This document shows positions 1-51,329 of a stretch of 51,329 bases of DNA, one piece after another. This DNA comes from an uncultured Clostridia bacterium. GTDB lineage: Bacteria > Bacillota > Clostridia > Christensenellales > CAG-314. The translations under genes were made by a program, and so were the position numbers. The notes under the pieces are model-generated. The model did no database searches and was not told where the DNA came from. It saw only the letters and a list, made by a program, of their open reading frames with translations. Location of the stretch: contig CANQGD010000008.1 of assembly GCA_947601445.1 (NCBI GenBank), forward strand, positions 1-51,329. The letters are read 5' to 3'. Positions within the stretch are counted from its first letter, which is position 1; each line of letters starts with the position of its first letter.

Positions 1-1
1 T

Positions 2-433
2 ATGAATGTATCCGAGACGCTTACATATCTCAACAAAAAATGCGGTATGCTGGGTGTTTCCGGAGTATCGAGCGATTTCAGAGACCTAACTGCCGCCGCC
101 GAATCGGGCAATGACCGCGCCCGTCTGGCATTGGACATGTTCTCATACAATACAAAAAAATATATCGGCGCCTATGCCGCCGCAATGAACGGTGTTGACG
201 TAATAGTGTTTACCGCCGGAATAGGAGAAAACGACGATCGAGTTCGCGCAAACGCGCTTAAAAATATGGATTATCTCGGCGTCAAGTTAGATGAGAACAA
301 AAATGCCAATTGTCCGCGCGGCACGATAGCGGAAATAGAAGCCGACGATTCCGATGTGAAAATTTTGGTAATTCCCACAAACGAGGAGCTTGTTATTGCG
401 CGCGAAACTATGCGCGAGGCAAAGTTGGCGTAA
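2..433 (+). CDS. ackA: acetate kinase, C-terminal part (cut by window edge)
   Basis: The last 143 residues of acetate kinase, which interconverts acetate plus ATP and acetyl phosphate plus ADP in the cytoplasm at the end of the Pta-AckA route. The fragment shows the conserved FTAGIGEND segment (fragment residues 70-78), the adenosine-binding part of the ASKHA fold, followed by the usual C-terminal tail with IPTNEELVIARE. The reading frame is open to the first base, so the true start lies outside the window. Acetate kinase next to yceD-rpmF is the common clostridial arrangement. A consensus promoter starts five bases after its stop, so the downstream pair need not depend on its transcription. 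Confidence 0.95.
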   Translation: MNVSETLTYLNKKCGMLGVSGVSSDFRDLTAAAESGNDRARLALDMFSYNTKKYIGAYAAAMNGVDVIVFTAGIGENDDRVRANALKNMDYLGVKLDENKNANCPRGTIAEIEADDSDVKILVIPTNEELVIARETMREAKLA

Positions 434-437
434 ACCG

Positions 438-466
438 TTGACAAAATAATAACGGTTTTGTATAAT
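438..466 (+). promoter_or_regulatory. promoter of yceD-rpmF
   Basis: TTGACA (438-443), 17-base spacer, TATAAT (461-466): both hexamers match the sigma-A consensus exactly. The expected transcription start, about 7 bases after the -10 box, falls on or next to the GTG start of yceD at 474, so the message looks leaderless. Confidence 0.85.
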
Positions 467-473
467 AATAATT

Positions 474-971
474 GTGTCTGACAAGATTATCATAGATTTG
501 ACGGATAATTTCACCCACATAGGCGAGCCGAAAGACTTTTGTTTCGAGTGCAAGTTGGATAACGGTTTGTTGCCTTACCCCGACGCAAAGCTCCGCAAGG
601 TTTGTGTTTGTCTGACCGTAATGTTTCTGAAACCGCATGTTCGGGTGGATGGAACGATTACTTGTCATATAGACGGATTTTGCGACAGATGTCTGGCTGA
701 TATATCCCGACAAATCGAAATACCTTTTCATCAGATTTTTTACAAAGATTATCCCGATGAAGAGGATGGCTATGTCTATTCGGGTAGCAAACTGGATGTT
801 ACAAAGGCGATATGCGATGAAATAGTGTTGTCATTGCCGAGTAGTTTTCTTTGCAAACAAGATTGCAAGGGGCTGTGTCCAAAGTGCGGCACCGATTTGA
901 ACAAGCAGCAATGTAGCTGTGATATTACCCGAGAAAACGCTTTTGCAGCACTCAAAAATTTAAAATTCTAA
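474..971 (+). CDS. yceD: DUF177 (YceD family) protein
   Basis: A 165-residue YceD/DUF177 protein. Family members sit upstream of rpmF in most bacteria and are linked to 23S rRNA accumulation, but the molecular role is not settled. The C-terminal half has the family's Cys pattern: CKQDCKGLCPKCG followed by QQCSC, a likely zinc site. A further Cys-rich stretch (CHIDGFCDRCL) lies in the middle. The start is GTG at 474; no ATG with a ribosome binding site occurs early in the frame, and starting later would remove the conserved N-terminal strand. The start codon sits only 7 bases after a perfect -10 box, so translation probably begins on a leaderless mRNA. rpmF follows after 15 bases. Confidence 0.85.
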   Translation: MSDKIIIDLTDNFTHIGEPKDFCFECKLDNGLLPYPDAKLRKVCVCLTVMFLKPHVRVDGTITCHIDGFCDRCLADISRQIEIPFHQIFYKDYPDEEDGYVYSGSKLDVTKAICDEIVLSLPSSFLCKQDCKGLCPKCGTDLNKQQCSCDITRENAFAALKNLKF

Positions 972-986
972 CGGAGGTGCATTACT

Positions 987-1175
987 ATGGCAGTACCCAA
1001 GAGAAAAACTTCTAAACAAAGAAAGCACACAAGAGCAGCCAATTGGACAGCAAGTGCCGCTACTTTGGTGGAATGTCCTCAATGCCACGAGTTGAAGGTT
1101 GCCCACAAGGTTTGTGAAAACTGTGGTTACTACGACGGTAAGCAAGTGGTGGAAAATTCCACGGATAAAAAATAA
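987..1175 (+). CDS. rpmF: 50S ribosomal protein L32
   Basis: A 62-residue L32, a small protein of the large ribosomal subunit. It starts MAVPKRKTSKQRKHTRAA, the standard L32 beginning, and carries a four-Cys zinc ribbon (CPQC and CENC). This is the zinc-containing form; some bacteria have a paralogue without the cysteines. A strong site, CGGAGGTG, precedes the ATG at 987. It is cotranscribed with yceD and followed by a clear terminator at 1198-1230, so the two genes form a short operon. Confidence 0.97.
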   Translation: MAVPKRKTSKQRKHTRAANWTASAATLVECPQCHELKVAHKVCENCGYYDGKQVVENSTDKK

Positions 1176-1197
1176 TTTTTGCCGAATTGTTGTCAAC

Positions 1198-1230
1198 GAA
1201 GCCACCGAAAACTCGGTGGCTTCTTATTGT
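1198..1230 (+). terminator. terminator after rpmF
   Basis: Perfect 11-bp stem GAAGCCACCGA (1198-1208) with TCGGTGGCTTC (1213-1223), AAAC loop, then a T-rich tail TTATTGT. It ends the yceD-rpmF transcript. Confidence 0.85.
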
Positions 1231-1293
1231 GTGAAACAAACGATTATTTTTGATATATTTTGTGAAACATAAGCCATTTTTAACCGTAATCCA

Positions 1294-1322
1294 TTGCAAA
1301 AATAATATTTATGGTATATAAT
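1294..1322 (+). promoter_or_regulatory. promoter of rnc-smc-ftsY
   Basis: TTGCAA (1294-1299), 17-base spacer, TATAAT (1317-1322), about 20 bases before the rnc start. It is the only good promoter seen ahead of the three-gene run. Confidence 0.75.
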
Positions 1323-1342
1323 TATCTATAAATAACGAGGTT

Positions 1343-2020
1343 ATGCTTTTTTGTATGGACAAGCAAGCAATACAAGAAATAGAACAAAAATTACGGTATA
1401 GTTTTCGCAATAAGCAGTTGTTGGTGCAGGCATTTACTCACTCCTCCTTTGCCAATGCCGAGAATGTGCGGGATAACGAGAGGATGGAGTTTTTCGGAGA
1501 CGCCATATTGGAATATCTCTCCTCTGAATATTTGTACAAGCATTTTGACAATTGCAGCGAAGGAAATTTGTCGGCTATGCGAGCGAGTCTTGTTTCTGCC
1601 GAAGGGTTGTATCCTGTGGTGAACAGACTTGGGATCATGCAATATTTGCAGGTATTGAAAGGAGATTTGTCCCGAAAGACAGAAGCAAATTTGTATGAAG
1701 CGGTGCTATGCGCCATTTATCTTGACGGCGGTATGGTGCAGGCAAGGAGATTTTTTCTGTATTCGTTGCACAACGAATTGCAACATGCAAAAACCGCACT
1801 CAAAAAAGACAGCAAAACATTGTTGCAGGAATATTGTCAAAAAAACAAATTGTCTCTAAGTTACAATGCTCTCGGGCGCGACGGACCGGACAATAAACCT
1901 ATATTCCGTTGTGAACTGTGTATAAACGGAGTTAAGCATGCCGAGGGAATCGGGTCAAGCAAAAAGGCTTCCGAACAGGACGCCGCACATAAATTAGTTG
2001 TTAAATGGAGAATTGATTAG
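1343..2020 (+). CDS. rnc: ribonuclease III
   Basis: RNase III (225 residues) cuts double-stranded RNA in rRNA and mRNA processing. The N-terminal nuclease domain has the signature ERMEFFGDAILEYL with its catalytic Glu and Asp; the C-terminal third is a double-stranded RNA-binding domain (DSKTLLQEYCQ to GIGSSKKASEQDAAHKLV). In the second metal-binding motif, normally ADxxEA, the protein reads ANLYEA, so an Asp that binds metal in characterised enzymes is Asn here while the Glu is kept. The GAGG site is only 2 bases from the ATG at 1343 and 14 from the ATG at 1355, so the exact start is uncertain. smc starts on the last base of its stop codon. Confidence 0.93.
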   Translation: MLFCMDKQAIQEIEQKLRYSFRNKQLLVQAFTHSSFANAENVRDNERMEFFGDAILEYLSSEYLYKHFDNCSEGNLSAMRASLVSAEGLYPVVNRLGIMQYLQVLKGDLSRKTEANLYEAVLCAIYLDGGMVQARRFFLYSLHNELQHAKTALKKDSKTLLQEYCQKNKLSLSYNALGRDGPDNKPIFRCELCINGVKHAEGIGSSKKASEQDAAHKLVVKWRID

Positions 2021-5000
2021 TGCTTTATCTGAAAAAAGTGGAAATGTACGGCTTCAAGAGTTTTGCCGACAAAATAGAACTCAAATTCGATCAGCCCATT
2101 ACAGGTATTGTGGGACCGAACGGTTGCGGAAAAAGTAATATTTCCGACGCCATTCGTTGGGTGCTGGGAGAACAAAGTACCAAAAATTTGCGCGGCAAAC
2201 AGATGCAAGATTTGATTTTCAACGGAACCGATACTCGTAAATCTATGAGTTATTGCGAAGTTTCGCTGTATTTCGATAATTCAACGCGTCTGTTCGATAT
2301 CCCTATGGATGAAATTATTATCAGCCGCAAGCTGTATCGCAACAATGAAAGCGAGTACCTTCTCAATAGAAACGTAGTGCGACTTCGCGATATTTTGCAG
2401 CTGCTGCGCAGCGTGGGTTTGGGCAAAGACGGATACTCTATTGTAGGTCAAGGCAGAATGGACGCTATCTTAAATGCGCGACCGGAAGATAGACGTGCTA
2501 TATTCGAGGAAGCGTTGGGCGTTTCTTCTTTTCGCGCACAAAAGGTGGAGACAGAGCGCAAATTGGAAAAAACACGTACCAATATGCAACAAATTGCCAT
2601 TTTGATGGAGGAAATGAAACGTCATCTTCCCGAACTCAAAAGGCAGTCTACTCTTGCAAAAAAATATATAGATTTCTACGACGAATTGCGTTTGTTGGAA
2701 ATAAACGCCTATATCTACGGTTACGACAATGCAAGCAAGGAGAAGGATGAAGGCAAAAAAATGCTTGCCGGACTCAAAGAACAATACAATCTGCGAGAGG
2801 CGCAATTTGCGGAAATCAATGAAAAACACGACGAAACTTTTCACAGACGTAACAACGTCGATGCGGAAATCGCCGAACTCAGAGAAAGACAGGTCAAATT
2901 GGCTGTGGAGGTACAGAAAAACGCAGGCGAAAAGGATATAATTCAAGAACGTATCAACGGATGCGAACATGATATACAATCCAACGAAGATTTGATTGCA
3001 GCCGACTCCAATGAAATTAATCTGCTGACATCGAAAAACAAGGAGTTGGAGACAGCGCTCGTACATCGCAACGAAGAGCGTATTGCGTTGGAAAAAGAAA
3101 TAACCGATACGACGGAGCAATTTATAAACGTTAACAAACGCGTTGACGAGGTAAACAATCGCACCGAAATGCTTCGTCAAAAATTGGATGAAGCAATCCA
3201 TGCCGTTGCGGATACAAACAGCAAATTGGTTGCGCTGCAAACGGAAAAAACCGCTTTGCAAGGACGTCTGGAAGAAATTGCACGCAGTGAAGATGAACTT
3301 GCGGTAAAACTTAAAGAATCCGCCGGCGAGGAAGGCGGTCTGCTTGAACATTATGATCGGTTGCGGAAAGAAAAAGATGAGGCAGAAGCAGCCATACGAA
3401 AACTAAAACAACAAATAAAGGAAGCGGAATATCAGCAGTTTAATCTCAACAAAGAGCTGACAAAGAGACAGCAGGCATACTCCGGCGAAAAAGGCGGAAT
3501 AGATATGTTGAAAGACTTTGCCGCTAACTATCGCGGATACCAGCCTACTATTCAATATTTGATGCAAGATGCCAAAAGAGACAAAGAGCTTGCTTCGCAT
3601 ATTTGCGGGTCTGTGGCGGATTTGATAAAAGTCGAATCGCGATTGCAAACGGCTATCGAAGCGGCTTTGGGCGGTAGATTACAAAACATCGTAACGGAAA
3701 ACGAAGAAGACGTAAAGTATCTTATCAATTATCTCAAAATAAAAGACTACGGCAGGGCAACTTTTTTACCTGTAAGTTCAAGGAAACCTCACGGTATCGA
3801 TCGTGCGGAAGTTCTTGACGAAAAGGGCGTACTCGGTATTGCGTCCGAGCTTATCGGCTATGATAAACATTACGGAAATGTGATAAAGTCTTTGTTGGGC
3901 GGAGTTATTGTTGCGGATACTTTTGACAATGCTATTACAATCAGTCGCAAATACAGATATTCGCACCGTATTGTTACCCTTACCGGAGAACGCATATCGA
4001 ACGACGGTTCTCTCGAAGGCGGAAGCAATCGCAAGCAATCGGGATACAATATTTTATCTTACGAAACGGAACTTGCCGAGCGTAACGAAAAATTGGCACA
4101 ATTGCAAAAAGACTTGCAAAAAGCCGAATCGGAAAAAGCGCAAGCAGACGGCAAAGTGGAAGAATTGCGTGCGGCAGCCAACAAATTGAACGAAACTTTC
4201 AACGATTTGCAAGTAGAGCTTGCCACCGCAAAGGAGAAAATAGAAACATCGAATACTCTGAGCAATGCCGACAAACAAAATATCTTACGTTTGTCCGGCG
4301 AGAAAGAAAAAATTGTCGCTCGTCAATCGCAAATAGACATTGCCGTTAAAAAATTGGAAATGCACGCCAAAGAATTGGACAGTGCCGAAAAACAGTTGCG
4401 CGAAAAATCAGATCATGCGAGAGAAATCACTCAATTGGAAATATCCGCAAAGGATACAATTTCTGCAAGTCTGTCCGACAAGCGTTATCGTTTGGCTGTT
4501 TTGACATCAAAAATCGAAGGCGCTCAAAGAGAACTCAAATCCAATCAAGAGTCAATCGTTTCATTGAACGACGGCATCACGGCGCGACAGACATATATTT
4601 CTCAGGTGCGTTTGGCTATCGACGGTATGTATGCCACAATGAATGAGAACGTTGCCGATACAAATCTTCAAGAAGAAATGGCGCAATTGTTGGAAGAAAT
4701 AAAACAGAGCGACACCTTGAAAACTCAACTTGATGAAGAGTTTAGAACGCTGACTGATGAGCGTATGCGTCTTGGCAACGAGTTGACGGAATTGAACGGT
4801 ACAATAGACAAACAAGAGTACATAATTAACAAAATCGACGACGATTTGCTTGCATTGCAACAAAGAGTTCAGGAAGAATACGGCATCACATATTCCGCTG
4901 CAATGCAGTACAAGGATGAACAATACAACCGTGAAGCGGGTAAAGAACGTATTTCCGAGCTTAAACAAGAACTTCAAAAGTTGGGCAACGTAAATGTATC

Positions 5001-5601
5001 GGCGATTCAGGAACTTGAAGTGGAACAAGGTCGTTACGATGATTTGTCTTCTCAAATGGACGATCTCAAAAAAGCTGAGGACGATCTTAAAAATGCGCTC
5101 AAAGAATTGGAAAATAATATTCAGAGTCGTTTTACGGACGGTATGGATCAAATAAATGAAAATTTCAAATTGATATTCCGCGAGTTGTTCAACGGCGGAA
5201 ATGCCCGTTTGTATATCGACAGAGACCCGTCGAAAGATTCTCTCGACCAAGGAATAGAAATAGAAGCGCAGCCCCCGGGGAAAAAATTGCAAAATATCTC
5301 TTTGCTTTCCGGCGGAGAACGTACTATGACAGCGGCGGCAATACTGTTTTCCATTCTTAAATTCAATCCGATGCCGTTCTGTGTTTTAGACGAAATAGAA
5401 GCTGCTTTGGATGATTCGAACGCCGAAAGAATTTCTCGGTATCTTCGTAAATTTTCACTGTCGACGCAGTTTGTGGTTATAACTCACAAAAAACCGACAA
5501 TGGAACATTCGGACGTGCTTTACGGCGTTACAATGGAAGAAAAAGGCGTTTCCAAGATAGTGTCCGTAAAGTTGACCGACGCAATAAAACAAGCGATGTA
5601 G
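2020..5601 (+). CDS. smc: chromosome partition protein Smc
   Basis: A full-length 1,193-residue SMC ATPase that, with ScpA and ScpB, organises and segregates the chromosome. Walker A is GPNGCGKS (residues 32-39). Two long heptad-rich coiled coils flank a hinge at roughly residues 495-660. The C-terminal head has the LLSGGERTM signature (about 1095-1103) and Walker B CVLDEIEAALDD (about 1122-1133). The start is GTG at 2020, sharing its G with the rnc stop TAG; this gives the usual SMC N-terminus (LYLKKVEMYGFKSFADK). rnc-smc-ftsY is a conserved Firmicutes operon. scpA and scpB are not in this window. Confidence 0.97.
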   Translation: MLYLKKVEMYGFKSFADKIELKFDQPITGIVGPNGCGKSNISDAIRWVLGEQSTKNLRGKQMQDLIFNGTDTRKSMSYCEVSLYFDNSTRLFDIPMDEIIISRKLYRNNESEYLLNRNVVRLRDILQLLRSVGLGKDGYSIVGQGRMDAILNARPEDRRAIFEEALGVSSFRAQKVETERKLEKTRTNMQQIAILMEEMKRHLPELKRQSTLAKKYIDFYDELRLLEINAYIYGYDNASKEKDEGKKMLAGLKEQYNLREAQFAEINEKHDETFHRRNNVDAEIAELRERQVKLAVEVQKNAGEKDIIQERINGCEHDIQSNEDLIAADSNEINLLTSKNKELETALVHRNEERIALEKEITDTTEQFINVNKRVDEVNNRTEMLRQKLDEAIHAVADTNSKLVALQTEKTALQGRLEEIARSEDELAVKLKESAGEEGGLLEHYDRLRKEKDEAEAAIRKLKQQIKEAEYQQFNLNKELTKRQQAYSGEKGGIDMLKDFAANYRGYQPTIQYLMQDAKRDKELASHICGSVADLIKVESRLQTAIEAALGGRLQNIVTENEEDVKYLINYLKIKDYGRATFLPVSSRKPHGIDRAEVLDEKGVLGIASELIGYDKHYGNVIKSLLGGVIVADTFDNAITISRKYRYSHRIVTLTGERISNDGSLEGGSNRKQSGYNILSYETELAERNEKLAQLQKDLQKAESEKAQADGKVEELRAAANKLNETFNDLQVELATAKEKIETSNTLSNADKQNILRLSGEKEKIVARQSQIDIAVKKLEMHAKELDSAEKQLREKSDHAREITQLEISAKDTISASLSDKRYRLAVLTSKIEGAQRELKSNQESIVSLNDGITARQTYISQVRLAIDGMYATMNENVADTNLQEEMAQLLEEIKQSDTLKTQLDEEFRTLTDERMRLGNELTELNGTIDKQEYIINKIDDDLLALQQRVQEEYGITYSAAMQYKDEQYNREAGKERISELKQELQKLGNVNVSAIQELEVEQGRYDDLSSQMDDLKKAEDDLKNALKELENNIQSRFTDGMDQINENFKLIFRELFNGGNARLYIDRDPSKDSLDQGIEIEAQPPGKKLQNISLLSGGERTMTAAAILFSILKFNPMPFCVLDEIEAALDDSNAERISRYLRKFSLSTQFVVITHKKPTMEHSDVLYGVTMEEKGVSKIVSVKLTDAIKQAM

Positions 5602-5610
5602 AGGATTGAA

Positions 5611-6504
5611 ATGGGATTTTTCAAAAAAATAATCGATGGACTAAAAAAAACCAAGGAAAAAATCGGATTTAAGCTGAATCAGCTTTTTAAGCGCGGCATT
5701 TTTGACGATGATTTCTATGATGAGCTTGAATTTATTTTGCTCTCTGCCGACATCGGCGAAGATACAACTTCGGATATAATTGCCGAACTTCGCGAAAGAA
5801 TGAGCAAAGATCGCGTTTCCGATCCGGAAAAAGCAAATCAATATCTTCGCAATGTGCTTGCGGATATTTTGGGCAACGAAAAATTTGAGTTTTCCACTCC
5901 TTGCGTTATATTGATTTCGGGAGTTAACGGTGTAGGTAAGACTACAACCATAGGTAAACTTGCGAATATTTTTACAAAGCAAGGAAAATCCGTTGTAATT
6001 GCAGCCGCAGATACATTTCGTGCCGCGGCAAGCGAGCAGTTGGAGATATGGGCGAATCGTGCCAAAGTGCGTATAATAATGCATGAGGAAGGAAGCGATC
6101 CCGCGGCAGTGGTTTTCGATGCCGTTTCTTCTGCAAAAAGCCGGGGCACGGATGTGGTATTGGTGGATACTGCGGGCAGATTGCACAACAAAAAAAATCT
6201 GATGGAAGAATTGAAAAAGATAAATCGCGTCATAGAACGTGAGTTTCCCGAGGCGGACCGAAAAAATCTTATTGTCTTGGATGCAACAACGGGGCAAAAT
6301 GCCATTCAACAGGTGGATATATTTAACGAAGCAATCGATATAGACGGTATCGTACTTACCAAATTGGACGGCACAGCAAAAGGCGGCGTGGTACTCGCTA
6401 TCAAACATGATATGGATATTCCCGTTTATTTTGTTGGCGTAGGAGAGGGACTCGACGATCTTTTGGAATTTGATGCCGAAAGCTATGTCGAGGGCATAAT
6501 TTAG
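5611..6504 (+). CDS. ftsY: signal recognition particle receptor FtsY
   Basis: FtsY (297 residues), the membrane-associated GTPase that receives SRP-bound ribosomes and pairs with Ffh. It is the short form: an N domain helical bundle (residues 1-85) and the G domain, without the long acidic A domain of E. coli. G1 is GVNGVGKTT (about 106-114), followed by DTFRAAASEQL, DTAGR (G3) and TKLDG (G4). The Lys-rich start (MGFFKKIIDGLKKTKEK) is the usual amphipathic membrane-targeting helix. GAGG precedes the ATG, 9 bases after smc. No convincing terminator follows directly; an AT-rich gap begins. Confidence 0.97.
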   Translation: MGFFKKIIDGLKKTKEKIGFKLNQLFKRGIFDDDFYDELEFILLSADIGEDTTSDIIAELRERMSKDRVSDPEKANQYLRNVLADILGNEKFEFSTPCVILISGVNGVGKTTTIGKLANIFTKQGKSVVIAAADTFRAAASEQLEIWANRAKVRIIMHEEGSDPAAVVFDAVSSAKSRGTDVVLVDTAGRLHNKKNLMEELKKINRVIEREFPEADRKNLIVLDATTGQNAIQQVDIFNEAIDIDGIVLTKLDGTAKGGVVLAIKHDMDIPVYFVGVGEGLDDLLEFDAESYVEGII

Positions 6505-6955
6505 ATATTTATAGATTGGACGCGGTCGCGGCGAATTGTTATTAAGATGAAATTTTAATAAATTTGTGCTTGCCCCTCCGCGTCTGTATATTTTGTAAAA
6601 ATTTTTTTCGATTATTATCCAATATATTTTTACAATATTGCTTTACCGATGTGGAAAATGATTGTTGTTATTTCCGTTTGGTAAAATATAATCAATCTTT
6701 CTTTCGCAATTTATTTTGAAAAAGTATTGCATGGTTCCGAAAAAAATTGAACGCTTTTTCAAATAGCGGTGTATATTTGGCTTATTTCGCTAATTGAAGT
6801 TCGTATATATTTTTTTTGTTTATGTTTTTTGTGTAAAATTTAGCGATATTTTATTGCTAAAATAAAATTATTTTATAATTAGCGATTATCGCAATTTAAT
6901 AAAGTTTTTTATCGATTAGGATTGTAAGTTTTTTTCGTTTTTTTGTAAAATGCAG
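6505..6955. other. AT-rich gap between ftsY and the ylxM promoter
   Basis: About 450 bases with no credible ORF and many T runs. It holds a possible structured RNA near its left end (6518-6586) and, further right, repeated TTAGCGAT-like words with an AT-rich imperfect inverted repeat around 6855-6890. No tRNA and no SRP RNA core (GGTCAGG with GGAAGG) was found despite the ffh neighbourhood. Confidence 0.6.
6518..6586 (+). ncRNA. possible structured RNA or ftsY 3' end
   Basis: GACGCGG (6519-6525) can pair with CCGCGTC (6578-6584), extendable by two wobble pairs, and encloses an inner hairpin TTATTAA (6539-6545) with TTAATAA (6555-6561). The GC-rich outer stem stands out in a very AT-rich stretch. 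A T-rich run lies 10-25 bases further on. It matches no family I recognise; it may be a complex terminator of the ftsY operon or a small RNA. Confidence 0.3.
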
Positions 6956-6984
6956 TTGACTTATAATACGTTATATAGTAGAAT
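6956..6984 (+). promoter_or_regulatory. promoter of ylxM-ffh
   Basis: TTGACT (6956-6961), 17-base spacer, TAGAAT (6979-6984). Transcription should start near 6991, inside the inverted repeat at 6986-7017. Confidence 0.75.
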
Positions 6985-6985
6985 A

Positions 6986-7017
6986 AACAATGTAAAGCAA
7001 AAAGACTTTACATTGTT
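6986..7017 (+). repeat. 12-bp perfect inverted repeat in the ylxM leader
   Basis: AACAATGTAAAG (6986-6997) and CTTTACATTGTT (7006-7017) are exact reverse complements around an 8-base A-rich loop. The element lies between the -10 box and the ribosome binding site of ylxM. As DNA it could be an operator; as RNA the part after the start site would form a hairpin at or near the 5' end. Confidence 0.75.
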
Positions 7018-7027
7018 AGAGGTGAGT

Positions 7028-7333
7028 ATGGCGCTTAGTAAAATACAACTGTCACAGTTGCTGTCGGTCTATGCGGATTTGCTCACGGAAAAACAAAGAG
7101 ATGCGCTTACCATGTATTGTGATTGCGATTGTTCGCTTGCGGAAATCGCAGATGAAACGGGTATTTCCAGACAAGGCGTACGCGACGCTATATTAAAAGG
7201 CGAGGCAACGCTGATAAGTCTGGAAGACGCGCTTTCCTTTTCCAAGTTGCAAACGGAGTTGTCCGTTGCGGTGGAGCAAGGAGACAAAGAAAGAGTATTT
7301 GAAGTGGCTAAACACTTTGTATCAAAGGAGTAA
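7028..7333 (+). CDS. ylxM: YlxM family helix-turn-helix protein
   Basis: A 101-residue YlxM/p13 protein, an SRP-associated helix-turn-helix protein encoded just before ffh across Firmicutes. In streptococci YlxM is reported to modulate SRP GTPase activity. The sequence has the sigma-70 region 4-like fold: LTEKQRDALTMYC, then SLAEIADETGISRQGVRDAI as the helix-turn-helix. The ATG at 7028 follows GAGGTGAG; the frame is open upstream but those codons overlap the promoter and the inverted repeat. ffh starts 2 bases after its stop. Confidence 0.92.
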   Translation: MALSKIQLSQLLSVYADLLTEKQRDALTMYCDCDCSLAEIADETGISRQGVRDAILKGEATLISLEDALSFSKLQTELSVAVEQGDKERVFEVAKHFVSKE

Positions 7334-7335
7334 AT

Positions 7336-8646
7336 GTGGCAGCATTTTCAAATCTGACAGACAGAATAAATCACGTTTTTGCCAAACTGCGCAATCGCGG
7401 TGCTTTGACCGAGTTGGAGATCAAACAGGCTATGCGTGAAGTACGTGTTGCCTTGTTGGAGGCTGACGTTAATTTCACCGTAGCAAAAGATTTTATCAAC
7501 AAAGTGACCGAACTTGCGATAGGCGAAGAAATATTGAAAAGTCTCACGCCGGGGCAGCAAGTTATAAAAATAGTCAACGAACAGTTGATAGAATTGCTCG
7601 GGTCCACGCAAAGCAAGTTGGGCGTCAGTCCAAAATTGCCCACAGTAATTATGATGTGCGGATTACAAGGCGCAGGCAAAACCACAATGTGCGGCAAATT
7701 GGCGTTGTATTTGCAAAAACAAGGCAAACGTGTGTTGTTGTGCGCCGATGATATTTATCGTCCCGCGGCTATCAAGCAGTTGGAAATCGTTGCGTCAAAA
7801 GTAAAAGCGGGCTTTTTCGAAATGGGACAAAGCAATCCCGCCAAAATTGCGCAAAGCGCCGTGACTTTCGCCGAAAAAAACGGTTACGACACGGTGATAA
7901 TAGACACTGCCGGTCGTCTGCACATCAACGAAGAGTTGATGAACGAGCTTAAAACAATCAAAAACACCGTAAACGTATACGAAACGCTCCTTGTTGTAGA
8001 TTCTATGACTGGACAGGATGCGGTAAACGTCGCCAAAACTTTCGACGAGCAGTTGGATGTTACCGGCGTAATAATGACGAAATTGGACGGTGACACACGC
8101 GGCGGAGCCACTTTATCTATCAAAGCCGTTACGGGTAAGCCCATCAAGTTTGCAGGTACCGGCGAAAAAATGGAAGACCTCGAACCGTTTCATCCCGACC
8201 GAATGGCTTCGCGAATTTTGGGTATGGGTGACGTGCTTACCCTTATCGAGAAAGCGCAAACGGCAATCGATGAAGAACAAGCGCTCAAAATGGCGAAAAA
8301 ATTGCGTGAATCGAACTTTGATTTGAACGATTATCTCGAACAATTTGAGCACGTGGCTAAAATGGGAGACTTAAATGACATTGTCGGAATGATTCCCGGC
8401 GCCGGAAGGTTGAAACTCGGTGATAAAAAGATTGACGAAACGCAAATCAAACGTAACAAGGCAATAATTCAATCAATGACAAAAGAGGAGCGTTCAAATC
8501 CTAAATTGCTCAACTATTCGCGCCGAAAGCGTATAGCTAAGGGGTGCGGTTTGCAGGTGCAAGACGTAAATCGTTTGATAAAACAGTTTGAACAAACTTG
8601 CGATATGATGAAGAAGATGGCAAAATCCAAGCGTTTGCCATTCTAA
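7336..8646 (+). CDS. ffh: signal recognition particle protein Ffh
   Basis: Ffh (436 residues) binds signal sequences on ribosomes and delivers them to FtsY together with SRP RNA. It has the N domain, the G domain (GLQGAGKTT at about 109-117; DIYRPAAIKQLE; DTAGR; TKLDGDTRGG) and the Met-containing M domain with the RNA-binding helix-turn-helix near SRRKRIAKGCGLQVQDVNRLIKQF written in pieces as SRRKRIAKG and VQDVNRLIKQF. The start is GTG at 7336, 5 bases after AAGGAG; a nearby ATG at 7334 is out of frame. It lies in one transcript with ylxM and probably with rpsP onward. Confidence 0.97.
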   Translation: MAAFSNLTDRINHVFAKLRNRGALTELEIKQAMREVRVALLEADVNFTVAKDFINKVTELAIGEEILKSLTPGQQVIKIVNEQLIELLGSTQSKLGVSPKLPTVIMMCGLQGAGKTTMCGKLALYLQKQGKRVLLCADDIYRPAAIKQLEIVASKVKAGFFEMGQSNPAKIAQSAVTFAEKNGYDTVIIDTAGRLHINEELMNELKTIKNTVNVYETLLVVDSMTGQDAVNVAKTFDEQLDVTGVIMTKLDGDTRGGATLSIKAVTGKPIKFAGTGEKMEDLEPFHPDRMASRILGMGDVLTLIEKAQTAIDEEQALKMAKKLRESNFDLNDYLEQFEHVAKMGDLNDIVGMIPGAGRLKLGDKKIDETQIKRNKAIIQSMTKEERSNPKLLNYSRRKRIAKGCGLQVQDVNRLIKQFEQTCDMMKKMAKSKRLPF

Positions 8647-8662
8647 AAAAGAAAGATAAAAT
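8635..8662 (+). promoter_or_regulatory. possible internal promoter before rpsP
   Basis: TTGCCA (8635-8640), 16-base spacer, TAAAAT (8657-8662), spanning the ffh stop codon. The match is fair only. Confidence 0.4.
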
Positions 8663-8699
8663 ATCTATAATATAAATTATTACATTGGAGGAACAAAAA

Positions 8700-8960
8700 A
8701 TGGCAGTAAAAATGAGATTGACAAGAATGGGTGACAAAAAAAGTCCTTTCTATCGCGTTGTGGTTATCGACAGTCACAAAGCTCGCGACGGTCAGTATGT
8801 GGACTTGGTAGGTACCTATGATCCGCTCAATGAAAAAGTAACCCTCGATGTCGAAAAGGCAAAGAAGTGGATTGCTTGCGGAGTTCAACCTACCGAGACT
8901 GTTCGCACTCTTCTTGTTCGTGAAAACATTCTCGAACCCAAAAAATCAAACAAGGCATAG
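8700..8960 (+). CDS. rpsP: 30S ribosomal protein S16
   Basis: S16 (86 residues), a small-subunit protein needed early in 30S assembly. The sequence MAVKMRLTRMGDKKSPFYRV with DSHKARDGQYVDLVGTYDP is characteristic. The ATG at 8700 follows TTGGAGGAA by the normal distance; an in-frame upstream codon at 8685 would put the ribosome binding site inside the gene. khpA follows after 15 bases. rpsP-khpA-rimM-trmD is the conserved order in Firmicutes. Confidence 0.97.
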   Translation: MAVKMRLTRMGDKKSPFYRVVVIDSHKARDGQYVDLVGTYDPLNEKVTLDVEKAKKWIACGVQPTETVRTLLVRENILEPKKSNKA

Positions 8961-8975
8961 TTTGAGGTGGAAAAG

Positions 8976-9206
8976 ATGTTGGAGCTTGTAACTTATATCG
9001 TTGAACACCTTGTTGACGACAAAAGCGCGGTGAACATTGTATCCGAAGAAAATGACGGCGTAATTACGTTGACTATCCATGTTGCGGAAGCGGACATCGG
9101 TAAAGTTATCGGAAAACAAGGGAAAATTGCCATGGCAATACGTACTTTGGCAAAATCCGTCGGCTCACGGGAAGGCAAAAAATATAACATCGAGATAGAG
9201 GATTGA
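8976..9206 (+). CDS. khpA: KH-domain RNA-binding protein KhpA
   Basis: A 76-residue single-KH protein (YlqC/KhpA). In streptococci KhpA pairs with KhpB/EloR and influences cell elongation and RNA levels. The GxxG RNA-contact loop is seen as IGKQGKIA within a compact type II KH fold. The ATG at 8976 sits 5 bases from GAGGTGG and gives the usual family length; the GTG at 8967 overlaps that site and was not chosen. A perfect hairpin at 9211-9236 separates it from rimM. Confidence 0.93.
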   Translation: MLELVTYIVEHLVDDKSAVNIVSEENDGVITLTIHVAEADIGKVIGKQGKIAMAIRTLAKSVGSREGKKYNIEIED

Positions 9207-9210
9207 CTGA

Positions 9211-9236
9211 TTTGCCACAAGTATTCTTGTGGCAAA
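9211..9236 (+). other. intercistronic hairpin between khpA and rimM
   Basis: TTTGCCACAAG (9211-9221) and CTTGTGGCAAA (9226-9236) form a perfect 11-bp stem with a TATT loop. There is no T run after it, so it is not a classic terminator. It ends 10 bases before the rimM ATG and occupies the place of its ribosome binding site. It could act in mRNA processing, partial termination or control of rimM translation. Confidence 0.75.
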
Positions 9237-9246
9237 ATCAATAATT

Positions 9247-9747
9247 ATGAAGCTGAAAATAGGCAAAATTTTAAAGGCGCAGGGTATAAAAGGCGAGGTA
9301 AAATTGGCTTGCTATTTGGACGATGTTTCCATGATGTCAGGATTGAAGAACTTTTATATCGGTTTGCAGGATTATGTCGTAGAACACATTCGCACGGACG
9401 GCAATTTTTGTTATGCCCAATTGAAAGGAGTGCTTGACCGAAATTCTGCGGAAAAATTAAAAGATATGGAAGTATTTGCCGACAAGGAATGTATTTCTTT
9501 GCCGAAAAACAGATTTTTTATTGATGACCTTTTGGGTTGTGAAGTGCATTTGAACAACGGAGAAACTATAGGTACCGTAACCGACGTGTTGCAATATGGT
9601 GCGGCGGATGTCTTTGTTTGTAAAAGAGAGGGTAAAACCGTTTCTTTTCCTTTTTTGAATGATTTGGTGGTTTTCGTGGATATAGAATCTAAAATTATAA
9701 CGTTGGAAGGTAAACGGTTTGCGGAGGTTGCCGTATATGAGGATTGA
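9247..9747 (+). CDS. rimM: ribosome maturation factor RimM
   Basis: RimM (166 residues) binds S19 and helps mature the head of the 30S subunit. The N-terminal RimM beta-barrel starts MKLKIGKILKAQGIKGEVK, and the C-terminal PRC barrel follows (IDDLLGCEVHLNNGETIGTV, in the usual place). The ATG at 9247 was preferred to a TTG at 9229 that lies within the hairpin. No good ribosome binding site precedes it, which is unusual here. trmD overlaps its end by 11 bases. Confidence 0.95.
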   Translation: MKLKIGKILKAQGIKGEVKLACYLDDVSMMSGLKNFYIGLQDYVVEHIRTDGNFCYAQLKGVLDRNSAEKLKDMEVFADKECISLPKNRFFIDDLLGCEVHLNNGETIGTVTDVLQYGAADVFVCKREGKTVSFPFLNDLVVFVDIESKIITLEGKRFAEVAVYED

Positions 9748-10411
9748 TGTTTTGACATTATTCCCCGAAATGTTGGATTCGCTTAACAGCTCTTTAATGG
9801 GGAAAGCGCGCGAAAAAGGATTGTATCAGCTAAATTGTCACAATATTAGAGATTATTCTTCGGATAAGCATAAAAAATGTGACGACGCTCCGTTTGGAGG
9901 CGGTGCGGGCATGGTGATGATGCCGCAACCGATACATGACTGTATTTCCGCCGTGGACCCTCATCATGCCGCAAAAAGAATATATATGTCTCCGCGCGGC
10001 AAGGTTTTGACGCAAAAAATTGTAAAGGAGCTCTCGGAAGAAAAACGTCTGCTTATTTTGTGCGGTCATTATGAAGGCGTCGATCAGCGCGTGTTGGATT
10101 TGGATATAGACATGGAAATCTCAATTGGCGATTATGTACTTTCGGGAGGAGAAATTCCGGCAATGGTTGTAATCGACAGTGTTTTGAGGTATGTGCCGGA
10201 TGTATTGGGTAATAGCGAATCTACCGTAGATGAATCGTTTTCTCAATCATTATTGGAATATCCGCAATATACACGTCCGCAAAATTTTTGCGGTTTGAGC
10301 GTGCCCGAGGTGTTGATAAGCGGAGATCATGCCAAGGTGGATAAGTGGCGTTGCGAGCAAGCAATGGAAATCACGCGCAGAGTCAGACCAGATTTGTTGG
10401 AGGGGAAATGA
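9737..10411 (+). CDS. trmD: tRNA (guanine-N1)-methyltransferase TrmD
   Basis: TrmD (224 residues) methylates N1 of G37 in tRNAs that read CNN codons, preventing +1 frameshifts. The SPOUT knot region is clear: LCGHYEGVDQRV, then EISIGDYVLSGGE, which bind S-adenosylmethionine. The start MRIDVLTLFPEM at 9737 is the canonical N-terminus and lies inside the end of rimM, so coupling is likely. Its stop overlaps the rbgA start as ATGA. The protein is slightly shorter than the roughly 240-250 residues common in the family. Confidence 0.97.
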   Translation: MRIDVLTLFPEMLDSLNSSLMGKAREKGLYQLNCHNIRDYSSDKHKKCDDAPFGGGAGMVMMPQPIHDCISAVDPHHAAKRIYMSPRGKVLTQKIVKELSEEKRLLILCGHYEGVDQRVLDLDIDMEISIGDYVLSGGEIPAMVVIDSVLRYVPDVLGNSESTVDESFSQSLLEYPQYTRPQNFCGLSVPEVLISGDHAKVDKWRCEQAMEITRRVRPDLLEGK

Positions 10412-11259
10412 ATATACAATGGTTCCCCGGTCATATGACCAAAGCCCTCCGTATGATGGAGGAAAATGCTAAAATAGTAGACGCCATAGGTTACGTATTG
10501 GACGCACGTGCGCCTTTATCGTGTTTCAATCCGCAATTTCTGTCTATTGTCGGCAATAAACCGTGTGTTTTTATACTCAACAAATGCGATTTGGCGGACC
10601 CCGCAAAAGTTGAGCTTTGGTGTGATTTTTTTCGAAAAAAAGACCGTCCTTTTGTGAAAGTGACTGCAACCGTCTCTGCGGAGGCGACCAATGTCGCAAA
10701 CGCATTTGAAAGCGCAACGGATTTTCTTCGTGCAAAATATCATTCAAAGGGTGTTTTTAAACCCATACGAGTAATGATTTTGGGAGTGCCCAATTGTGGT
10801 AAATCTACGATTATAAATTGTTTATCGGGGAAAAGAACGGCAATAACCGGAGATAAACCGGGTGTGACCAAGGGTAAGCAATGGGTAAGATTGTCCTCGG
10901 GGGTGGAATTGTTGGATACGCCCGGTACTTTGTGGCCCAAGTTTGACAATGAAAATGTTGCGGCTCGTCTTTGTTTTATCGGAAGTATCAAAGACGATGT
11001 GGTGGATTTGATTGAAGTGGCAAACTTGCTTATATCTCAGTTGGTAGAATTGTATCCGAATTGTTTACAAACGCGATACAATGTGAGTTGCAGCGGAAAA
11101 ACGTCATCCGATATTTTGGAAGAAATTGCCGTAAAACGCGGCTTCCTGGTTCGCGGCGGCACAACGGATACCGAGCGATGTGCAAAGGCTATTCTCGATG
11201 ATTTCCGCAAAGGCAAATTGGGCAAAATTACTTTTGATTTGCCAAATGACGTAATTTAG
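10408..11259 (+). CDS. rbgA: ribosome biogenesis GTPase RbgA (YlqF)
   Basis: RbgA (283 residues) is a circularly permuted GTPase for late 50S assembly in Bacillus. The motif order is permuted as expected: G4 NKCD first, then G1 GVPNCGKST, then G3 DTPG. The N-terminus MNIQWFPGHMTKA is the family signature. The ATG at 10408 follows GGAGGGGA and overlaps the trmD stop by 4 bases. The C-terminal helical region (ANAR-like) is present. rnhB follows after 26 bases, the same neighbour as in Bacillus. Confidence 0.95.
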   Translation: MNIQWFPGHMTKALRMMEENAKIVDAIGYVLDARAPLSCFNPQFLSIVGNKPCVFILNKCDLADPAKVELWCDFFRKKDRPFVKVTATVSAEATNVANAFESATDFLRAKYHSKGVFKPIRVMILGVPNCGKSTIINCLSGKRTAITGDKPGVTKGKQWVRLSSGVELLDTPGTLWPKFDNENVAARLCFIGSIKDDVVDLIEVANLLISQLVELYPNCLQTRYNVSCSGKTSSDILEEIAVKRGFLVRGGTTDTERCAKAILDDFRKGKLGKITFDLPNDVI

Positions 11260-11285
11260 ATAATCTGATAACAAAAGTTAACATT

Positions 11286-11876
11286 ATGATGCAATATGAA
11301 CAAAAGTTTATAAACGATGGTGCACGTTTAATTGCAGGGATAGATGAAGCCGGGCGCGGTCCGCTTGCAGGACCCGTGGTAGTTGCGGGCGTAATAATGC
11401 CAATGGATACCCTGATTGAGGGTGTAGACGACAGCAAGAAACTTTCTGCAAAGAAACGTGATATGCTTTACGACAAAATCATGGCAACTGCAACAGACGT
11501 GCAAATTGCCGTAGTGGAAAATGAGGTAATAGATCGGGTCAACATTTTGAACGCCACAAAACAAGGCATGATTCAATGTATCGAAGGCTTCAAGAAGGTT
11601 GATGTAGTGCTTATTGACGCAGTAAAGCTCAATGTAGATGTTCCCACGCTTTCGATCATTCACGGCGACGCTTTAAGTTACAGTATTGCTGCGGCGAGTA
11701 TTGTCGCAAAGGTTACACGTGACCGTCTTATGTTGAATTTTGACAAGCTCTATCCGCAATATCACTTTGCAAAACACAAAGGGTACGGAACGCGCGAGCA
11801 TATAGAGTTATTGAAAACATTCGGACCGTGTCCCATTCACCGCAAAACTTTTATAGGTCATTTTGTACAAGTATGA
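11286..11876 (+). CDS. rnhB: ribonuclease HII
   Basis: RNase HII (196 residues) removes ribonucleotides built into DNA. The catalytic pattern is complete: GIDEAGRGPLAGPVV near the start (Asp and Glu), a central Asp in VLIDAV, and the later SIVAKVTRDR segment. Two adjacent ATG codons (11286 and 11289) can start it; no strong ribosome binding site precedes them. Its TGA overlaps the yraN ATG as ATGA at 11873. Confidence 0.95.
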   Translation: MMQYEQKFINDGARLIAGIDEAGRGPLAGPVVVAGVIMPMDTLIEGVDDSKKLSAKKRDMLYDKIMATATDVQIAVVENEVIDRVNILNATKQGMIQCIEGFKKVDVVLIDAVKLNVDVPTLSIIHGDALSYSIAAASIVAKVTRDRLMLNFDKLYPQYHFAKHKGYGTREHIELLKTFGPCPIHRKTFIGHFVQV

Positions 11877-12217
11877 ATACGCGAATAGTAGGGCGCCGCG
11901 GGGAGGATATTGCTGCGGAATATCTTGTAAAAAACAAATATAAAATTATAGAAAGAAATTTTAATTGTCGTTATGGAGAAATAGACCTTATTGTTTGGGA
12001 CGGGAACGCGGTTATATTTGTTGAGGTAAAAGCGCGTAAAAACGACAAATTCGGATTGCCTCGGGAATCGGTAAATTTGCATAAACAACAAACTATTGTA
12101 CAATGTGCAAATTATTGGTTATATCTGAAAAAACAGATCGGTACTCCCGTCCGATTTGACGTTGTGGAAATTCTCGATGGCAAGGTCTTTCATTGGAAAG
12201 ATGCGTTCCGAGCCTGA
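11873..12217 (+). CDS. yraN: YraN family (UPF0102) nuclease-like protein
   Basis: A 114-residue UPF0102/YraN protein with the restriction endonuclease-like fold. The family is often next to rnhB, dprA or comM and is suspected to act in DNA processing, but no activity is firmly assigned. It has G-x2-GE-x2-A near the start and the nuclease-like core YGEIDLIVWDG followed by IFVEVKAR (Asp, then Glu and Lys). The start MNTRIVGRRGED at 11873 overlaps the rnhB stop by 4 bases. Part of this gene (11918-11994) is duplicated, damaged, about 550 bases downstream. Confidence 0.9.
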   Translation: MNTRIVGRRGEDIAAEYLVKNKYKIIERNFNCRYGEIDLIVWDGNAVIFVEVKARKNDKFGLPRESVNLHKQQTIVQCANYWLYLKKQIGTPVRFDVVEILDGKVFHWKDAFRA

Positions 12218-12247
12218 TTTGCGACTTAATTATGTCGAAATTTTGGG

Positions 12248-12285
12248 TTTTGAATATTACTATTTTAGACATAGTATATTCAAAA
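12248..12285 (+). repeat. long hairpin downstream of yraN
   Basis: TTTTGAATAT and ACTAT (12248-12263, one bulged T) pair with ATAGT and ATATTCAAAA (12271-12285) around a 7-base loop: 15 pairs. There is no T run after it. It may stabilise the 3' end of the long ylxM-yraN message or act as a bidirectional terminator, since the left arm begins with TTTT. Confidence 0.65.
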
Positions 12286-12428
12286 TGCCAAATTTACTTT
12301 TAATTTCGAAAAATAATAATCGATTGAATGAGTTTGATAAATAATTGGCACTGTTTGAAACATAGGATTTCGATAATTGAGATTGAAAAGGGTTTTCACC
12401 TTGATATAGACGAAACGGTGTATATGAA

Positions 12429-12444
12429 AAACGCATATGCGTTT
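12429..12444. repeat. 16-bp perfect palindrome
   Basis: AAACGCATATGCGTTT is self-complementary over its full length. It lies 150 bases before the rplS promoter, in non-coding DNA. Such a site could bind a dimeric protein; nothing else links it to a regulator. Confidence 0.5.
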
Positions 12445-12470
12445 AATTAAACGAGATATAGCTTTTCAGG

Positions 12471-12544
12471 GAATATCTTGTAAAAAACATAAAATAATGG
12501 AAAGTAATTTTAATTGTCGTTACCGAGAAATAGACCTTAATTGT
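12471..12544 (+). pseudogene. broken partial duplicate of yraN
   Basis: This stretch matches yraN 11918-11994 with about five substitutions, one 4-base deletion and one inserted base over some 75 bases. The indels break the frame, and the similarity fades just outside; weaker similarity to GATAT...GAATATC extends a few bases upstream. It is a recent remnant of a tandem duplication or of recombination with another yraN allele, and cannot encode a protein. Confidence 0.8.
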
Positions 12545-12599
12545 ATAATTTATTTTTAGCTTTTCGGAAAATTCAAAAGATAAACTTTATTGAAAACAG

Positions 12600-12628
12600 T
12601 TGCTAAAAACAGTCGATTGTGATAATAT
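12600..12628 (+). promoter_or_regulatory. promoter of rplS
   Basis: TTGCTA (12600-12605), 17-base spacer, TAATAT (12623-12628). It leaves a leader of about 75 bases before the rplS start. Confidence 0.65.
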
Positions 12629-12635
12629 ATACAAG

Positions 12636-12700
12636 TGACTTCGGGCGGTCCTCTGACTTTGACAAGTGTATGAACGCTTAGTTAACAAAAATATTTTGGA
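12636..12700 (+). promoter_or_regulatory. rplS mRNA leader, candidate L19 autoregulatory element
   Basis: The 5' region between promoter and ribosome binding site contains a short GC-richer segment (CGGGCGGTCCTC) and a hairpin AAGTGT (12664-12669) with ACGCTT (12674-12679). L19 leader elements are known upstream of rplS in Firmicutes, so position and size suggest one. I could not match the consensus by eye. Confidence 0.4.
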
Positions 12701-12711
12701 GGAAAAGTCAA

Positions 12712-13050
12712 ATGGACATCATCAAGCAAATCGAATCGGAATCTCTAAGAGAAGTAGCAAGTTTTAATGTCGGCGATACCGTACGCGTAAACTTTAAGGT
12801 TATTGAAGGTAACAAGGAAAGAATCCAGGCGTACGAAGGAATCGTTATTGCGCGCAAACACGGCGGACTTCGTGAAACCTTTACCGTCAGACGTATCTCA
12901 AACGGTATCGGCGTGGAAAGAACATTCCCAATACACAGCCCCAAAATCGAAAGCATTGTCGTTGTGCGTCAGGGAAATGTAAGACGCGCTAAGCTTTATT
13001 ATTTGCGTGAGCGTACAGGTAAGGCTGCCAAAGTTAAATCTGCCAAATAA
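12712..13050 (+). CDS. rplS: 50S ribosomal protein L19
   Basis: L19 (112 residues) lies at the 30S-50S interface. The sequence shows the family features [20 protein letters not shown], then [15 protein letters not shown] and the C-terminal [28 protein letters not shown] precedes the ATG. In Bacillus rplS directly follows trmD; here rbgA, rnhB and yraN come between, and rplS has its own promoter, leader and terminator, so it is a single-gene unit. Confidence 0.97.
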
Positions 13051-13069
13051 TAAATTTATTTTGCAAGTC

Positions 13070-13096
13070 AAGCGACCCACAGGGTCGCTTTTTACT
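13070..13096 (+). terminator. terminator after rplS
   Basis: AAGCGACCC (13070-13078) pairs with GGGTCGCTT (13082-13090) around an ACA loop and is followed by a T tract. Confidence 0.88.
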
Positions 13097-13467
13097 TTTA
13101 ATTGTAGCAGGCTAAGAACATAAATATTTTTACAACAGAAAGTGATTTTTGACGTTATGAAAATTTTTTTATCGTTTGTCGATGTCGTAAATATTTGTTT
13201 CGAATGTTTTTCCTAAGCAAATAGTAGGAGCATCTGATCATAAGTTCGGTCGTTATCGTTGAATTTCGGCAGAAATGGTCTGTTTGCGGCATCGGATAAA
13301 TAAGACAGAAAAACAGAAGAAAAAAAAGTAGGAATATAAATAAGATCATTTGAATTTTGAAAAATAATTATTTATGTGTTAACGGCGAATTATTTTTGCA
13401 TTTTATCGGATTTATATAAAATAAAGTATAAAAATTATATTCTTAAATAATTTATAGAAAAAAGTCC
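13097..13467. other. gap between rplS terminator and comM promoter
   Basis: About 370 AT-rich bases. I see no gene, no clear inverted repeat and no known RNA. The only ORF, on the minus strand, is a low-complexity Phe/Leu-rich reading of AT-rich DNA without a ribosome binding site. Confidence 0.6.
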
Positions 13468-13496
13468 TTGCTAAATTTCCGTTTCATCGTTATACT
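13468..13496 (+). promoter_or_regulatory. promoter of the comM-dprA-topA run
   Basis: TTGCTA (13468-13473), 17-base spacer, TATACT (13491-13496), about 30 bases before the comM ATG. Confidence 0.7.
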
Positions 13497-13526
13497 AATA
13501 ATCAGATTATTACAATGGAGAAAATT

Positions 13527-15050
13527 ATGCTTGCGTTGATAAAGAGTTTCGGACTGAAAGGATTGGAAGGGTTTCCCGTACAAGCAGAGATAGATATGCA
13601 TGCCGGATTGCCCTCTTATGATATAGTCGGGCTTGCCGATACTGCCGTTAAAGAGTCCAAGGAGCGTGTGCGTTCCGCGCTTAAAAACAGCGGTTATCAA
13701 TATCCCGTGGCGGCGGTGGTAGTCAATCTTGCGCCTGCCGACGTAAAAAAAGAGGGTACTTTGTACGATCTTCCGATTGCCGTCGGTATGTTGGCGGCAA
13801 GCAAGCAAATAGTTTACGAATCACTCAAAAAACCGGTCATTCTCGGAGAACTTTCACTTAACGGCGAAGTTCGCAAAGTAAACGGCTTGCTGCCCATGAT
13901 CATCAGTGCGGTGCAGCAAGGCGAAAGGACTTTTGTAATTCCCAAAGGGAATGCGGCGGAAGCGGTATTTATCGAAGGCGCAACTATATATGCAGTTGAG
14001 ACATTGCGTCAGGCTGTGGATTTTTTGACCGGCGCTACGGATTTACAGCCGTTGCAGATACGCAGTTGGCAAAGTGATATGCAGTCCGCACACAGCGATA
14101 ACGATTTCAAATATATCAAAGGACAGTATGCGGCAAAACGTGCGATGGAAATTGCCGTTGCGGGCGGTCACAATATTATTATGATCGGTCCACCCGGCGC
14201 AGGCAAAACAATGCTGGCGAGAGCCGTTCCGTCCATTATGCCCAATTTGACATTTGACGAGGCGCTCGAAGTAGCTAAAATACACAGTGTTTCGGGACAA
14301 TTGGACGGTTTCATCTACGAGAGACCTTTCCGCTCTCCGCATCATTCTTCGACTATGGTGGCATTGACGGGCGGCGGAAACAAAGCTCGCCCCGGTGAAA
14401 TCAGTTTGGCGCATAACGGCGTGCTTTTTCTCGATGAATTGCCCGAGTACAATCGACAAACGTTGGAAACGCTTCGGCAACCCCTCGAAGACGGTGTGAT
14501 TACCGTTGCACGCAACGCGCTATCGGTAACTTATCCTGCCGATTTCATGCTTATTGCCTCTATGAATCCGTGTCCATGCGGCAATTACGGCAGTGCAACC
14601 GCCGAGTGCAAATGTACTGCTGCGCAAATACATAAATATCTCAACAAGTTGTCCGGTCCTTTGTTGGATCGTATAGACATACATATCGAAGTGGACAATG
14701 TAACTTACGATCAATTGCAGGAGGACAATCTCGCCGAGACATCGGAAACGATAAAAATACGCGTAAATAAGGCGCGAGATATACAACTCAAACGTTTGTC
14801 TGCATTCGGCAGGCGCTGCAATGCGCAAATGACGCCCGGGGATATAAAAAAATTCTGTAAATTAGATAAACAAAGTGCATTATTATTGCAGGATTCGTTT
14901 GAAAAACTTAATCTTACTGCACGGGCTTACAATCGTATACTCAAAGTTGCGCGTACCATAGCGGACTTGGAAGGAGCGGAGAATATTACAGTCAAGCATA
15001 TAGCGGAGTCGCTGCAATACCGTCAATTGGACAGGAAGTATAGGGTATAA
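13527..15050 (+). CDS. comM: YifB/ComM family Mg chelatase-like AAA+ ATPase
   Basis: A 507-residue ComM/YifB protein. ComM is a hexameric helicase that promotes branch migration of incoming DNA in natural transformation of some bacteria; in many others the role is unproved. Domain order is an N-terminal Lon-like region (GLPSYDIVGLADTAVKES), the AAA+ core with Walker A GPPGAGKTM (221-229) and Walker B LFLDELPE, then the chelatase C-terminal region (MNPCPCGNYG and the YNRILKVARTIADL helix). The ATG at 13527 follows TGGAG by 6 bases; an ATG at 13515 contains that site. dprA starts on the base after its stop, so a DNA-uptake function is plausible. Confidence 0.94.
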   Translation: MLALIKSFGLKGLEGFPVQAEIDMHAGLPSYDIVGLADTAVKESKERVRSALKNSGYQYPVAAVVVNLAPADVKKEGTLYDLPIAVGMLAASKQIVYESLKKPVILGELSLNGEVRKVNGLLPMIISAVQQGERTFVIPKGNAAEAVFIEGATIYAVETLRQAVDFLTGATDLQPLQIRSWQSDMQSAHSDNDFKYIKGQYAAKRAMEIAVAGGHNIIMIGPPGAGKTMLARAVPSIMPNLTFDEALEVAKIHSVSGQLDGFIYERPFRSPHHSSTMVALTGGGNKARPGEISLAHNGVLFLDELPEYNRQTLETLRQPLEDGVITVARNALSVTYPADFMLIASMNPCPCGNYGSATAECKCTAAQIHKYLNKLSGPLLDRIDIHIEVDNVTYDQLQEDNLAETSETIKIRVNKARDIQLKRLSAFGRRCNAQMTPGDIKKFCKLDKQSALLLQDSFEKLNLTARAYNRILKVARTIADLEGAENITVKHIAESLQYRQLDRKYRV

Positions 15051-16139
15051 ATGTATACAGCGGAAGAAAAAATCAGTATATTATTCGGAGAAGTCGGAAT
15101 AAGTTCGGTAAAATTTTTTCAAGTTTGGGATTTATTTGACGGTGCCGAAGATCTTGCGGCAAATATTCATCGCAGCGAGACGGCGGAAAAATTGTTGGGA
15201 AACAGTTTTTACGTAATTTGCAACGGTATAAAAACGCACGAAGTTGACAATATAGTCAGCAAAATGGAAAAAAACGATGTGGTGGCGGTGAGTTGGTTTT
15301 CTGCCGATTATCCGCAGACGTTGCGCTATATAGATGAAAAACCGTACATATTGTATTGCAAAGGCGACACGGGATTGTTGTCTACGGATTGTCTGGCTGT
15401 TATAGGTACCCGTAAAGTATCTTCTTACGGCAGGCGTATAACGAAAGATTTCACGGCGTTGCTTTGCGACAACTTTACCGTTGTCAGCGGACTCGCTTAC
15501 GGCGTGGATTCGATTGCGCACGAAACAACGCTTGAAAATTCCGGCAGAACCATCGCAGTGTTGGGAGGCGGACTGCTCAATATTTATCCGTCAAGCAATC
15601 AAGGATTGGCGGATAGAATCGTCGCGAATAACGGACTGCTTGTTTCGGAATACGGAATGAACGCTACGCCTCTTGCGTACCGTTTTCCTCATCGCAACCG
15701 AATAGTTTCGGGATTGAGCAAAGGCGTATTGGTGTGTCAAGCTCCCGCAAAAAGCGGAACAAATTCTACCGTGGAGTTGGCGTTAAATCAAGGCAGAGAC
15801 GTCTTTGTGGTGCCCGGAGAAATTTACGACGCAGGATTTTACGGTAGCAATCGTTTGATCAAATCGATGCAGGGCGCATGCGTTACCACACCGAGGGATA
15901 TATTGGACTTTTACGGAATCGATCACGAACTATCAAACGGAAACAGCTATCAAATGAGTATCGAAGAACAATCTGTTGTCAACGCTTTGTCCGAAGGACA
16001 GCTGTCTTTTGATGAACTTGTGGTTAAAACAGGTATATCCGCTGCCGAACTGAATTTTTTGTTGGCAAATTTGGAATTAAGGAGTATAATTGCTAAGTTG
16101 GCAGGTAATACCTACCGACTTTATGGAGGAATTGAATGA
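15051..16139 (+). CDS. dprA: DNA processing protein DprA
   Basis: DprA (362 residues) binds single-stranded DNA and loads RecA during natural transformation. The Rossmann-like core is intact: VIGTRKVSSYGRR, SGLAYGVDSIAHE, VLGGGLLNIYP, FPHRNRIVSGLS and SGTNSTVELA. A SAM-like N-terminal region and a C-terminal winged-helix (DprA_WH) domain (about residues 300-362) complete the full-length form. The ATG directly follows the comM stop, and its own TGA overlaps the topA ATG as ATGA. Other competence genes are not in the window, so transformation is possible but not shown. Confidence 0.95.
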   Translation: MYTAEEKISILFGEVGISSVKFFQVWDLFDGAEDLAANIHRSETAEKLLGNSFYVICNGIKTHEVDNIVSKMEKNDVVAVSWFSADYPQTLRYIDEKPYILYCKGDTGLLSTDCLAVIGTRKVSSYGRRITKDFTALLCDNFTVVSGLAYGVDSIAHETTLENSGRTIAVLGGGLLNIYPSSNQGLADRIVANNGLLVSEYGMNATPLAYRFPHRNRIVSGLSKGVLVCQAPAKSGTNSTVELALNQGRDVFVVPGEIYDAGFYGSNRLIKSMQGACVTTPRDILDFYGIDHELSNGNSYQMSIEEQSVVNALSEGQLSFDELVVKTGISAAELNFLLANLELRSIIAKLAGNTYRLYGGIE

Positions 16140-18355
16140 AACTTGTTATTGTCGAGTCCCCTGCAAAAGCTAAAACTATCGGTAAATATCTCGGTCCCGA
16201 CTATCGTGTGGACGCTTCCCGCGGACATATTTGGGATTTGCCCGATAAGGAAATGGGAATTGATTTCAATCACAATTACGAACCTTCTCTCGAAGCGCGC
16301 AAACCGGAACAGCGCGAGACGATCGAAAGATTGAAAAAAGAAGTGGCGCGTGCCGAAAAAGTTTATTTGGCAACCGACCCTGATCGCGAAGGCGAAGCTA
16401 TTTCATATCATTTGCAATGTGCGCTGAATCTCGATCCAAACGAAAAAAATCGCATTATGTTCAACGAGATTTCAAAAAAAGCGGTAAACAATGCAATTGC
16501 AAATCCCGACTACATCAACAAAGGTTTGGTATCCGCGCAACAGGCGCGCCGAGTCTTGGACAGATTGGTCGGTTACACTCTTTCGCCCGTCCTTTGCAAA
16601 AAAATCACGAATAAGCTCTCGGCAGGCAGAGTTCAATCAGCCGCGTTGCGTATCATCGTGGATCGCGAAAAAGAAATACAAAAGTTTAAGCCCGAAGAGT
16701 TTTGGCACGTCTCCGCATTGTTGGAAAAACCCAAAAACAAACCGCAATTTAAAGCGGTATTGACGGAACTCGGCGGCAAAAAAATAAAGTTAAAAAACAA
16801 AGAACAATGCGACGTTGCGCTTGAAACTCTGAACAACGACGAATATATCGTTTCTTCTGTAAAAAAATCCGTTACGCAGTCACGTCCGCAACCGCCTTTT
16901 ACCACGAGTACGATGCAGCAAGACGCAGTTAACAAACTTCGTATGTCCTCCGGCGCAGTAATGTCGGTCGCTCAGCAGCTTTACGAGGGATTCGATATTC
17001 CGGGTATGGGACATGTCGCGTTGGTAACTTATATCAGAACCGACTCTGTGCGTGTGTCAACCGACGCAGTGTTTGCCGCTCGTGACCGTATAGCTGCGGT
17101 GTACGGAGCAGATTATGTGCCGGAAAAACCCAACTTTTACGCAACGAAAAAACAGGCGCAGGACGCGCATGAAGCAATTCGCCCGATTAACCTCGAACTT
17201 ACGCCGGAATCTATCAAAGATAAAGTACAGCGTAATCAATATGCTTTGTACAAACTTATTTACGAACGTTTTTTGGCAAGTCAGGCGGTACCTGCAACTT
17301 ACAACAGCGTGTCCGTCGGCATTTCTTGCGGAAATTGCGGTTTGACGGCAACGGGTAGAACTCCTATTTTCGACGGTTATCTTGCCATTTACGGAGAAAG
17401 CAAAACCAAAGATAAAGAAGAAGATGAAAATGCCATTCTTCCGCAAATGGCAGTGGGTGACAAGCTGAAACTTGTCAAATTGACTCCCGAGCAGCGTTTT
17501 ACCAAAGCGCCCGCGCGTTACACCGAGGCAAGCATTATCAAGGCTATGGAAGAAAAGGGTATAGGACGCCCAAGCACTTATGCCACAATAATGCAAACTC
17601 TTTACAAGAGAGAATACGTCAACAAAGACGGCAAATCGCTTGTGCCGAGCAGTCTCGGAATACAGGTCACGGAATATCTCGAAAAATATTTCAGCGAAGT
17701 TGTAGACGTGCAATTTACTGCCGAAATGGAAGACAAATTGGACGCGATCGAGGACAACGACGAACCTTGGTATAAAGTAGTGGACAGCTTTTACAAGCCG
17801 ATGCTCAAAGAAGTAGATACGGCTATGCACTCTCGCAAAGTGACGCTTCAAGATGAAACTTCCGATGTTTTATGCGACAAATGTGGCGCTCCCATGGTTA
17901 TACGACAGGGCAGATACGGAAAATATCTTGCTTGCAGCAATTATCCCGCATGCTCCAATATGAAGAGTCTGAAAGAGAAGACCCCGCCAAAAGAAACGGA
18001 GATCGTGTGCGAGATTTGCGGAGCCAAAATGTTGGAACGACAGGGAAGATACGGGAAATACCTTTCTTGCAGTAACTATCCCGCATGTCACAACACCAAA
18101 CCCATTAACGAGACCGTCGCAAAATGTCCTAAATGCGGCAAGGATGTGACTAAGCGTATTTCCAAAAGAGGTATTACTTTCTACGGTTGCACGGGTTATC
18201 CGAACTGCGACTTCGTTTCGTGGGATATACCCACGGGAACAATGTGTCCGCAATGCGGCGCTCACTTGGTATATAAAACGTTGCGCGGCAAAAAGTATAT
18301 ACGATGCTCAAACAAGGATTGCGGTTTCGATGGCGGTGAAGTGAGTGAAAGCTAA
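16136..18355 (+). CDS. topA: DNA topoisomerase I
   Basis: Type IA topoisomerase (739 residues) that relaxes negative supercoils. The TOPRIM domain is at the start (VESPAKAKTIGKYLG; ATDPDREGEAIS), the linker region has SAGRVQSAALR, and the active-site Tyr is Y299 in ALVTYIRTDS. The C-terminus carries four four-Cys zinc ribbons, beginning at CDKCG, CEICG, CPKCG and CPQCG. The first two are close copies even at DNA level (17903-17952 and 18038-18087). ATGGAGG precedes the ATG. The dprA-topA-trmFO order matches Bacillus. Confidence 0.97.
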   Translation: MKLVIVESPAKAKTIGKYLGPDYRVDASRGHIWDLPDKEMGIDFNHNYEPSLEARKPEQRETIERLKKEVARAEKVYLATDPDREGEAISYHLQCALNLDPNEKNRIMFNEISKKAVNNAIANPDYINKGLVSAQQARRVLDRLVGYTLSPVLCKKITNKLSAGRVQSAALRIIVDREKEIQKFKPEEFWHVSALLEKPKNKPQFKAVLTELGGKKIKLKNKEQCDVALETLNNDEYIVSSVKKSVTQSRPQPPFTTSTMQQDAVNKLRMSSGAVMSVAQQLYEGFDIPGMGHVALVTYIRTDSVRVSTDAVFAARDRIAAVYGADYVPEKPNFYATKKQAQDAHEAIRPINLELTPESIKDKVQRNQYALYKLIYERFLASQAVPATYNSVSVGISCGNCGLTATGRTPIFDGYLAIYGESKTKDKEEDENAILPQMAVGDKLKLVKLTPEQRFTKAPARYTEASIIKAMEEKGIGRPSTYATIMQTLYKREYVNKDGKSLVPSSLGIQVTEYLEKYFSEVVDVQFTAEMEDKLDAIEDNDEPWYKVVDSFYKPMLKEVDTAMHSRKVTLQDETSDVLCDKCGAPMVIRQGRYGKYLACSNYPACSNMKSLKEKTPPKETEIVCEICGAKMLERQGRYGKYLSCSNYPACHNTKPINETVAKCPKCGKDVTKRISKRGITFYGCTGYPNCDFVSWDIPTGTMCPQCGAHLVYKTLRGKKYIRCSNKDCGFDGGEVSES
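17903..18087 (+). repeat. duplicated zinc-ribbon segment inside topA
   Basis: Bases 17903-17952 and 18038-18087 align over 50 positions with six mismatches, mostly at third codon positions. Both encode RQGRYGKYL-(A/S)-CSNYPAC. This points to an internal duplication of one zinc-ribbon module. Confidence 0.8.
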
Positions 18356-19646
18356 AATTATCGGCGGCGGTTTCGCCGGTTGCGAAGCGTGCTATCAATT
18401 GCTCAAACGCGGCGTGGACGTAACGTTGGAGGAAATGAAGCCGATAAAAAAATCTCCCGCGCATCGGCTCGATACGTTGTGCGAGGTGGTGTGTTCAAAT
18501 TCCTTCAAGAGTGAAGATATAACCACGTCCAGCGGGCTGTTAAAAGCGGAAATGCGTCTGTTGGACAGTTTGATTTTGCGTGTTGCGGACGAAACAAAAG
18601 TTCCCGCGGGCAATGCGTTGGCGGTGGATAGATATGCTTTTTCTTCTCGGATCACGCAGCTGCTCGAAGGTTATAAAAATTTTCACAGAGTCAACGTTGT
18701 GGAAACAAATACGGATACCGACGGATACGATTTTGTGATTGTGGCAACCGGTCCGCTTACAGACGAGGCGTTGATACCCGCATTCCGAAATATTTTCGGT
18801 TCGGAATTTTTGTATTTCTTTGACGCCGTTGCGCCTATCGTTACTGCCGACAGTATCGATTTCGACAGTGCGTTTATTGCCAGCAGATACGGAAAGGGCA
18901 GCGCTGACTACGTTAATTGTCCGATGAACAAGGAAGAATATCTTTCTTTTTACGAAAATCTTGTTTCCGCCGAAACGGTGGAACTCAAAGACTTTGAAAA
19001 AAATGTGTTCGAAGGTTGCATGCCCATTGAAGTAATGGCTAAGCGCGGTGTGGATACAATGCGTTTCGGACCGCTCAAACCGGTGGGATTGAGAGATGAG
19101 CGCAAAGACGAAAAACCTTATGCGGTGTTGCAGCTTCGCAAGGAAAATGCCGAAGGGACGCGCTACAATCTTGTGGGATTTCAAACCAATTTGAAATACG
19201 GCGAACAGCAACGCGTTTTCGGTATGATCCCCGCATTGAAACACGCTGAGTTCGTTCGCTACGGCGTTATGCATCGAAACACATACATAAACGCGCCAAA
19301 GTTTTTGAACGAATGTTTTCAGTTGAAATCCGATCCGAAACTGTTTTTTGCAGGACAACTTACGGGCGTCGAAGGATATATGGAATCTGCCGTAAGCGGA
19401 CTTGTAGCTGCTTTGCAAGTATACAGAATATTCAATCATTTACAACCGATTGATTTCGGAGAGGAAACTTTGACGGGAGCGTTATGCAAACATGTTTCCG
19501 CGGATTTCGGAGAGTATTCGCCTATGAACAGCAGTTTCGGTATTCTTGCGCCGCTTGCAGAAAAAATACGTGACAAGTCACAAAGAAAAATCGCTTATTC
19601 CGACAGAGCGATAGCAGTTATGAAAAATTTAACAAAACAAATTTAA
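18345..19646 (+). CDS. trmFO: methylenetetrahydrofolate-tRNA-(uracil-5-)-methyltransferase TrmFO
   Basis: TrmFO (433 residues) uses methylenetetrahydrofolate and FAD to methylate U54 in the T loop of tRNA. The FAD-binding motif is GGGFAGCEA at the very start. The two functional cysteines are seen in [10 protein letters not shown] and [14 protein letters not shown]. Later family motifs include [21 protein letters not shown] in pieces (KPYAVLQLR) and [13 protein letters not shown]. Translation starts with GTG at 18345, overlapping the end of topA by 11 bases. In Bacillus xerC follows this gene; here hslV follows directly. Confidence 0.96.
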
Positions 19647-19656
19647 GGAGATGAAT

Positions 19657-20208
19657 ATGTCAGAGGTTTTTGCCGATACAATCAAAGGGACAACAATTTG
19701 CGCTGTCAAACGCGACGGTAAAATAGCTGTGGCGGGAGACGGACAAGTTACACAAGGACAAAACGTTATAATGAAAGGCAATGCGGTTAAAGTACGCCGT
19801 ATTTATGACGGTAAAATCGTAACGGGCTTTGCAGGCTCCGTTGCCGACGCATTTACTCTTTCTGAAAAATTTGAAGAAATGCTGCAAAAGTTCAGCGGAA
19901 ATTTACTTCGTTCCGCTGTTGAAGTCGCTCAACTGTGGCGCAGAGATAATATTATGCGTAAATTGGAAGCTATGATGATTGTCGCAGACAAGGAAAATAT
20001 ATTTCTTTTGTCGGGTACGGGCGATGTAATAGAACCGGATGACGGCGTTTGCGCGATAGGAAGCGGCGGAAACTATGCTCTTGCCGCAGCAAAGGCGCTG
20101 ATGCGCAACACGGATTTGTCTGCAAAGGAAATTGCCGCAAAGGCTTTGGAAATTGCCAGCGAAATTTGTGTTTTTACCAACGGTCACATCACCGTAGAGG
20201 AGGCGTAG
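19657..20208 (+). CDS. hslV: ATP-dependent protease subunit HslV
   Basis: HslV (183 residues) is the proteolytic dodecamer of the HslUV protease, related to proteasome beta subunits. The catalytic Thr is T12 in [13 protein letters not shown], so an 11-residue propeptide ([11 protein letters not shown]) must be removed to expose it; E. coli HslV loses only Met. Other family features are [27 protein letters not shown] and [11 protein letters not shown]. The ATG at 19657 is 6 bases from AAGGAG; the ATG at 19651 touches that site. hslU follows one base after its stop. Confidence 0.95.
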
Positions 20209-20209
20209 T

Positions 20210-21493
20210 ATGACACCTAAACAAATAGTAAACGAACTCGACAGATACATTGTGGGGCAGTTCAATGCAAAAAAAGCGGTTGCAATCGCTTTGCGCAACA
20301 GATACCGCCGCAGCAAACTTCCGCTTGCGGATCGTGAAGAGATAACACCGAAAAATATTATTATGAAAGGTCCCACCGGCGTGGGAAAAACCGAGATTGC
20401 ACGCAGACTTGCAAAACTTGTGAAAGCGCCTTTCTTAAAAGTCGAAGCCACGAAATATACCGAGGTCGGTTACGTGGGCAGAGATGTAGAAAGTATGATC
20501 CGCGATCTTGTGGAAGTATCTATTCGTCTTGTGAAAGACGAACGTTACAAGGAAGTGGAAGCTCGCGCTTTTGAACGAGCTGTTGACAGAGTGGCGGATT
20601 TGTTGTTAAAACAATCCAAGGAATTGCCCGAGGGCATAACTAAGGTCGCTGTTATAGACGAGGTTTCAAAGCACAATCTCGATCAAATGTCTGTGGAAAT
20701 TTCCGTTGCGGATATACCAAAACCCGTGGAATTGCAGGCAGGAGGCGGAGAAATCAACATCGGCAACATTTTCGGGGAAATTTTACCCAAGAAAACGAAG
20801 AAGCGTACCGTAACGGTGGAAGAGGCTTTGCGTATAATAGCTTCCGAAGAAAGCGAAAAACTCATAGATTTGGACAGCGTTGAGAGCGAAGCGTTAAAGC
20901 GCGCAGAAAACGACGGCGTAATTTTTATCGACGAAATGGATAAAATAGCCGGTAAATCTTCTCAAAACGGTCCGGATGTCTCCCGCGAAGGCGTTCAGCG
21001 CGATATTTTGCCGATAGTGGAAGGCTGTACGGTCAGTACAAAGTACGGCAATATAAAAACGGACTACATTTTGTTTATTGCAAGCGGAGCGTTTCACGTC
21101 AGCAAGGTTTCCGATTTGATTCCCGAATTGCAAGGACGTTTCCCTGTGTTAGTGGAGTTGGACAGTTTGGGAGTAGACGATTTTATAAAAATTCTCACCG
21201 AACCGGAAAATGCCATTACACAACAGTACAAAAAATTGCTTGCTGTTGATAACATCGATTTGAGTTTTACCGAGGACGGCATTGCGGAAATAGCCAACGT
21301 CGCTTTCGATCAAAACAACACGCTCGAAGACATCGGCGCTCGTAGGCTTCAAAGTATTATGGAACATATCGTAGAGGATATTTCCTATGACATCAACGAA
21401 GAAGGAGAAGTCCGAAAAGTCGTTATAGACAAGGATTACGTGTTAAATAATTTCAGAACCGAATCGCGTAATCTCAAAAAATACGTATTGTAA
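20210..21493 (+). CDS. hslU: HslU ATPase subunit of HslUV protease
   Basis: HslU (427 residues) is the AAA+ unfoldase that feeds substrates to HslV. It begins MTPKQIVNELDRYIVGQ, with Walker A GPTGVGKTE and the pore-loop region TEVGYVGRDVES. A variable I domain follows (about residues 105-230), then Walker B VIFIDEMDKIA and the sensor region. The C-terminal tail NFRTESRNLKKYVL inserts between HslV subunits in known structures. GAGGAGG precedes the ATG. codY, the usual next gene in Bacillus, is absent. Confidence 0.96.
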   Translation: MTPKQIVNELDRYIVGQFNAKKAVAIALRNRYRRSKLPLADREEITPKNIIMKGPTGVGKTEIARRLAKLVKAPFLKVEATKYTEVGYVGRDVESMIRDLVEVSIRLVKDERYKEVEARAFERAVDRVADLLLKQSKELPEGITKVAVIDEVSKHNLDQMSVEISVADIPKPVELQAGGGEINIGNIFGEILPKKTKKRTVTVEEALRIIASEESEKLIDLDSVESEALKRAENDGVIFIDEMDKIAGKSSQNGPDVSREGVQRDILPIVEGCTVSTKYGNIKTDYILFIASGAFHVSKVSDLIPELQGRFPVLVELDSLGVDDFIKILTEPENAITQQYKKLLAVDNIDLSFTEDGIAEIANVAFDQNNTLEDIGARRLQSIMEHIVEDISYDINEEGEVRKVVIDKDYVLNNFRTESRNLKKYVL

Positions 21494-21506
21494 CATAGGA
21501 GAAAAT

Positions 21507-23300
21507 ATGGCAGAACTATTGAATGGACAACGCCGCAGCATTATGTGCGGAGAGGTTACAACGGAACACATTCAAAAGGAACTCACGCTTATGGGGTGGG
21601 TACACAGAAGGCGCGACCTCGGCGGATTGATTTTCTTGCAACTCAGAGACAGAAGCGGCATAGTTCAGATCGTTTTCGATACGGATGTTTGCTCGCAAGA
21701 ACTGTTGGACAAGGCGTCCACGCTCAAATTGGAATACGTCATCACCGTTACCGGCAAAGTACGCCGCCGCGTCGGCAACAATGTTAATCCGAATATGAAA
21801 ACCGGCGAAGTCGAACTCGTGGCAGAACAGTTGAAAATTCTTTCCGAAGCTGACACGACTCCGTTTTCGATAGGTGATGACAACGCTAATGAGACGCTCC
21901 GCCTAAAATACAGATACCTCGACTTGCGAAGAGAAGATTTGCAAAATAATTTGGTAACGCGCAGTAAAATTTATCGAATTACTCGCAACTATCTCGCTGA
22001 GAATGGTTTTATAGAAGTGGAAACGCCCATGTTGGGAAAATCCACTCCCGAAGGTGCGCGCGACTATCTTGTTCCAAGTCGTGTTCGGCAAGGTAGTTTT
22101 TATGCCTTGCCGCAATCGCCGCAGCTTTACAAGCAATTGTTGATGATTGGCGGTATGGATAGATATTTTCAGATTGCAAAATGTTTTCGTGATGAAGACC
22201 TGAGAGCAAACCGTCAGCCCGAGTTTACTCAAATCGATTTGGAAATGAGCTTTGTGGATCAGGAAGAAGAAGTCATGACTCTGACCGAAGGCTTGCTTGT
22301 AAAAATGTTTAAGGAAATTCGTAACGTAGACCTTCCGGATCATTTTCAACGGCTTTCCTGGACGGAATGTATGAATCGTTTCGGTTCTGACAAACCCGAT
22401 TTGCGTTTTGGTATGGAAATACAATCGTTGGACATTGTCGTAAAGAACAGCAATTTTGCTGTTTTTGCCAATGCATTGGCGGCAGGCGGTACCGTACGCG
22501 CAATTGTATTTAACCAAGGCGCCGACAAACTTTCTCGCAAAGATCTTGACAGGTTGGCGGAATTTGTCAAAACCTACAAAGCAAAAGGACTTGCTTGGTA
22601 CGGTTTGGGTAAAGACGGCGTAAAATGCAGTTTTGCAAAAGCTGTTTCGGAAGAGGAACTTGCCGCCATTGCCGATACTTTGGAGATGAAACAAGGGGAC
22701 ATTGCTTTGATTGTAGCCGACGCCGATTGGCAAACCGCGGTTGTGTCGTTGGGCGCATTGCGCTGTCATCTTGCTGCAAAGTTCGCTATGTATCAAAAGG
22801 GTGATTTCGCCGCTTTGTGGGTTGTGGATTTCCCGCTGTTTGAGTATTCGGAAGAAGAAGGCAGGTATGTTGCTATGCATCATCCATTTACCAGCCCGAA
22901 AAACGAGGATTTACAATATATGAAAACAGACCCTGCACGCGTACGTGCCAAAGCATACGACGTTGTAATCAACGGAGATGAAATGGGCGGCGGTTCCATG
23001 CGTATTTACAATCGTGATGTGCAAAAGTTGATGTTTGAAACTTTGGGTTTCAGCGATGAACAAATTGCGGATAGATTCGGATTTTTCGTTGATGCGTTCA
23101 AATACGGTACTCCCCCGCACGGAGGTTTGGCTTTGGGACTTGATCGCTTGGTAATGGTTTTGACGGACACCAACAACATAAAGGATGTTATTGCATTCCC
23201 CAAAATGCAAAACGCAAGCGATATGATGAGCGACGCACCATCCGAGGTCGAGGATAAGCAACTTTCTGAGCTTGGAATCAGATGCTGTAAAAATGACTGA
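21507..23300 (+). CDS. aspS: aspartyl-tRNA synthetase
   Basis: Class IIb aspartyl-tRNA synthetase of bacterial type (597 residues). The N-terminal OB anticodon-binding domain contains GWVHRRRDLGGLIFLQLRD. Motif 2 is FRDEDLRANRQPEFTQIDLEM in pieces (CFRDEDLRANRQPEFTQ), and motif 3 is GLALGLDRLVM. The bacterial GAD insertion domain is present at about residues 290-420. I cannot tell whether it discriminates between tRNA-Asp and tRNA-Asn. The upstream site TAGGAGAAAAT supports the ATG at 21507. Its end overlaps the next gene by 8 bases. Confidence 0.97.
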   Translation: MAELLNGQRRSIMCGEVTTEHIQKELTLMGWVHRRRDLGGLIFLQLRDRSGIVQIVFDTDVCSQELLDKASTLKLEYVITVTGKVRRRVGNNVNPNMKTGEVELVAEQLKILSEADTTPFSIGDDNANETLRLKYRYLDLRREDLQNNLVTRSKIYRITRNYLAENGFIEVETPMLGKSTPEGARDYLVPSRVRQGSFYALPQSPQLYKQLLMIGGMDRYFQIAKCFRDEDLRANRQPEFTQIDLEMSFVDQEEEVMTLTEGLLVKMFKEIRNVDLPDHFQRLSWTECMNRFGSDKPDLRFGMEIQSLDIVVKNSNFAVFANALAAGGTVRAIVFNQGADKLSRKDLDRLAEFVKTYKAKGLAWYGLGKDGVKCSFAKAVSEEELAAIADTLEMKQGDIALIVADADWQTAVVSLGALRCHLAAKFAMYQKGDFAALWVVDFPLFEYSEEEGRYVAMHHPFTSPKNEDLQYMKTDPARVRAKAYDVVINGDEMGGGSMRIYNRDVQKLMFETLGFSDEQIADRFGFFVDAFKYGTPPHGGLALGLDRLVMVLTDTNNIKDVIAFPKMQNASDMMSDAPSEVEDKQLSELGIRCCKND

Positions 23301-23820
23301 ACGCGGAGTAGTGCTGAATATAAAAAACGAGTTCGCAAAAGTACGTGTCGGAAGAAATTCCGCATGTGCTTCCTGCGGTAAATGCGGTATGACCGAACGC
23401 CAAAAGCATGTGGACTTTTTTGCCGACAACAGTATCGGCGCCAAAGAAGGCGATACTGTTGTGTTGAATATTCCTGAGACCGACAGCGCACGGCTTGCGT
23501 TTGTGGGATATATTATTCCGATTATTCCGGCATTGGGCTTGCTGTTTCTCGTAATATGTCTCGGTTGGAAAGAATGGATCGCTGCATTGATGTTTTTGGG
23601 TGGTTTGGCGTTGGGTTTCGCTGTTGTAGCGTTGATTGACAGGCTTCATCGTCACAAATGGATGGAAACGCCGCAAATTGTGGAAATTGTCCAATCGACT
23701 GCGCCACAAGAGCAAACGCCAACGGACGAAATCAATACCGAAGATAAATTAGCCGAAGCGAACGGCGACAAAACAGAAACAAATATTTCAGACGAACAAA
23801 ATATTGAAAAAAGGAGATAA
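23293..23820 (+). CDS. RseC/MucC-like membrane protein (SoxR-reducing type)
   Basis: A 175-residue membrane protein of the RseC/MucC group. An N-terminal small domain carries CASCGKCGM, a Cys cluster that in relatives such as RsxC-associated RseC can bind an Fe-S cluster or undergo redox change. Two membrane segments follow (about residues 73-95 and 98-118), then an acidic, low-complexity cytoplasmic tail of about 50 residues rich in Glu, Thr and Asn. The ATG at 23293 overlaps the aspS stop by 8 bases. trxA follows, which fits a thiol or redox role; the exact function is unknown. Confidence 0.75.
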   Translation: MTERGVVLNIKNEFAKVRVGRNSACASCGKCGMTERQKHVDFFADNSIGAKEGDTVVLNIPETDSARLAFVGYIIPIIPALGLLFLVICLGWKEWIAALMFLGGLALGFAVVALIDRLHRHKWMETPQIVEIVQSTAPQEQTPTDEINTEDKLAEANGDKTETNISDEQNIEKRR

Positions 23821-23825
23821 CGAAG

Positions 23826-24137
23826 ATGAGTAAAATACCCGATGTCGCTGAAAATTTCGATGAATTTATAGGCAGCGGAACGGCAGTAGTGGACTTTTGG
23901 GCTACTTGGTGCGGACCGTGCAAAATGTTGGCGCCCATTCTCGACGAGGTGGCGGACAAATTGACAGACGTTAAATTCGGCAAGGTAGATGTGGACAATG
24001 CTATGGAACTTGCAAAGCGCTTCAAGATAGTGTCCATACCTAATGTTTGCATTTTCAAGGACGGCGAACTTGTGGATCGCATAATAGGTTTGTGCGACGA
24101 AGAAGAATTGACCGATACAATATCCAAACATATCTAA
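23826..24137 (+). CDS. trxA: thioredoxin
   Basis: Thioredoxin (103 residues), a cytoplasmic disulphide reductase. The active site is WCGPC (28-32) in the usual context DFWATWCGPCKML, and the cis-proline loop is VSIPNVCIFKDGE. A cysteine next to the cis-Pro loop (NVC) is extra relative to most thioredoxins. GGAG lies about 8 bases upstream of the ATG at 23826. It is the last gene of the comM-trxA run and is followed by a strong terminator. Thioredoxin reductase is not in the window. Confidence 0.95.
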   Translation: MSKIPDVAENFDEFIGSGTAVVDFWATWCGPCKMLAPILDEVADKLTDVKFGKVDVDNAMELAKRFKIVSIPNVCIFKDGELVDRIIGLCDEEELTDTISKHI

Positions 24138-24151
24138 TTTTATTTTGTGGA

Positions 24152-24186
24152 AAAGAGCGATTGAATTTTTCAATCGCTCTTTTTTG
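24152..24186 (+). terminator. terminator after trxA
   Basis: AAAAGAGCGATTGA (24152-24165) pairs perfectly with TCAATCGCTCTTTT (24171-24184), 5-base loop, followed by more T. The A-rich left arm also allows it to work for the convergent HAD gene. Confidence 0.9.
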
Positions 24187-24298
24187 TGAAAATAAATTTA
24201 AACTTATATAAAAACCGACCCCATATTGCTTTTTTATACTTATTGTCCTTGTGTACGACGAGATAAATTATACAAAATTATTTGCAGTTGGAAATTTC

Positions 24299-24321
24299 GA
24301 AAATTCGGCAAGCCGATTTTG
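24299..24321 (-). terminator. possible terminator of the HAD gene
   Basis: On the minus strand AAAATCGGC and GCCGAATTTT can form a short stem with one bulge and a T-rich right arm, just after the stop codon at 24327. It is weak; the bidirectional hairpin at 24152-24186 may do the main work. Confidence 0.4.
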
Positions 24322-24326
24322 TTCCT

Positions 24327-24992
24327 CTATTCAAAAAGGGGCAAAAGTTCCGTTAGATTGCTTATTTCAAAGTCGGGGCGTTCGCTTTCGTCGCGTACCG
24401 TGTTAAGTCCGCCCAATCCTTGTTTGATCCAAATTGTTTTCATTCCCACTTGCTTTGCGGGAGCGATGTCGTTGTCTATCCTGTCTCCTATCATAACCGT
24501 CTCGGCGGCGAAAACGTTCGTTTTGTTTAGTGCGGTTTGAAATATCCGCAAATCGGGCTTACTTGTTTTGCAGTCGGCGGAAGAAATAACGTAATCGAAA
24601 AAGTGCAAGATGCCGAAATCGGCAAGTCTATCGGACAGCCCGTCCGACTGATTTGCTATGACGCCCAATTTGAAGTTTTGCGACAATTTTTCGAGAACGA
24701 ATTTGGCGTCGGGATAGAGCTTTTCGTACTCGCAACGGTATGGCGCAGTCTCGACAAAGCCAAAATTTTTGACAACGCTTTTAAATTGGGGCAGATTGTC
24801 GCGGCAAGCACGCTGTAATTCTCGATATATGTCGTCTGCCGTGATGCCCAATGCCTTTGCTTGTTTTGTCGCGGCTTGTTCCGCACAGCGAGCAAGCCAA
24901 CAGTCAGTTTCGTCCACAAGCGTAAACCCGATGTCGAAAAATATAACTTTACAAAATTGCGCAAAGTTTTTTTGCTTAGCAGAGTTTGACAT
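24327..24992 (-). CDS. HAD superfamily hydrolase
   Basis: A 221-residue haloacid dehalogenase-type phosphatase, substrate unknown. Motif I is FFDIGFTLVD: the nucleophile Asp is present, but the second Asp of the DxDxT pattern is Gly, as in some HAD subgroups. Motif II is VIANQSDG, motif III Lys lies in KTSKPDLRIF, and motif IV is MIGDRIDNDI. A cap domain lies at about residues 30-105. It has its own consensus promoter on the minus strand and is the only minus-strand gene before the right edge, so it is independent of its neighbours. Confidence 0.88.
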   Translation of the reverse strand: MSNSAKQKNFAQFCKVIFFDIGFTLVDETDCWLARCAEQAATKQAKALGITADDIYRELQRACRDNLPQFKSVVKNFGFVETAPYRCEYEKLYPDAKFVLEKLSQNFKLGVIANQSDGLSDRLADFGILHFFDYVISSADCKTSKPDLRIFQTALNKTNVFAAETVMIGDRIDNDIAPAKQVGMKTIWIKQGLGGLNTVRDESERPDFEISNLTELLPLFE

Positions 24993-25016
24993 TTTCCGTC
25001 CCCAAAAGATAACCTA

Positions 25017-25045
25017 ATTATATTTTTGCCTAAACGTTTTGTCAA
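25017..25045 (-). promoter_or_regulatory. promoter of the HAD gene
   Basis: Read on the minus strand: TTGACA (25045-25040), 17-base spacer, TATAAT (25022-25017). Both boxes match consensus. It lies back to back with the rrf2 promoter about 115 bases away. Confidence 0.85.
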
Positions 25046-25160
25046 GTTGTTTCGGCTCGTCGTAGCGTTTGCGTCTGATTGTTATTCGTTTGTCGGGTGG
25101 AACTTTGTGCTAAGAAAATAATCGCGGCTCAATATATTTTTTCGTATTTGTCTAAAATGT

Positions 25161-25189
25161 TTGACATACGATTATAATAGTAGTAAACT
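25161..25189 (+). promoter_or_regulatory. promoter of rrf2-nifS-nifU
   Basis: TTGACA (25161-25166), 17-base spacer, TAAACT (25184-25189). The last bases of the -10 box lie inside the palindrome at 25187-25206. Confidence 0.75.
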
Positions 25190-25206
25190 AATCATAGTAA
25201 ATTAGT
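25187..25206 (+). promoter_or_regulatory. candidate Rrf2 operator
   Basis: ACTAAT (25187-25192) and ATTAGT (25201-25206) are inverted copies separated by 8 bases, covering the -10 end and the transcription start of the rrf2 operon. The position is right for repression of the operon by its first product. Confidence 0.55.
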
Positions 25207-25217
25207 AGGAATTGAAC

Positions 25218-25622
25218 GTGAAAATGTCGTCGAAGGCAAGGTATGGCTTGTATGTGGCTGTTGAACTTGCCAAAAATTACAATAAAGGCGAATATCTCAA
25301 CGTGACAACTTTATCGCAAGCGACGGGTGTTTCGGAAAAATATCTCGAACAGATAATAGCGTTGATGAAAAAAGCCGAAATTGTATCCGCAACCAGAGGC
25401 GCTACGGGCGGTTACAAACTGACAGCCACCCCGGAAGAAATTACAGTGGGGCAAGTTTTGCGCGCAGTTGAGGACAATTTGCAAATTGTGGATTGTTTAC
25501 ATTCCGAATGTTCGCAGAGAGGCAAGTGCGTGGCGCATAATCTTTGGGGAAAACTTTACGATAATATCAATTCCTATCTTGATACGATAAGTCTCACTCA
25601 ATTAGCGGAGGATAAATTATGA
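25218..25622 (+). CDS. Rrf2 family transcriptional regulator (IscR/CymR type)
   Basis: A 134-residue Rrf2 winged-helix regulator. The N-terminus KMSSKARYGLYVAVELAK and the wing GGYKLTATPEEITVGQVLRAVE are typical. Cysteines at 93, 98 and 104 (C-x4-C-x5-C) are close to the IscR ligands C92, C98 and C104, so it may sense iron-sulphur status; CymR, which lacks them, instead responds to cysteine synthesis. The GTG at 25218 is 7 bases from AGGA and matches the family start. It leads an operon with nifS and nifU and probably represses it through the palindrome on its promoter. Confidence 0.9.
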   Translation: MKMSSKARYGLYVAVELAKNYNKGEYLNVTTLSQATGVSEKYLEQIIALMKKAEIVSATRGATGGYKLTATPEEITVGQVLRAVEDNLQIVDCLHSECSQRGKCVAHNLWGKLYDNINSYLDTISLTQLAEDKL

Positions 25623-26800
25623 AAATATATGCGGATCACGCGGCGTCGACACCTTGTGACGAGCGTGTAGTTCAGGCAATGCTGCCGTATTTTACGGAAA
25701 ACTTCGGCAATGCCAACAGTCAGCATTTTGTCGGACGCGATGCCGCAAAGGCTTTGGCAGATGCACGTGATACCGTCGCGGAAATTCTCGGTTGTAAACC
25801 CAATGAAATTTATTTTACCAGCGGCGGAACGGAAGGAGATAATTGGGCGCTGAAAGGCGTAGCGCTCCACAAAAAGGATAAGGGCAATCATGTAATTATT
25901 TCATCTATTGAGCATCATGCTATACTTACGCCTGCCGAGTGGTTGGAGAATAACGGATTCAAAGTGACGCGTTTGCCCGTTGACAGTACGGGAATAGTAA
26001 GTGTCAAATCGTTGGAAGACGCTATCGATGATCAAACAACAATTGTATCCGTGATGTATGCCAATAACGAGGTCGGTACAATACAGCCGATAAAAGAACT
26101 TGCTCGCGTGGCGCATTTGCACGGAGCATTGTTCCACACCGATTGCGTTCAGGCAATACCTTATATGAACATTGACGTGAAAGAATTAGGCGTTGATTTG
26201 CTGACTATTTCGGGACATAAATTTTACGGTCCCAAGGGCGCGGGAGTATTATATATTCGCAATGGCGTAAAGCTCGACAAATTGATTTGCGGGGGCGGAC
26301 AAGAACGTTCACAGCGTGCAGGCACTGTAAATGTGCCGGCAGTGGTTGGTTTGGCAACGGCATTGAAATTATCGCGTGAGGAATTGGACAAAAACAATGC
26401 GCATATATGTCAATTGCGCGATCACTTCGAAAAGCGAGTGGAAAGTGAGATTCCGTATATTCGTCAAAACGGAAACAAGCAACATCGTATACCGAGTATA
26501 GCAAATTACAGTTTTGAATTTGTCGAGGGTGAAGGTATACTTATGCTGTTGGACTTCAACGGGATTGCCGTTTCAAGCGGGTCGGCATGCAGTAGCGGCA
26601 GTCTGGACCCATCGCATGTTTTACTTGCTATGGGTGTTCCCATCGAGGTATCTCACGGTTCGATACGGTTTAGTTTCGGTAAACACAACACTATTGAGGA
26701 AGTAGACTACATTGTTGATAAACTGAAAGAAACAATTTCCAGATTGCGTGAGATGTCGCCGTTGTTTGATTTGAAAAAGGGAGGAACATATAATGTATAA
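25619..26800 (+). CDS. nifS: cysteine desulfurase (NifS/IscS family)
   Basis: A 393-residue PLP-dependent cysteine desulfurase that takes sulphur from cysteine for Fe-S cluster assembly and tRNA thiolation. The PLP Lys is K201 in SGHKFYGPKGAG. The catalytic Cys is C324 in SSGSACSSGS, on the flexible loop seen in group I enzymes. The ATG at 25619 overlaps the rrf2 stop by 4 bases, and nifU starts 8 bases before its end. The direct nifU neighbour indicates delivery to a scaffold; no mnmA is next to it, unlike in Bacillus. Confidence 0.95.
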   Translation: MKIYADHAASTPCDERVVQAMLPYFTENFGNANSQHFVGRDAAKALADARDTVAEILGCKPNEIYFTSGGTEGDNWALKGVALHKKDKGNHVIISSIEHHAILTPAEWLENNGFKVTRLPVDSTGIVSVKSLEDAIDDQTTIVSVMYANNEVGTIQPIKELARVAHLHGALFHTDCVQAIPYMNIDVKELGVDLLTISGHKFYGPKGAGVLYIRNGVKLDKLICGGGQERSQRAGTVNVPAVVGLATALKLSREELDKNNAHICQLRDHFEKRVESEIPYIRQNGNKQHRIPSIANYSFEFVEGEGILMLLDFNGIAVSSGSACSSGSLDPSHVLLAMGVPIEVSHGSIRFSFGKHNTIEEVDYIVDKLKETISRLREMSPLFDLKKGGTYNV

Positions 26801-27197
26801 TCAAAAGGTTTTGGAAGCATTTGCACACCCGCAAAATGTAGGTGAAATAGAAAATCCCGACGGAGAAGGTACCGTGGGTAATGCCACTTGCGGCGATATA
26901 ATGCGCATAACTTTGCGTATAGAAAACGACGTAATAAAAGACGCAAAATTTCAGACGTTCGGTTGTGCCGCGGCAATAGCAACAAGTTCTACTGCTACGC
27001 AAATGGTCATCGGAATGACTGTGGACGAAGCGTTGAAACTTACAAATGCCAGAGTGGTAGAGGAACTTGAAGGACTGCCGCCTCAAAAAATTCACTGTTC
27101 TGTCCTTGCGGAAGAAGCTATAAAAAAAGCCATAGAAGACTATCGCGCAAAACAGCAGGGCAAAAATATCGACAAATCCAATGTGGAATATGTGTGA
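26793..27197 (+). CDS. nifU: Fe-S cluster scaffold protein NifU/IscU
   Basis: A 134-residue IscU-type scaffold on which Fe-S clusters are built before transfer. The three ligand cysteines are C33 (NATCGD), C58 (FGCAAA) and C101 (KIHCSVLAE), with the Asp of CGD that promotes cluster transfer. It is the N-terminal NifU domain alone, followed by a short polar tail. HSPs (HscA, HscB) and ferredoxin are not nearby, so this is a minimal NifS-NifU system. A terminator follows at 27220-27261. Confidence 0.95.
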   Translation: MYNQKVLEAFAHPQNVGEIENPDGEGTVGNATCGDIMRITLRIENDVIKDAKFQTFGCAAAIATSSTATQMVIGMTVDEALKLTNARVVEELEGLPPQKIHCSVLAEEAIKKAIEDYRAKQQGKNIDKSNVEYV

Positions 27198-27219
27198 TTT
27201 GCCAAAGTCAAGTAATTTG

Positions 27220-27261
27220 AAACTGCCGGAATTGGTTAAAATTCGTTCCGGCAGTTTTTTT
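27220..27261 (+). terminator. terminator after nifU
   Basis: AAACTGCCGGAA (27220-27231) pairs perfectly with TTCCGGCAGTTT (27246-27257), and a T run follows. It closes the rrf2-nifS-nifU operon. Confidence 0.92.
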
Positions 27262-27589
27262 ATGGATGAAAGTGTATCCTTTTGCTATGATATGTTTGTT
27301 TAGAATGTACTTATTTGTTTGATTTATTTGGAACAAACAAATTAAATTCAAAGTAATAATATGTCATTGCCTTATACATTTACAATACTTGATGCTTCGT
27401 AAAAATGCGTCAATTATTGTCTCTGCGTCCTGGATTTTTGCAAGTTAATTTATATGATTTTTGCAAATTATAGTAAATTTTAACGATTTACATACTACTA
27501 TTCCACGCATAGTATAGTTATTTGGGATATGAACGCATATTTTTGAGGCGTAGTAACACAATAAAGACAGCAACGTTTATGGAGGAATT
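27262..27589. other. gap before the 40-residue gene
   Basis: About 330 AT-rich bases without an ORF. It contains TTTTTGCAA words and an imperfect inverted pair around 27487-27512 (CTACTAT and ATAGTAT). A promoter for the small gene must lie here, but no candidate has a good spacer; TATAGT near 27510 is the best -10 box. Confidence 0.5.
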
Positions 27590-27712
27590 ATGAAAAAACT
27601 TTTGATTGGATTGGCCCTTGGCGCAGCTGCGGGAATGATTGCGAGTGAATTTCCTCAAGTGCAAAAGCTGATCGGTAAAGGCAAAAAGAAAGTGAAAGAA
27701 ATGACGAAATAA
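27590..27712 (+). CDS. small hydrophobic-basic protein (YtxH-like)
   Basis: A 40-residue ORF with strong support: GGAGG 5 bases before the ATG and a terminator right after the stop. The start KKLLIGLALGAAAGMIAS is one Gly/Ala-rich membrane segment, followed by a Lys-rich tail (KGKKKVKEMTK). This resembles small YtxH-type membrane proteins, with low certainty. Function is unknown. It stands between nifU and ruvX, the interval where relatives often carry mnmA, alaS or ireB, and appears to form its own transcription unit. Confidence 0.75.
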   Translation: MKKLLIGLALGAAAGMIASEFPQVQKLIGKGKKKVKEMTK

Positions 27713-27721
27713 CGTTTAGAC

Positions 27722-27747
27722 AAAAGATCGCCTTGCGCGGTCTTTTT
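27722..27747 (+). terminator. terminator after the 40-residue gene
   Basis: AAAAGATCGC (27722-27731) pairs with GCGGTCTTTT (27737-27746), one G-T pair, followed by T. It starts 10 bases after the stop codon. Confidence 0.8.
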
Positions 27748-27783
27748 ACTTGGCGAATTATTTTACATAATTGCCGAATTTTA

Positions 27784-27813
27784 TTGTCAAAACATACCCG
27801 ATTGTGTTAAAAT
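27784..27813 (+). promoter_or_regulatory. promoter of ruvX-DUF1292
   Basis: TTGTCA (27784-27789), then TAAAAT at 27808-27813 (18-base spacer) or TTAAAA at 27807 (17). Transcription would start near 27819-27820, only about 3 bases before the ruvX ATG at 27823. Confidence 0.65.
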
Positions 27814-27822
27814 AAAATTGTT

Positions 27823-28239
27823 ATGGGAAGAATAATGGCTTTGGATGTGGGAAATGTTCGTATAGGTATTGCCATATCCGATTTGATGGGAATAATAGCA
27901 AATCCTTTGGAAACCTACACGCGCAAGGGCGATTTGAATAAGGATGTCGAGTACATTGTTAATTTGGCAAGCAGTTGGGATGTGAGTCGATTCGTATCGG
28001 GTATGCCGTTGGACCTCAAAGGAAGGGAAACGGAACAAGCGTTGAAAACGCGCGAATTTACGGACGCTTTGCAAGCCGCTTGCGATATACCTTTGGAATT
28101 TCTCGATGAGAGATTTACCACATTGTCAGCCGAACGCGTTCTCATAGAAGGTAATGTGCGAAGAGAAGATCGTAAAAAAGTTATTGACAAGGTTGCCGCG
28201 ACGATTATTTTGCAAAACTATTTAGATAGAAAAAGATAA
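27823..28239 (+). CDS. ruvX: RuvX/YqgF Holliday junction resolvase-like nuclease
   Basis: RuvX/YqgF (138 residues), an RNase H-fold protein. It was predicted as a Holliday junction resolvase, and E. coli YqgF is also linked to 16S rRNA 5' end processing. The metal site residues are in ALDVGNVRIGIAISD, and the later motifs FLDERFTTLSAERVL and DKVAATIILQ are typical. The ATG at 27823 has no ribosome binding site and nearly coincides with the predicted transcription start; ATG at 27835 has GGAAG upstream but would shorten the first strand. ruvX followed by a DUF1292 gene is conserved in Firmicutes. Confidence 0.93.
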   Translation: MGRIMALDVGNVRIGIAISDLMGIIANPLETYTRKGDLNKDVEYIVNLASSWDVSRFVSGMPLDLKGRETEQALKTREFTDALQAACDIPLEFLDERFTTLSAERVLIEGNVRREDRKKVIDKVAATIILQNYLDRKR

Positions 28240-28256
28240 ATTTTGGAGGTAAATTC

Positions 28257-28643
28257 ATGGACGAAAAAGAAAAAAAACAGCACGACTGTGATTGTGTACA
28301 CGATCACGACGAGCATTGTGATTGCGGTTGCGAAGAGATAGATGAGGACGTTGTTATGTTGGAAGATGAAGACGGCAACGAAATTCCTTTCTATCATATT
28401 GCTACGCTTGATCATGATGGCAAGGAATATGCTTGTTTGCAACAGGCCGACGACGAAGACCCGATTGTGGAGATTTTCGAATTGCAGGAAGTGGAAGAAG
28501 GAGAAGAAGTTTATTACAATTTCCTTCCCATTGACGACGAATTATATGAAACTCTTTACAAACAACTCGAAGATGAAGTTGCCGCCATGTCGGATGACGA
28601 TTGCGACGATCCCGATTGCGAATGTCATCATCGCGACGAGTAA
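28257..28643 (+). CDS. DUF1292 (YrzB family) protein with Cys/His-rich ends
   Basis: A 128-residue acidic protein of the DUF1292 family (B. subtilis YrzB), function unknown. The core DUF1292 segment is at about residues 35-105 (VMLEDEDGNEIPFYHIATLD to EVEEGEEVYYNFLP, quoted in part). Unusual are the ends: the N-terminus has HDCDCVHDHDEHCDCGC and the C-terminus DDCDDPDCECHH, both suited to metal binding. GGAGG precedes the ATG. It follows ruvX after 17 bases and is closed by a terminator. Confidence 0.88.
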   Translation: MDEKEKKQHDCDCVHDHDEHCDCGCEEIDEDVVMLEDEDGNEIPFYHIATLDHDGKEYACLQQADDEDPIVEIFELQEVEEGEEVYYNFLPIDDELYETLYKQLEDEVAAMSDDDCDDPDCECHHRDE

Positions 28644-28656
28644 AATTTCTAAGCGA

Positions 28657-28692
28657 CAAACCCTCTCAACACTCGTTGGGAGGGTTTGTTTG
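28657..28692 (+). terminator. terminator after the DUF1292 gene
   Basis: CAAACCCTCTCAAC (28657-28670) pairs with GTTGGGAGGGTTTG (28675-28688), one G-T pair, ACTC loop, then TTTG. Confidence 0.88.
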
Positions 28693-28978
28693 TGAAAAAC
28701 TGTTTCTCGATGTAGTTTCTTTTGGTGATAACGGTTGAATTTCCTCTGTTTTTTAATTGTAGGACATTTTACGGAAAATGCGTTCCCGCAAGTATATTTG
28801 TTCTCACGGTTTGTCGTATTTCGCTGTCTTTCGCCGTTGTGGGATATGTCGAAAACAATTTTCGGCTATACGTGTGCGGTGCACATATTTTTATGAAAAG
28901 AAAAATGTCGGCAGTGAAAAAATATAGTTTTAGGATTTGTTTATATTTTAGCTTTTATAAAAACTATCTTTATTTTGA
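28693..28978. other. gap before the rpsB promoter
   Basis: About 290 bases. An 89-codon ORF crosses it but has no ribosome binding site, an odd Cys/Phe-rich composition and runs into the promoter, so I do not call it. Nothing else is visible. Confidence 0.55.
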
Positions 28979-29007
28979 TTGCAAAATATAGAGGCTTGTG
29001 CTATAAT
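28979..29007 (+). promoter_or_regulatory. promoter of rpsB-tsf
   Basis: TTGCAA (28979-28984), 17-base spacer, TATAAT (29002-29007). It leaves a leader of about 115 bases. Confidence 0.8.
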
Positions 29008-29045
29008 TTACAAGGTTTAATTCGCATTTGCGCAAGATTCGCGCG

Positions 29046-29092
29046 TTGTGCCGAGGTTTGCCTCTCGGTTGCGCACGGAGTTGACGGCACAA
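29046..29092 (+). promoter_or_regulatory. structured leader of rpsB, candidate S2 autoregulatory site
   Basis: TTGTGCCG (29046-29053) pairs perfectly with CGGCACAA (29085-29092). Inside, CCGAGG and CCTCTCGG can form a second hairpin with a TTTG loop that shares the CCG. The leader is GC-rich in an AT-rich context and ends about 20 bases before the AAAGGAG site. Ribosomal protein operons often have such autoregulatory leaders. Confidence 0.55.
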
Positions 29093-29129
29093 AGAGGTTA
29101 AAAACAACAAAAAAAGGAGAATATGAAAA

Positions 29130-29894
29130 ATGGCAGTAGTATCAATGAAACAACTTTTGGAAGCCGGCGTTCATTTCGGACACCAAACCAGAAGATGGAA
29201 TCCCAAAATGAGAAAGTATATCTATACAGAACGTAACGATATACACATTATCGACTTGCAACAAACCGTTGCACAAGCCGAAATCGCATACACTTTTGTT
29301 CGCGACATAGCGGCGCAAGGCAAACCCATTCTGTTTGTCGGAACCAAAAAACAGGCGCAGGACGCTATCAAGACGGAAGCCGAACGTTGCGGAATGTACT
29401 ATGTAAACAATCGTTGGTTGGGAGGCACGCTTACCAATTACAAGACGATCAAATCGCGTATCGAGCGTTTGCATCAAATCAATCAAATGGAAAAATTGGG
29501 CGAATTGGACGTTTTGCCCAAAAAAGAAGTTGCAAAACTTCTTGAAGAACGCGACAAGCTCGAAGCCAATTTGGGCGGAATAAAAGATATGAAAGGGATG
29601 CCCGGATGTATCTTTATCGTAGACCCCAAGATGGAAGCAATCGCGGTGGCAGAGGCTCACGCTCTTAATATACCCATCGTGGCAATCGTAGATACAAACT
29701 GCGATCCCGATCAGGTCGACGTTGTTATTCCCGCAAACGATGACGCAATAGGCGCGATTAAAATCATTGCGTCCATTATCAGCGGCGCTGTCATAGAAGC
29801 TAAGGAAGGCATTGTGATGAGCGCCCCCGTGGACGAAGAAGAACCCGAAAAGACAGAAGAAACAAAAATCGAAGAGGAGACTAACAATGGCTAA
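29130..29894 (+). CDS. rpsB: 30S ribosomal protein S2
   Basis: S2 (254 residues), a small-subunit protein needed for S1 binding and translation start. It begins [27 protein letters not shown] in the family manner ([17 protein letters not shown]), with [16 protein letters not shown] and [11 protein letters not shown] as later signatures. The C-terminus is an acidic Glu/Thr-rich tail. AAAGGAG stands upstream of the ATG. Its stop lies 8 bases inside tsf. Confidence 0.97.
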
Positions 29895-30819
29895 TTTCAC
29901 AAATCAAGACGTAATGAAACTTCGCGAGCAAACAGGCGTCGGTATGATGGATTGTAAAAAGGCTCTTGTCGCAACGGACGGAAACTTCGAAGAAGCCGTT
30001 AAGTATCTTCGCGAAAAAGGTATGGCTTCCGCAGCGAAGAAAGCAAGTCGTGTTGCCGCAGAAGGTCTCGTAAAGTGCTTGGTATCCGACGACAAGAAGT
30101 CGGCAGTAGCAGTGGAAATCAACTGTGAAACCGATTTCGTTGCGCGCAGCGATCAATTTATCGAACTTACTAACAACATTGCAAAACACCTGCTTACGTC
30201 AAACGCCGTTACGGTAGAACAGGCTTTGGAGGAAGTTTACTGTGCAGACTGCGGAAAAACAATCAACGTATTGATTGCCGAAGCTACCGCAGCAATCGGA
30301 GAAAAAATTTCTTTGCGCAGATTTACCAGATTTGTACTTGACGGTAACGGAATTATTTCAAGTTACATCCATATGGGCGGCAAGATCGGCGTTTTGTGCG
30401 AATTAAAGAGCGACGCCAATCAAGAAGACCTTGCCGAACTTGCATTTAATATTTGTATGCAGATTGCCGCAAGCAAACCGCAAGTTGTCGGAATTGCCGA
30501 TGTCGATTCCTCTCAGTTGGAACAAGAAAAAGAAATTCTTACCATTCAGGCAAGAAACGAGGGCAAACCCGAAAGCATCATCGGCAAGATGGTAGAAGGA
30601 CGTATACACAAGTTCTATAAAGAAGTCTGTCTCGTCGAACAAGAGTACGTGCGCGATTCTTCTTTGTCGGTAAAACAAGTAATTGCCGATGTGGCAAAGA
30701 AATTGGGCAAAGAAATCGACGTAGTCAGATTTGTTCGCTATGAAATGGGCGAGGGTATCGAAAAGCGCGTAGACAACTTTGTTGACGAAATTGCCGAACA
30801 ACTTAAAAACATTAAGTAA
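29887..30819 (+). CDS. tsf: elongation factor Ts
   Basis: EF-Ts (310 residues) is the nucleotide exchange factor for EF-Tu. The N-terminal UBA-like domain and [10 protein letters not shown] signature are present ([30 protein letters not shown]), followed by two core subdomains and the coiled-coil region. It overlaps the end of rpsB by 8 bases, so coupled translation is expected. A perfect 13-bp hairpin lies between it and pyrH. Confidence 0.97.
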
Positions 30820-30830
30820 TAACCGCCATT

Positions 30831-30864
30831 AAAGAGGGAACAAAGTTGTTGTTCCCTCTTTTGC
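30831..30864 (+). terminator. terminator or attenuator between tsf and pyrH
   Basis: AAAGAGGGAACAA (30831-30843) pairs perfectly with TTGTTCCCTCTTT (30849-30861); the T run is short. No strong promoter was seen between it and pyrH, so some transcripts must read through, and it may tune the ratio of rpsB-tsf to downstream genes. Confidence 0.75.
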
Positions 30865-30887
30865 AAAAAATTTTTCAGCGAGGAATT

Positions 30888-31586
30888 ATGCCTAAATACA
30901 ATCGTATTCTACTCAAAATAAGCGGAGAAGCCTTGTCCGACGGTCATATGAACATTTGCGGTGAAAGCGCCATGAATGTTGCAAGCCAAATCAAACAAAT
31001 AGTTTCCACGGGAGTTGAATTGGGCGTTGTTGTCGGCGGCGGCAATATTTGGCGCGGCCGCGCGATAGATTCTATGGATAGAGCTACTGCCGATTATATA
31101 GGAATGCTTGCAACCGTAATGAACGGCTTGGCTCTCGGAGAAGCTCTCTCTTCGGTCGGAGTAGAAAACAGAGTCGTATCGTCTTTTGCCATTGACAAAG
31201 TGACCGAAACCTATTTTTTACCAAATGTAAAAAGGTATCTCGGTGACGGTAAGGTAGTAATATTCGTAGGAGGCACGGGATCGCCGTATTTTTCCACGGA
31301 TTCCGCCGCATCTTTACGAGCTTGCGAAATCCATGCCGATGCGTTGGTGTGTCTTAAGGCGGTGGACGGACTGTATGACAGCGATCCGAAACTCAATCCG
31401 AACGCAATTAAATTCGATGAAATTTCTTACGACAAAGTTATTGCCGACAATCTTAAAGCATTGGATTTGACGGCTATTGCGATGTGCAGAGAATTCGGCG
31501 TAAAAATTATTTGTATCGGAAAAGACGAGCCCAACGGTGTTGTACGCGCACTGAACGGAGAAAAATTGGGAACAATTATAAAATAA
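30888..31586 (+). CDS. pyrH: UMP kinase
   Basis: Bacterial UMP kinase (232 residues), making UDP from UMP in pyrimidine synthesis; it belongs to the amino acid kinase fold. Seen are YNRILLKISGEAL at the start, the glycine-rich VVGGGNIWRGR, and the later VFVGGTGSPYFSTD and DGLYDSDPKLNP. The ATG at 30888 is preceded by GCGAGGAATT; the frame is open further upstream but only through the hairpin. The pyrH-frr pair after tsf is the standard order. Confidence 0.97.
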   Translation: MPKYNRILLKISGEALSDGHMNICGESAMNVASQIKQIVSTGVELGVVVGGGNIWRGRAIDSMDRATADYIGMLATVMNGLALGEALSSVGVENRVVSSFAIDKVTETYFLPNVKRYLGDGKVVIFVGGTGSPYFSTDSAASLRACEIHADALVCLKAVDGLYDSDPKLNPNAIKFDEISYDKVIADNLKALDLTAIAMCREFGVKIICIGKDEPNGVVRALNGEKLGTIIK

Positions 31587-31589
31587 TTG

Positions 31590-31618
31590 TTGAAATACAA
31601 CTTAATTTATTATAAAAT
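31590..31618 (+). promoter_or_regulatory. promoter before frr
   Basis: TTGAAA (31590-31595), 17-base spacer, TAAAAT (31613-31618), in the 65-base gap between pyrH and frr. Confidence 0.55.
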
Positions 31619-31651
31619 AAAGTCAAAATCACTATATATAGGGAGGGTGTT

Positions 31652-32227
31652 ATGAATTACGCTACACCGCAAATAGAAGAAATCTTTTTGAACTTTGAAA
31701 TGAATTGCGATAAAGCAATCGAATATATGAAAAACGAATACAATTTGATGCGCGCCGGTCGTGCGAATCCAAAACTTGTGGAAAGTATCAAGGTTAACTA
31801 TTACGGTACTCCGACGGCAATCAAAATGATGGGTAATATATCTATTCCCGAGTCAAGATGTCTTGTTATAACGCCTTGGGACAAATCCGCATTGAAGGAT
31901 ATTGAAAAGGCAATTCTTGCCGCCAATATCGGCGTAACTCCGCAAAACGACGGTACGCTTATCAGACTCACTTTCCCCGTACTTACCGAGGAACGTCGCA
32001 GAGATCTTGTAAAACAGGTAAAAAAACTTGCCGAGGATACCAAAGTCGTTTTGAGAAATGCACGCAGAGAAGCAATGGACGGATTGAAAAAGGAAAAAAA
32101 TTCCAAAACGGTATCGGAGGATTTGATCGCCGATTACGAAGAAGAAGTCGATAATGCGCTTGCCAAACAAATAGAGTTGATAGACAGGCTATCCAAGGAG
32201 AAAGAAACGGACGTAATGTCTGTGTAA
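31652..32227 (+). CDS. frr: ribosome recycling factor
   Basis: RRF (191 residues) splits post-termination ribosomes together with EF-G. The RAGRANP signature is seen in MRAGRANPKLVESIKVNYYGTP in pieces (MRAGRANPKLVE; VNYYGTP), followed by the LTEERRRDLVKQVKKLAEDTK segment (quoted in part) and LTxxxVxxxR region. Its N-terminus is about six residues longer than usual. GGGAGGG precedes the ATG at 31652. A small ORF starts 4 bases after its stop. Confidence 0.96.
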   Translation: MNYATPQIEEIFLNFEMNCDKAIEYMKNEYNLMRAGRANPKLVESIKVNYYGTPTAIKMMGNISIPESRCLVITPWDKSALKDIEKAILAANIGVTPQNDGTLIRLTFPVLTEERRRDLVKQVKKLAEDTKVVLRNARREAMDGLKKEKNSKTVSEDLIADYEEEVDNALAKQIELIDRLSKEKETDVMSV

Positions 32228-32230
32228 ACG

Positions 32231-32431
32231 ATGAATCTCAACGATTTGATTGGACTTGAAGCCTGTGAAGCCGAGCGCGTTTTACGTAATTCGGGTATAA
32301 CGGACTTCAAGTTTGTTTATTATGTAGACAGAAAGCAAAAAGAATTTGACAAGGAGTTGATAACGGCAGTTCGCGAAAAGGGAGAAAAGTTGGAGCTTGT
32401 CGTATGCCGTTATAAATTTGAAGTTAGATGA
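32231..32431 (+). CDS. small PASTA-like protein
   Basis: A 66-residue protein between frr and uppS. The start, LNDLIGLEACEAERVLRNSG, resembles a PASTA repeat opening (LIG...EA...L...G), and the rest is a short basic segment (LVVCRYKFEVR). Similar small ORFs at this place occur in clostridial genomes, but I cannot name a family with certainty. No ribosome binding site is obvious; the start lies 4 bases after frr, and its stop overlaps the uppS ATG by 4 bases, so it is translated as part of the chain. Function unknown. Confidence 0.7.
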   Translation: MNLNDLIGLEACEAERVLRNSGITDFKFVYYVDRKQKEFDKELITAVREKGEKLELVVCRYKFEVR

Positions 32432-33111
32432 ACAAACCCGATCATGTTGCAATAATAATGGACGGAAACGGTCGCTGGGCAAAGGCAAGGGGCTTGGCTC
32501 GGTTACACGGACACAAGCGCGGTTTGGATGTCGCCGAGAGAATAATAGATCACTCTCTCGAAATCGGAATAAAATACTTGTCGTTGTACGTGTTTTCAAC
32601 GGAAAATTGGAAACGCCCCGATTCCGAGGTGAGCAATCTTTTTTCATTAGCGGATAGATATATGAGCCGTTTTGAAAAATTCTGTAAAGATAAGGTGCGC
32701 GTGGTCGTATCCGGAGAAAGAGACGGTTTGCCCGTTAAACTTGTTGAAAAAATAAAAGATGTAGAAAACAGAACGAAAGATTTCGATGCGATCTGCGTAA
32801 ATTTGTGCATAAATTACGGCGGTCAAAGAGAAGTCGTCGAGGCTGTAAAAAAAATTTGCGCAAAGGGAGAATCTGTCACGGTCGAGAGCATAAAGCAAAA
32901 TATGTACAATGTATTGCCCGATCCCGATCTTATTTTGCGTACAGGAGGACAACAACGTTTGTCCAATTTTTTGCTTTTTCAAAGCGCATATTCGGAGTTG
33001 ATATTTACAGATACGCTTTGGCCGGATTTTACAAACGAAGAATACGATGCAATTTTGGAAGAGTATTCGAGGCGTACTCGCAATTTCGGAGGAATAAATG
33101 GCTCTAAATAA
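32428..33111 (+). CDS. uppS: undecaprenyl diphosphate synthase
   Basis: UppS (227 residues) is the cis-prenyltransferase that makes the C55 lipid carrier for peptidoglycan. Asp12 of IMDGNGRWAK binds magnesium and diphosphate; STENWKRP and the Glu of SAYSELIF are also kept. In the family motif RTGGE-x-R the protein reads RTGGQQR, so the first Glu is Gln. SNFLLFQSAYSEL otherwise fits. The length is a little under the common 240-250. The ATG overlaps the stop of the small ORF by 4 bases; cdsA overlaps its end by 14. Confidence 0.95.
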   Translation: MNKPDHVAIIMDGNGRWAKARGLARLHGHKRGLDVAERIIDHSLEIGIKYLSLYVFSTENWKRPDSEVSNLFSLADRYMSRFEKFCKDKVRVVVSGERDGLPVKLVEKIKDVENRTKDFDAICVNLCINYGGQREVVEAVKKICAKGESVTVESIKQNMYNVLPDPDLILRTGGQQRLSNFLLFQSAYSELIFTDTLWPDFTNEEYDAILEEYSRRTRNFGGINGSK

Positions 33112-34138
33112 AAAATCTTTGCTTAACCGCGTTTTGGTTGGCATAGTGATTTTTATAGTAATGATCGGCATTGTACTGCTTAATGTGTATTTTGTCAATT
33201 ATACGCACAGCGAAGCAAAAGATACGATAATTAGCGGTCGTGCGATAAATTCGGTGCTTATAGCCGTGTTGATATTGCTTTCCGTCGTGGAAATGCGTAG
33301 AGCGCTCGGGTGTGAACGTATTCCCGACTGTTTCAGCTGGTTGCTGTGGTTATACGGATTCGGTTTGATGCCGGCTTACGTGTTGTTCGGCTTTGTAGGC
33401 ATCATGTTTTTTACCTTGATAGTATTTATCGTTTCGGTAATTACCGCATTGTTTCGCAACCGTGCGGACAGTTTGATATACATAGCTTTTATGTTGGTAT
33501 ATCCGGGACTGTTTATGGCAACTCTGTTGTACTTAAACAGGAGCGCCGCCACACATATCTATGGCGTCGGCAGCTCAATGTATCAATATCTTGAAAACGA
33601 TATATGGGTGTACATAAACGAACTTTTCGTAAAAATGGGTGTTAAACCCACAATACGTGAAAACAGTCTTTTGCCGCTAAACGCCATCAGTCTTGCGTTG
33701 GTATTTGCCGTATCTACTTTTACGGATACGTTTGCCTATTTTATCGGTAGCCTGTTTGGAAAGCACAAACTATGTCCTCATATTTCACCAAACAAGACGG
33801 TGGAAGGAGCGATCGGAGGTGTTTTCGGAGGAGCGCTCGGTTCATTCGTGGTGTTTGTATTGTTTGATTGGGCAAAAATTTTCGGTCCGCAATTCGGACT
33901 GACATTCGACGGTTTGGGCTTGTCTGTATTTAATACGGTATTTACCTATGTGATTATAGGTTTGCTCGGCTCCATTGCCACACAGATAGGCGATTTGCTT
34001 GCAAGCATGATCAAGCGTTACTGCGGAATAAAGGATTACAGCAGAGTTTTGGGCGAACACGGCGGTATTATTGACCGTTTGGACGGTATTATGTTCAACT
34101 CGGTGTTCGTTTCCTTTGTGTTTATGTTTATTTTGTAA
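33098..34138 (+). CDS. cdsA: phosphatidate cytidylyltransferase
   Basis: CdsA (346 residues) is the integral membrane enzyme making CDP-diacylglycerol from phosphatidate and CTP. About eight hydrophobic segments are visible. The signature region near the C-terminus is SMIKRYCGIKDYSRVLGEHGG followed by IIDRLDG (quoted in part), and HISPNKTVEGAIGG precedes it. It is longer than most (about 260-285), with an insert around residues 145-190 that is predicted to lie outside the membrane core. GGAGG precedes the ATG, inside the end of uppS. dxr starts at its last base. Confidence 0.95.
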   Translation: MALNKKSLLNRVLVGIVIFIVMIGIVLLNVYFVNYTHSEAKDTIISGRAINSVLIAVLILLSVVEMRRALGCERIPDCFSWLLWLYGFGLMPAYVLFGFVGIMFFTLIVFIVSVITALFRNRADSLIYIAFMLVYPGLFMATLLYLNRSAATHIYGVGSSMYQYLENDIWVYINELFVKMGVKPTIRENSLLPLNAISLALVFAVSTFTDTFAYFIGSLFGKHKLCPHISPNKTVEGAIGGVFGGALGSFVVFVLFDWAKIFGPQFGLTFDGLGLSVFNTVFTYVIIGLLGSIATQIGDLLASMIKRYCGIKDYSRVLGEHGGIIDRLDGIMFNSVFVSFVFMFIL

Positions 34139-35238
34139 TGAAAAAAGTTGCGATTCTGGGCAGTACCGGTTCAATAGGTACCCAAACATTGGATATTATT
34201 CGTGCAAATAGCGACAAACTGAGTGTTTATTCTCTTGTCGCCAATTCCAATACAAAAAAACTTGCCGAACAATGTGCGGAATTTGCACCGAAATACTCCG
34301 CATTGATTTCGCGAGAGGGAGAAAATTGTATTGTTAAAGCGGTACAAGGTGCGGACATAGCAGTTGTCGCCACTCGGGGAATCGTTGCGTTGGAAAGCAT
34401 TTTGTACTGCTTGGATAACGGTATAGACGTTGCGCTTGCAAATAAGGAAACATTGGTGTGCGCAGGCGAGCTTGTAAGGAGCAAAGCGGGCGCTTCCGGT
34501 TTGTATCCGATTGACAGCGAACACTGCGCTGTAAAACAATGTTTGCTCGGTCATGACAGGACAAAAATAGATAAAATTTTGTTGACCGCAAGCGGCGGAC
34601 CGTTTTGGAACCTTTCCGAATCTCAATTGCAGAATGTGACCGCAAAAGAAGCGCTGCAACATCCCAATTGGAATATGGGAGCAAAAATAACCGTTGACAG
34701 CGCGACTATGATGAATAAATCGTTGGAGGTTGTGGAAGCGAGTTTTTTGTTCGGTTTGCCCGTTGAAAAAATTCAGATTGCAGTACACCGACAAAGTATA
34801 GTTCACTCTATGGTACAATTTGTAAACGGAGAAGTAGTCGCTCAGCTTGCGTCACCGGATATGAGGCTTCCGATTCAGATAGCGTTGCTCGGAGATGACG
34901 GAAATTTTGCATGTTCGAAGTTGAATTTTTCCGATTCTCTCAACCTCGGTTTTGAAGCGTGTAACTTCGATAAGTTTCCGTGCGCTCGTTTGGGTTACGA
35001 AATAATGCAATATCATCCGCTTGCCAGAACGGTTATGAATGCCGCAAATGATGTTTGTGTGGAAAGATTTTTAGACGGAAAGTTTTCTTTCACTGATTTT
35101 TACAGTATAATAGTAAATGCAGTCGAACATTTTCACAAACATTTTGAACGCGCGGATTTCAACTTGATAAACATTAAAAAATTCGATACGGAAACAAAAT
35201 TGTTTGTCAATAAACTTTTGGACGGAGATATATGCTAA
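34138..35238 (+). CDS. dxr: 1-deoxy-D-xylulose 5-phosphate reductoisomerase
   Basis: Dxr/IspC (366 residues) converts 1-deoxyxylulose 5-phosphate to methylerythritol 4-phosphate with NADPH, the second step of the MEP isoprenoid pathway. The nucleotide motif is GSTGSIGTQTLDI at the start. LANKETLVCAGE, PIDSEHCAVKQ and LTASGGPFW bind metal and substrate, and KITVDSATMMNKSLEVVEA is quoted in part (VDSATMMNKSLE). The ATG shares its A with the cdsA stop codon. ispG of the same pathway lies two genes on. Confidence 0.96.
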   Translation: MKKVAILGSTGSIGTQTLDIIRANSDKLSVYSLVANSNTKKLAEQCAEFAPKYSALISREGENCIVKAVQGADIAVVATRGIVALESILYCLDNGIDVALANKETLVCAGELVRSKAGASGLYPIDSEHCAVKQCLLGHDRTKIDKILLTASGGPFWNLSESQLQNVTAKEALQHPNWNMGAKITVDSATMMNKSLEVVEASFLFGLPVEKIQIAVHRQSIVHSMVQFVNGEVVAQLASPDMRLPIQIALLGDDGNFACSKLNFSDSLNLGFEACNFDKFPCARLGYEIMQYHPLARTVMNAANDVCVERFLDGKFSFTDFYSIIVNAVEHFHKHFERADFNLINIKKFDTETKLFVNKLLDGDIC

Positions 35239-36518
35239 GTCTGTTATTGGATTTCAGGTCGGTGATGACAACTATCGGTTATGTATTGTTGGCATTTGTC
35301 GTGCTGATGTTCATGGTGTTGATACACGAAACGGGACACTATACCGCGGGAAAATTGTTGGGTTTTCAGATAAACGAATTTTCCGTAGGTATGGGACCTA
35401 AAATTTTTTCAAAAAAGAAAAAGAACGGAGAAATTTTTTCCTTGCGTTTGTTGCCGCTGGGCGGATTCTGCTCGTTTGAGGGGGAAGGAGAGGAAAATAA
35501 AAATCCCAAAGCGTTTAATTCTCAAAAACCTTGGAAGCGGTTGATAGTACTTTTCTCGGGGGCGTTGTTCAACTTTGTTTCGGCTATTTTGATTGCGATT
35601 ATCGTTTTTTCTGCATACGGCGAAACGGTGGTAGTCGTAAACAACGTGTATGAATACGCGCCTGCAAGCAACAGACAGTTGCAAACAGGAGATATTATTT
35701 ACAAGGTAAACGGAAAACGCGTTTATATGCTGGACAGCCTCGGAAGGTATTTCACCGACGATGAAATGTCCGTAACGGTGTTGCGCCCGCAAAGCGGAGA
35801 GAAATCTTATAGCGAAGTTACTTTGAACGGTGTTAAGAAAAAAGAGTTTTTCCCCGTTGTGCTTACCAAGGTGGACGGAGAATATATTTCTTCTGACGGC
35901 AGAAAATTGCAACTGAATGATACCGTATACAAACTCAACGGCATATTGCTGTCGGAAAGCGGTGATTTTGAACGAGCATTGAGACTTTCCGACGGTCGAA
36001 TTATGCTGACCGTAACGGACGGAAGCGCAACTTACGAGTACGAATTTGATAAAGAAACGTTTAATCGCAAGCTTGTCGCAGAGGAACAACCTTATACCGG
36101 TATAGGTATGTCCGTAACTTACGACAAATACAAATTCGGATTCGGAGAAGTGCTTCTGCGCGTTGTGCCGTATTGTTGTGAAGTCGGTATGCTTGTGTTG
36201 CGCACATTGGGCGGGTTGTTGACAGGCGCAGTAGGTATTGAAAGCGTCGGCGGACCGATTACGACAATAAGCATGACAAGTCAAATCGTTTCGACCGGGT
36301 TCGGCAATGTTTTGATGTTGATCGTTCTTATCTCCGTCAATCTCGCGGTATTTAATTTGCTGCCGGTTCCTGCTTTGGACGGTTGTCAAATGGTATTTGT
36401 ACTGATAGAGTGGATTGCGGGGAGACCTATCAACAGGAAAGTTCAAAGCTACATCAACGGAATAGGACTTATTGTTTTAATTGTGTTGATGCTGCTTATC
36501 GATATTTTGAAACTATGA
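35232..36518 (+). CDS. rseP: site-2 protease family zinc metalloprotease RseP/RasP
   Basis: A 428-residue intramembrane protease of the RseP/RasP type. The zinc motif HETGH is at residues 32-36 in the first membrane segment, and the second motif NLLPVPALDG is near the C-terminus. Between them is a PDZ region (about residues 130-185, YEYAPASNRQLQTGDIIYKVNG in part), with a second, less clear PDZ-like repeat (LNDTVYKLNG). In Bacillus RasP cleaves anti-sigma factors and remnant signal peptides. The ATG overlaps dxr by 7 bases; ispG overlaps its stop by 4. Confidence 0.95.
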   Translation: MLSLLLDFRSVMTTIGYVLLAFVVLMFMVLIHETGHYTAGKLLGFQINEFSVGMGPKIFSKKKKNGEIFSLRLLPLGGFCSFEGEGEENKNPKAFNSQKPWKRLIVLFSGALFNFVSAILIAIIVFSAYGETVVVVNNVYEYAPASNRQLQTGDIIYKVNGKRVYMLDSLGRYFTDDEMSVTVLRPQSGEKSYSEVTLNGVKKKEFFPVVLTKVDGEYISSDGRKLQLNDTVYKLNGILLSESGDFERALRLSDGRIMLTVTDGSATYEYEFDKETFNRKLVAEEQPYTGIGMSVTYDKYKFGFGEVLLRVVPYCCEVGMLVLRTLGGLLTGAVGIESVGGPITTISMTSQIVSTGFGNVLMLIVLISVNLAVFNLLPVPALDGCQMVFVLIEWIAGRPINRKVQSYINGIGLIVLIVLMLLIDILKL

Positions 36519-37558
36519 GAAAAAAAACAAAACAAATTTTTATAGGAAACGTCCCCGTAGGCGGAGGCAGTCCGATTGCAATACAGTCAATGACGAATTT
36601 GTCGGTGACTGACGAAGAAGGCACTATCGAACAGATAAATGCTTGTGCGCAATGCGGTTGCGATATTATGCGCGTGGCGGTACCCAATACAGAAGCGGCA
36701 AAGGCGTTTGCAAATGTGCGTAAGCGTTCGATTTTGCCGCTTGTGGCAGACATACATTTTGACTATCGTTTGGCTATTGCCGCGATGGAGTACGGAGCGG
36801 ATAAGATTCGAATCAATCCGGGAAATATGTCTCTCGAACAACTCGATTGCGTGATAGATTGCGCCAAGCAACACAACGTTCCAATAAGAATAGGCGTCAA
36901 CAGCGGTTCGATCAATCGTGAGGCGATGCAGTTTTGCAACGGCAACAGAGCGCAAGCGCTTTGTTTGAGTATGGAACGGTATCTGAGATATTTTGAAAAA
37001 CGCGGATTTGACAATCTTGTTTTATCCGTCAAGAGTACCGATGTGCGCGAAACCGTGGAAACAAACCGTTTGATAGCGGATTTCGGCTATCCGATACATA
37101 TAGGCGTGACCGAAGCCGGACTGCGCGAACAAGGTTTGGTAAAAAATGCGATAGGTATAGGCGCGCTGCTTTTGGACGGTATAGGCGACACGGTGCGCGT
37201 TTCGTTAACGGCAAATCCCGTTGAAGAGGTTCGGGCTGCAAAAGACATTTTGATTTCTCTCGGGTTGAAAAGAGGCGTAACGTTTGTATCCTGTCCGAAA
37301 TGCGGAAGGTGTTCCATTGACCTCGAAACCGTAGCGAGAGAGATTTATAGCTATATACAGAATATAGACAGAAACATTAAAATCGCGGTAATGGGGTGTG
37401 AAGTAAACGGACCGGGAGAGTGTAGCGATGCCGATTTGGGTATTGCCGGTGCAAACGGTAAATTTGTTTTTTTCAAAAAAGGCGTTCGATACAAAGTTGT
37501 TGCTTCGGATGTTGCGGTAGAAGAATTTAAGAAAGAAATAGACGGACTTTGCAAATGA
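36515..37558 (+). CDS. ispG: 4-hydroxy-3-methylbut-2-en-1-yl diphosphate synthase IspG
   Basis: IspG/GcpE (347 residues) is the Fe4S4 enzyme that converts methylerythritol cyclodiphosphate to HMBPP, the sixth step of the MEP pathway. The TIM-barrel part opens with GNVPVGGGSPIAIQSMTN. The C-terminal cluster domain has CPKCGRCSID and VMGCEVNGPGE, giving the ligand cysteines and the fourth-ligand Glu. The ATG at 36515 overlaps the rseP stop as ATGA; the longer open frame upstream lies inside rseP. The polC-like gene overlaps its end by 4 bases. proS, common here in relatives, is missing. Confidence 0.96.
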   Translation: MRKKTKQIFIGNVPVGGGSPIAIQSMTNLSVTDEEGTIEQINACAQCGCDIMRVAVPNTEAAKAFANVRKRSILPLVADIHFDYRLAIAAMEYGADKIRINPGNMSLEQLDCVIDCAKQHNVPIRIGVNSGSINREAMQFCNGNRAQALCLSMERYLRYFEKRGFDNLVLSVKSTDVRETVETNRLIADFGYPIHIGVTEAGLREQGLVKNAIGIGALLLDGIGDTVRVSLTANPVEEVRAAKDILISLGLKRGVTFVSCPKCGRCSIDLETVAREIYSYIQNIDRNIKIAVMGCEVNGPGECSDADLGIAGANGKFVFFKKGVRYKVVASDVAVEEFKKEIDGLCK

Positions 37559-39195
37559 TAATAGAGCAATTGCATAATTTATATCCAAATTTAGCAGACT
37601 TGCGCATGCGGGAAATTCGAGTTGATAAACAACAACGAAAAGTTTTTTGCGTTTTGTCTTACCCTGCATCGGAAGATTTTAACAACGCTATAAAGTCACA
37701 GATTGTTGAATTTATAAAAAACACTATTCCCAAGGGTTATTATTGTAATGTAAAATTCGCGGAAGATAATTTTACATTGATTTCTTTTACGCGCAATCTT
37801 ACGGATTTGATTAAAGAACATTTTCCCATTTATGCAAATATCGGAAAGCATCAAATCGAAACGCATATTGCGGATAAACAAATCGACGTTGTATTTAATG
37901 TCGGCGGCGTTACGAAGAAAAATATGGAAATGTCGGAGTTTTGCGAAAAACTTTCCGAGTTTTACAATGATTATACAAGCTATAAAGTCTCATTCGGTTT
38001 ACGTGAGGACGCGCAGCAAAAAACCGCGGCAGTGGAAGAACAGGAAAAACTTGTTCAGCTTGCCATAAACAGAGAGTTGCTGAAACCTTCCAGGTTTTTT
38101 CGCGTAAGCGGTCAAAAAGCGCTGTTTGGCAAAGAAATCGTCGCTATGCCGATGTATATCGCCGATCTGCGTAAACCTTTGGATAATTGTACTGTGTGCG
38201 GAGTGGTTTCAGCCAAAAGTTGTCGTAAAGCAAAAAACAATCCGTTGTTGTACGTATGTTCTTTCACTCTTACGGACGGAACGGGCGAATCTCTTCCTTG
38301 CGTTTTGTTTGTGCGCCTTCAAATTACCGACGTAGAAACAATAATGAGCGAAACGGGACGGGGCGAAGCGGAGGCTCGAACGCTTGCGGAAAAACGCATA
38401 TTATCCAACGACAAAAAATTAAAAGATATTTTGTGGCTTTCCGACGGAATGTCGGCGGTAGTTCGGGGCAAAGCGTGTTACGGACAAAATGGTCAATTGG
38501 AATTGCACGTTTACGATTTGTGCAGTTGTAAAATATATCCGATTGCCCGCAATTCGGAGTTTAAACGTCCCGTTGCCGACGAATATCTTTTGGTAAAGCC
38601 CGAAGATTGCGCAGAATACAGGCAAATAAACTTTGTCGATCAAACTTACGGAAAATCACTGCTCGACGACAAAGATTATGTTGTTTTGCATGCAAACGGC
38701 ATTTCTTTCGGCAACATAACGGAAGGCAAGATATACGCTATTTGCGGCGTGAAACTGCGCAACGGACATATCACACAGAAATTTTTCACGTATGTAAATC
38801 CGGAAACGGAAATAACCGATGAAAGAACTCTCGAACAGTGTCAAACCGCTTCAAGCAAACTGATTTTCTATCCTACGCTGACGGAGATTATTTCCGATTT
38901 GTACAAATTTGTCTACGGCAGTCGGCTCGTCGGAAACAATTTGCAGCAAATAGTGCAATTACTTGATTATTATGCGGCTCCGATGGATTACAAATTTTCA
39001 AACGAACTTGTAAATCAAACGGATTTGATCAGGGACTTGTTTGATAACAGCATTTTGGACGCGTCCGTAAATGCCGCCAAGTTGGAGGATGTCGCAAAAA
39101 AATGCAAAATCCCGTGCCGAAATCTTGTGTTTTGCTCCGAAACGGCGTTGACTGTCGCGCGCTGCATGGCAATGTTATCGGATAATTCAAAGTAA
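37555..39195 (+). CDS. PolC-derived protein without PHP or polymerase domains
   Basis: A 546-residue protein at the usual polC locus. Residues 1-200 resemble the PolC N-terminal regions, with EEQEKLVQLAINRELLK before an OB-like domain at about 205-330 (YVCSFTLTDGTGESLPCVLF). Residues 374-546 follow the PolC exonuclease (DnaQ fold) in outline: YVVLHANGISFGNI in place of YVVFDxETTG, GNNLQQI in place of HNASFD, and no final His/Asp motif. Thus the DEDD catalytic residues appear lost. The PHP halves and the whole polymerase are absent; Bacillus PolC has about 1,437 residues. The ATG at 37555 makes an ATGA overlap with ispG. The frame is intact with no sign of decay. It may be an accessory replication protein or a relic; the true replicative polymerase must be elsewhere. 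Confidence 0.8.
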   Translation: MIIEQLHNLYPNLADLRMREIRVDKQQRKVFCVLSYPASEDFNNAIKSQIVEFIKNTIPKGYYCNVKFAEDNFTLISFTRNLTDLIKEHFPIYANIGKHQIETHIADKQIDVVFNVGGVTKKNMEMSEFCEKLSEFYNDYTSYKVSFGLREDAQQKTAAVEEQEKLVQLAINRELLKPSRFFRVSGQKALFGKEIVAMPMYIADLRKPLDNCTVCGVVSAKSCRKAKNNPLLYVCSFTLTDGTGESLPCVLFVRLQITDVETIMSETGRGEAEARTLAEKRILSNDKKLKDILWLSDGMSAVVRGKACYGQNGQLELHVYDLCSCKIYPIARNSEFKRPVADEYLLVKPEDCAEYRQINFVDQTYGKSLLDDKDYVVLHANGISFGNITEGKIYAICGVKLRNGHITQKFFTYVNPETEITDERTLEQCQTASSKLIFYPTLTEIISDLYKFVYGSRLVGNNLQQIVQLLDYYAAPMDYKFSNELVNQTDLIRDLFDNSILDASVNAAKLEDVAKKCKIPCRNLVFCSETALTVARCMAMLSDNSK

Positions 39196-39219
39196 TCTAT
39201 TTATTTTTTATATAAATAG

Positions 39220-39248
39220 TTGTCAAACTTTTTTTGTTGTGGTATAAT
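39220..39248 (+). promoter_or_regulatory. promoter of the rimP-nusA-infB operon
   Basis: TTGTCA (39220-39225), 17-base spacer, TATAAT (39243-39248), 24 bases after the polC-like stop. It leaves a leader of about 138 bases. Confidence 0.85.
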
Positions 39249-39280
39249 TTAATCGACAAATTGAGCAAATTTGTATGTGA

Positions 39281-39371
39281 CGCTTGTTTTACGCTATGGC
39301 GGCAATGCAAGCGATCCTATTTCGCCAAATAATCGTTTACTTGGTGAGAGTGGAGTTTTTCTCCACTCTCA
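39281..39371 (+). promoter_or_regulatory. structured leader of rimP
   Basis: Three pairings are visible. CGCTTG (39281-39286) with CAAGCG (39308-39313); TGGCG (39297-39301) with CGCCA (39323-39327), which crosses the first and would give a pseudoknot or alternative fold; and a perfect 11-bp hairpin TGAGAGTGGAG (39345-39355) with CTCCACTCTCA (39361-39371), TTTTT loop. The last hairpin lies about 10 bases before the GGGGG ribosome binding site of rimP. It has no T run after it, so it is not a simple terminator. Confidence 0.6.
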
Positions 39372-39392
39372 AATTGATGTAAGGGGGACACT

Positions 39393-39848
39393 ATGGGTAA
39401 AGTCGCCGAAGAAGTCCGCAAATTGGTGGAGCCGATAGCGGCAGAATTCGGATTGGAAGTAATAGAAGTATTGTACGAAAAAAAATACGACGGAATGAAT
39501 CTTACTGTTGTTATTGACAAAGATGGCGGAGTTACCATTGATGACTGCGAAAAACTTCATCGTGCAATAGATAAGCCGTTGGACGATTTGGACCCGATCG
39601 ATACCGCTTACATTCTGAACGTTTCTTCTCCCGGTATAGATCGCCCTCTCAAAACGGAACGCGATTACCGCAGAAACATGAACCGAAAAATATTCGTCAG
39701 ACTTTACAAGCCTTTGTACGGGAAAAAAGTATACGAAGGAGTATTGACGGACTACGACGAGGAAACCTTCACCTTGGAAACGAAGGACAAACGCATTACA
39801 TTTAATAAGAAAGATACGGCCAAAATCGAGCCGATTATCGAATTTTAG
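39393..39848 (+). CDS. rimP: ribosome maturation factor RimP
   Basis: RimP (151 residues) assists 30S assembly. The N-terminal domain has EPIAAEFGLEVIEVLYEKK and the SPGIDRPLKTERDYRR segment (SSPGIDRPL is the family signature). A C-terminal SH3-like domain follows. A purine-rich site, AAGGGGGAC, precedes the ATG. It opens the rimP-nusA-ylxR-ylxQ-infB-rbfA operon, in the same order as in Bacillus. Confidence 0.95.
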   Translation: MGKVAEEVRKLVEPIAAEFGLEVIEVLYEKKYDGMNLTVVIDKDGGVTIDDCEKLHRAIDKPLDDLDPIDTAYILNVSSPGIDRPLKTERDYRRNMNRKIFVRLYKPLYGKKVYEGVLTDYDEETFTLETKDKRITFNKKDTAKIEPIIEF

Positions 39849-39859
39849 GAGGACCGATC

Positions 39860-40936
39860 ATGATCAGCAAAGAATTTTTTCTGGCTCTCGACGAGTTGGA
39901 AGAAGTAAAAGGAATCAGCAAGGAGAAGGTTATCGAATCTTTGGAAACCGCTTTGACAATAGCTTGCAAAAAGCATTACGGAGAAGCCGCAAATACCATT
40001 GTTAAAATCAATCCCGAAAAGAATACCATAAAAATCTACACCAGCAAGACGGTCGTGGAAACAGTGGAAACGCCCGAAAAAGAAATATCTTTGGAGGACG
40101 CGCAGCTTATAAAAAAGAGCTATAAAGTGGGAGATGAGGTTCTGACGGAAATAAATCCTCGTGATTTCAGTCGTATTGCAACTCAGAACGCGGTGCAAGT
40201 CATTAAAAACAGTCTTCACCAAGCGGAAAAAGACGTGACTTACAATCAGTTCTCCGATAAAGAAAATGAATTGTTGATCGGTATCGTTTCTCGCGTTAAA
40301 GACGACGGAACGATATATGTGGAAATCGGCAAAAACCAAATGGAAGGCGTTCTTACCGTGCAAGAACAGATTCCCGGTGAAAAATTTCATGCGGGCGATC
40401 GTATCAAGGTGTTGGTTAAGCGCGTCCGCGACAGTGCGGGCGGAATGCAGATAATGCTTTCACGTGCAAGTTATATGTTTATCAAGCGCTTGTTCGAAAA
40501 CGAGGTGCCGGAAATTCGTGCCGACATTGTACAAATAAAGAGCATTGTACGCGAAGCGGGTTTCCGTACTAAGATGGCGGTTTACTCTACCGATCCCGAA
40601 ATCGACGCCGTAGGGGCTTGCGTAGGCAACAAAGGTGTTCGCGTCAACGCTATCGTTGCCGAAGTGGGCGGTGAAAAGATAGACATCATTCCTTGGAGCA
40701 GCGATATTCTCGACTACATTGCAAGAGCATTGTCTCCCGCCAAAGTATTGATTGTGCAAGCGGACGAGGATTCGAAAGAAGCCAAAGTGGTTGTCCCCGA
40801 CGAAAAACTTTCGCTTGCAATAGGCAAAGAGGGACAAAACGCGCGGCTTGCAGCTCGTTTGACGGGTTGGAAAATCGATGTTAAATCTTATTCGGCGGCG
40901 CTTGCAAGCGGCATGTTCGACGGTGAAGGAGAGTAA
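39860..40936 (+). CDS. nusA: transcription termination/antitermination factor NusA
   Basis: NusA (358 residues) binds RNA polymerase and affects pausing, termination and antitermination. Domain order: N-terminal polymerase-binding domain (1-125), S1 domain (about 130-200, [18 protein letters not shown] in part), then two KH domains (about 205-345), with [15 protein letters not shown] and [19 protein letters not shown] as their signatures. The C-terminal acidic repeats of E. coli NusA are absent, as usual in Firmicutes. GGAGG precedes the ATG. Confidence 0.97.
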
Positions 40937-40943
40937 CATCGCA

Positions 40944-41207
40944 ATGGATCCGAAATTCAAAAAAAATCCCGAAAGACTGTGCGTCGCATGTCGTCAGATG
41001 AAGCCTAAAAATCAGCTGATTCGTATAGTAAACGGTGCCGATGGAGTAACAATAGATTTCAGCGGCAAAAAAAACGGCAGAGGCGTCTATCTGTGCAAGT
41101 GCAGAGATTGTATTTCAAAAGCGTTGCGCGGCAAAGGATTTGTTAAACAGAACGGCTTTTCATTAGAACAAATTGCCGATCAATTGGAGAGTTTGATTGA
41201 AGAGTAA
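40944..41207 (+). CDS. ylxR: YlxR family protein
   Basis: An 87-residue YlxR (DUF448) protein, found between nusA and infB in most Firmicutes. It is a likely RNA-binding protein; recent work links YlxR proteins to RNase P in some species and to transcription control in Bacillus. The signature RLCVACRQMKPKNQLIRIV and the second part GRGVYLCKCRDCISKAL carry conserved cysteines. The ATG at 40944 was chosen; AAGGAGAG lies 10-17 bases upstream, and an in-frame GTG at 40923 is too far into nusA. Confidence 0.92.
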   Translation: MDPKFKKNPERLCVACRQMKPKNQLIRIVNGADGVTIDFSGKKNGRGVYLCKCRDCISKALRGKGFVKQNGFSLEQIADQLESLIEE

Positions 41208-41538
41208 AGCGGAAACATACGTGGGGTTTGCAATAAAAAAGCGAGCCGTAATATTCGGCGTTGACGGTATCGTTCGAACTTTGAAGGGCGCAAACAACAA
41301 GATCAGTCTTATTTTGATTACCGAATCTTTGTCTGAAAATTCACGCGATGCAATTTCCAATGCGCTTTCCGCAAGGTTTTCGCAGATGTTTGGCTCGGAG
41401 ACACAAGGCACGTTCGAATGTCAAACCATCGATACCGCAACTATACAGGATATGGAAATTTTGCGGCAACGCAATTGCAAGGCGATTGCCATTTGCGATT
41501 GTGAATTGGCAAAGGCAATAAGAGAAAACTTACAGTAG
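41197..41538 (+). CDS. ylxQ: YlxQ, L7Ae-like RNA-binding protein (divergent)
   Basis: A 113-residue member of the L7Ae/YlxQ group, which binds kink-turn RNA. Its position between ylxR and infB and the sequence [37 protein letters not shown] fit, although several usual residues differ (the common pattern is LGLAxRAGKL). The frame has no ATG near the start. TTG at 41197, 7 bases from GGAG and inside the end of ylxR, is the best start, with GTG at 41221 as an alternative. The extra tail (residues 70-113) holds the end of the fold. Confidence 0.82.
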
Positions 41539-41558
41539 ATGCCGTGGGAGGAGAAAAA

Positions 41559-44114
41559 ATGGCAAATACAACCAATACACAAAGAACAAGAAGCTATGAA
41601 AATATCAAAACGATAAAAATTACCGTTTTGAACGCTGCTCGTGCTTTGCAACAAACACTTGCGACAGTCCGACAACATGCAAATGCTTTGTCGGATGCCA
41701 TTCAACAGCGCAAAGTGGAATTTATACAGGTAGAAATGGAGGCGCTGGCAAACGAAGCTGCGCAACAAACAACCGAGGAAGCATCTCCGATTGCAGAAGA
41801 AACCGTTTCTCCCACAGTAATCGAGCCTGTTGAAGAAGAATCTGTCAAGGAAGAAAAAACAGAAGAAGAACCTGTCAAACAGGAAGAACCTCCTAAACAG
41901 CCCGAAATGCCTCGTGCACGTGTGGATACGACCATAGAAAATGGCAGAGAGATCAAGCGTTATACCGATGAAAAGGGTAACGTAAGAATAAGAAAATTTA
42001 TCGATGTAAGCGCCGCGGGCAAGCCCGCTGCTCCAACAAGCAGCAGCACTCCGAAACGCTCGACCGCAACATCGAAAACGCAGAGCAAGCCCGGTAAAGA
42101 AGAACAGGGAACATCCTCGCGAAACACTCAGCGCCAGGGACAAAACAAAAAATTTACTCCCATTGTGGAAATCCCGCGCAACGAGCCGCAAAAGTCTCAC
42201 GGCAATAAAAATAAAACCAAAGAACATCCCGAGGAGAAACGCCAAGGCAATTTGAAAAAACTGCTTACTCGCGATTATACGGCAGATTATGATGAAGACA
42301 AAGTGGTACGTAAAGCTCGTACCAAAAAGAACGAATCGGCTACCGTGACAGTCGCTCCGAAAATTACCCACGCCGTTGTAAACGATAAGGATGTGCCGAT
42401 AAAAGTTCTGAGCGAGCGCATAGGCGTATCCGCATCCGAAATAATAAAGCAATTGTTTAAGGAAGGCATTATGAAAACCATCAACGATACGGTGGATTTC
42501 GACTATGCCGAATATATTGCGGGTATGCACGGAGTAACGCTCGAATTAAAGCAAGTGCTTACCGCGGAGGAAATAATTCTCGACGCAGAGACGGACGACG
42601 GATTGGAAAACAACGTTAAACGTCCGCCGATCGTTACGGTTATGGGTCACGTTGACCACGGTAAAACTTCGTTGCTTGACGCTATAAGAAATACCAATGT
42701 GACAAGCGGCGAAGCCGGCGGTATTACTCAACATATAGGCGCGTATACCGTAACTGCCAAAGGAGAAACAATAACATTTATCGATACGCCCGGACATGCC
42801 GCTTTTACCGCGATGCGCGCACGCGGTGCGAAAATCACCGACGTGGCGATTATTGTAGTGGCAGCGGATGACGGCGTTATGCCGCAGACAATAGAAGCGA
42901 TTAACCATGCCAAGGCGGCAGGTGTTTCGATTGTAGTTGCGATAAACAAAATGGACAAGCCGCACGTCGATCCGGATAGAGTAAAGCAACAACTTACCGA
43001 GTATGATCTTGTTCCCGAAGAATGGGGCGGCGATACGATAATGGTGCCCGTCTCAGCCAAAACGGGAATGGGATTGGATAAGCTGTTGGAAAGCTTGTTG
43101 TTGGTAACGGAAATAAAAGAATTGAAGGCGAATCCCGAAAAACGCGCAACCGGCACAATAATAGAAGCCAAATTGGATAAAGGCAGAGGTCCCGTTGCCA
43201 CGGTTTTGATCAGTAATGGTACGCTTCACGTCGGAGATAGCCTGATAGCCGGCGCGGCTACGGGTAAAATCAGGGCGATGTTCGATGACAAAGGTAAAAA
43301 AGTCAAGAGCGCGGGTCCGTCCATGCCCGTGGAAGTGTTGGGATTTTCCGAGGTGCCGCAAGCAGGCGACTATATGTATGTAGCTGACGAAAAGCTTGTC
43401 AAGAAGGCCGCGGAGGAACGTAAAAACAAGATAAAGTTGGAAAATGCCCGTCAGGCTCCGTCAATCAGTTTGGGAGATTTGTTCGGTAGAATTTCCGAAG
43501 GACAATTGAAAAATCTCAATCTGATTATTAAGACGGACGTTCAAGGTAGTTTGGAAGCATTGAAAAGCAGTCTCGAAAAAATTTCCAACGAGGAAGTCAG
43601 AGTCAGTGCGATCCACGGCGGCGTAGGCGGCGTAACCGAAACGGACGTTATGCTTGCAAAGGCTTCCGAGGCGATAATTATAGGCTTTAATGTTCGTGCC
43701 GATAACAATGCGAAAGCGCTTGCGGAAAAAGAAGGCGTAGATATACGTTTATACAATGTAATTTATGACGCCGTTGACGATGTTACCGCCGCAATGAAAG
43801 GTTTGCTTGCGCCTAAATATCGTGAAAACGTTCTCGGCAGCGCCGAAGTCAGAGAGGTATTCAAAATTACCGGCGTCGGTTCGGTTGCGGGTTGTTATGT
43901 CACAAGCGGCAAAATTTTGCGCAATGGCAAAATACGTATATATCGCAATGACGTCAGCATTTACGACGGCAATATTCTTGCGTTGAAACGTTTCAAAGAC
44001 GACGTTAAGGAAGTTGCTTCCGGCTATGAGTGCGGTATCTCCGTTGAAAACTACAACGACATTAAAATCGGCGACATTTTTGAAATTTATCAAATGGAAG
44101 AGATACAGCAATGA
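41559..44114 (+). CDS. infB: translation initiation factor IF-2
   Basis: IF2 (851 residues) brings initiator tRNA to the 30S subunit and promotes subunit joining. An N-terminal low-complexity region of about 260 residues is rich in Glu, Pro, Lys and Thr. One IF2_N domain follows (about 265-340, [20 protein letters not shown] in part). The GTPase domain starts near residue 363: G1 [10 protein letters not shown]3 DTPGHAAF, G4 NKMDKP, G5 SAKTGMG, then domains II to IV with the C1 and C2 beta-barrels. GGGAGGAG before the ATG at 41559 decides the start. rbfA overlaps its stop by 4 bases. Confidence 0.97.
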
Positions 44115-44470
44115 ACACGAGAACGGACAAACTAAATTCCGAATTTAAGCGTTTAATAGCGGAAATCCTTACCAGAAAGATCAAAGACCCGCGGATTACC
44201 GAGATGTTTACCGTGCTCAACGTGGACTGCGACAGAGATCTTTCCACTGCCAAGGTTTACGTCAGTATTTATTCCGCAAACGCCGAAAAGGCTGCGGCGA
44301 CATTTTCCGCGATCAAAGAAAACGAACCCATTGTTCGCAGAGAAATTTCACGTCTGATGCATATTCGCAAAGTGCCCGAATTCAGATTTATATCGGACAA
44401 TTCGATGGAAAATGCTCAAAAGATAGAAGAAATATTGTATGAAATCAACAAAAAAGACCGTAACGATTAA
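44111..44470 (+). CDS. rbfA: ribosome-binding factor A
   Basis: RbfA (119 residues) is a KH-fold cold-shock factor that helps mature the 16S rRNA 5' end. It reads [22 protein letters not shown] in the usual way ([19 protein letters not shown]), followed by [11 protein letters not shown] and [18 protein letters not shown], quoted in part. ATGA overlap with infB at 44111. nrnA starts 32 bases before its end, a long overlap that suggests coupled translation. Confidence 0.95.
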
Positions 44471-45404
44471 CGAAGTTGCGAGTCTGATTGAAAAATCAAA
44501 TAGTTTTGCTCTGTTTGCGCACACCAATCCCGACGGCGATACAATAGGCGCCACTGTCGCATTGGCATTGGCATTGGAAAGTCTCGGAAAAAAGGCGGCT
44601 GTTTTTTGTGATAGCGCAATAGGCAACAAAGTAGTGGAAGCGTTCGATGAGACTAAACGTATTTCAAACAACTTTTTCGGCAAGTACGATTTTTATATTG
44701 CCGTTGACTGCGGGGATTTAAACAGATTGGGAGAGTTTGCTTGGATTTTCGAACGTTCCGCGGAAACATTAACCATCGATCATCACGGCGGAGAATATTA
44801 TTCCAAATACAATATTGTAAATGACTATGCGAGTACGTGTCAAATTATATACGAAATAATAAGGCAGCTACACGTTGTAATAGATAAAAATATTGCCACC
44901 TATTTGTATATGGGGCTTTGCACGGACACCGGCAATTTTTCACATAACAACACCGACAAAAAATGTTTTTTGACGGCGGCAGAATTGTGTGATTGCGGTG
45001 CGGCGATGGAAAAAGTGAATCGTGTGTTTTTTAAAGATACCACTCTTTCCGAAACAAAGCTTCTCGGGTGTGCGCTAGGACATTTGCGCACTTATTACGA
45101 CAATAAGATGGTGCTTATGTACCTGACATTGGAAGATATGAAAAAATTCAATGCGGATTTGAATGCCACCTCCGGTATAGTTCAGAATGCAATAAACGTC
45201 GATAGCGCCAAAGTAGGAGTGATGTTGACGGAGTATTCTCCGAATGTTTACAAAGTCAGCATGCGAGGCAAAGATTTTTCCGTCAGAGAAGTTTGCCAAC
45301 AATTCGGTGGCGGCGGACACGTACTTGCGGCAGGTTGTATGATAAGCGGATTTCTGGAAGACGTGATCGACAAAATAGTCCGCGTTGTGGGTTATACTAT
45401 ATGA
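44439..45404 (+). CDS. nrnA: bifunctional oligoribonuclease/PAP phosphatase NrnA
   Basis: NrnA (321 residues), a DHH-DHHA1 phosphoesterase. In Bacillus it degrades nano-RNA and dephosphorylates 3'-phosphoadenosine 5'-phosphate. The DHH motifs are HTNPDGDTIGA, VDCGD and TIDHHGG, then a CTDTGNFSH segment. The DHHA1 domain ends with GGGGHVLAAGC, the substrate-binding glycine loop. Its start lies 32 bases inside rbfA; the ribosome binding site is weak. truB overlaps its stop as ATGA. The rbfA-nrnA-truB-ribF order is common in Clostridia. Confidence 0.94.
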   Translation: MKSTKKTVTINEVASLIEKSNSFALFAHTNPDGDTIGATVALALALESLGKKAAVFCDSAIGNKVVEAFDETKRISNNFFGKYDFYIAVDCGDLNRLGEFAWIFERSAETLTIDHHGGEYYSKYNIVNDYASTCQIIYEIIRQLHVVIDKNIATYLYMGLCTDTGNFSHNNTDKKCFLTAAELCDCGAAMEKVNRVFFKDTTLSETKLLGCALGHLRTYYDNKMVLMYLTLEDMKKFNADLNATSGIVQNAINVDSAKVGVMLTEYSPNVYKVSMRGKDFSVREVCQQFGGGGHVLAAGCMISGFLEDVIDKIVRVVGYTI

Positions 45405-46258
45405 ACGGTTTTATCAATGTTTTGAAACCCGTGGGTGCGACCGCAAGCGATGTGGTAGTGTGCTTGAAAAACATTTTACACGAAAAAAAAATCGGACATC
45501 TCGGAACGCTCGATCCCGGAGCAAGTGGTGTGTTGCCTGTTGCGATAGGTCAGGCTACCAAGTTGTTTGATTATCTCACCAACAAAGTAAAATATTATCG
45601 TGCGTTTTTCACTTTCGGAAAGACAACCGATACTTTGGACGCATACGGTGAGGTGATACGTACATGCGATTCGGTGCCGAACGCTGAAATTATTGAAAAA
45701 GTATTATCTCGTTTTGTGGGAGATATTGAACAAATTCCGCCGCAATATTCGGCCATCTCGGTTGGAGGAGTGCGTTCATACAAACTTGCCCGACAAGGCG
45801 AGCAAGTACAGTTGAAATCGCGCAAAATTACTATTTACGAGATAAAACTTGTGTATCAACCGAATGCCGACACATTTGTTTTTGATGTCAAATGCAGCGG
45901 AGGTACGTATATTCGTTCTTTGGCGAGAGATGTGGCTGAGGCATGCGACACAGTCGGTTATATGAGCGGATTGATCAGACTTGCGTCCGGATGTTTTGAA
46001 ATAGACAATGCGTATACGTTGGATGAGATACGCGCAAGAAGAAACGAGTGTTTATTGGACGTGACGTTTCCGCTGAACGACGTTGAAAGTTATTTTGTGG
46101 CGGAAAATCTATACGATGATCTCGATCATGGTAGAAAAGTTGCGGTAAGTCAATTTGACGGTTACCGAAAAATATATTGTAAAGATGAGTTTTTCGGGCT
46201 CGGAACCGCACGGCAAGGTATACTCAAATTGGAATACTATCTGAAAAACGCATTTTAG
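45401..46258 (+). CDS. truB: tRNA pseudouridine(55) synthase TruB
   Basis: TruB (285 residues) makes pseudouridine 55 in the T loop of tRNA. The catalytic Asp is D38 in GHLGTLDPGASGVLPVAIG; NVLKPVGATASDVV, KYYRAFFTFG and SGGTYIRSLARDVAE are also typical. A short C-terminal domain is present. The ATG at 45401 overlaps the nrnA stop by 4 bases; the longer open frame upstream lies inside nrnA in another frame. ribF starts 8 bases after its stop with a GTG. Confidence 0.96.
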   Translation: MNGFINVLKPVGATASDVVVCLKNILHEKKIGHLGTLDPGASGVLPVAIGQATKLFDYLTNKVKYYRAFFTFGKTTDTLDAYGEVIRTCDSVPNAEIIEKVLSRFVGDIEQIPPQYSAISVGGVRSYKLARQGEQVQLKSRKITIYEIKLVYQPNADTFVFDVKCSGGTYIRSLARDVAEACDTVGYMSGLIRLASGCFEIDNAYTLDEIRARRNECLLDVTFPLNDVESYFVAENLYDDLDHGRKVAVSQFDGYRKIYCKDEFFGLGTARQGILKLEYYLKNAF

Positions 46259-46265
46259 GTGAGAT

Positions 46266-47153
46266 GTGCAACTGATTAGTTTCGGAGAACAACTAAATAC
46301 CCCCATAACGCTGTGCTTGGGTTACTTCGGTTGTATGCATTTGGGTCACATAGAACTTGTGCGTGTTGCACAACGCTGTGCCGAACAAAAAAACTCAAAA
46401 GTCGCTCTTTTTACTTTCTCCGATGATCGGTTGTCTATATCGGGTAAGGCGGACAAAGCTATTTATACTTTCGATGAGCGGCTGTCTCTTTATGAAAGCG
46501 TCGGCGTTGATTTTGTTATTGCTGCGGATTTCGATGAAAAGTTTCGAAATAATACGGGAACACAGTTTGCGGAACAACTTAAAATGTACAATCCGACGGA
46601 CGCGGTTTGTGGATTCGATTACAGTTTCGGACGCGACAGACTGACGGCAAGCGACTTGAAGACGCTTCTATACGATACTTGCAATGTACATATAGTTAAC
46701 GCCGTATGCCGAAACGGCGTAAAGATAAGTACCACTATTATACACAACCTTCTTTCGCAAAACAAGATTGAAAATGTCAATGAAATGTTGTCGGAACCGT
46801 TTTTTTTGACGGGAACGGTGGAACACGGCAGACATATAGGCAGGAAAATGGGTTTCCCGACTGCAAACATTTCGGTAGGGGCGGAAAAGTTGTTGCCGAT
46901 AGGCGTATATGAAGGCATTGTAAAATTCGGAAACGAAAAATATCGCGCCATAGTTAATGTAGGACAAAAACCCACTTTTGACTTGGATTGCGTAAGCGTC
47001 GAGGCGCATTTGCTTGATTTTGACGGAGACTTGTACGGAAGAAAAATAAAAGTATCATTGACACGTTTTTTACGCCCGATATACAAATTTACAAGCGAAA
47101 GTCAGCTGAAAAACCAGCTTCAATCTGATAAGGAAAAGGTGCTAAATGATTAG
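46266..47153 (+). CDS. ribF: riboflavin kinase/FAD synthetase family protein RibF
   Basis: A 295-residue RibF. Bifunctional RibF phosphorylates riboflavin to FMN and adenylates FMN to FAD. The C-terminal kinase domain is well kept: GTVEHGRHIGRKMGFPTANI in part (GRKMGFPTANI), GVYEGIV and VNVGQKPTF. The N-terminal adenylyltransferase domain is altered: GYFGCMHLGH where GxFDGVHxGH is usual, and KISTTIIHNLL where ISSTxIR is usual, so both the FDG Asp and the Arg residues appear changed. The HxGH histidines remain. It may be a kinase with weakened FAD synthesis. The GTG start at 46266 follows AGGTGAG; an ATG at 46264 is out of frame. Confidence 0.88.
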   Translation: MQLISFGEQLNTPITLCLGYFGCMHLGHIELVRVAQRCAEQKNSKVALFTFSDDRLSISGKADKAIYTFDERLSLYESVGVDFVIAADFDEKFRNNTGTQFAEQLKMYNPTDAVCGFDYSFGRDRLTASDLKTLLYDTCNVHIVNAVCRNGVKISTTIIHNLLSQNKIENVNEMLSEPFFLTGTVEHGRHIGRKMGFPTANISVGAEKLLPIGVYEGIVKFGNEKYRAIVNVGQKPTFDLDCVSVEAHLLDFDGDLYGRKIKVSLTRFLRPIYKFTSESQLKNQLQSDKEKVLND

Positions 47154-47991
47154 ATTCGGTCCAAGCGGTAATTGTACAAGATTTTACGACGAAGGGCACG
47201 TTTCAAGCGTTGACGCGCCCAAATGGCTTTCGGAACAGGGGTTGAACGCATACGAATATTCGTTTGGCAGAGGAATAAATATCAGCGATGAAAAGGCAAA
47301 TGCAATAGGAGAATTGGGCAAAAAGTTCGATGTCGCCATTTCGGTTCATGCACCGTATTATATTAACTTTGCTAATCCGTCCGAAGAAATGGCGGAAAAA
47401 TCGTTTGGTTATGTGTTGAGAAGTTGTGAAAAAGTTCGCGCTTTTTACGGCAATCGCGTTGTTTTTCATCCCTCTACGGTAGGTAAAATGACGAGAAAAG
47501 AGGCTGTGGCGCTTACGAGCAAACGCTTGGAAACGTTATCCCGTCTCATTGTGGAGTCCAAGATGGATGATTGTATCTTTTGTCCCGAAACCATGGGCAA
47601 AATCAATCAGATCGGAGATGTGGAGGAAGTTACGGAGTTTTGCAAAATCGCGGATTTTTTTATCCCTACCATCGATTTCGGACACATCAACGCACGCACC
47701 TACGGCAGTCTCAAAACGGAAGAAGATTATGAGCGCATAATAGTGCATTTGATCAACAATTTGGGATTCGAACGCGCAAGTATGGTACACATACATTTTT
47801 CCAAAATCGAATATTCTGTCGGTGGGGAGGTAAAACACTTGACGTTTGCCGACACATTATTCGGACCGGAATTTGCACCTCTTGCGAAAGTACTGAAAAA
47901 GTACAAACTCGATCCCGTGGTCATTTGCGAATCGGACGGTACGCAAGCAGATGACGCTCTTTATATGAAACATCTTTATGAAAGTCTCTGA
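47146..47991 (+). CDS. endonuclease IV-like TIM-barrel protein
   Basis: A 281-residue protein of the AP endonuclease family 2 TIM barrel (Nfo type). Endonuclease IV cuts DNA at abasic sites with three zinc ions. The metal ligand pattern is visible: His in SVHAPYY, His in VVFHPSTVG, Glu in FCPETMGK, Asp and His in IDFGHINAR, His in MVHIHFS, His in VKHLTF and Glu in VICESDG. The family also includes sugar isomerases, but this ligand set favours a DNA repair role. It overlaps the end of ribF by 8 bases and lies before pepP. In Bacillus rpsO and pnp follow ribF instead. Confidence 0.85.
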   Translation: MIRFGPSGNCTRFYDEGHVSSVDAPKWLSEQGLNAYEYSFGRGINISDEKANAIGELGKKFDVAISVHAPYYINFANPSEEMAEKSFGYVLRSCEKVRAFYGNRVVFHPSTVGKMTRKEAVALTSKRLETLSRLIVESKMDDCIFCPETMGKINQIGDVEEVTEFCKIADFFIPTIDFGHINARTYGSLKTEEDYERIIVHLINNLGFERASMVHIHFSKIEYSVGGEVKHLTFADTLFGPEFAPLAKVLKKYKLDPVVICESDGTQADDALYMKHLYESL

Positions 47992-48004
47992 TTCGGAGGA
48001 AATT

Positions 48005-49072
48005 ATGAAAAACACCGATAAACTGTTTGAGTTGACAAAAGCGGAAGCCGTGCTTGTTATCAGCGAGAAAAACCGTATGTACTTTACCGGTTTTGCGTCT
48101 ACATTCGGGTATCTTGTAATGATGCCGGGAAACCGCAATATTTTCCTGACCGATCCGAGATATTACGAAATGGCGCAAATTCTTGCCAAAGAAGGCGTAG
48201 AAGTCGTTCAACTTGTTAGCGGAAAAAGCATATCGGATACTTTGAACGAAATTTTCCGTCAATATGAAATCAAAATCGTGGGTTACGAAGATACGGAATT
48301 GACGGTACAGCAGTTCAACACGCTAAAACGTGAACTTTCGGGAATAAAGCTGATTCCCGCAGGCGACGATATTTGTTTGGTACGCAGTTTTAAGACGGAA
48401 ACGGAGATAGAATATATCAAAAAAGCGCAGTCGATAACGGATGTCGCTTTTGGAGAAATACTCAAAATTCTCAAACCCGGTGTGACGGAACGCGATGTGC
48501 AAGTAGAGTTGGAGTATCAAATGGCAAAAAACGGCGCCGAAGGATTGGGTTTTGATACAATTATCGCTTCCGGTATAAATTCTTCCAAGCCCCATGCACA
48601 TCCAACGGATAAAGTTATCGAACTCGGCGATCCTGTTACAATGGATTTCGGCGCCAGATACCACGGTTATTGCTCTGATATGACGCGAACCGTGTTTGTC
48701 GGACAGCCCGACGAAGAATTGCACAAAATTTACAACGTAGTATTGCTTGCTCAAAAAATGGGTATAAACAATGCCTATTGCGGTATGAAGGGCAGAGAAT
48801 TGGATTCGTTTTGTCGCGAAGTTATTAAATCCAACGGTTACGAAAAATATTTTGTACACGGTACAGGGCATAGCTTGGGAATAGATATTCACGAGACGCC
48901 AAGCGCATCTATGCGTTCAACCGATATTTTGCAGGCAAAACAATTTATCACGTGCGAACCCGGTATTTATATTCCGGGAGTCGGCGGAGTGAGAATAGAA
49001 GATTTACTGTTGATTGAGGAAGATGGTATAACGGACTTGACAACATCAGACAAAAATATTATAATTTTATAG
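48005..49072 (+). CDS. pepP: M24 family Xaa-Pro aminopeptidase
   Basis: A 355-residue peptidase of the creatinase/prolidase type that removes or splits residues next to proline. The N-terminal creatinase-like domain covers about residues 1-125. The two-metal site is seen in [19 protein letters not shown] (two Asp, quoted in part), [14 protein letters not shown] (His), CEPGIYIPG (Glu) and [10 protein letters not shown] (Glu). GGAGGAAATT precedes the ATG at 48005, chosen over an in-frame codon at 47978 in the previous gene. pepP followed by efp is conserved in Firmicutes. A perfect promoter for efp lies inside its last 36 bases. Confidence 0.95.
49037..49065 (+). promoter_or_regulatory. promoter of efp inside pepP
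   Basis: TTGACA (49037-49042), 17-base spacer, TATAAT (49060-49065), both exact consensus, within the 3' end of pepP. Transcription would start at about the pepP stop, giving efp its own strong promoter and a leader of about 25 bases. Confidence 0.85.
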
Positions 49073-49097
49073 GATAAACACAGGGAGGCTACATTTT

Positions 49098-49658
49098 ATG
49101 ATTTTAGCAGGCGATTTCAGAAAGGGTGTAACATTTGTATACAATGGCGGAATTTATGTCATTGTGGATTTTCAGCATGTAAAACCCGGCAAAGGCGCGG
49201 CATTTGTCAGAACAAAAATTAAAAACGTTGTGACCGGTGCGGTGCGTGAAGAAACATTCAATCCATCCGAAAAGTTCGAACTTGCACATATTGAAAACAA
49301 GGAAATGGAATATTTGTACAGCGACGGCGATTTGTATTACTTTATGGACAGCGAAACTTACGAACAAGTTCCGCTAAACAGAGGGCAAGTAGAAGACGCA
49401 TTGCAATTTCTCAAAGAGAATATGTCTGCTACAATCAAGTTTTACAAAGGTGAAGCTTTCTCTGTGGAACCTCCCAACTTTGTTGTTTTGCAGGTTGTAA
49501 GCTGTGAACCGGCAGTAGCCGGCAATACGGCGACCAATGCGACCAAGCCCGCAACGGTAGAAACGGGTTATACATTGATGGTTCCTATGTTTGTTAACGA
49601 AGGAGACATGATTCGTATTGATACGCGCACCGGCGAATACATGGAACGCGCGAAATAA
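49098..49658 (+). CDS. efp: elongation factor P
   Basis: EF-P (186 residues) rescues ribosomes stalled on polyproline. The three beta-barrel domains are present. The loop reaching the peptidyl-transferase centre is [14 protein letters not shown]; its Lys is the residue modified in many bacteria, though no modification gene is nearby. [20 protein letters not shown] and [13 protein letters not shown] close the protein, as usual. GGGAGG lies about 10 bases before the ATG. A terminator follows. Confidence 0.97.
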
Positions 49659-49678
49659 TTTTTAAGCGAATATTATCA

Positions 49679-49725
49679 AAATGCACCTCCAAAAGGTATG
49701 ACTTTTGGCGGTGCATTTCATTTTT
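49679..49725 (+). terminator. terminator after efp
   Basis: AAATGCACC-t-CCAAAAG (49679-49695) pairs with CTTTTGG-c-GGTGCATTT (49702-49718), 16 pairs with one mismatch, then a T run. It separates efp from the convergent GH3 gene. Confidence 0.9.
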
Positions 49726-49789
49726 GCAGTAGCTTTTTTGTTGATGAAATTTATTTGATACAGATTATTTGTCAGTCGCTAACATGTTG

Positions 49790-51329
49790 TCACAGTGACG
49801 TAAGGCGACGGCGATTGAGGGTAAGACCGATCGAGAGTGGAGTGCATTGGCTGTTGGAACCGACATATAGCTCATAAGCGCCACCTTGTACCAACCAGCA
49901 GTTTTCGGCAACGGAGTAAAACGCAAATGCGCTTGCGGGCAAAATCGTTTGCACATGCTTAACGGTGTGCGCAGCAATATCAACGCGTTCAAAGCCCCCT
50001 AGTTCCATATATGGACGGAAAACGCGCGGGTTTACCTCTCTTACATATATCTGCGGTACTTCCGTTCCGTCTCTGTCGGAAGTGTTTGCGATGTCGAAAT
50101 CAACCGTTACTGTGCCGTCTTCATTGACCGTACAGCTAATGTCAGAGTACTCAAAGGCGGAATAGCTAAGACCGTAGCCGAATGGAAATCGAGGTGCCGG
50201 CAACGCGTTTGGCAGACCCTTGTGCTGCGCCGTTACATGATAGCGGTAGCCTACCAGCAATCCGTCGCTGTACACGCTCATTGTGCTGTCTTTGTAGCAA
50301 TAGTGCGCGGGATAGTCAAATTCACCCAACGGGAATGTTTCCGTAAGACGTCCCGAAGGGTTGACTTTTCCGTAAAGCACATCCGATACAGCCAAATTGC
50401 CCACCTGTCCCGGATAGCCTGCCCAAACAACAGCCTGAACGCAGTCAATCCATTCGGACATATCCACAGGTGCGCCGCAGTAAAGTATTACGACGGTATG
50501 GGGATTTTTGCGAGATACTTCTTTTATGAGTTGTTCCTGAGCTTGCGGCAGTCGTGCATTGAGTCTGTCAAACCCCTCGCAGTCGTGCAAACCGACGCAC
50601 ACAATGGCAACATCCTTGCCGTAGCTGTCTTCTACTTGCAATATCGGCGCCTCGGATACGCCATATTCCCACAAATCGCGATATGTCAGCTCACCAGTGT
50701 GCATTGCTTTCATAGCGTCCAGTAGCGTAATCGGCTTTTCGTCGGGTTGTACCGCGGATGATCCGCCGCCGTTAATGTAGTTATTGGCAAAATTGCCGGA
50801 CAGACTCACGCTTTGACTTGGGTCGATAGGCAGTATGCCGTCGTTTTTGAGCAAAACAATGCCTTCGGCTTCTATTTGACGGGCAATTTGCAGACGTTGC
50901 TTTCGCGACAGTCCGTTTGTGTGTTTGGCATTGCGGCAACGTTCGGTAAAAGTTATAACGCGTTGTGCACACTCGTCCAACTGTTCCTTGTTCAATTCGT
51001 CATTGTTGTAGGCGGCTTCAAGTTGATCGCGGCATTTGTCCGAGTAGGGCATTATGAGATCCAATCCCGCGTTTATTGATGCCGCGGCGTCCGTAACGGC
51101 TCCCCAATCGGACATTATCAACCCGCTTCCGAAACCCAATTCGTTGCGCAACAGGTCAAACAGCTTGCGATGCTGTGCCACACGCACACCGTTTACAACA
51201 TTGTAAGAACACATAACCGCCCACGGATGTGCCTTGCAAGAAATTTCAAACGCTTTCAGATATATCTCCCTTAAAGTTCGTTCATCCACTTCGGCGCTGA
51301 GCCACATTCTGCTGTTTTCCGCATTGTTG
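49790..51329 (-). CDS. GH3 family beta-glucosidase, C-terminal part (cut by window edge)
   Basis: At least 512 residues of a family 3 glycoside hydrolase, probably a beta-glucosidase; substrate not provable. The frame runs on past the right edge (codons upstream read NNAENSRMWLSAEVDERTLRE in part), so the start is missing. The catalytic nucleophile Asp is in LIMSDWGAVTDAAASINAG, the GH3 signature. The second alpha/beta domain follows (IVLLKNDGILPI; VWAGYPGQVGNLAVSDVLYGKVNPSGRL in part), then a fibronectin type III-like domain (EVPQIYVREVNP, ELGGFERV). No signal peptide can be judged. The stop lies 65 bases beyond the efp terminator, and the gene converges on it. Confidence 0.93.
   Translation of the reverse strand, partial: NNAENSRMWLSAEVDERTLREIYLKAFEISCKAHPWAVMCSYNVVNGVRVAQHRKLFDLLRNELGFGSGLIMSDWGAVTDAAASINAGLDLIMPYSDKCRDQLEAAYNNDELNKEQLDECAQRVITFTERCRNAKHTNGLSRKQRLQIARQIEAEGIVLLKNDGILPIDPSQSVSLSGNFANNYINGGGSSAVQPDEKPITLLDAMKAMHTGELTYRDLWEYGVSEAPILQVEDSYGKDVAIVCVGLHDCEGFDRLNARLPQAQEQLIKEVSRKNPHTVVILYCGAPVDMSEWIDCVQAVVWAGYPGQVGNLAVSDVLYGKVNPSGRLTETFPLGEFDYPAHYCYKDSTMSVYSDGLLVGYRYHVTAQHKGLPNALPAPRFPFGYGLSYSAFEYSDISCTVNEDGTVTVDFDIANTSDRDGTEVPQIYVREVNPRVFRPYMELGGFERVDIAAHTVKHVQTILPASAFAFYSVAENCWLVQGGAYELYVGSNSQCTPLSIGLTLNRRRLTSL

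Follow-up and report, generated by a model that had tools for sequence, protein, structure and literature searches.

A polymerase-less PolC with a degenerate exonuclease domain at the polC locus of an uncultured Clostridia bacterium and its relatives

PolC, the C-family DNA polymerase III alpha subunit (TIGR01405 / NF001688), shares its locus, a collinear N-terminal region, an OB domain and an exonuclease fold with the gene analyzed here. The window, a stretch of 51,329 nucleotides from an uncultured Clostridia bacterium, encodes a protein of about 550 amino acids against the roughly 1,400 of PolC, without the PHP domain, polymerase core, HhH region, C-terminal clamp motif and catalytic exonuclease residues. 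A second point of comparison is the Escherichia coli epsilon subunit (DnaQ). Like epsilon, the short protein is a separate exonuclease-fold chain beside DnaE1, and just as epsilon carries a clamp motif (QTSMAF) next to its exonuclease (PMC4478557), members of the short family carry one resembling a clamp-binding sequence in a similar position. Unlike epsilon, the short form is descended from PolC and has N-terminal and OB domains, its motif precedes the exonuclease (that of epsilon follows it), and the catalytic residues are missing in the window's lineage.

E. coli epsilon has been proposed to act beyond proofreading (PMC4478557), and catalytically dead modules of Pol epsilon are described as essential (PMC6265327). 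The non-catalytic C-terminal module of Pol epsilon (Pol2) is analogous in being a dead former replication enzyme kept in the replisome (PMC6265327, PMC2669801), though unlike short PolC it belongs to the unrelated B family and is fused to an active polymerase. Among bacteria, a 2013 survey of complete genomes reported exo-less PolC as well as Clostridia with DnaE1 only (PMC3919608). According to its selection rules, that survey demanded an intact polymerase region and discarded fragments without one, so a short-PolC class could not appear in it. We found no description of a polymerase-less PolC in the excerpts of open-licence papers searched.

The gene in the window (Table 1) starts with ATG and encodes 546 amino acids with no internal stops; its start overlaps the stop of ispG in an ATGA at 37555-37558. 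The genes dxr, rseP and ispG lie on its 5' side and rimP, nusA, ylxR and infB on its 3' side, an arrangement that agrees with the original prediction, in which an intact gene of 546 codons follows ispG, is coupled to it through ATGA and precedes rimP-nusA. Homologues are present in 24 of the 25 genomes of the window's genus and are 543-550 amino acids long, apart from one with an unclear start. A scan of contigs with the window protein alone returned no relative, and the same scan with an alignment as query returned 23 named loci, all with the neighbor genes seen in the window and with proteins 39-68% identical to its own. Homologues at the ispG-rimP locus, named in the prediction as the place to look, are thus of near-constant length and keep the same surroundings.

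Table 1 Features of the short-PolC locus in the window.
Feature	Position	Strand	Remarks
ispG, upstream neighbor	36383..37558	+	listed ORF is the longest; true start may be further in
Polymerase-less PolC, whole gene	37555..39195	+	intact ORF, neighbors, homologues, purifying selection
N-terminal region (residues 1-155) made up of two alpha-beta domains	37555..38019	+	second domain resembles type-II KH folds
OB fold, residues 181-330	38095..38544	+	
Helical insertion in OB fold, about residues 255-294	38317..38436	+	helices 260-267 and 271-293
QINFV (357-361), at the family's clamp-binding-like pentapeptide position	38623..38637	+	Q357 in 23/23 and F360 in 22/23 genus proteins
Pseudo-exonuclease domain, residues 373-546	38671..39192	+	
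Degenerate Exo I, H379-A-N381 for D-x-E	38689..38697	+	alignment
D-L-Y-K-F (448-452), short-form helix motif, candidate partner-binding surface	38896..38910	+	pattern counts
Degenerate Exo II, NNLQQI (461-466) for HNxxFD	38935..38952	+	alignment
Degenerate Exo III, V525 for H and T530 for D	39127..39144	+	alignment
rimP, downstream neighbor	39393..39848	+	marks 3' side of the polC locus

The 23 loci come mostly from records titled as Clostridia or Clostridiales metagenome bins, with one titled Candidatus Fimimonas merdipullorum, and several have an animal gut source (goat and sheep colon, roe deer cecum). Some names attached to these records look misplaced: Candidatus Fimimonas (L121) is filed under Myxococcota in the NCBI taxonomy and two records (L114, L120) are titled Corallococcus sp., yet in all three the locus and protein fit the window's Clostridia genus.

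Alignment to full PolC shows that the window protein spans the N-terminal region, the OB domain and the exonuclease, with neither the PHP segments nor any of the sequence beyond the exonuclease. Its C-terminal end is the exonuclease domain, the polymerase core and HhH region being missing. In a profile-profile comparison, 23 genus proteins matched 19 full PolCs, represented by their N-terminal halves, collinearly (probability 99.8, E 2e-29; control comparisons with four neighboring gene families reached 2.3 at most). Compared directly, the N-terminal domain matched full PolC weakly (probability 57), and intermediate short forms supplied the link (probabilities 98.8 and 97.7). A Foldseek search with the predicted model of the window protein gave PolC as its best match (9qpc, E 4e-11). 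Together these comparisons bear out the predicted structural likeness to PolC, with PolC-like N-terminal and OB regions and a DnaQ-type fold, as well as the absence of PHP and polymerase domains.

Standard family models recognize the protein poorly. Pfam gave a weak OB match, leaving the PolC N-terminal models unmatched; the NI model missed the window protein as well as seven intact short proteins, and one full PolC falls just under its cut-off. In NCBIfam the PolC model ranked fourth, behind three other exonuclease families, and a sequence search of the PDB returned E. coli epsilon alone (E 0.44-0.82). In fold searches the N-terminal domain matched alpha-beta folds, KH-like ones among them; tau domain V and replisome proteins were not among the matches listed, an absence that carries no weight, and the relation of the N-terminal PolC domain to tau domain V (DnaX) is taken from the account in PMC12926913. 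The OB segment is 137-140 amino acids long in 27 of 29 dead proteins of family f1 versus 105-107 in four intact f1 proteins, and the extra length of the dead subclade is helical. Long segments are not unique to dead f1 proteins, since lengths of up to 138 (intact short forms) and 130 (full PolC) occur elsewhere.

The five DEDDh positions of the exonuclease read H, N, I, V and T in the window protein. The earlier reading of its motifs as those of a dead-looking exonuclease was therefore correct, with all five catalytic positions substituted. The same residues (DEDHD) are intact in 41 polC-locus short proteins from 15 families, G065 (see below) included, and lost in 34, of which 24 come from the window's genus, where sampling was heavy. 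The dead proteins form three separate groups, namely one f1 subclade (29, window included), f17 (3) and one f32 genus (2), and the substituted residues differ among them. In the alignment, five of the 19 full PolCs also have degenerate exonuclease residues (L157 in G030, L152 in G075, L154 in G161, L156 in G196 and L088 in G028; families f11 and f13), for example SRSTE, STL-S or YEDHD for DEDHD, so that, judging from these residues, exonuclease death seems to have occurred inside full PolC too, in the same order.

Across the order, we scored full PolC by the PolC model cut-off and the short form as an N-terminal region to exonuclease on a frame of 500-714 codons, a class from which the partial match in G148 (266-amino-acid frame) was excluded. 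Among the matches listed from 200 genomes, 69 had full PolC, 101 the short form and 30 neither; the last group comprises five genomes with PolC in pieces, twelve from f17, one from f32 and incomplete assemblies. No genome among these matches held both forms, though weak dead short copies could escape this search. In a set of 31 genomes (the window's own and 30 relatives), seven passed the PolC cut-off, and within the window's genus the PolC model found full PolC in none of 19. Since 256 of 277 genomes of the class outside the order pass the cut-off, among the matches listed, we take full PolC to be ancestral. Five members of f71, also outside the order (G261, G362, G424, G444, G461), gave weak or no PolC among the matches listed while other f71 genomes matched strongly, and this family may contain another PolC-less lineage.

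Most short forms sit where full PolC does. Neighbors were found on both sides at 64 of the 76 short-form loci read and on one side at the other 12; the corresponding numbers for 19 full-PolC loci were nine and seven, with neither side in three, and at several of the one-sided full-PolC loci rimP was not found though the sequence continues. A short form upstream of rimP was not found in G135 (f17) or G074 (f11). The latter genome (L208) has no PolC above the cut-off either, and may have lost both forms.

A tree of six neighboring genes (89 tips) sets the full forms apart from the short ones, with the exception of G065. Parsimony required one full/short change over 87 tips (13-16 in 20 shuffles of the labels) and three exonuclease changes over 71 short tips (19-29 in 20 shuffles). 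The single full/short change is reached only because G065 lies at the base of that side, and an ancestral full PolC implies one more. The protein of G065 (L205, f30; frame 8002-9348, reverse complement) has 448 amino acids, an intact exonuclease and no recognizable OB fold, and it groups with full-PolC families; it is possibly a second, independent truncation, or else it is misplaced.

These results show that the window gene is an orthologous polC remnant that was reduced in place. In most short-form families sampled, the PHP, polymerase and C-terminal parts were lost and the N-terminal domains, OB fold and exonuclease were retained; the window's lineage then lost the exonuclease residues, as did, independently according to the tree, two further lineages, with the gene staying at its locus.

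Substitution patterns indicate that the remnant is maintained. For the closest pair in the genus, pN was 0.11 and pS 0.71 over the whole gene and 0.10 and 0.62 over the dead domain, and pN was far below pS in all eight closest pairs; we give no dN/dS value because synonymous sites are saturated in most pairs. Mean identity within the genus was 0.52 for the dead domain, 0.54 for the OB fold and 0.44 for the N-terminal domain. Short PolC is thus under purifying selection in the window's genus, the dead domain included, as the original prediction had supposed from the clean frame.

Two short motifs mark the short family. Short forms have a linker between OB fold and exonuclease, where the PHP domain was lost, and in this linker the pattern Q-x-[S/D/N/T/G/A/E]-[LMIF]-[FLVIMY] occurred in 58 of 68 proteins (3.9 expected from shuffles). 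After two proteins without a linker were dropped (G196b and G052, beside which no polC-locus neighbors were found), 35 of 37 intact short proteins had it, at 18.7 matches per 1000 residues in the linker versus 0.69 elsewhere, as did 23 of 29 dead proteins of f1; G045, whose protein is cut by a contig end, was excluded from the motif tables. The pattern resembles the clamp-motif consensus QL[S/D]LF, in which positions 1, 4 and 5 are reported to matter most (PMC3919608). A C-terminal clamp motif was found in 18 of 19 full PolCs versus none of the short proteins (last 16 residues). The canonical Qxx[LMI]F was found at the linker in none of the 29 proteins of the window's dead f1 clade; it has gone from the window's genus because 20 of 23 proteins there end the motif in V, although Q357 and F360 persist. 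Two dead f17 proteins (L202 and L203, from G079 and G100) carry Q-I-R-F-D and Q-I-G-F-D ahead of the dead exonuclease, much like the window's Q-I-N-F-V, and the motif has possibly drifted in parallel in dead lineages.

The second motif, D-[FLM]-[YFIL]-[KR]-[FY], lies in a helix before Exo II. It was found in none of 19 full PolCs, in 34 of 40 intact short proteins (G065 excluded) and in 33 of 34 dead ones, with 29/29, 2/2 and 2/3 in the individual dead lineages. Four of the five proteins from f17 and f32, which were not used in motif discovery, retain it.

The polymerase that remains is DnaE1. The window genome has one DnaE1 match above the cut-off, and all nine residues of HHDHEHCDH, which PMC12926913 gives as the signature of an 'active' PHP domain, were present in all 25 DnaE1 sequences, which came from 24 of 26 genomes searched (four with full PolC, 14 short-intact, six short-dead); the remaining two genomes had a split DnaE or gave no match. 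In G043, a pair of DnaE matches on separate contigs (L174 and L188) agree in score (1227.8 bits) and frame length and are probably an assembly duplication. Because its PHP residues are intact in DnaE1, proofreading need not rest on short PolC, which would explain how the nuclease of the latter could be lost. The window genome also encodes a separate DnaQ-like protein that keeps the DEDDh residues in its sequence and whose family was found in 19 of 25 genus genomes. Dead short PolC is retained in five of the six genomes where that family was not found (the sixth, G016, 79% complete, gave no match), so a separate DnaQ taking over exactly at exonuclease death is rejected as a strict rule. Two members of the genus (L094 in G010, L093 in G018) encode small separate DnaQ-like proteins with clamp-motif-like ends, a C-terminal QTSLF and an N-terminal GQSLFEF, respectively.

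Since the fold, the OB and N-terminal domains and a partner-like helix were kept under selection after the catalytic residues were lost, we favor the reading, with somewhat better than even confidence, that the window protein is a non-catalytic subunit of the DnaE1 replisome, the role the original prediction put forward and the one we rate most likely. The intact short form would be a clamp-tethered proofreading subunit alongside DnaE1, a functional counterpart of epsilon, and the window version would have retained the non-catalytic share of that task alone. Its N-terminal domains, OB fold and pseudo-exonuclease surface (including D448-L-Y-K-F452) may hold or stabilize the DnaE1 replisome, with the OB fold probably contacting single-stranded DNA, and proofreading would fall to the DnaE1 PHP domain and perhaps also, in the 19 of 25 genus genomes that have it, to the separate DnaQ-like protein. 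The protein may bind DnaE1, the clamp or DNA.

Other functions fit parts of these data. The protein may have left replication to act in RNA metabolism or translation with rimP, nusA and infB, its KH-like N-terminal domain and OB fold binding RNA; we think this unlikely, though the likeness of the second N-terminal domain to type-II KH folds, the fixed position beside rimP-nusA-infB and the drift of the clamp motif in the window's clade all speak for it. Less likely still is competitive regulation, in which the dead exonuclease would occupy the clamp or DnaE1 and so restrict proofreading by DnaQ or PHP, tuning the mutation rate. The fold and linker position are those expected of an exonuclease subunit, and a DnaQ-like protein with intact DEDDh residues exists for it to compete with, but five of the six genus genomes in which that family was not found still keep the dead protein. 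Purifying selection on the domain might also reflect nuclease activity persisting through a rearranged active site, which we consider very improbable given substitutions at all five DEDDh positions that are unlike across the three dead lineages.

Explanations that place the gene outside a reduced polC fare worse. The original prediction derived it from a PolC duplicate, with a second polC or a dnaE copying the chromosome; DnaE1 is indeed present, and the dnaE half of that proposal stands, but the second polC does not (full PolC in none of 19 genus genomes). The short form occupies the polC locus itself and the two forms never occur together among the matches listed from 200 genomes, which leaves a duplication with scarcely any probability. 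A pseudogene or assembly artefact might be suspected in a 1.6 Mb draft of 59 contigs that is 92% complete; this is refuted by the near-equal length of the homologues in 24 of 25 genus genomes, their 40-68% identity and the excess of pS over pN in the eight closest pairs, and we assign it practically no weight.

The original prediction was made without a view of the widespread nuclease-intact short ancestor, the three inactivations on the tree and the clamp-binding-like linker motif. We give about even odds to the proposal that DnaE1 with a polymerase-stripped PolC is a fourth bacterial arrangement, in which the short protein served as a clamp-tethered proofreader and then, in three lineages, became a needed non-catalytic subunit. 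Of the 200 genomes sampled in the order, about half (101, among the matches listed) retain the front portion of PolC but lack its polymerase, and the scheme as set out in PMC12926913 would count them as having DnaE1 alone. That the nuclease died repeatedly and the protein was retained amounts to a natural experiment that separates what a replisome subunit does structurally from what it does catalytically, and it bears on the division of labor between PolC and DnaE1 in Clostridia, which the 2013 survey, in its discussion of the two enzymes, left open (PMC3919608). These bacteria should lack the site at which ibezapolstat and other inhibitors of the PolC polymerase bind. If our reading is right, short PolC would be, by analogy, a bacterial counterpart to the dead Pol epsilon module, and part of the importance of PolC may lie outside its polymerase.
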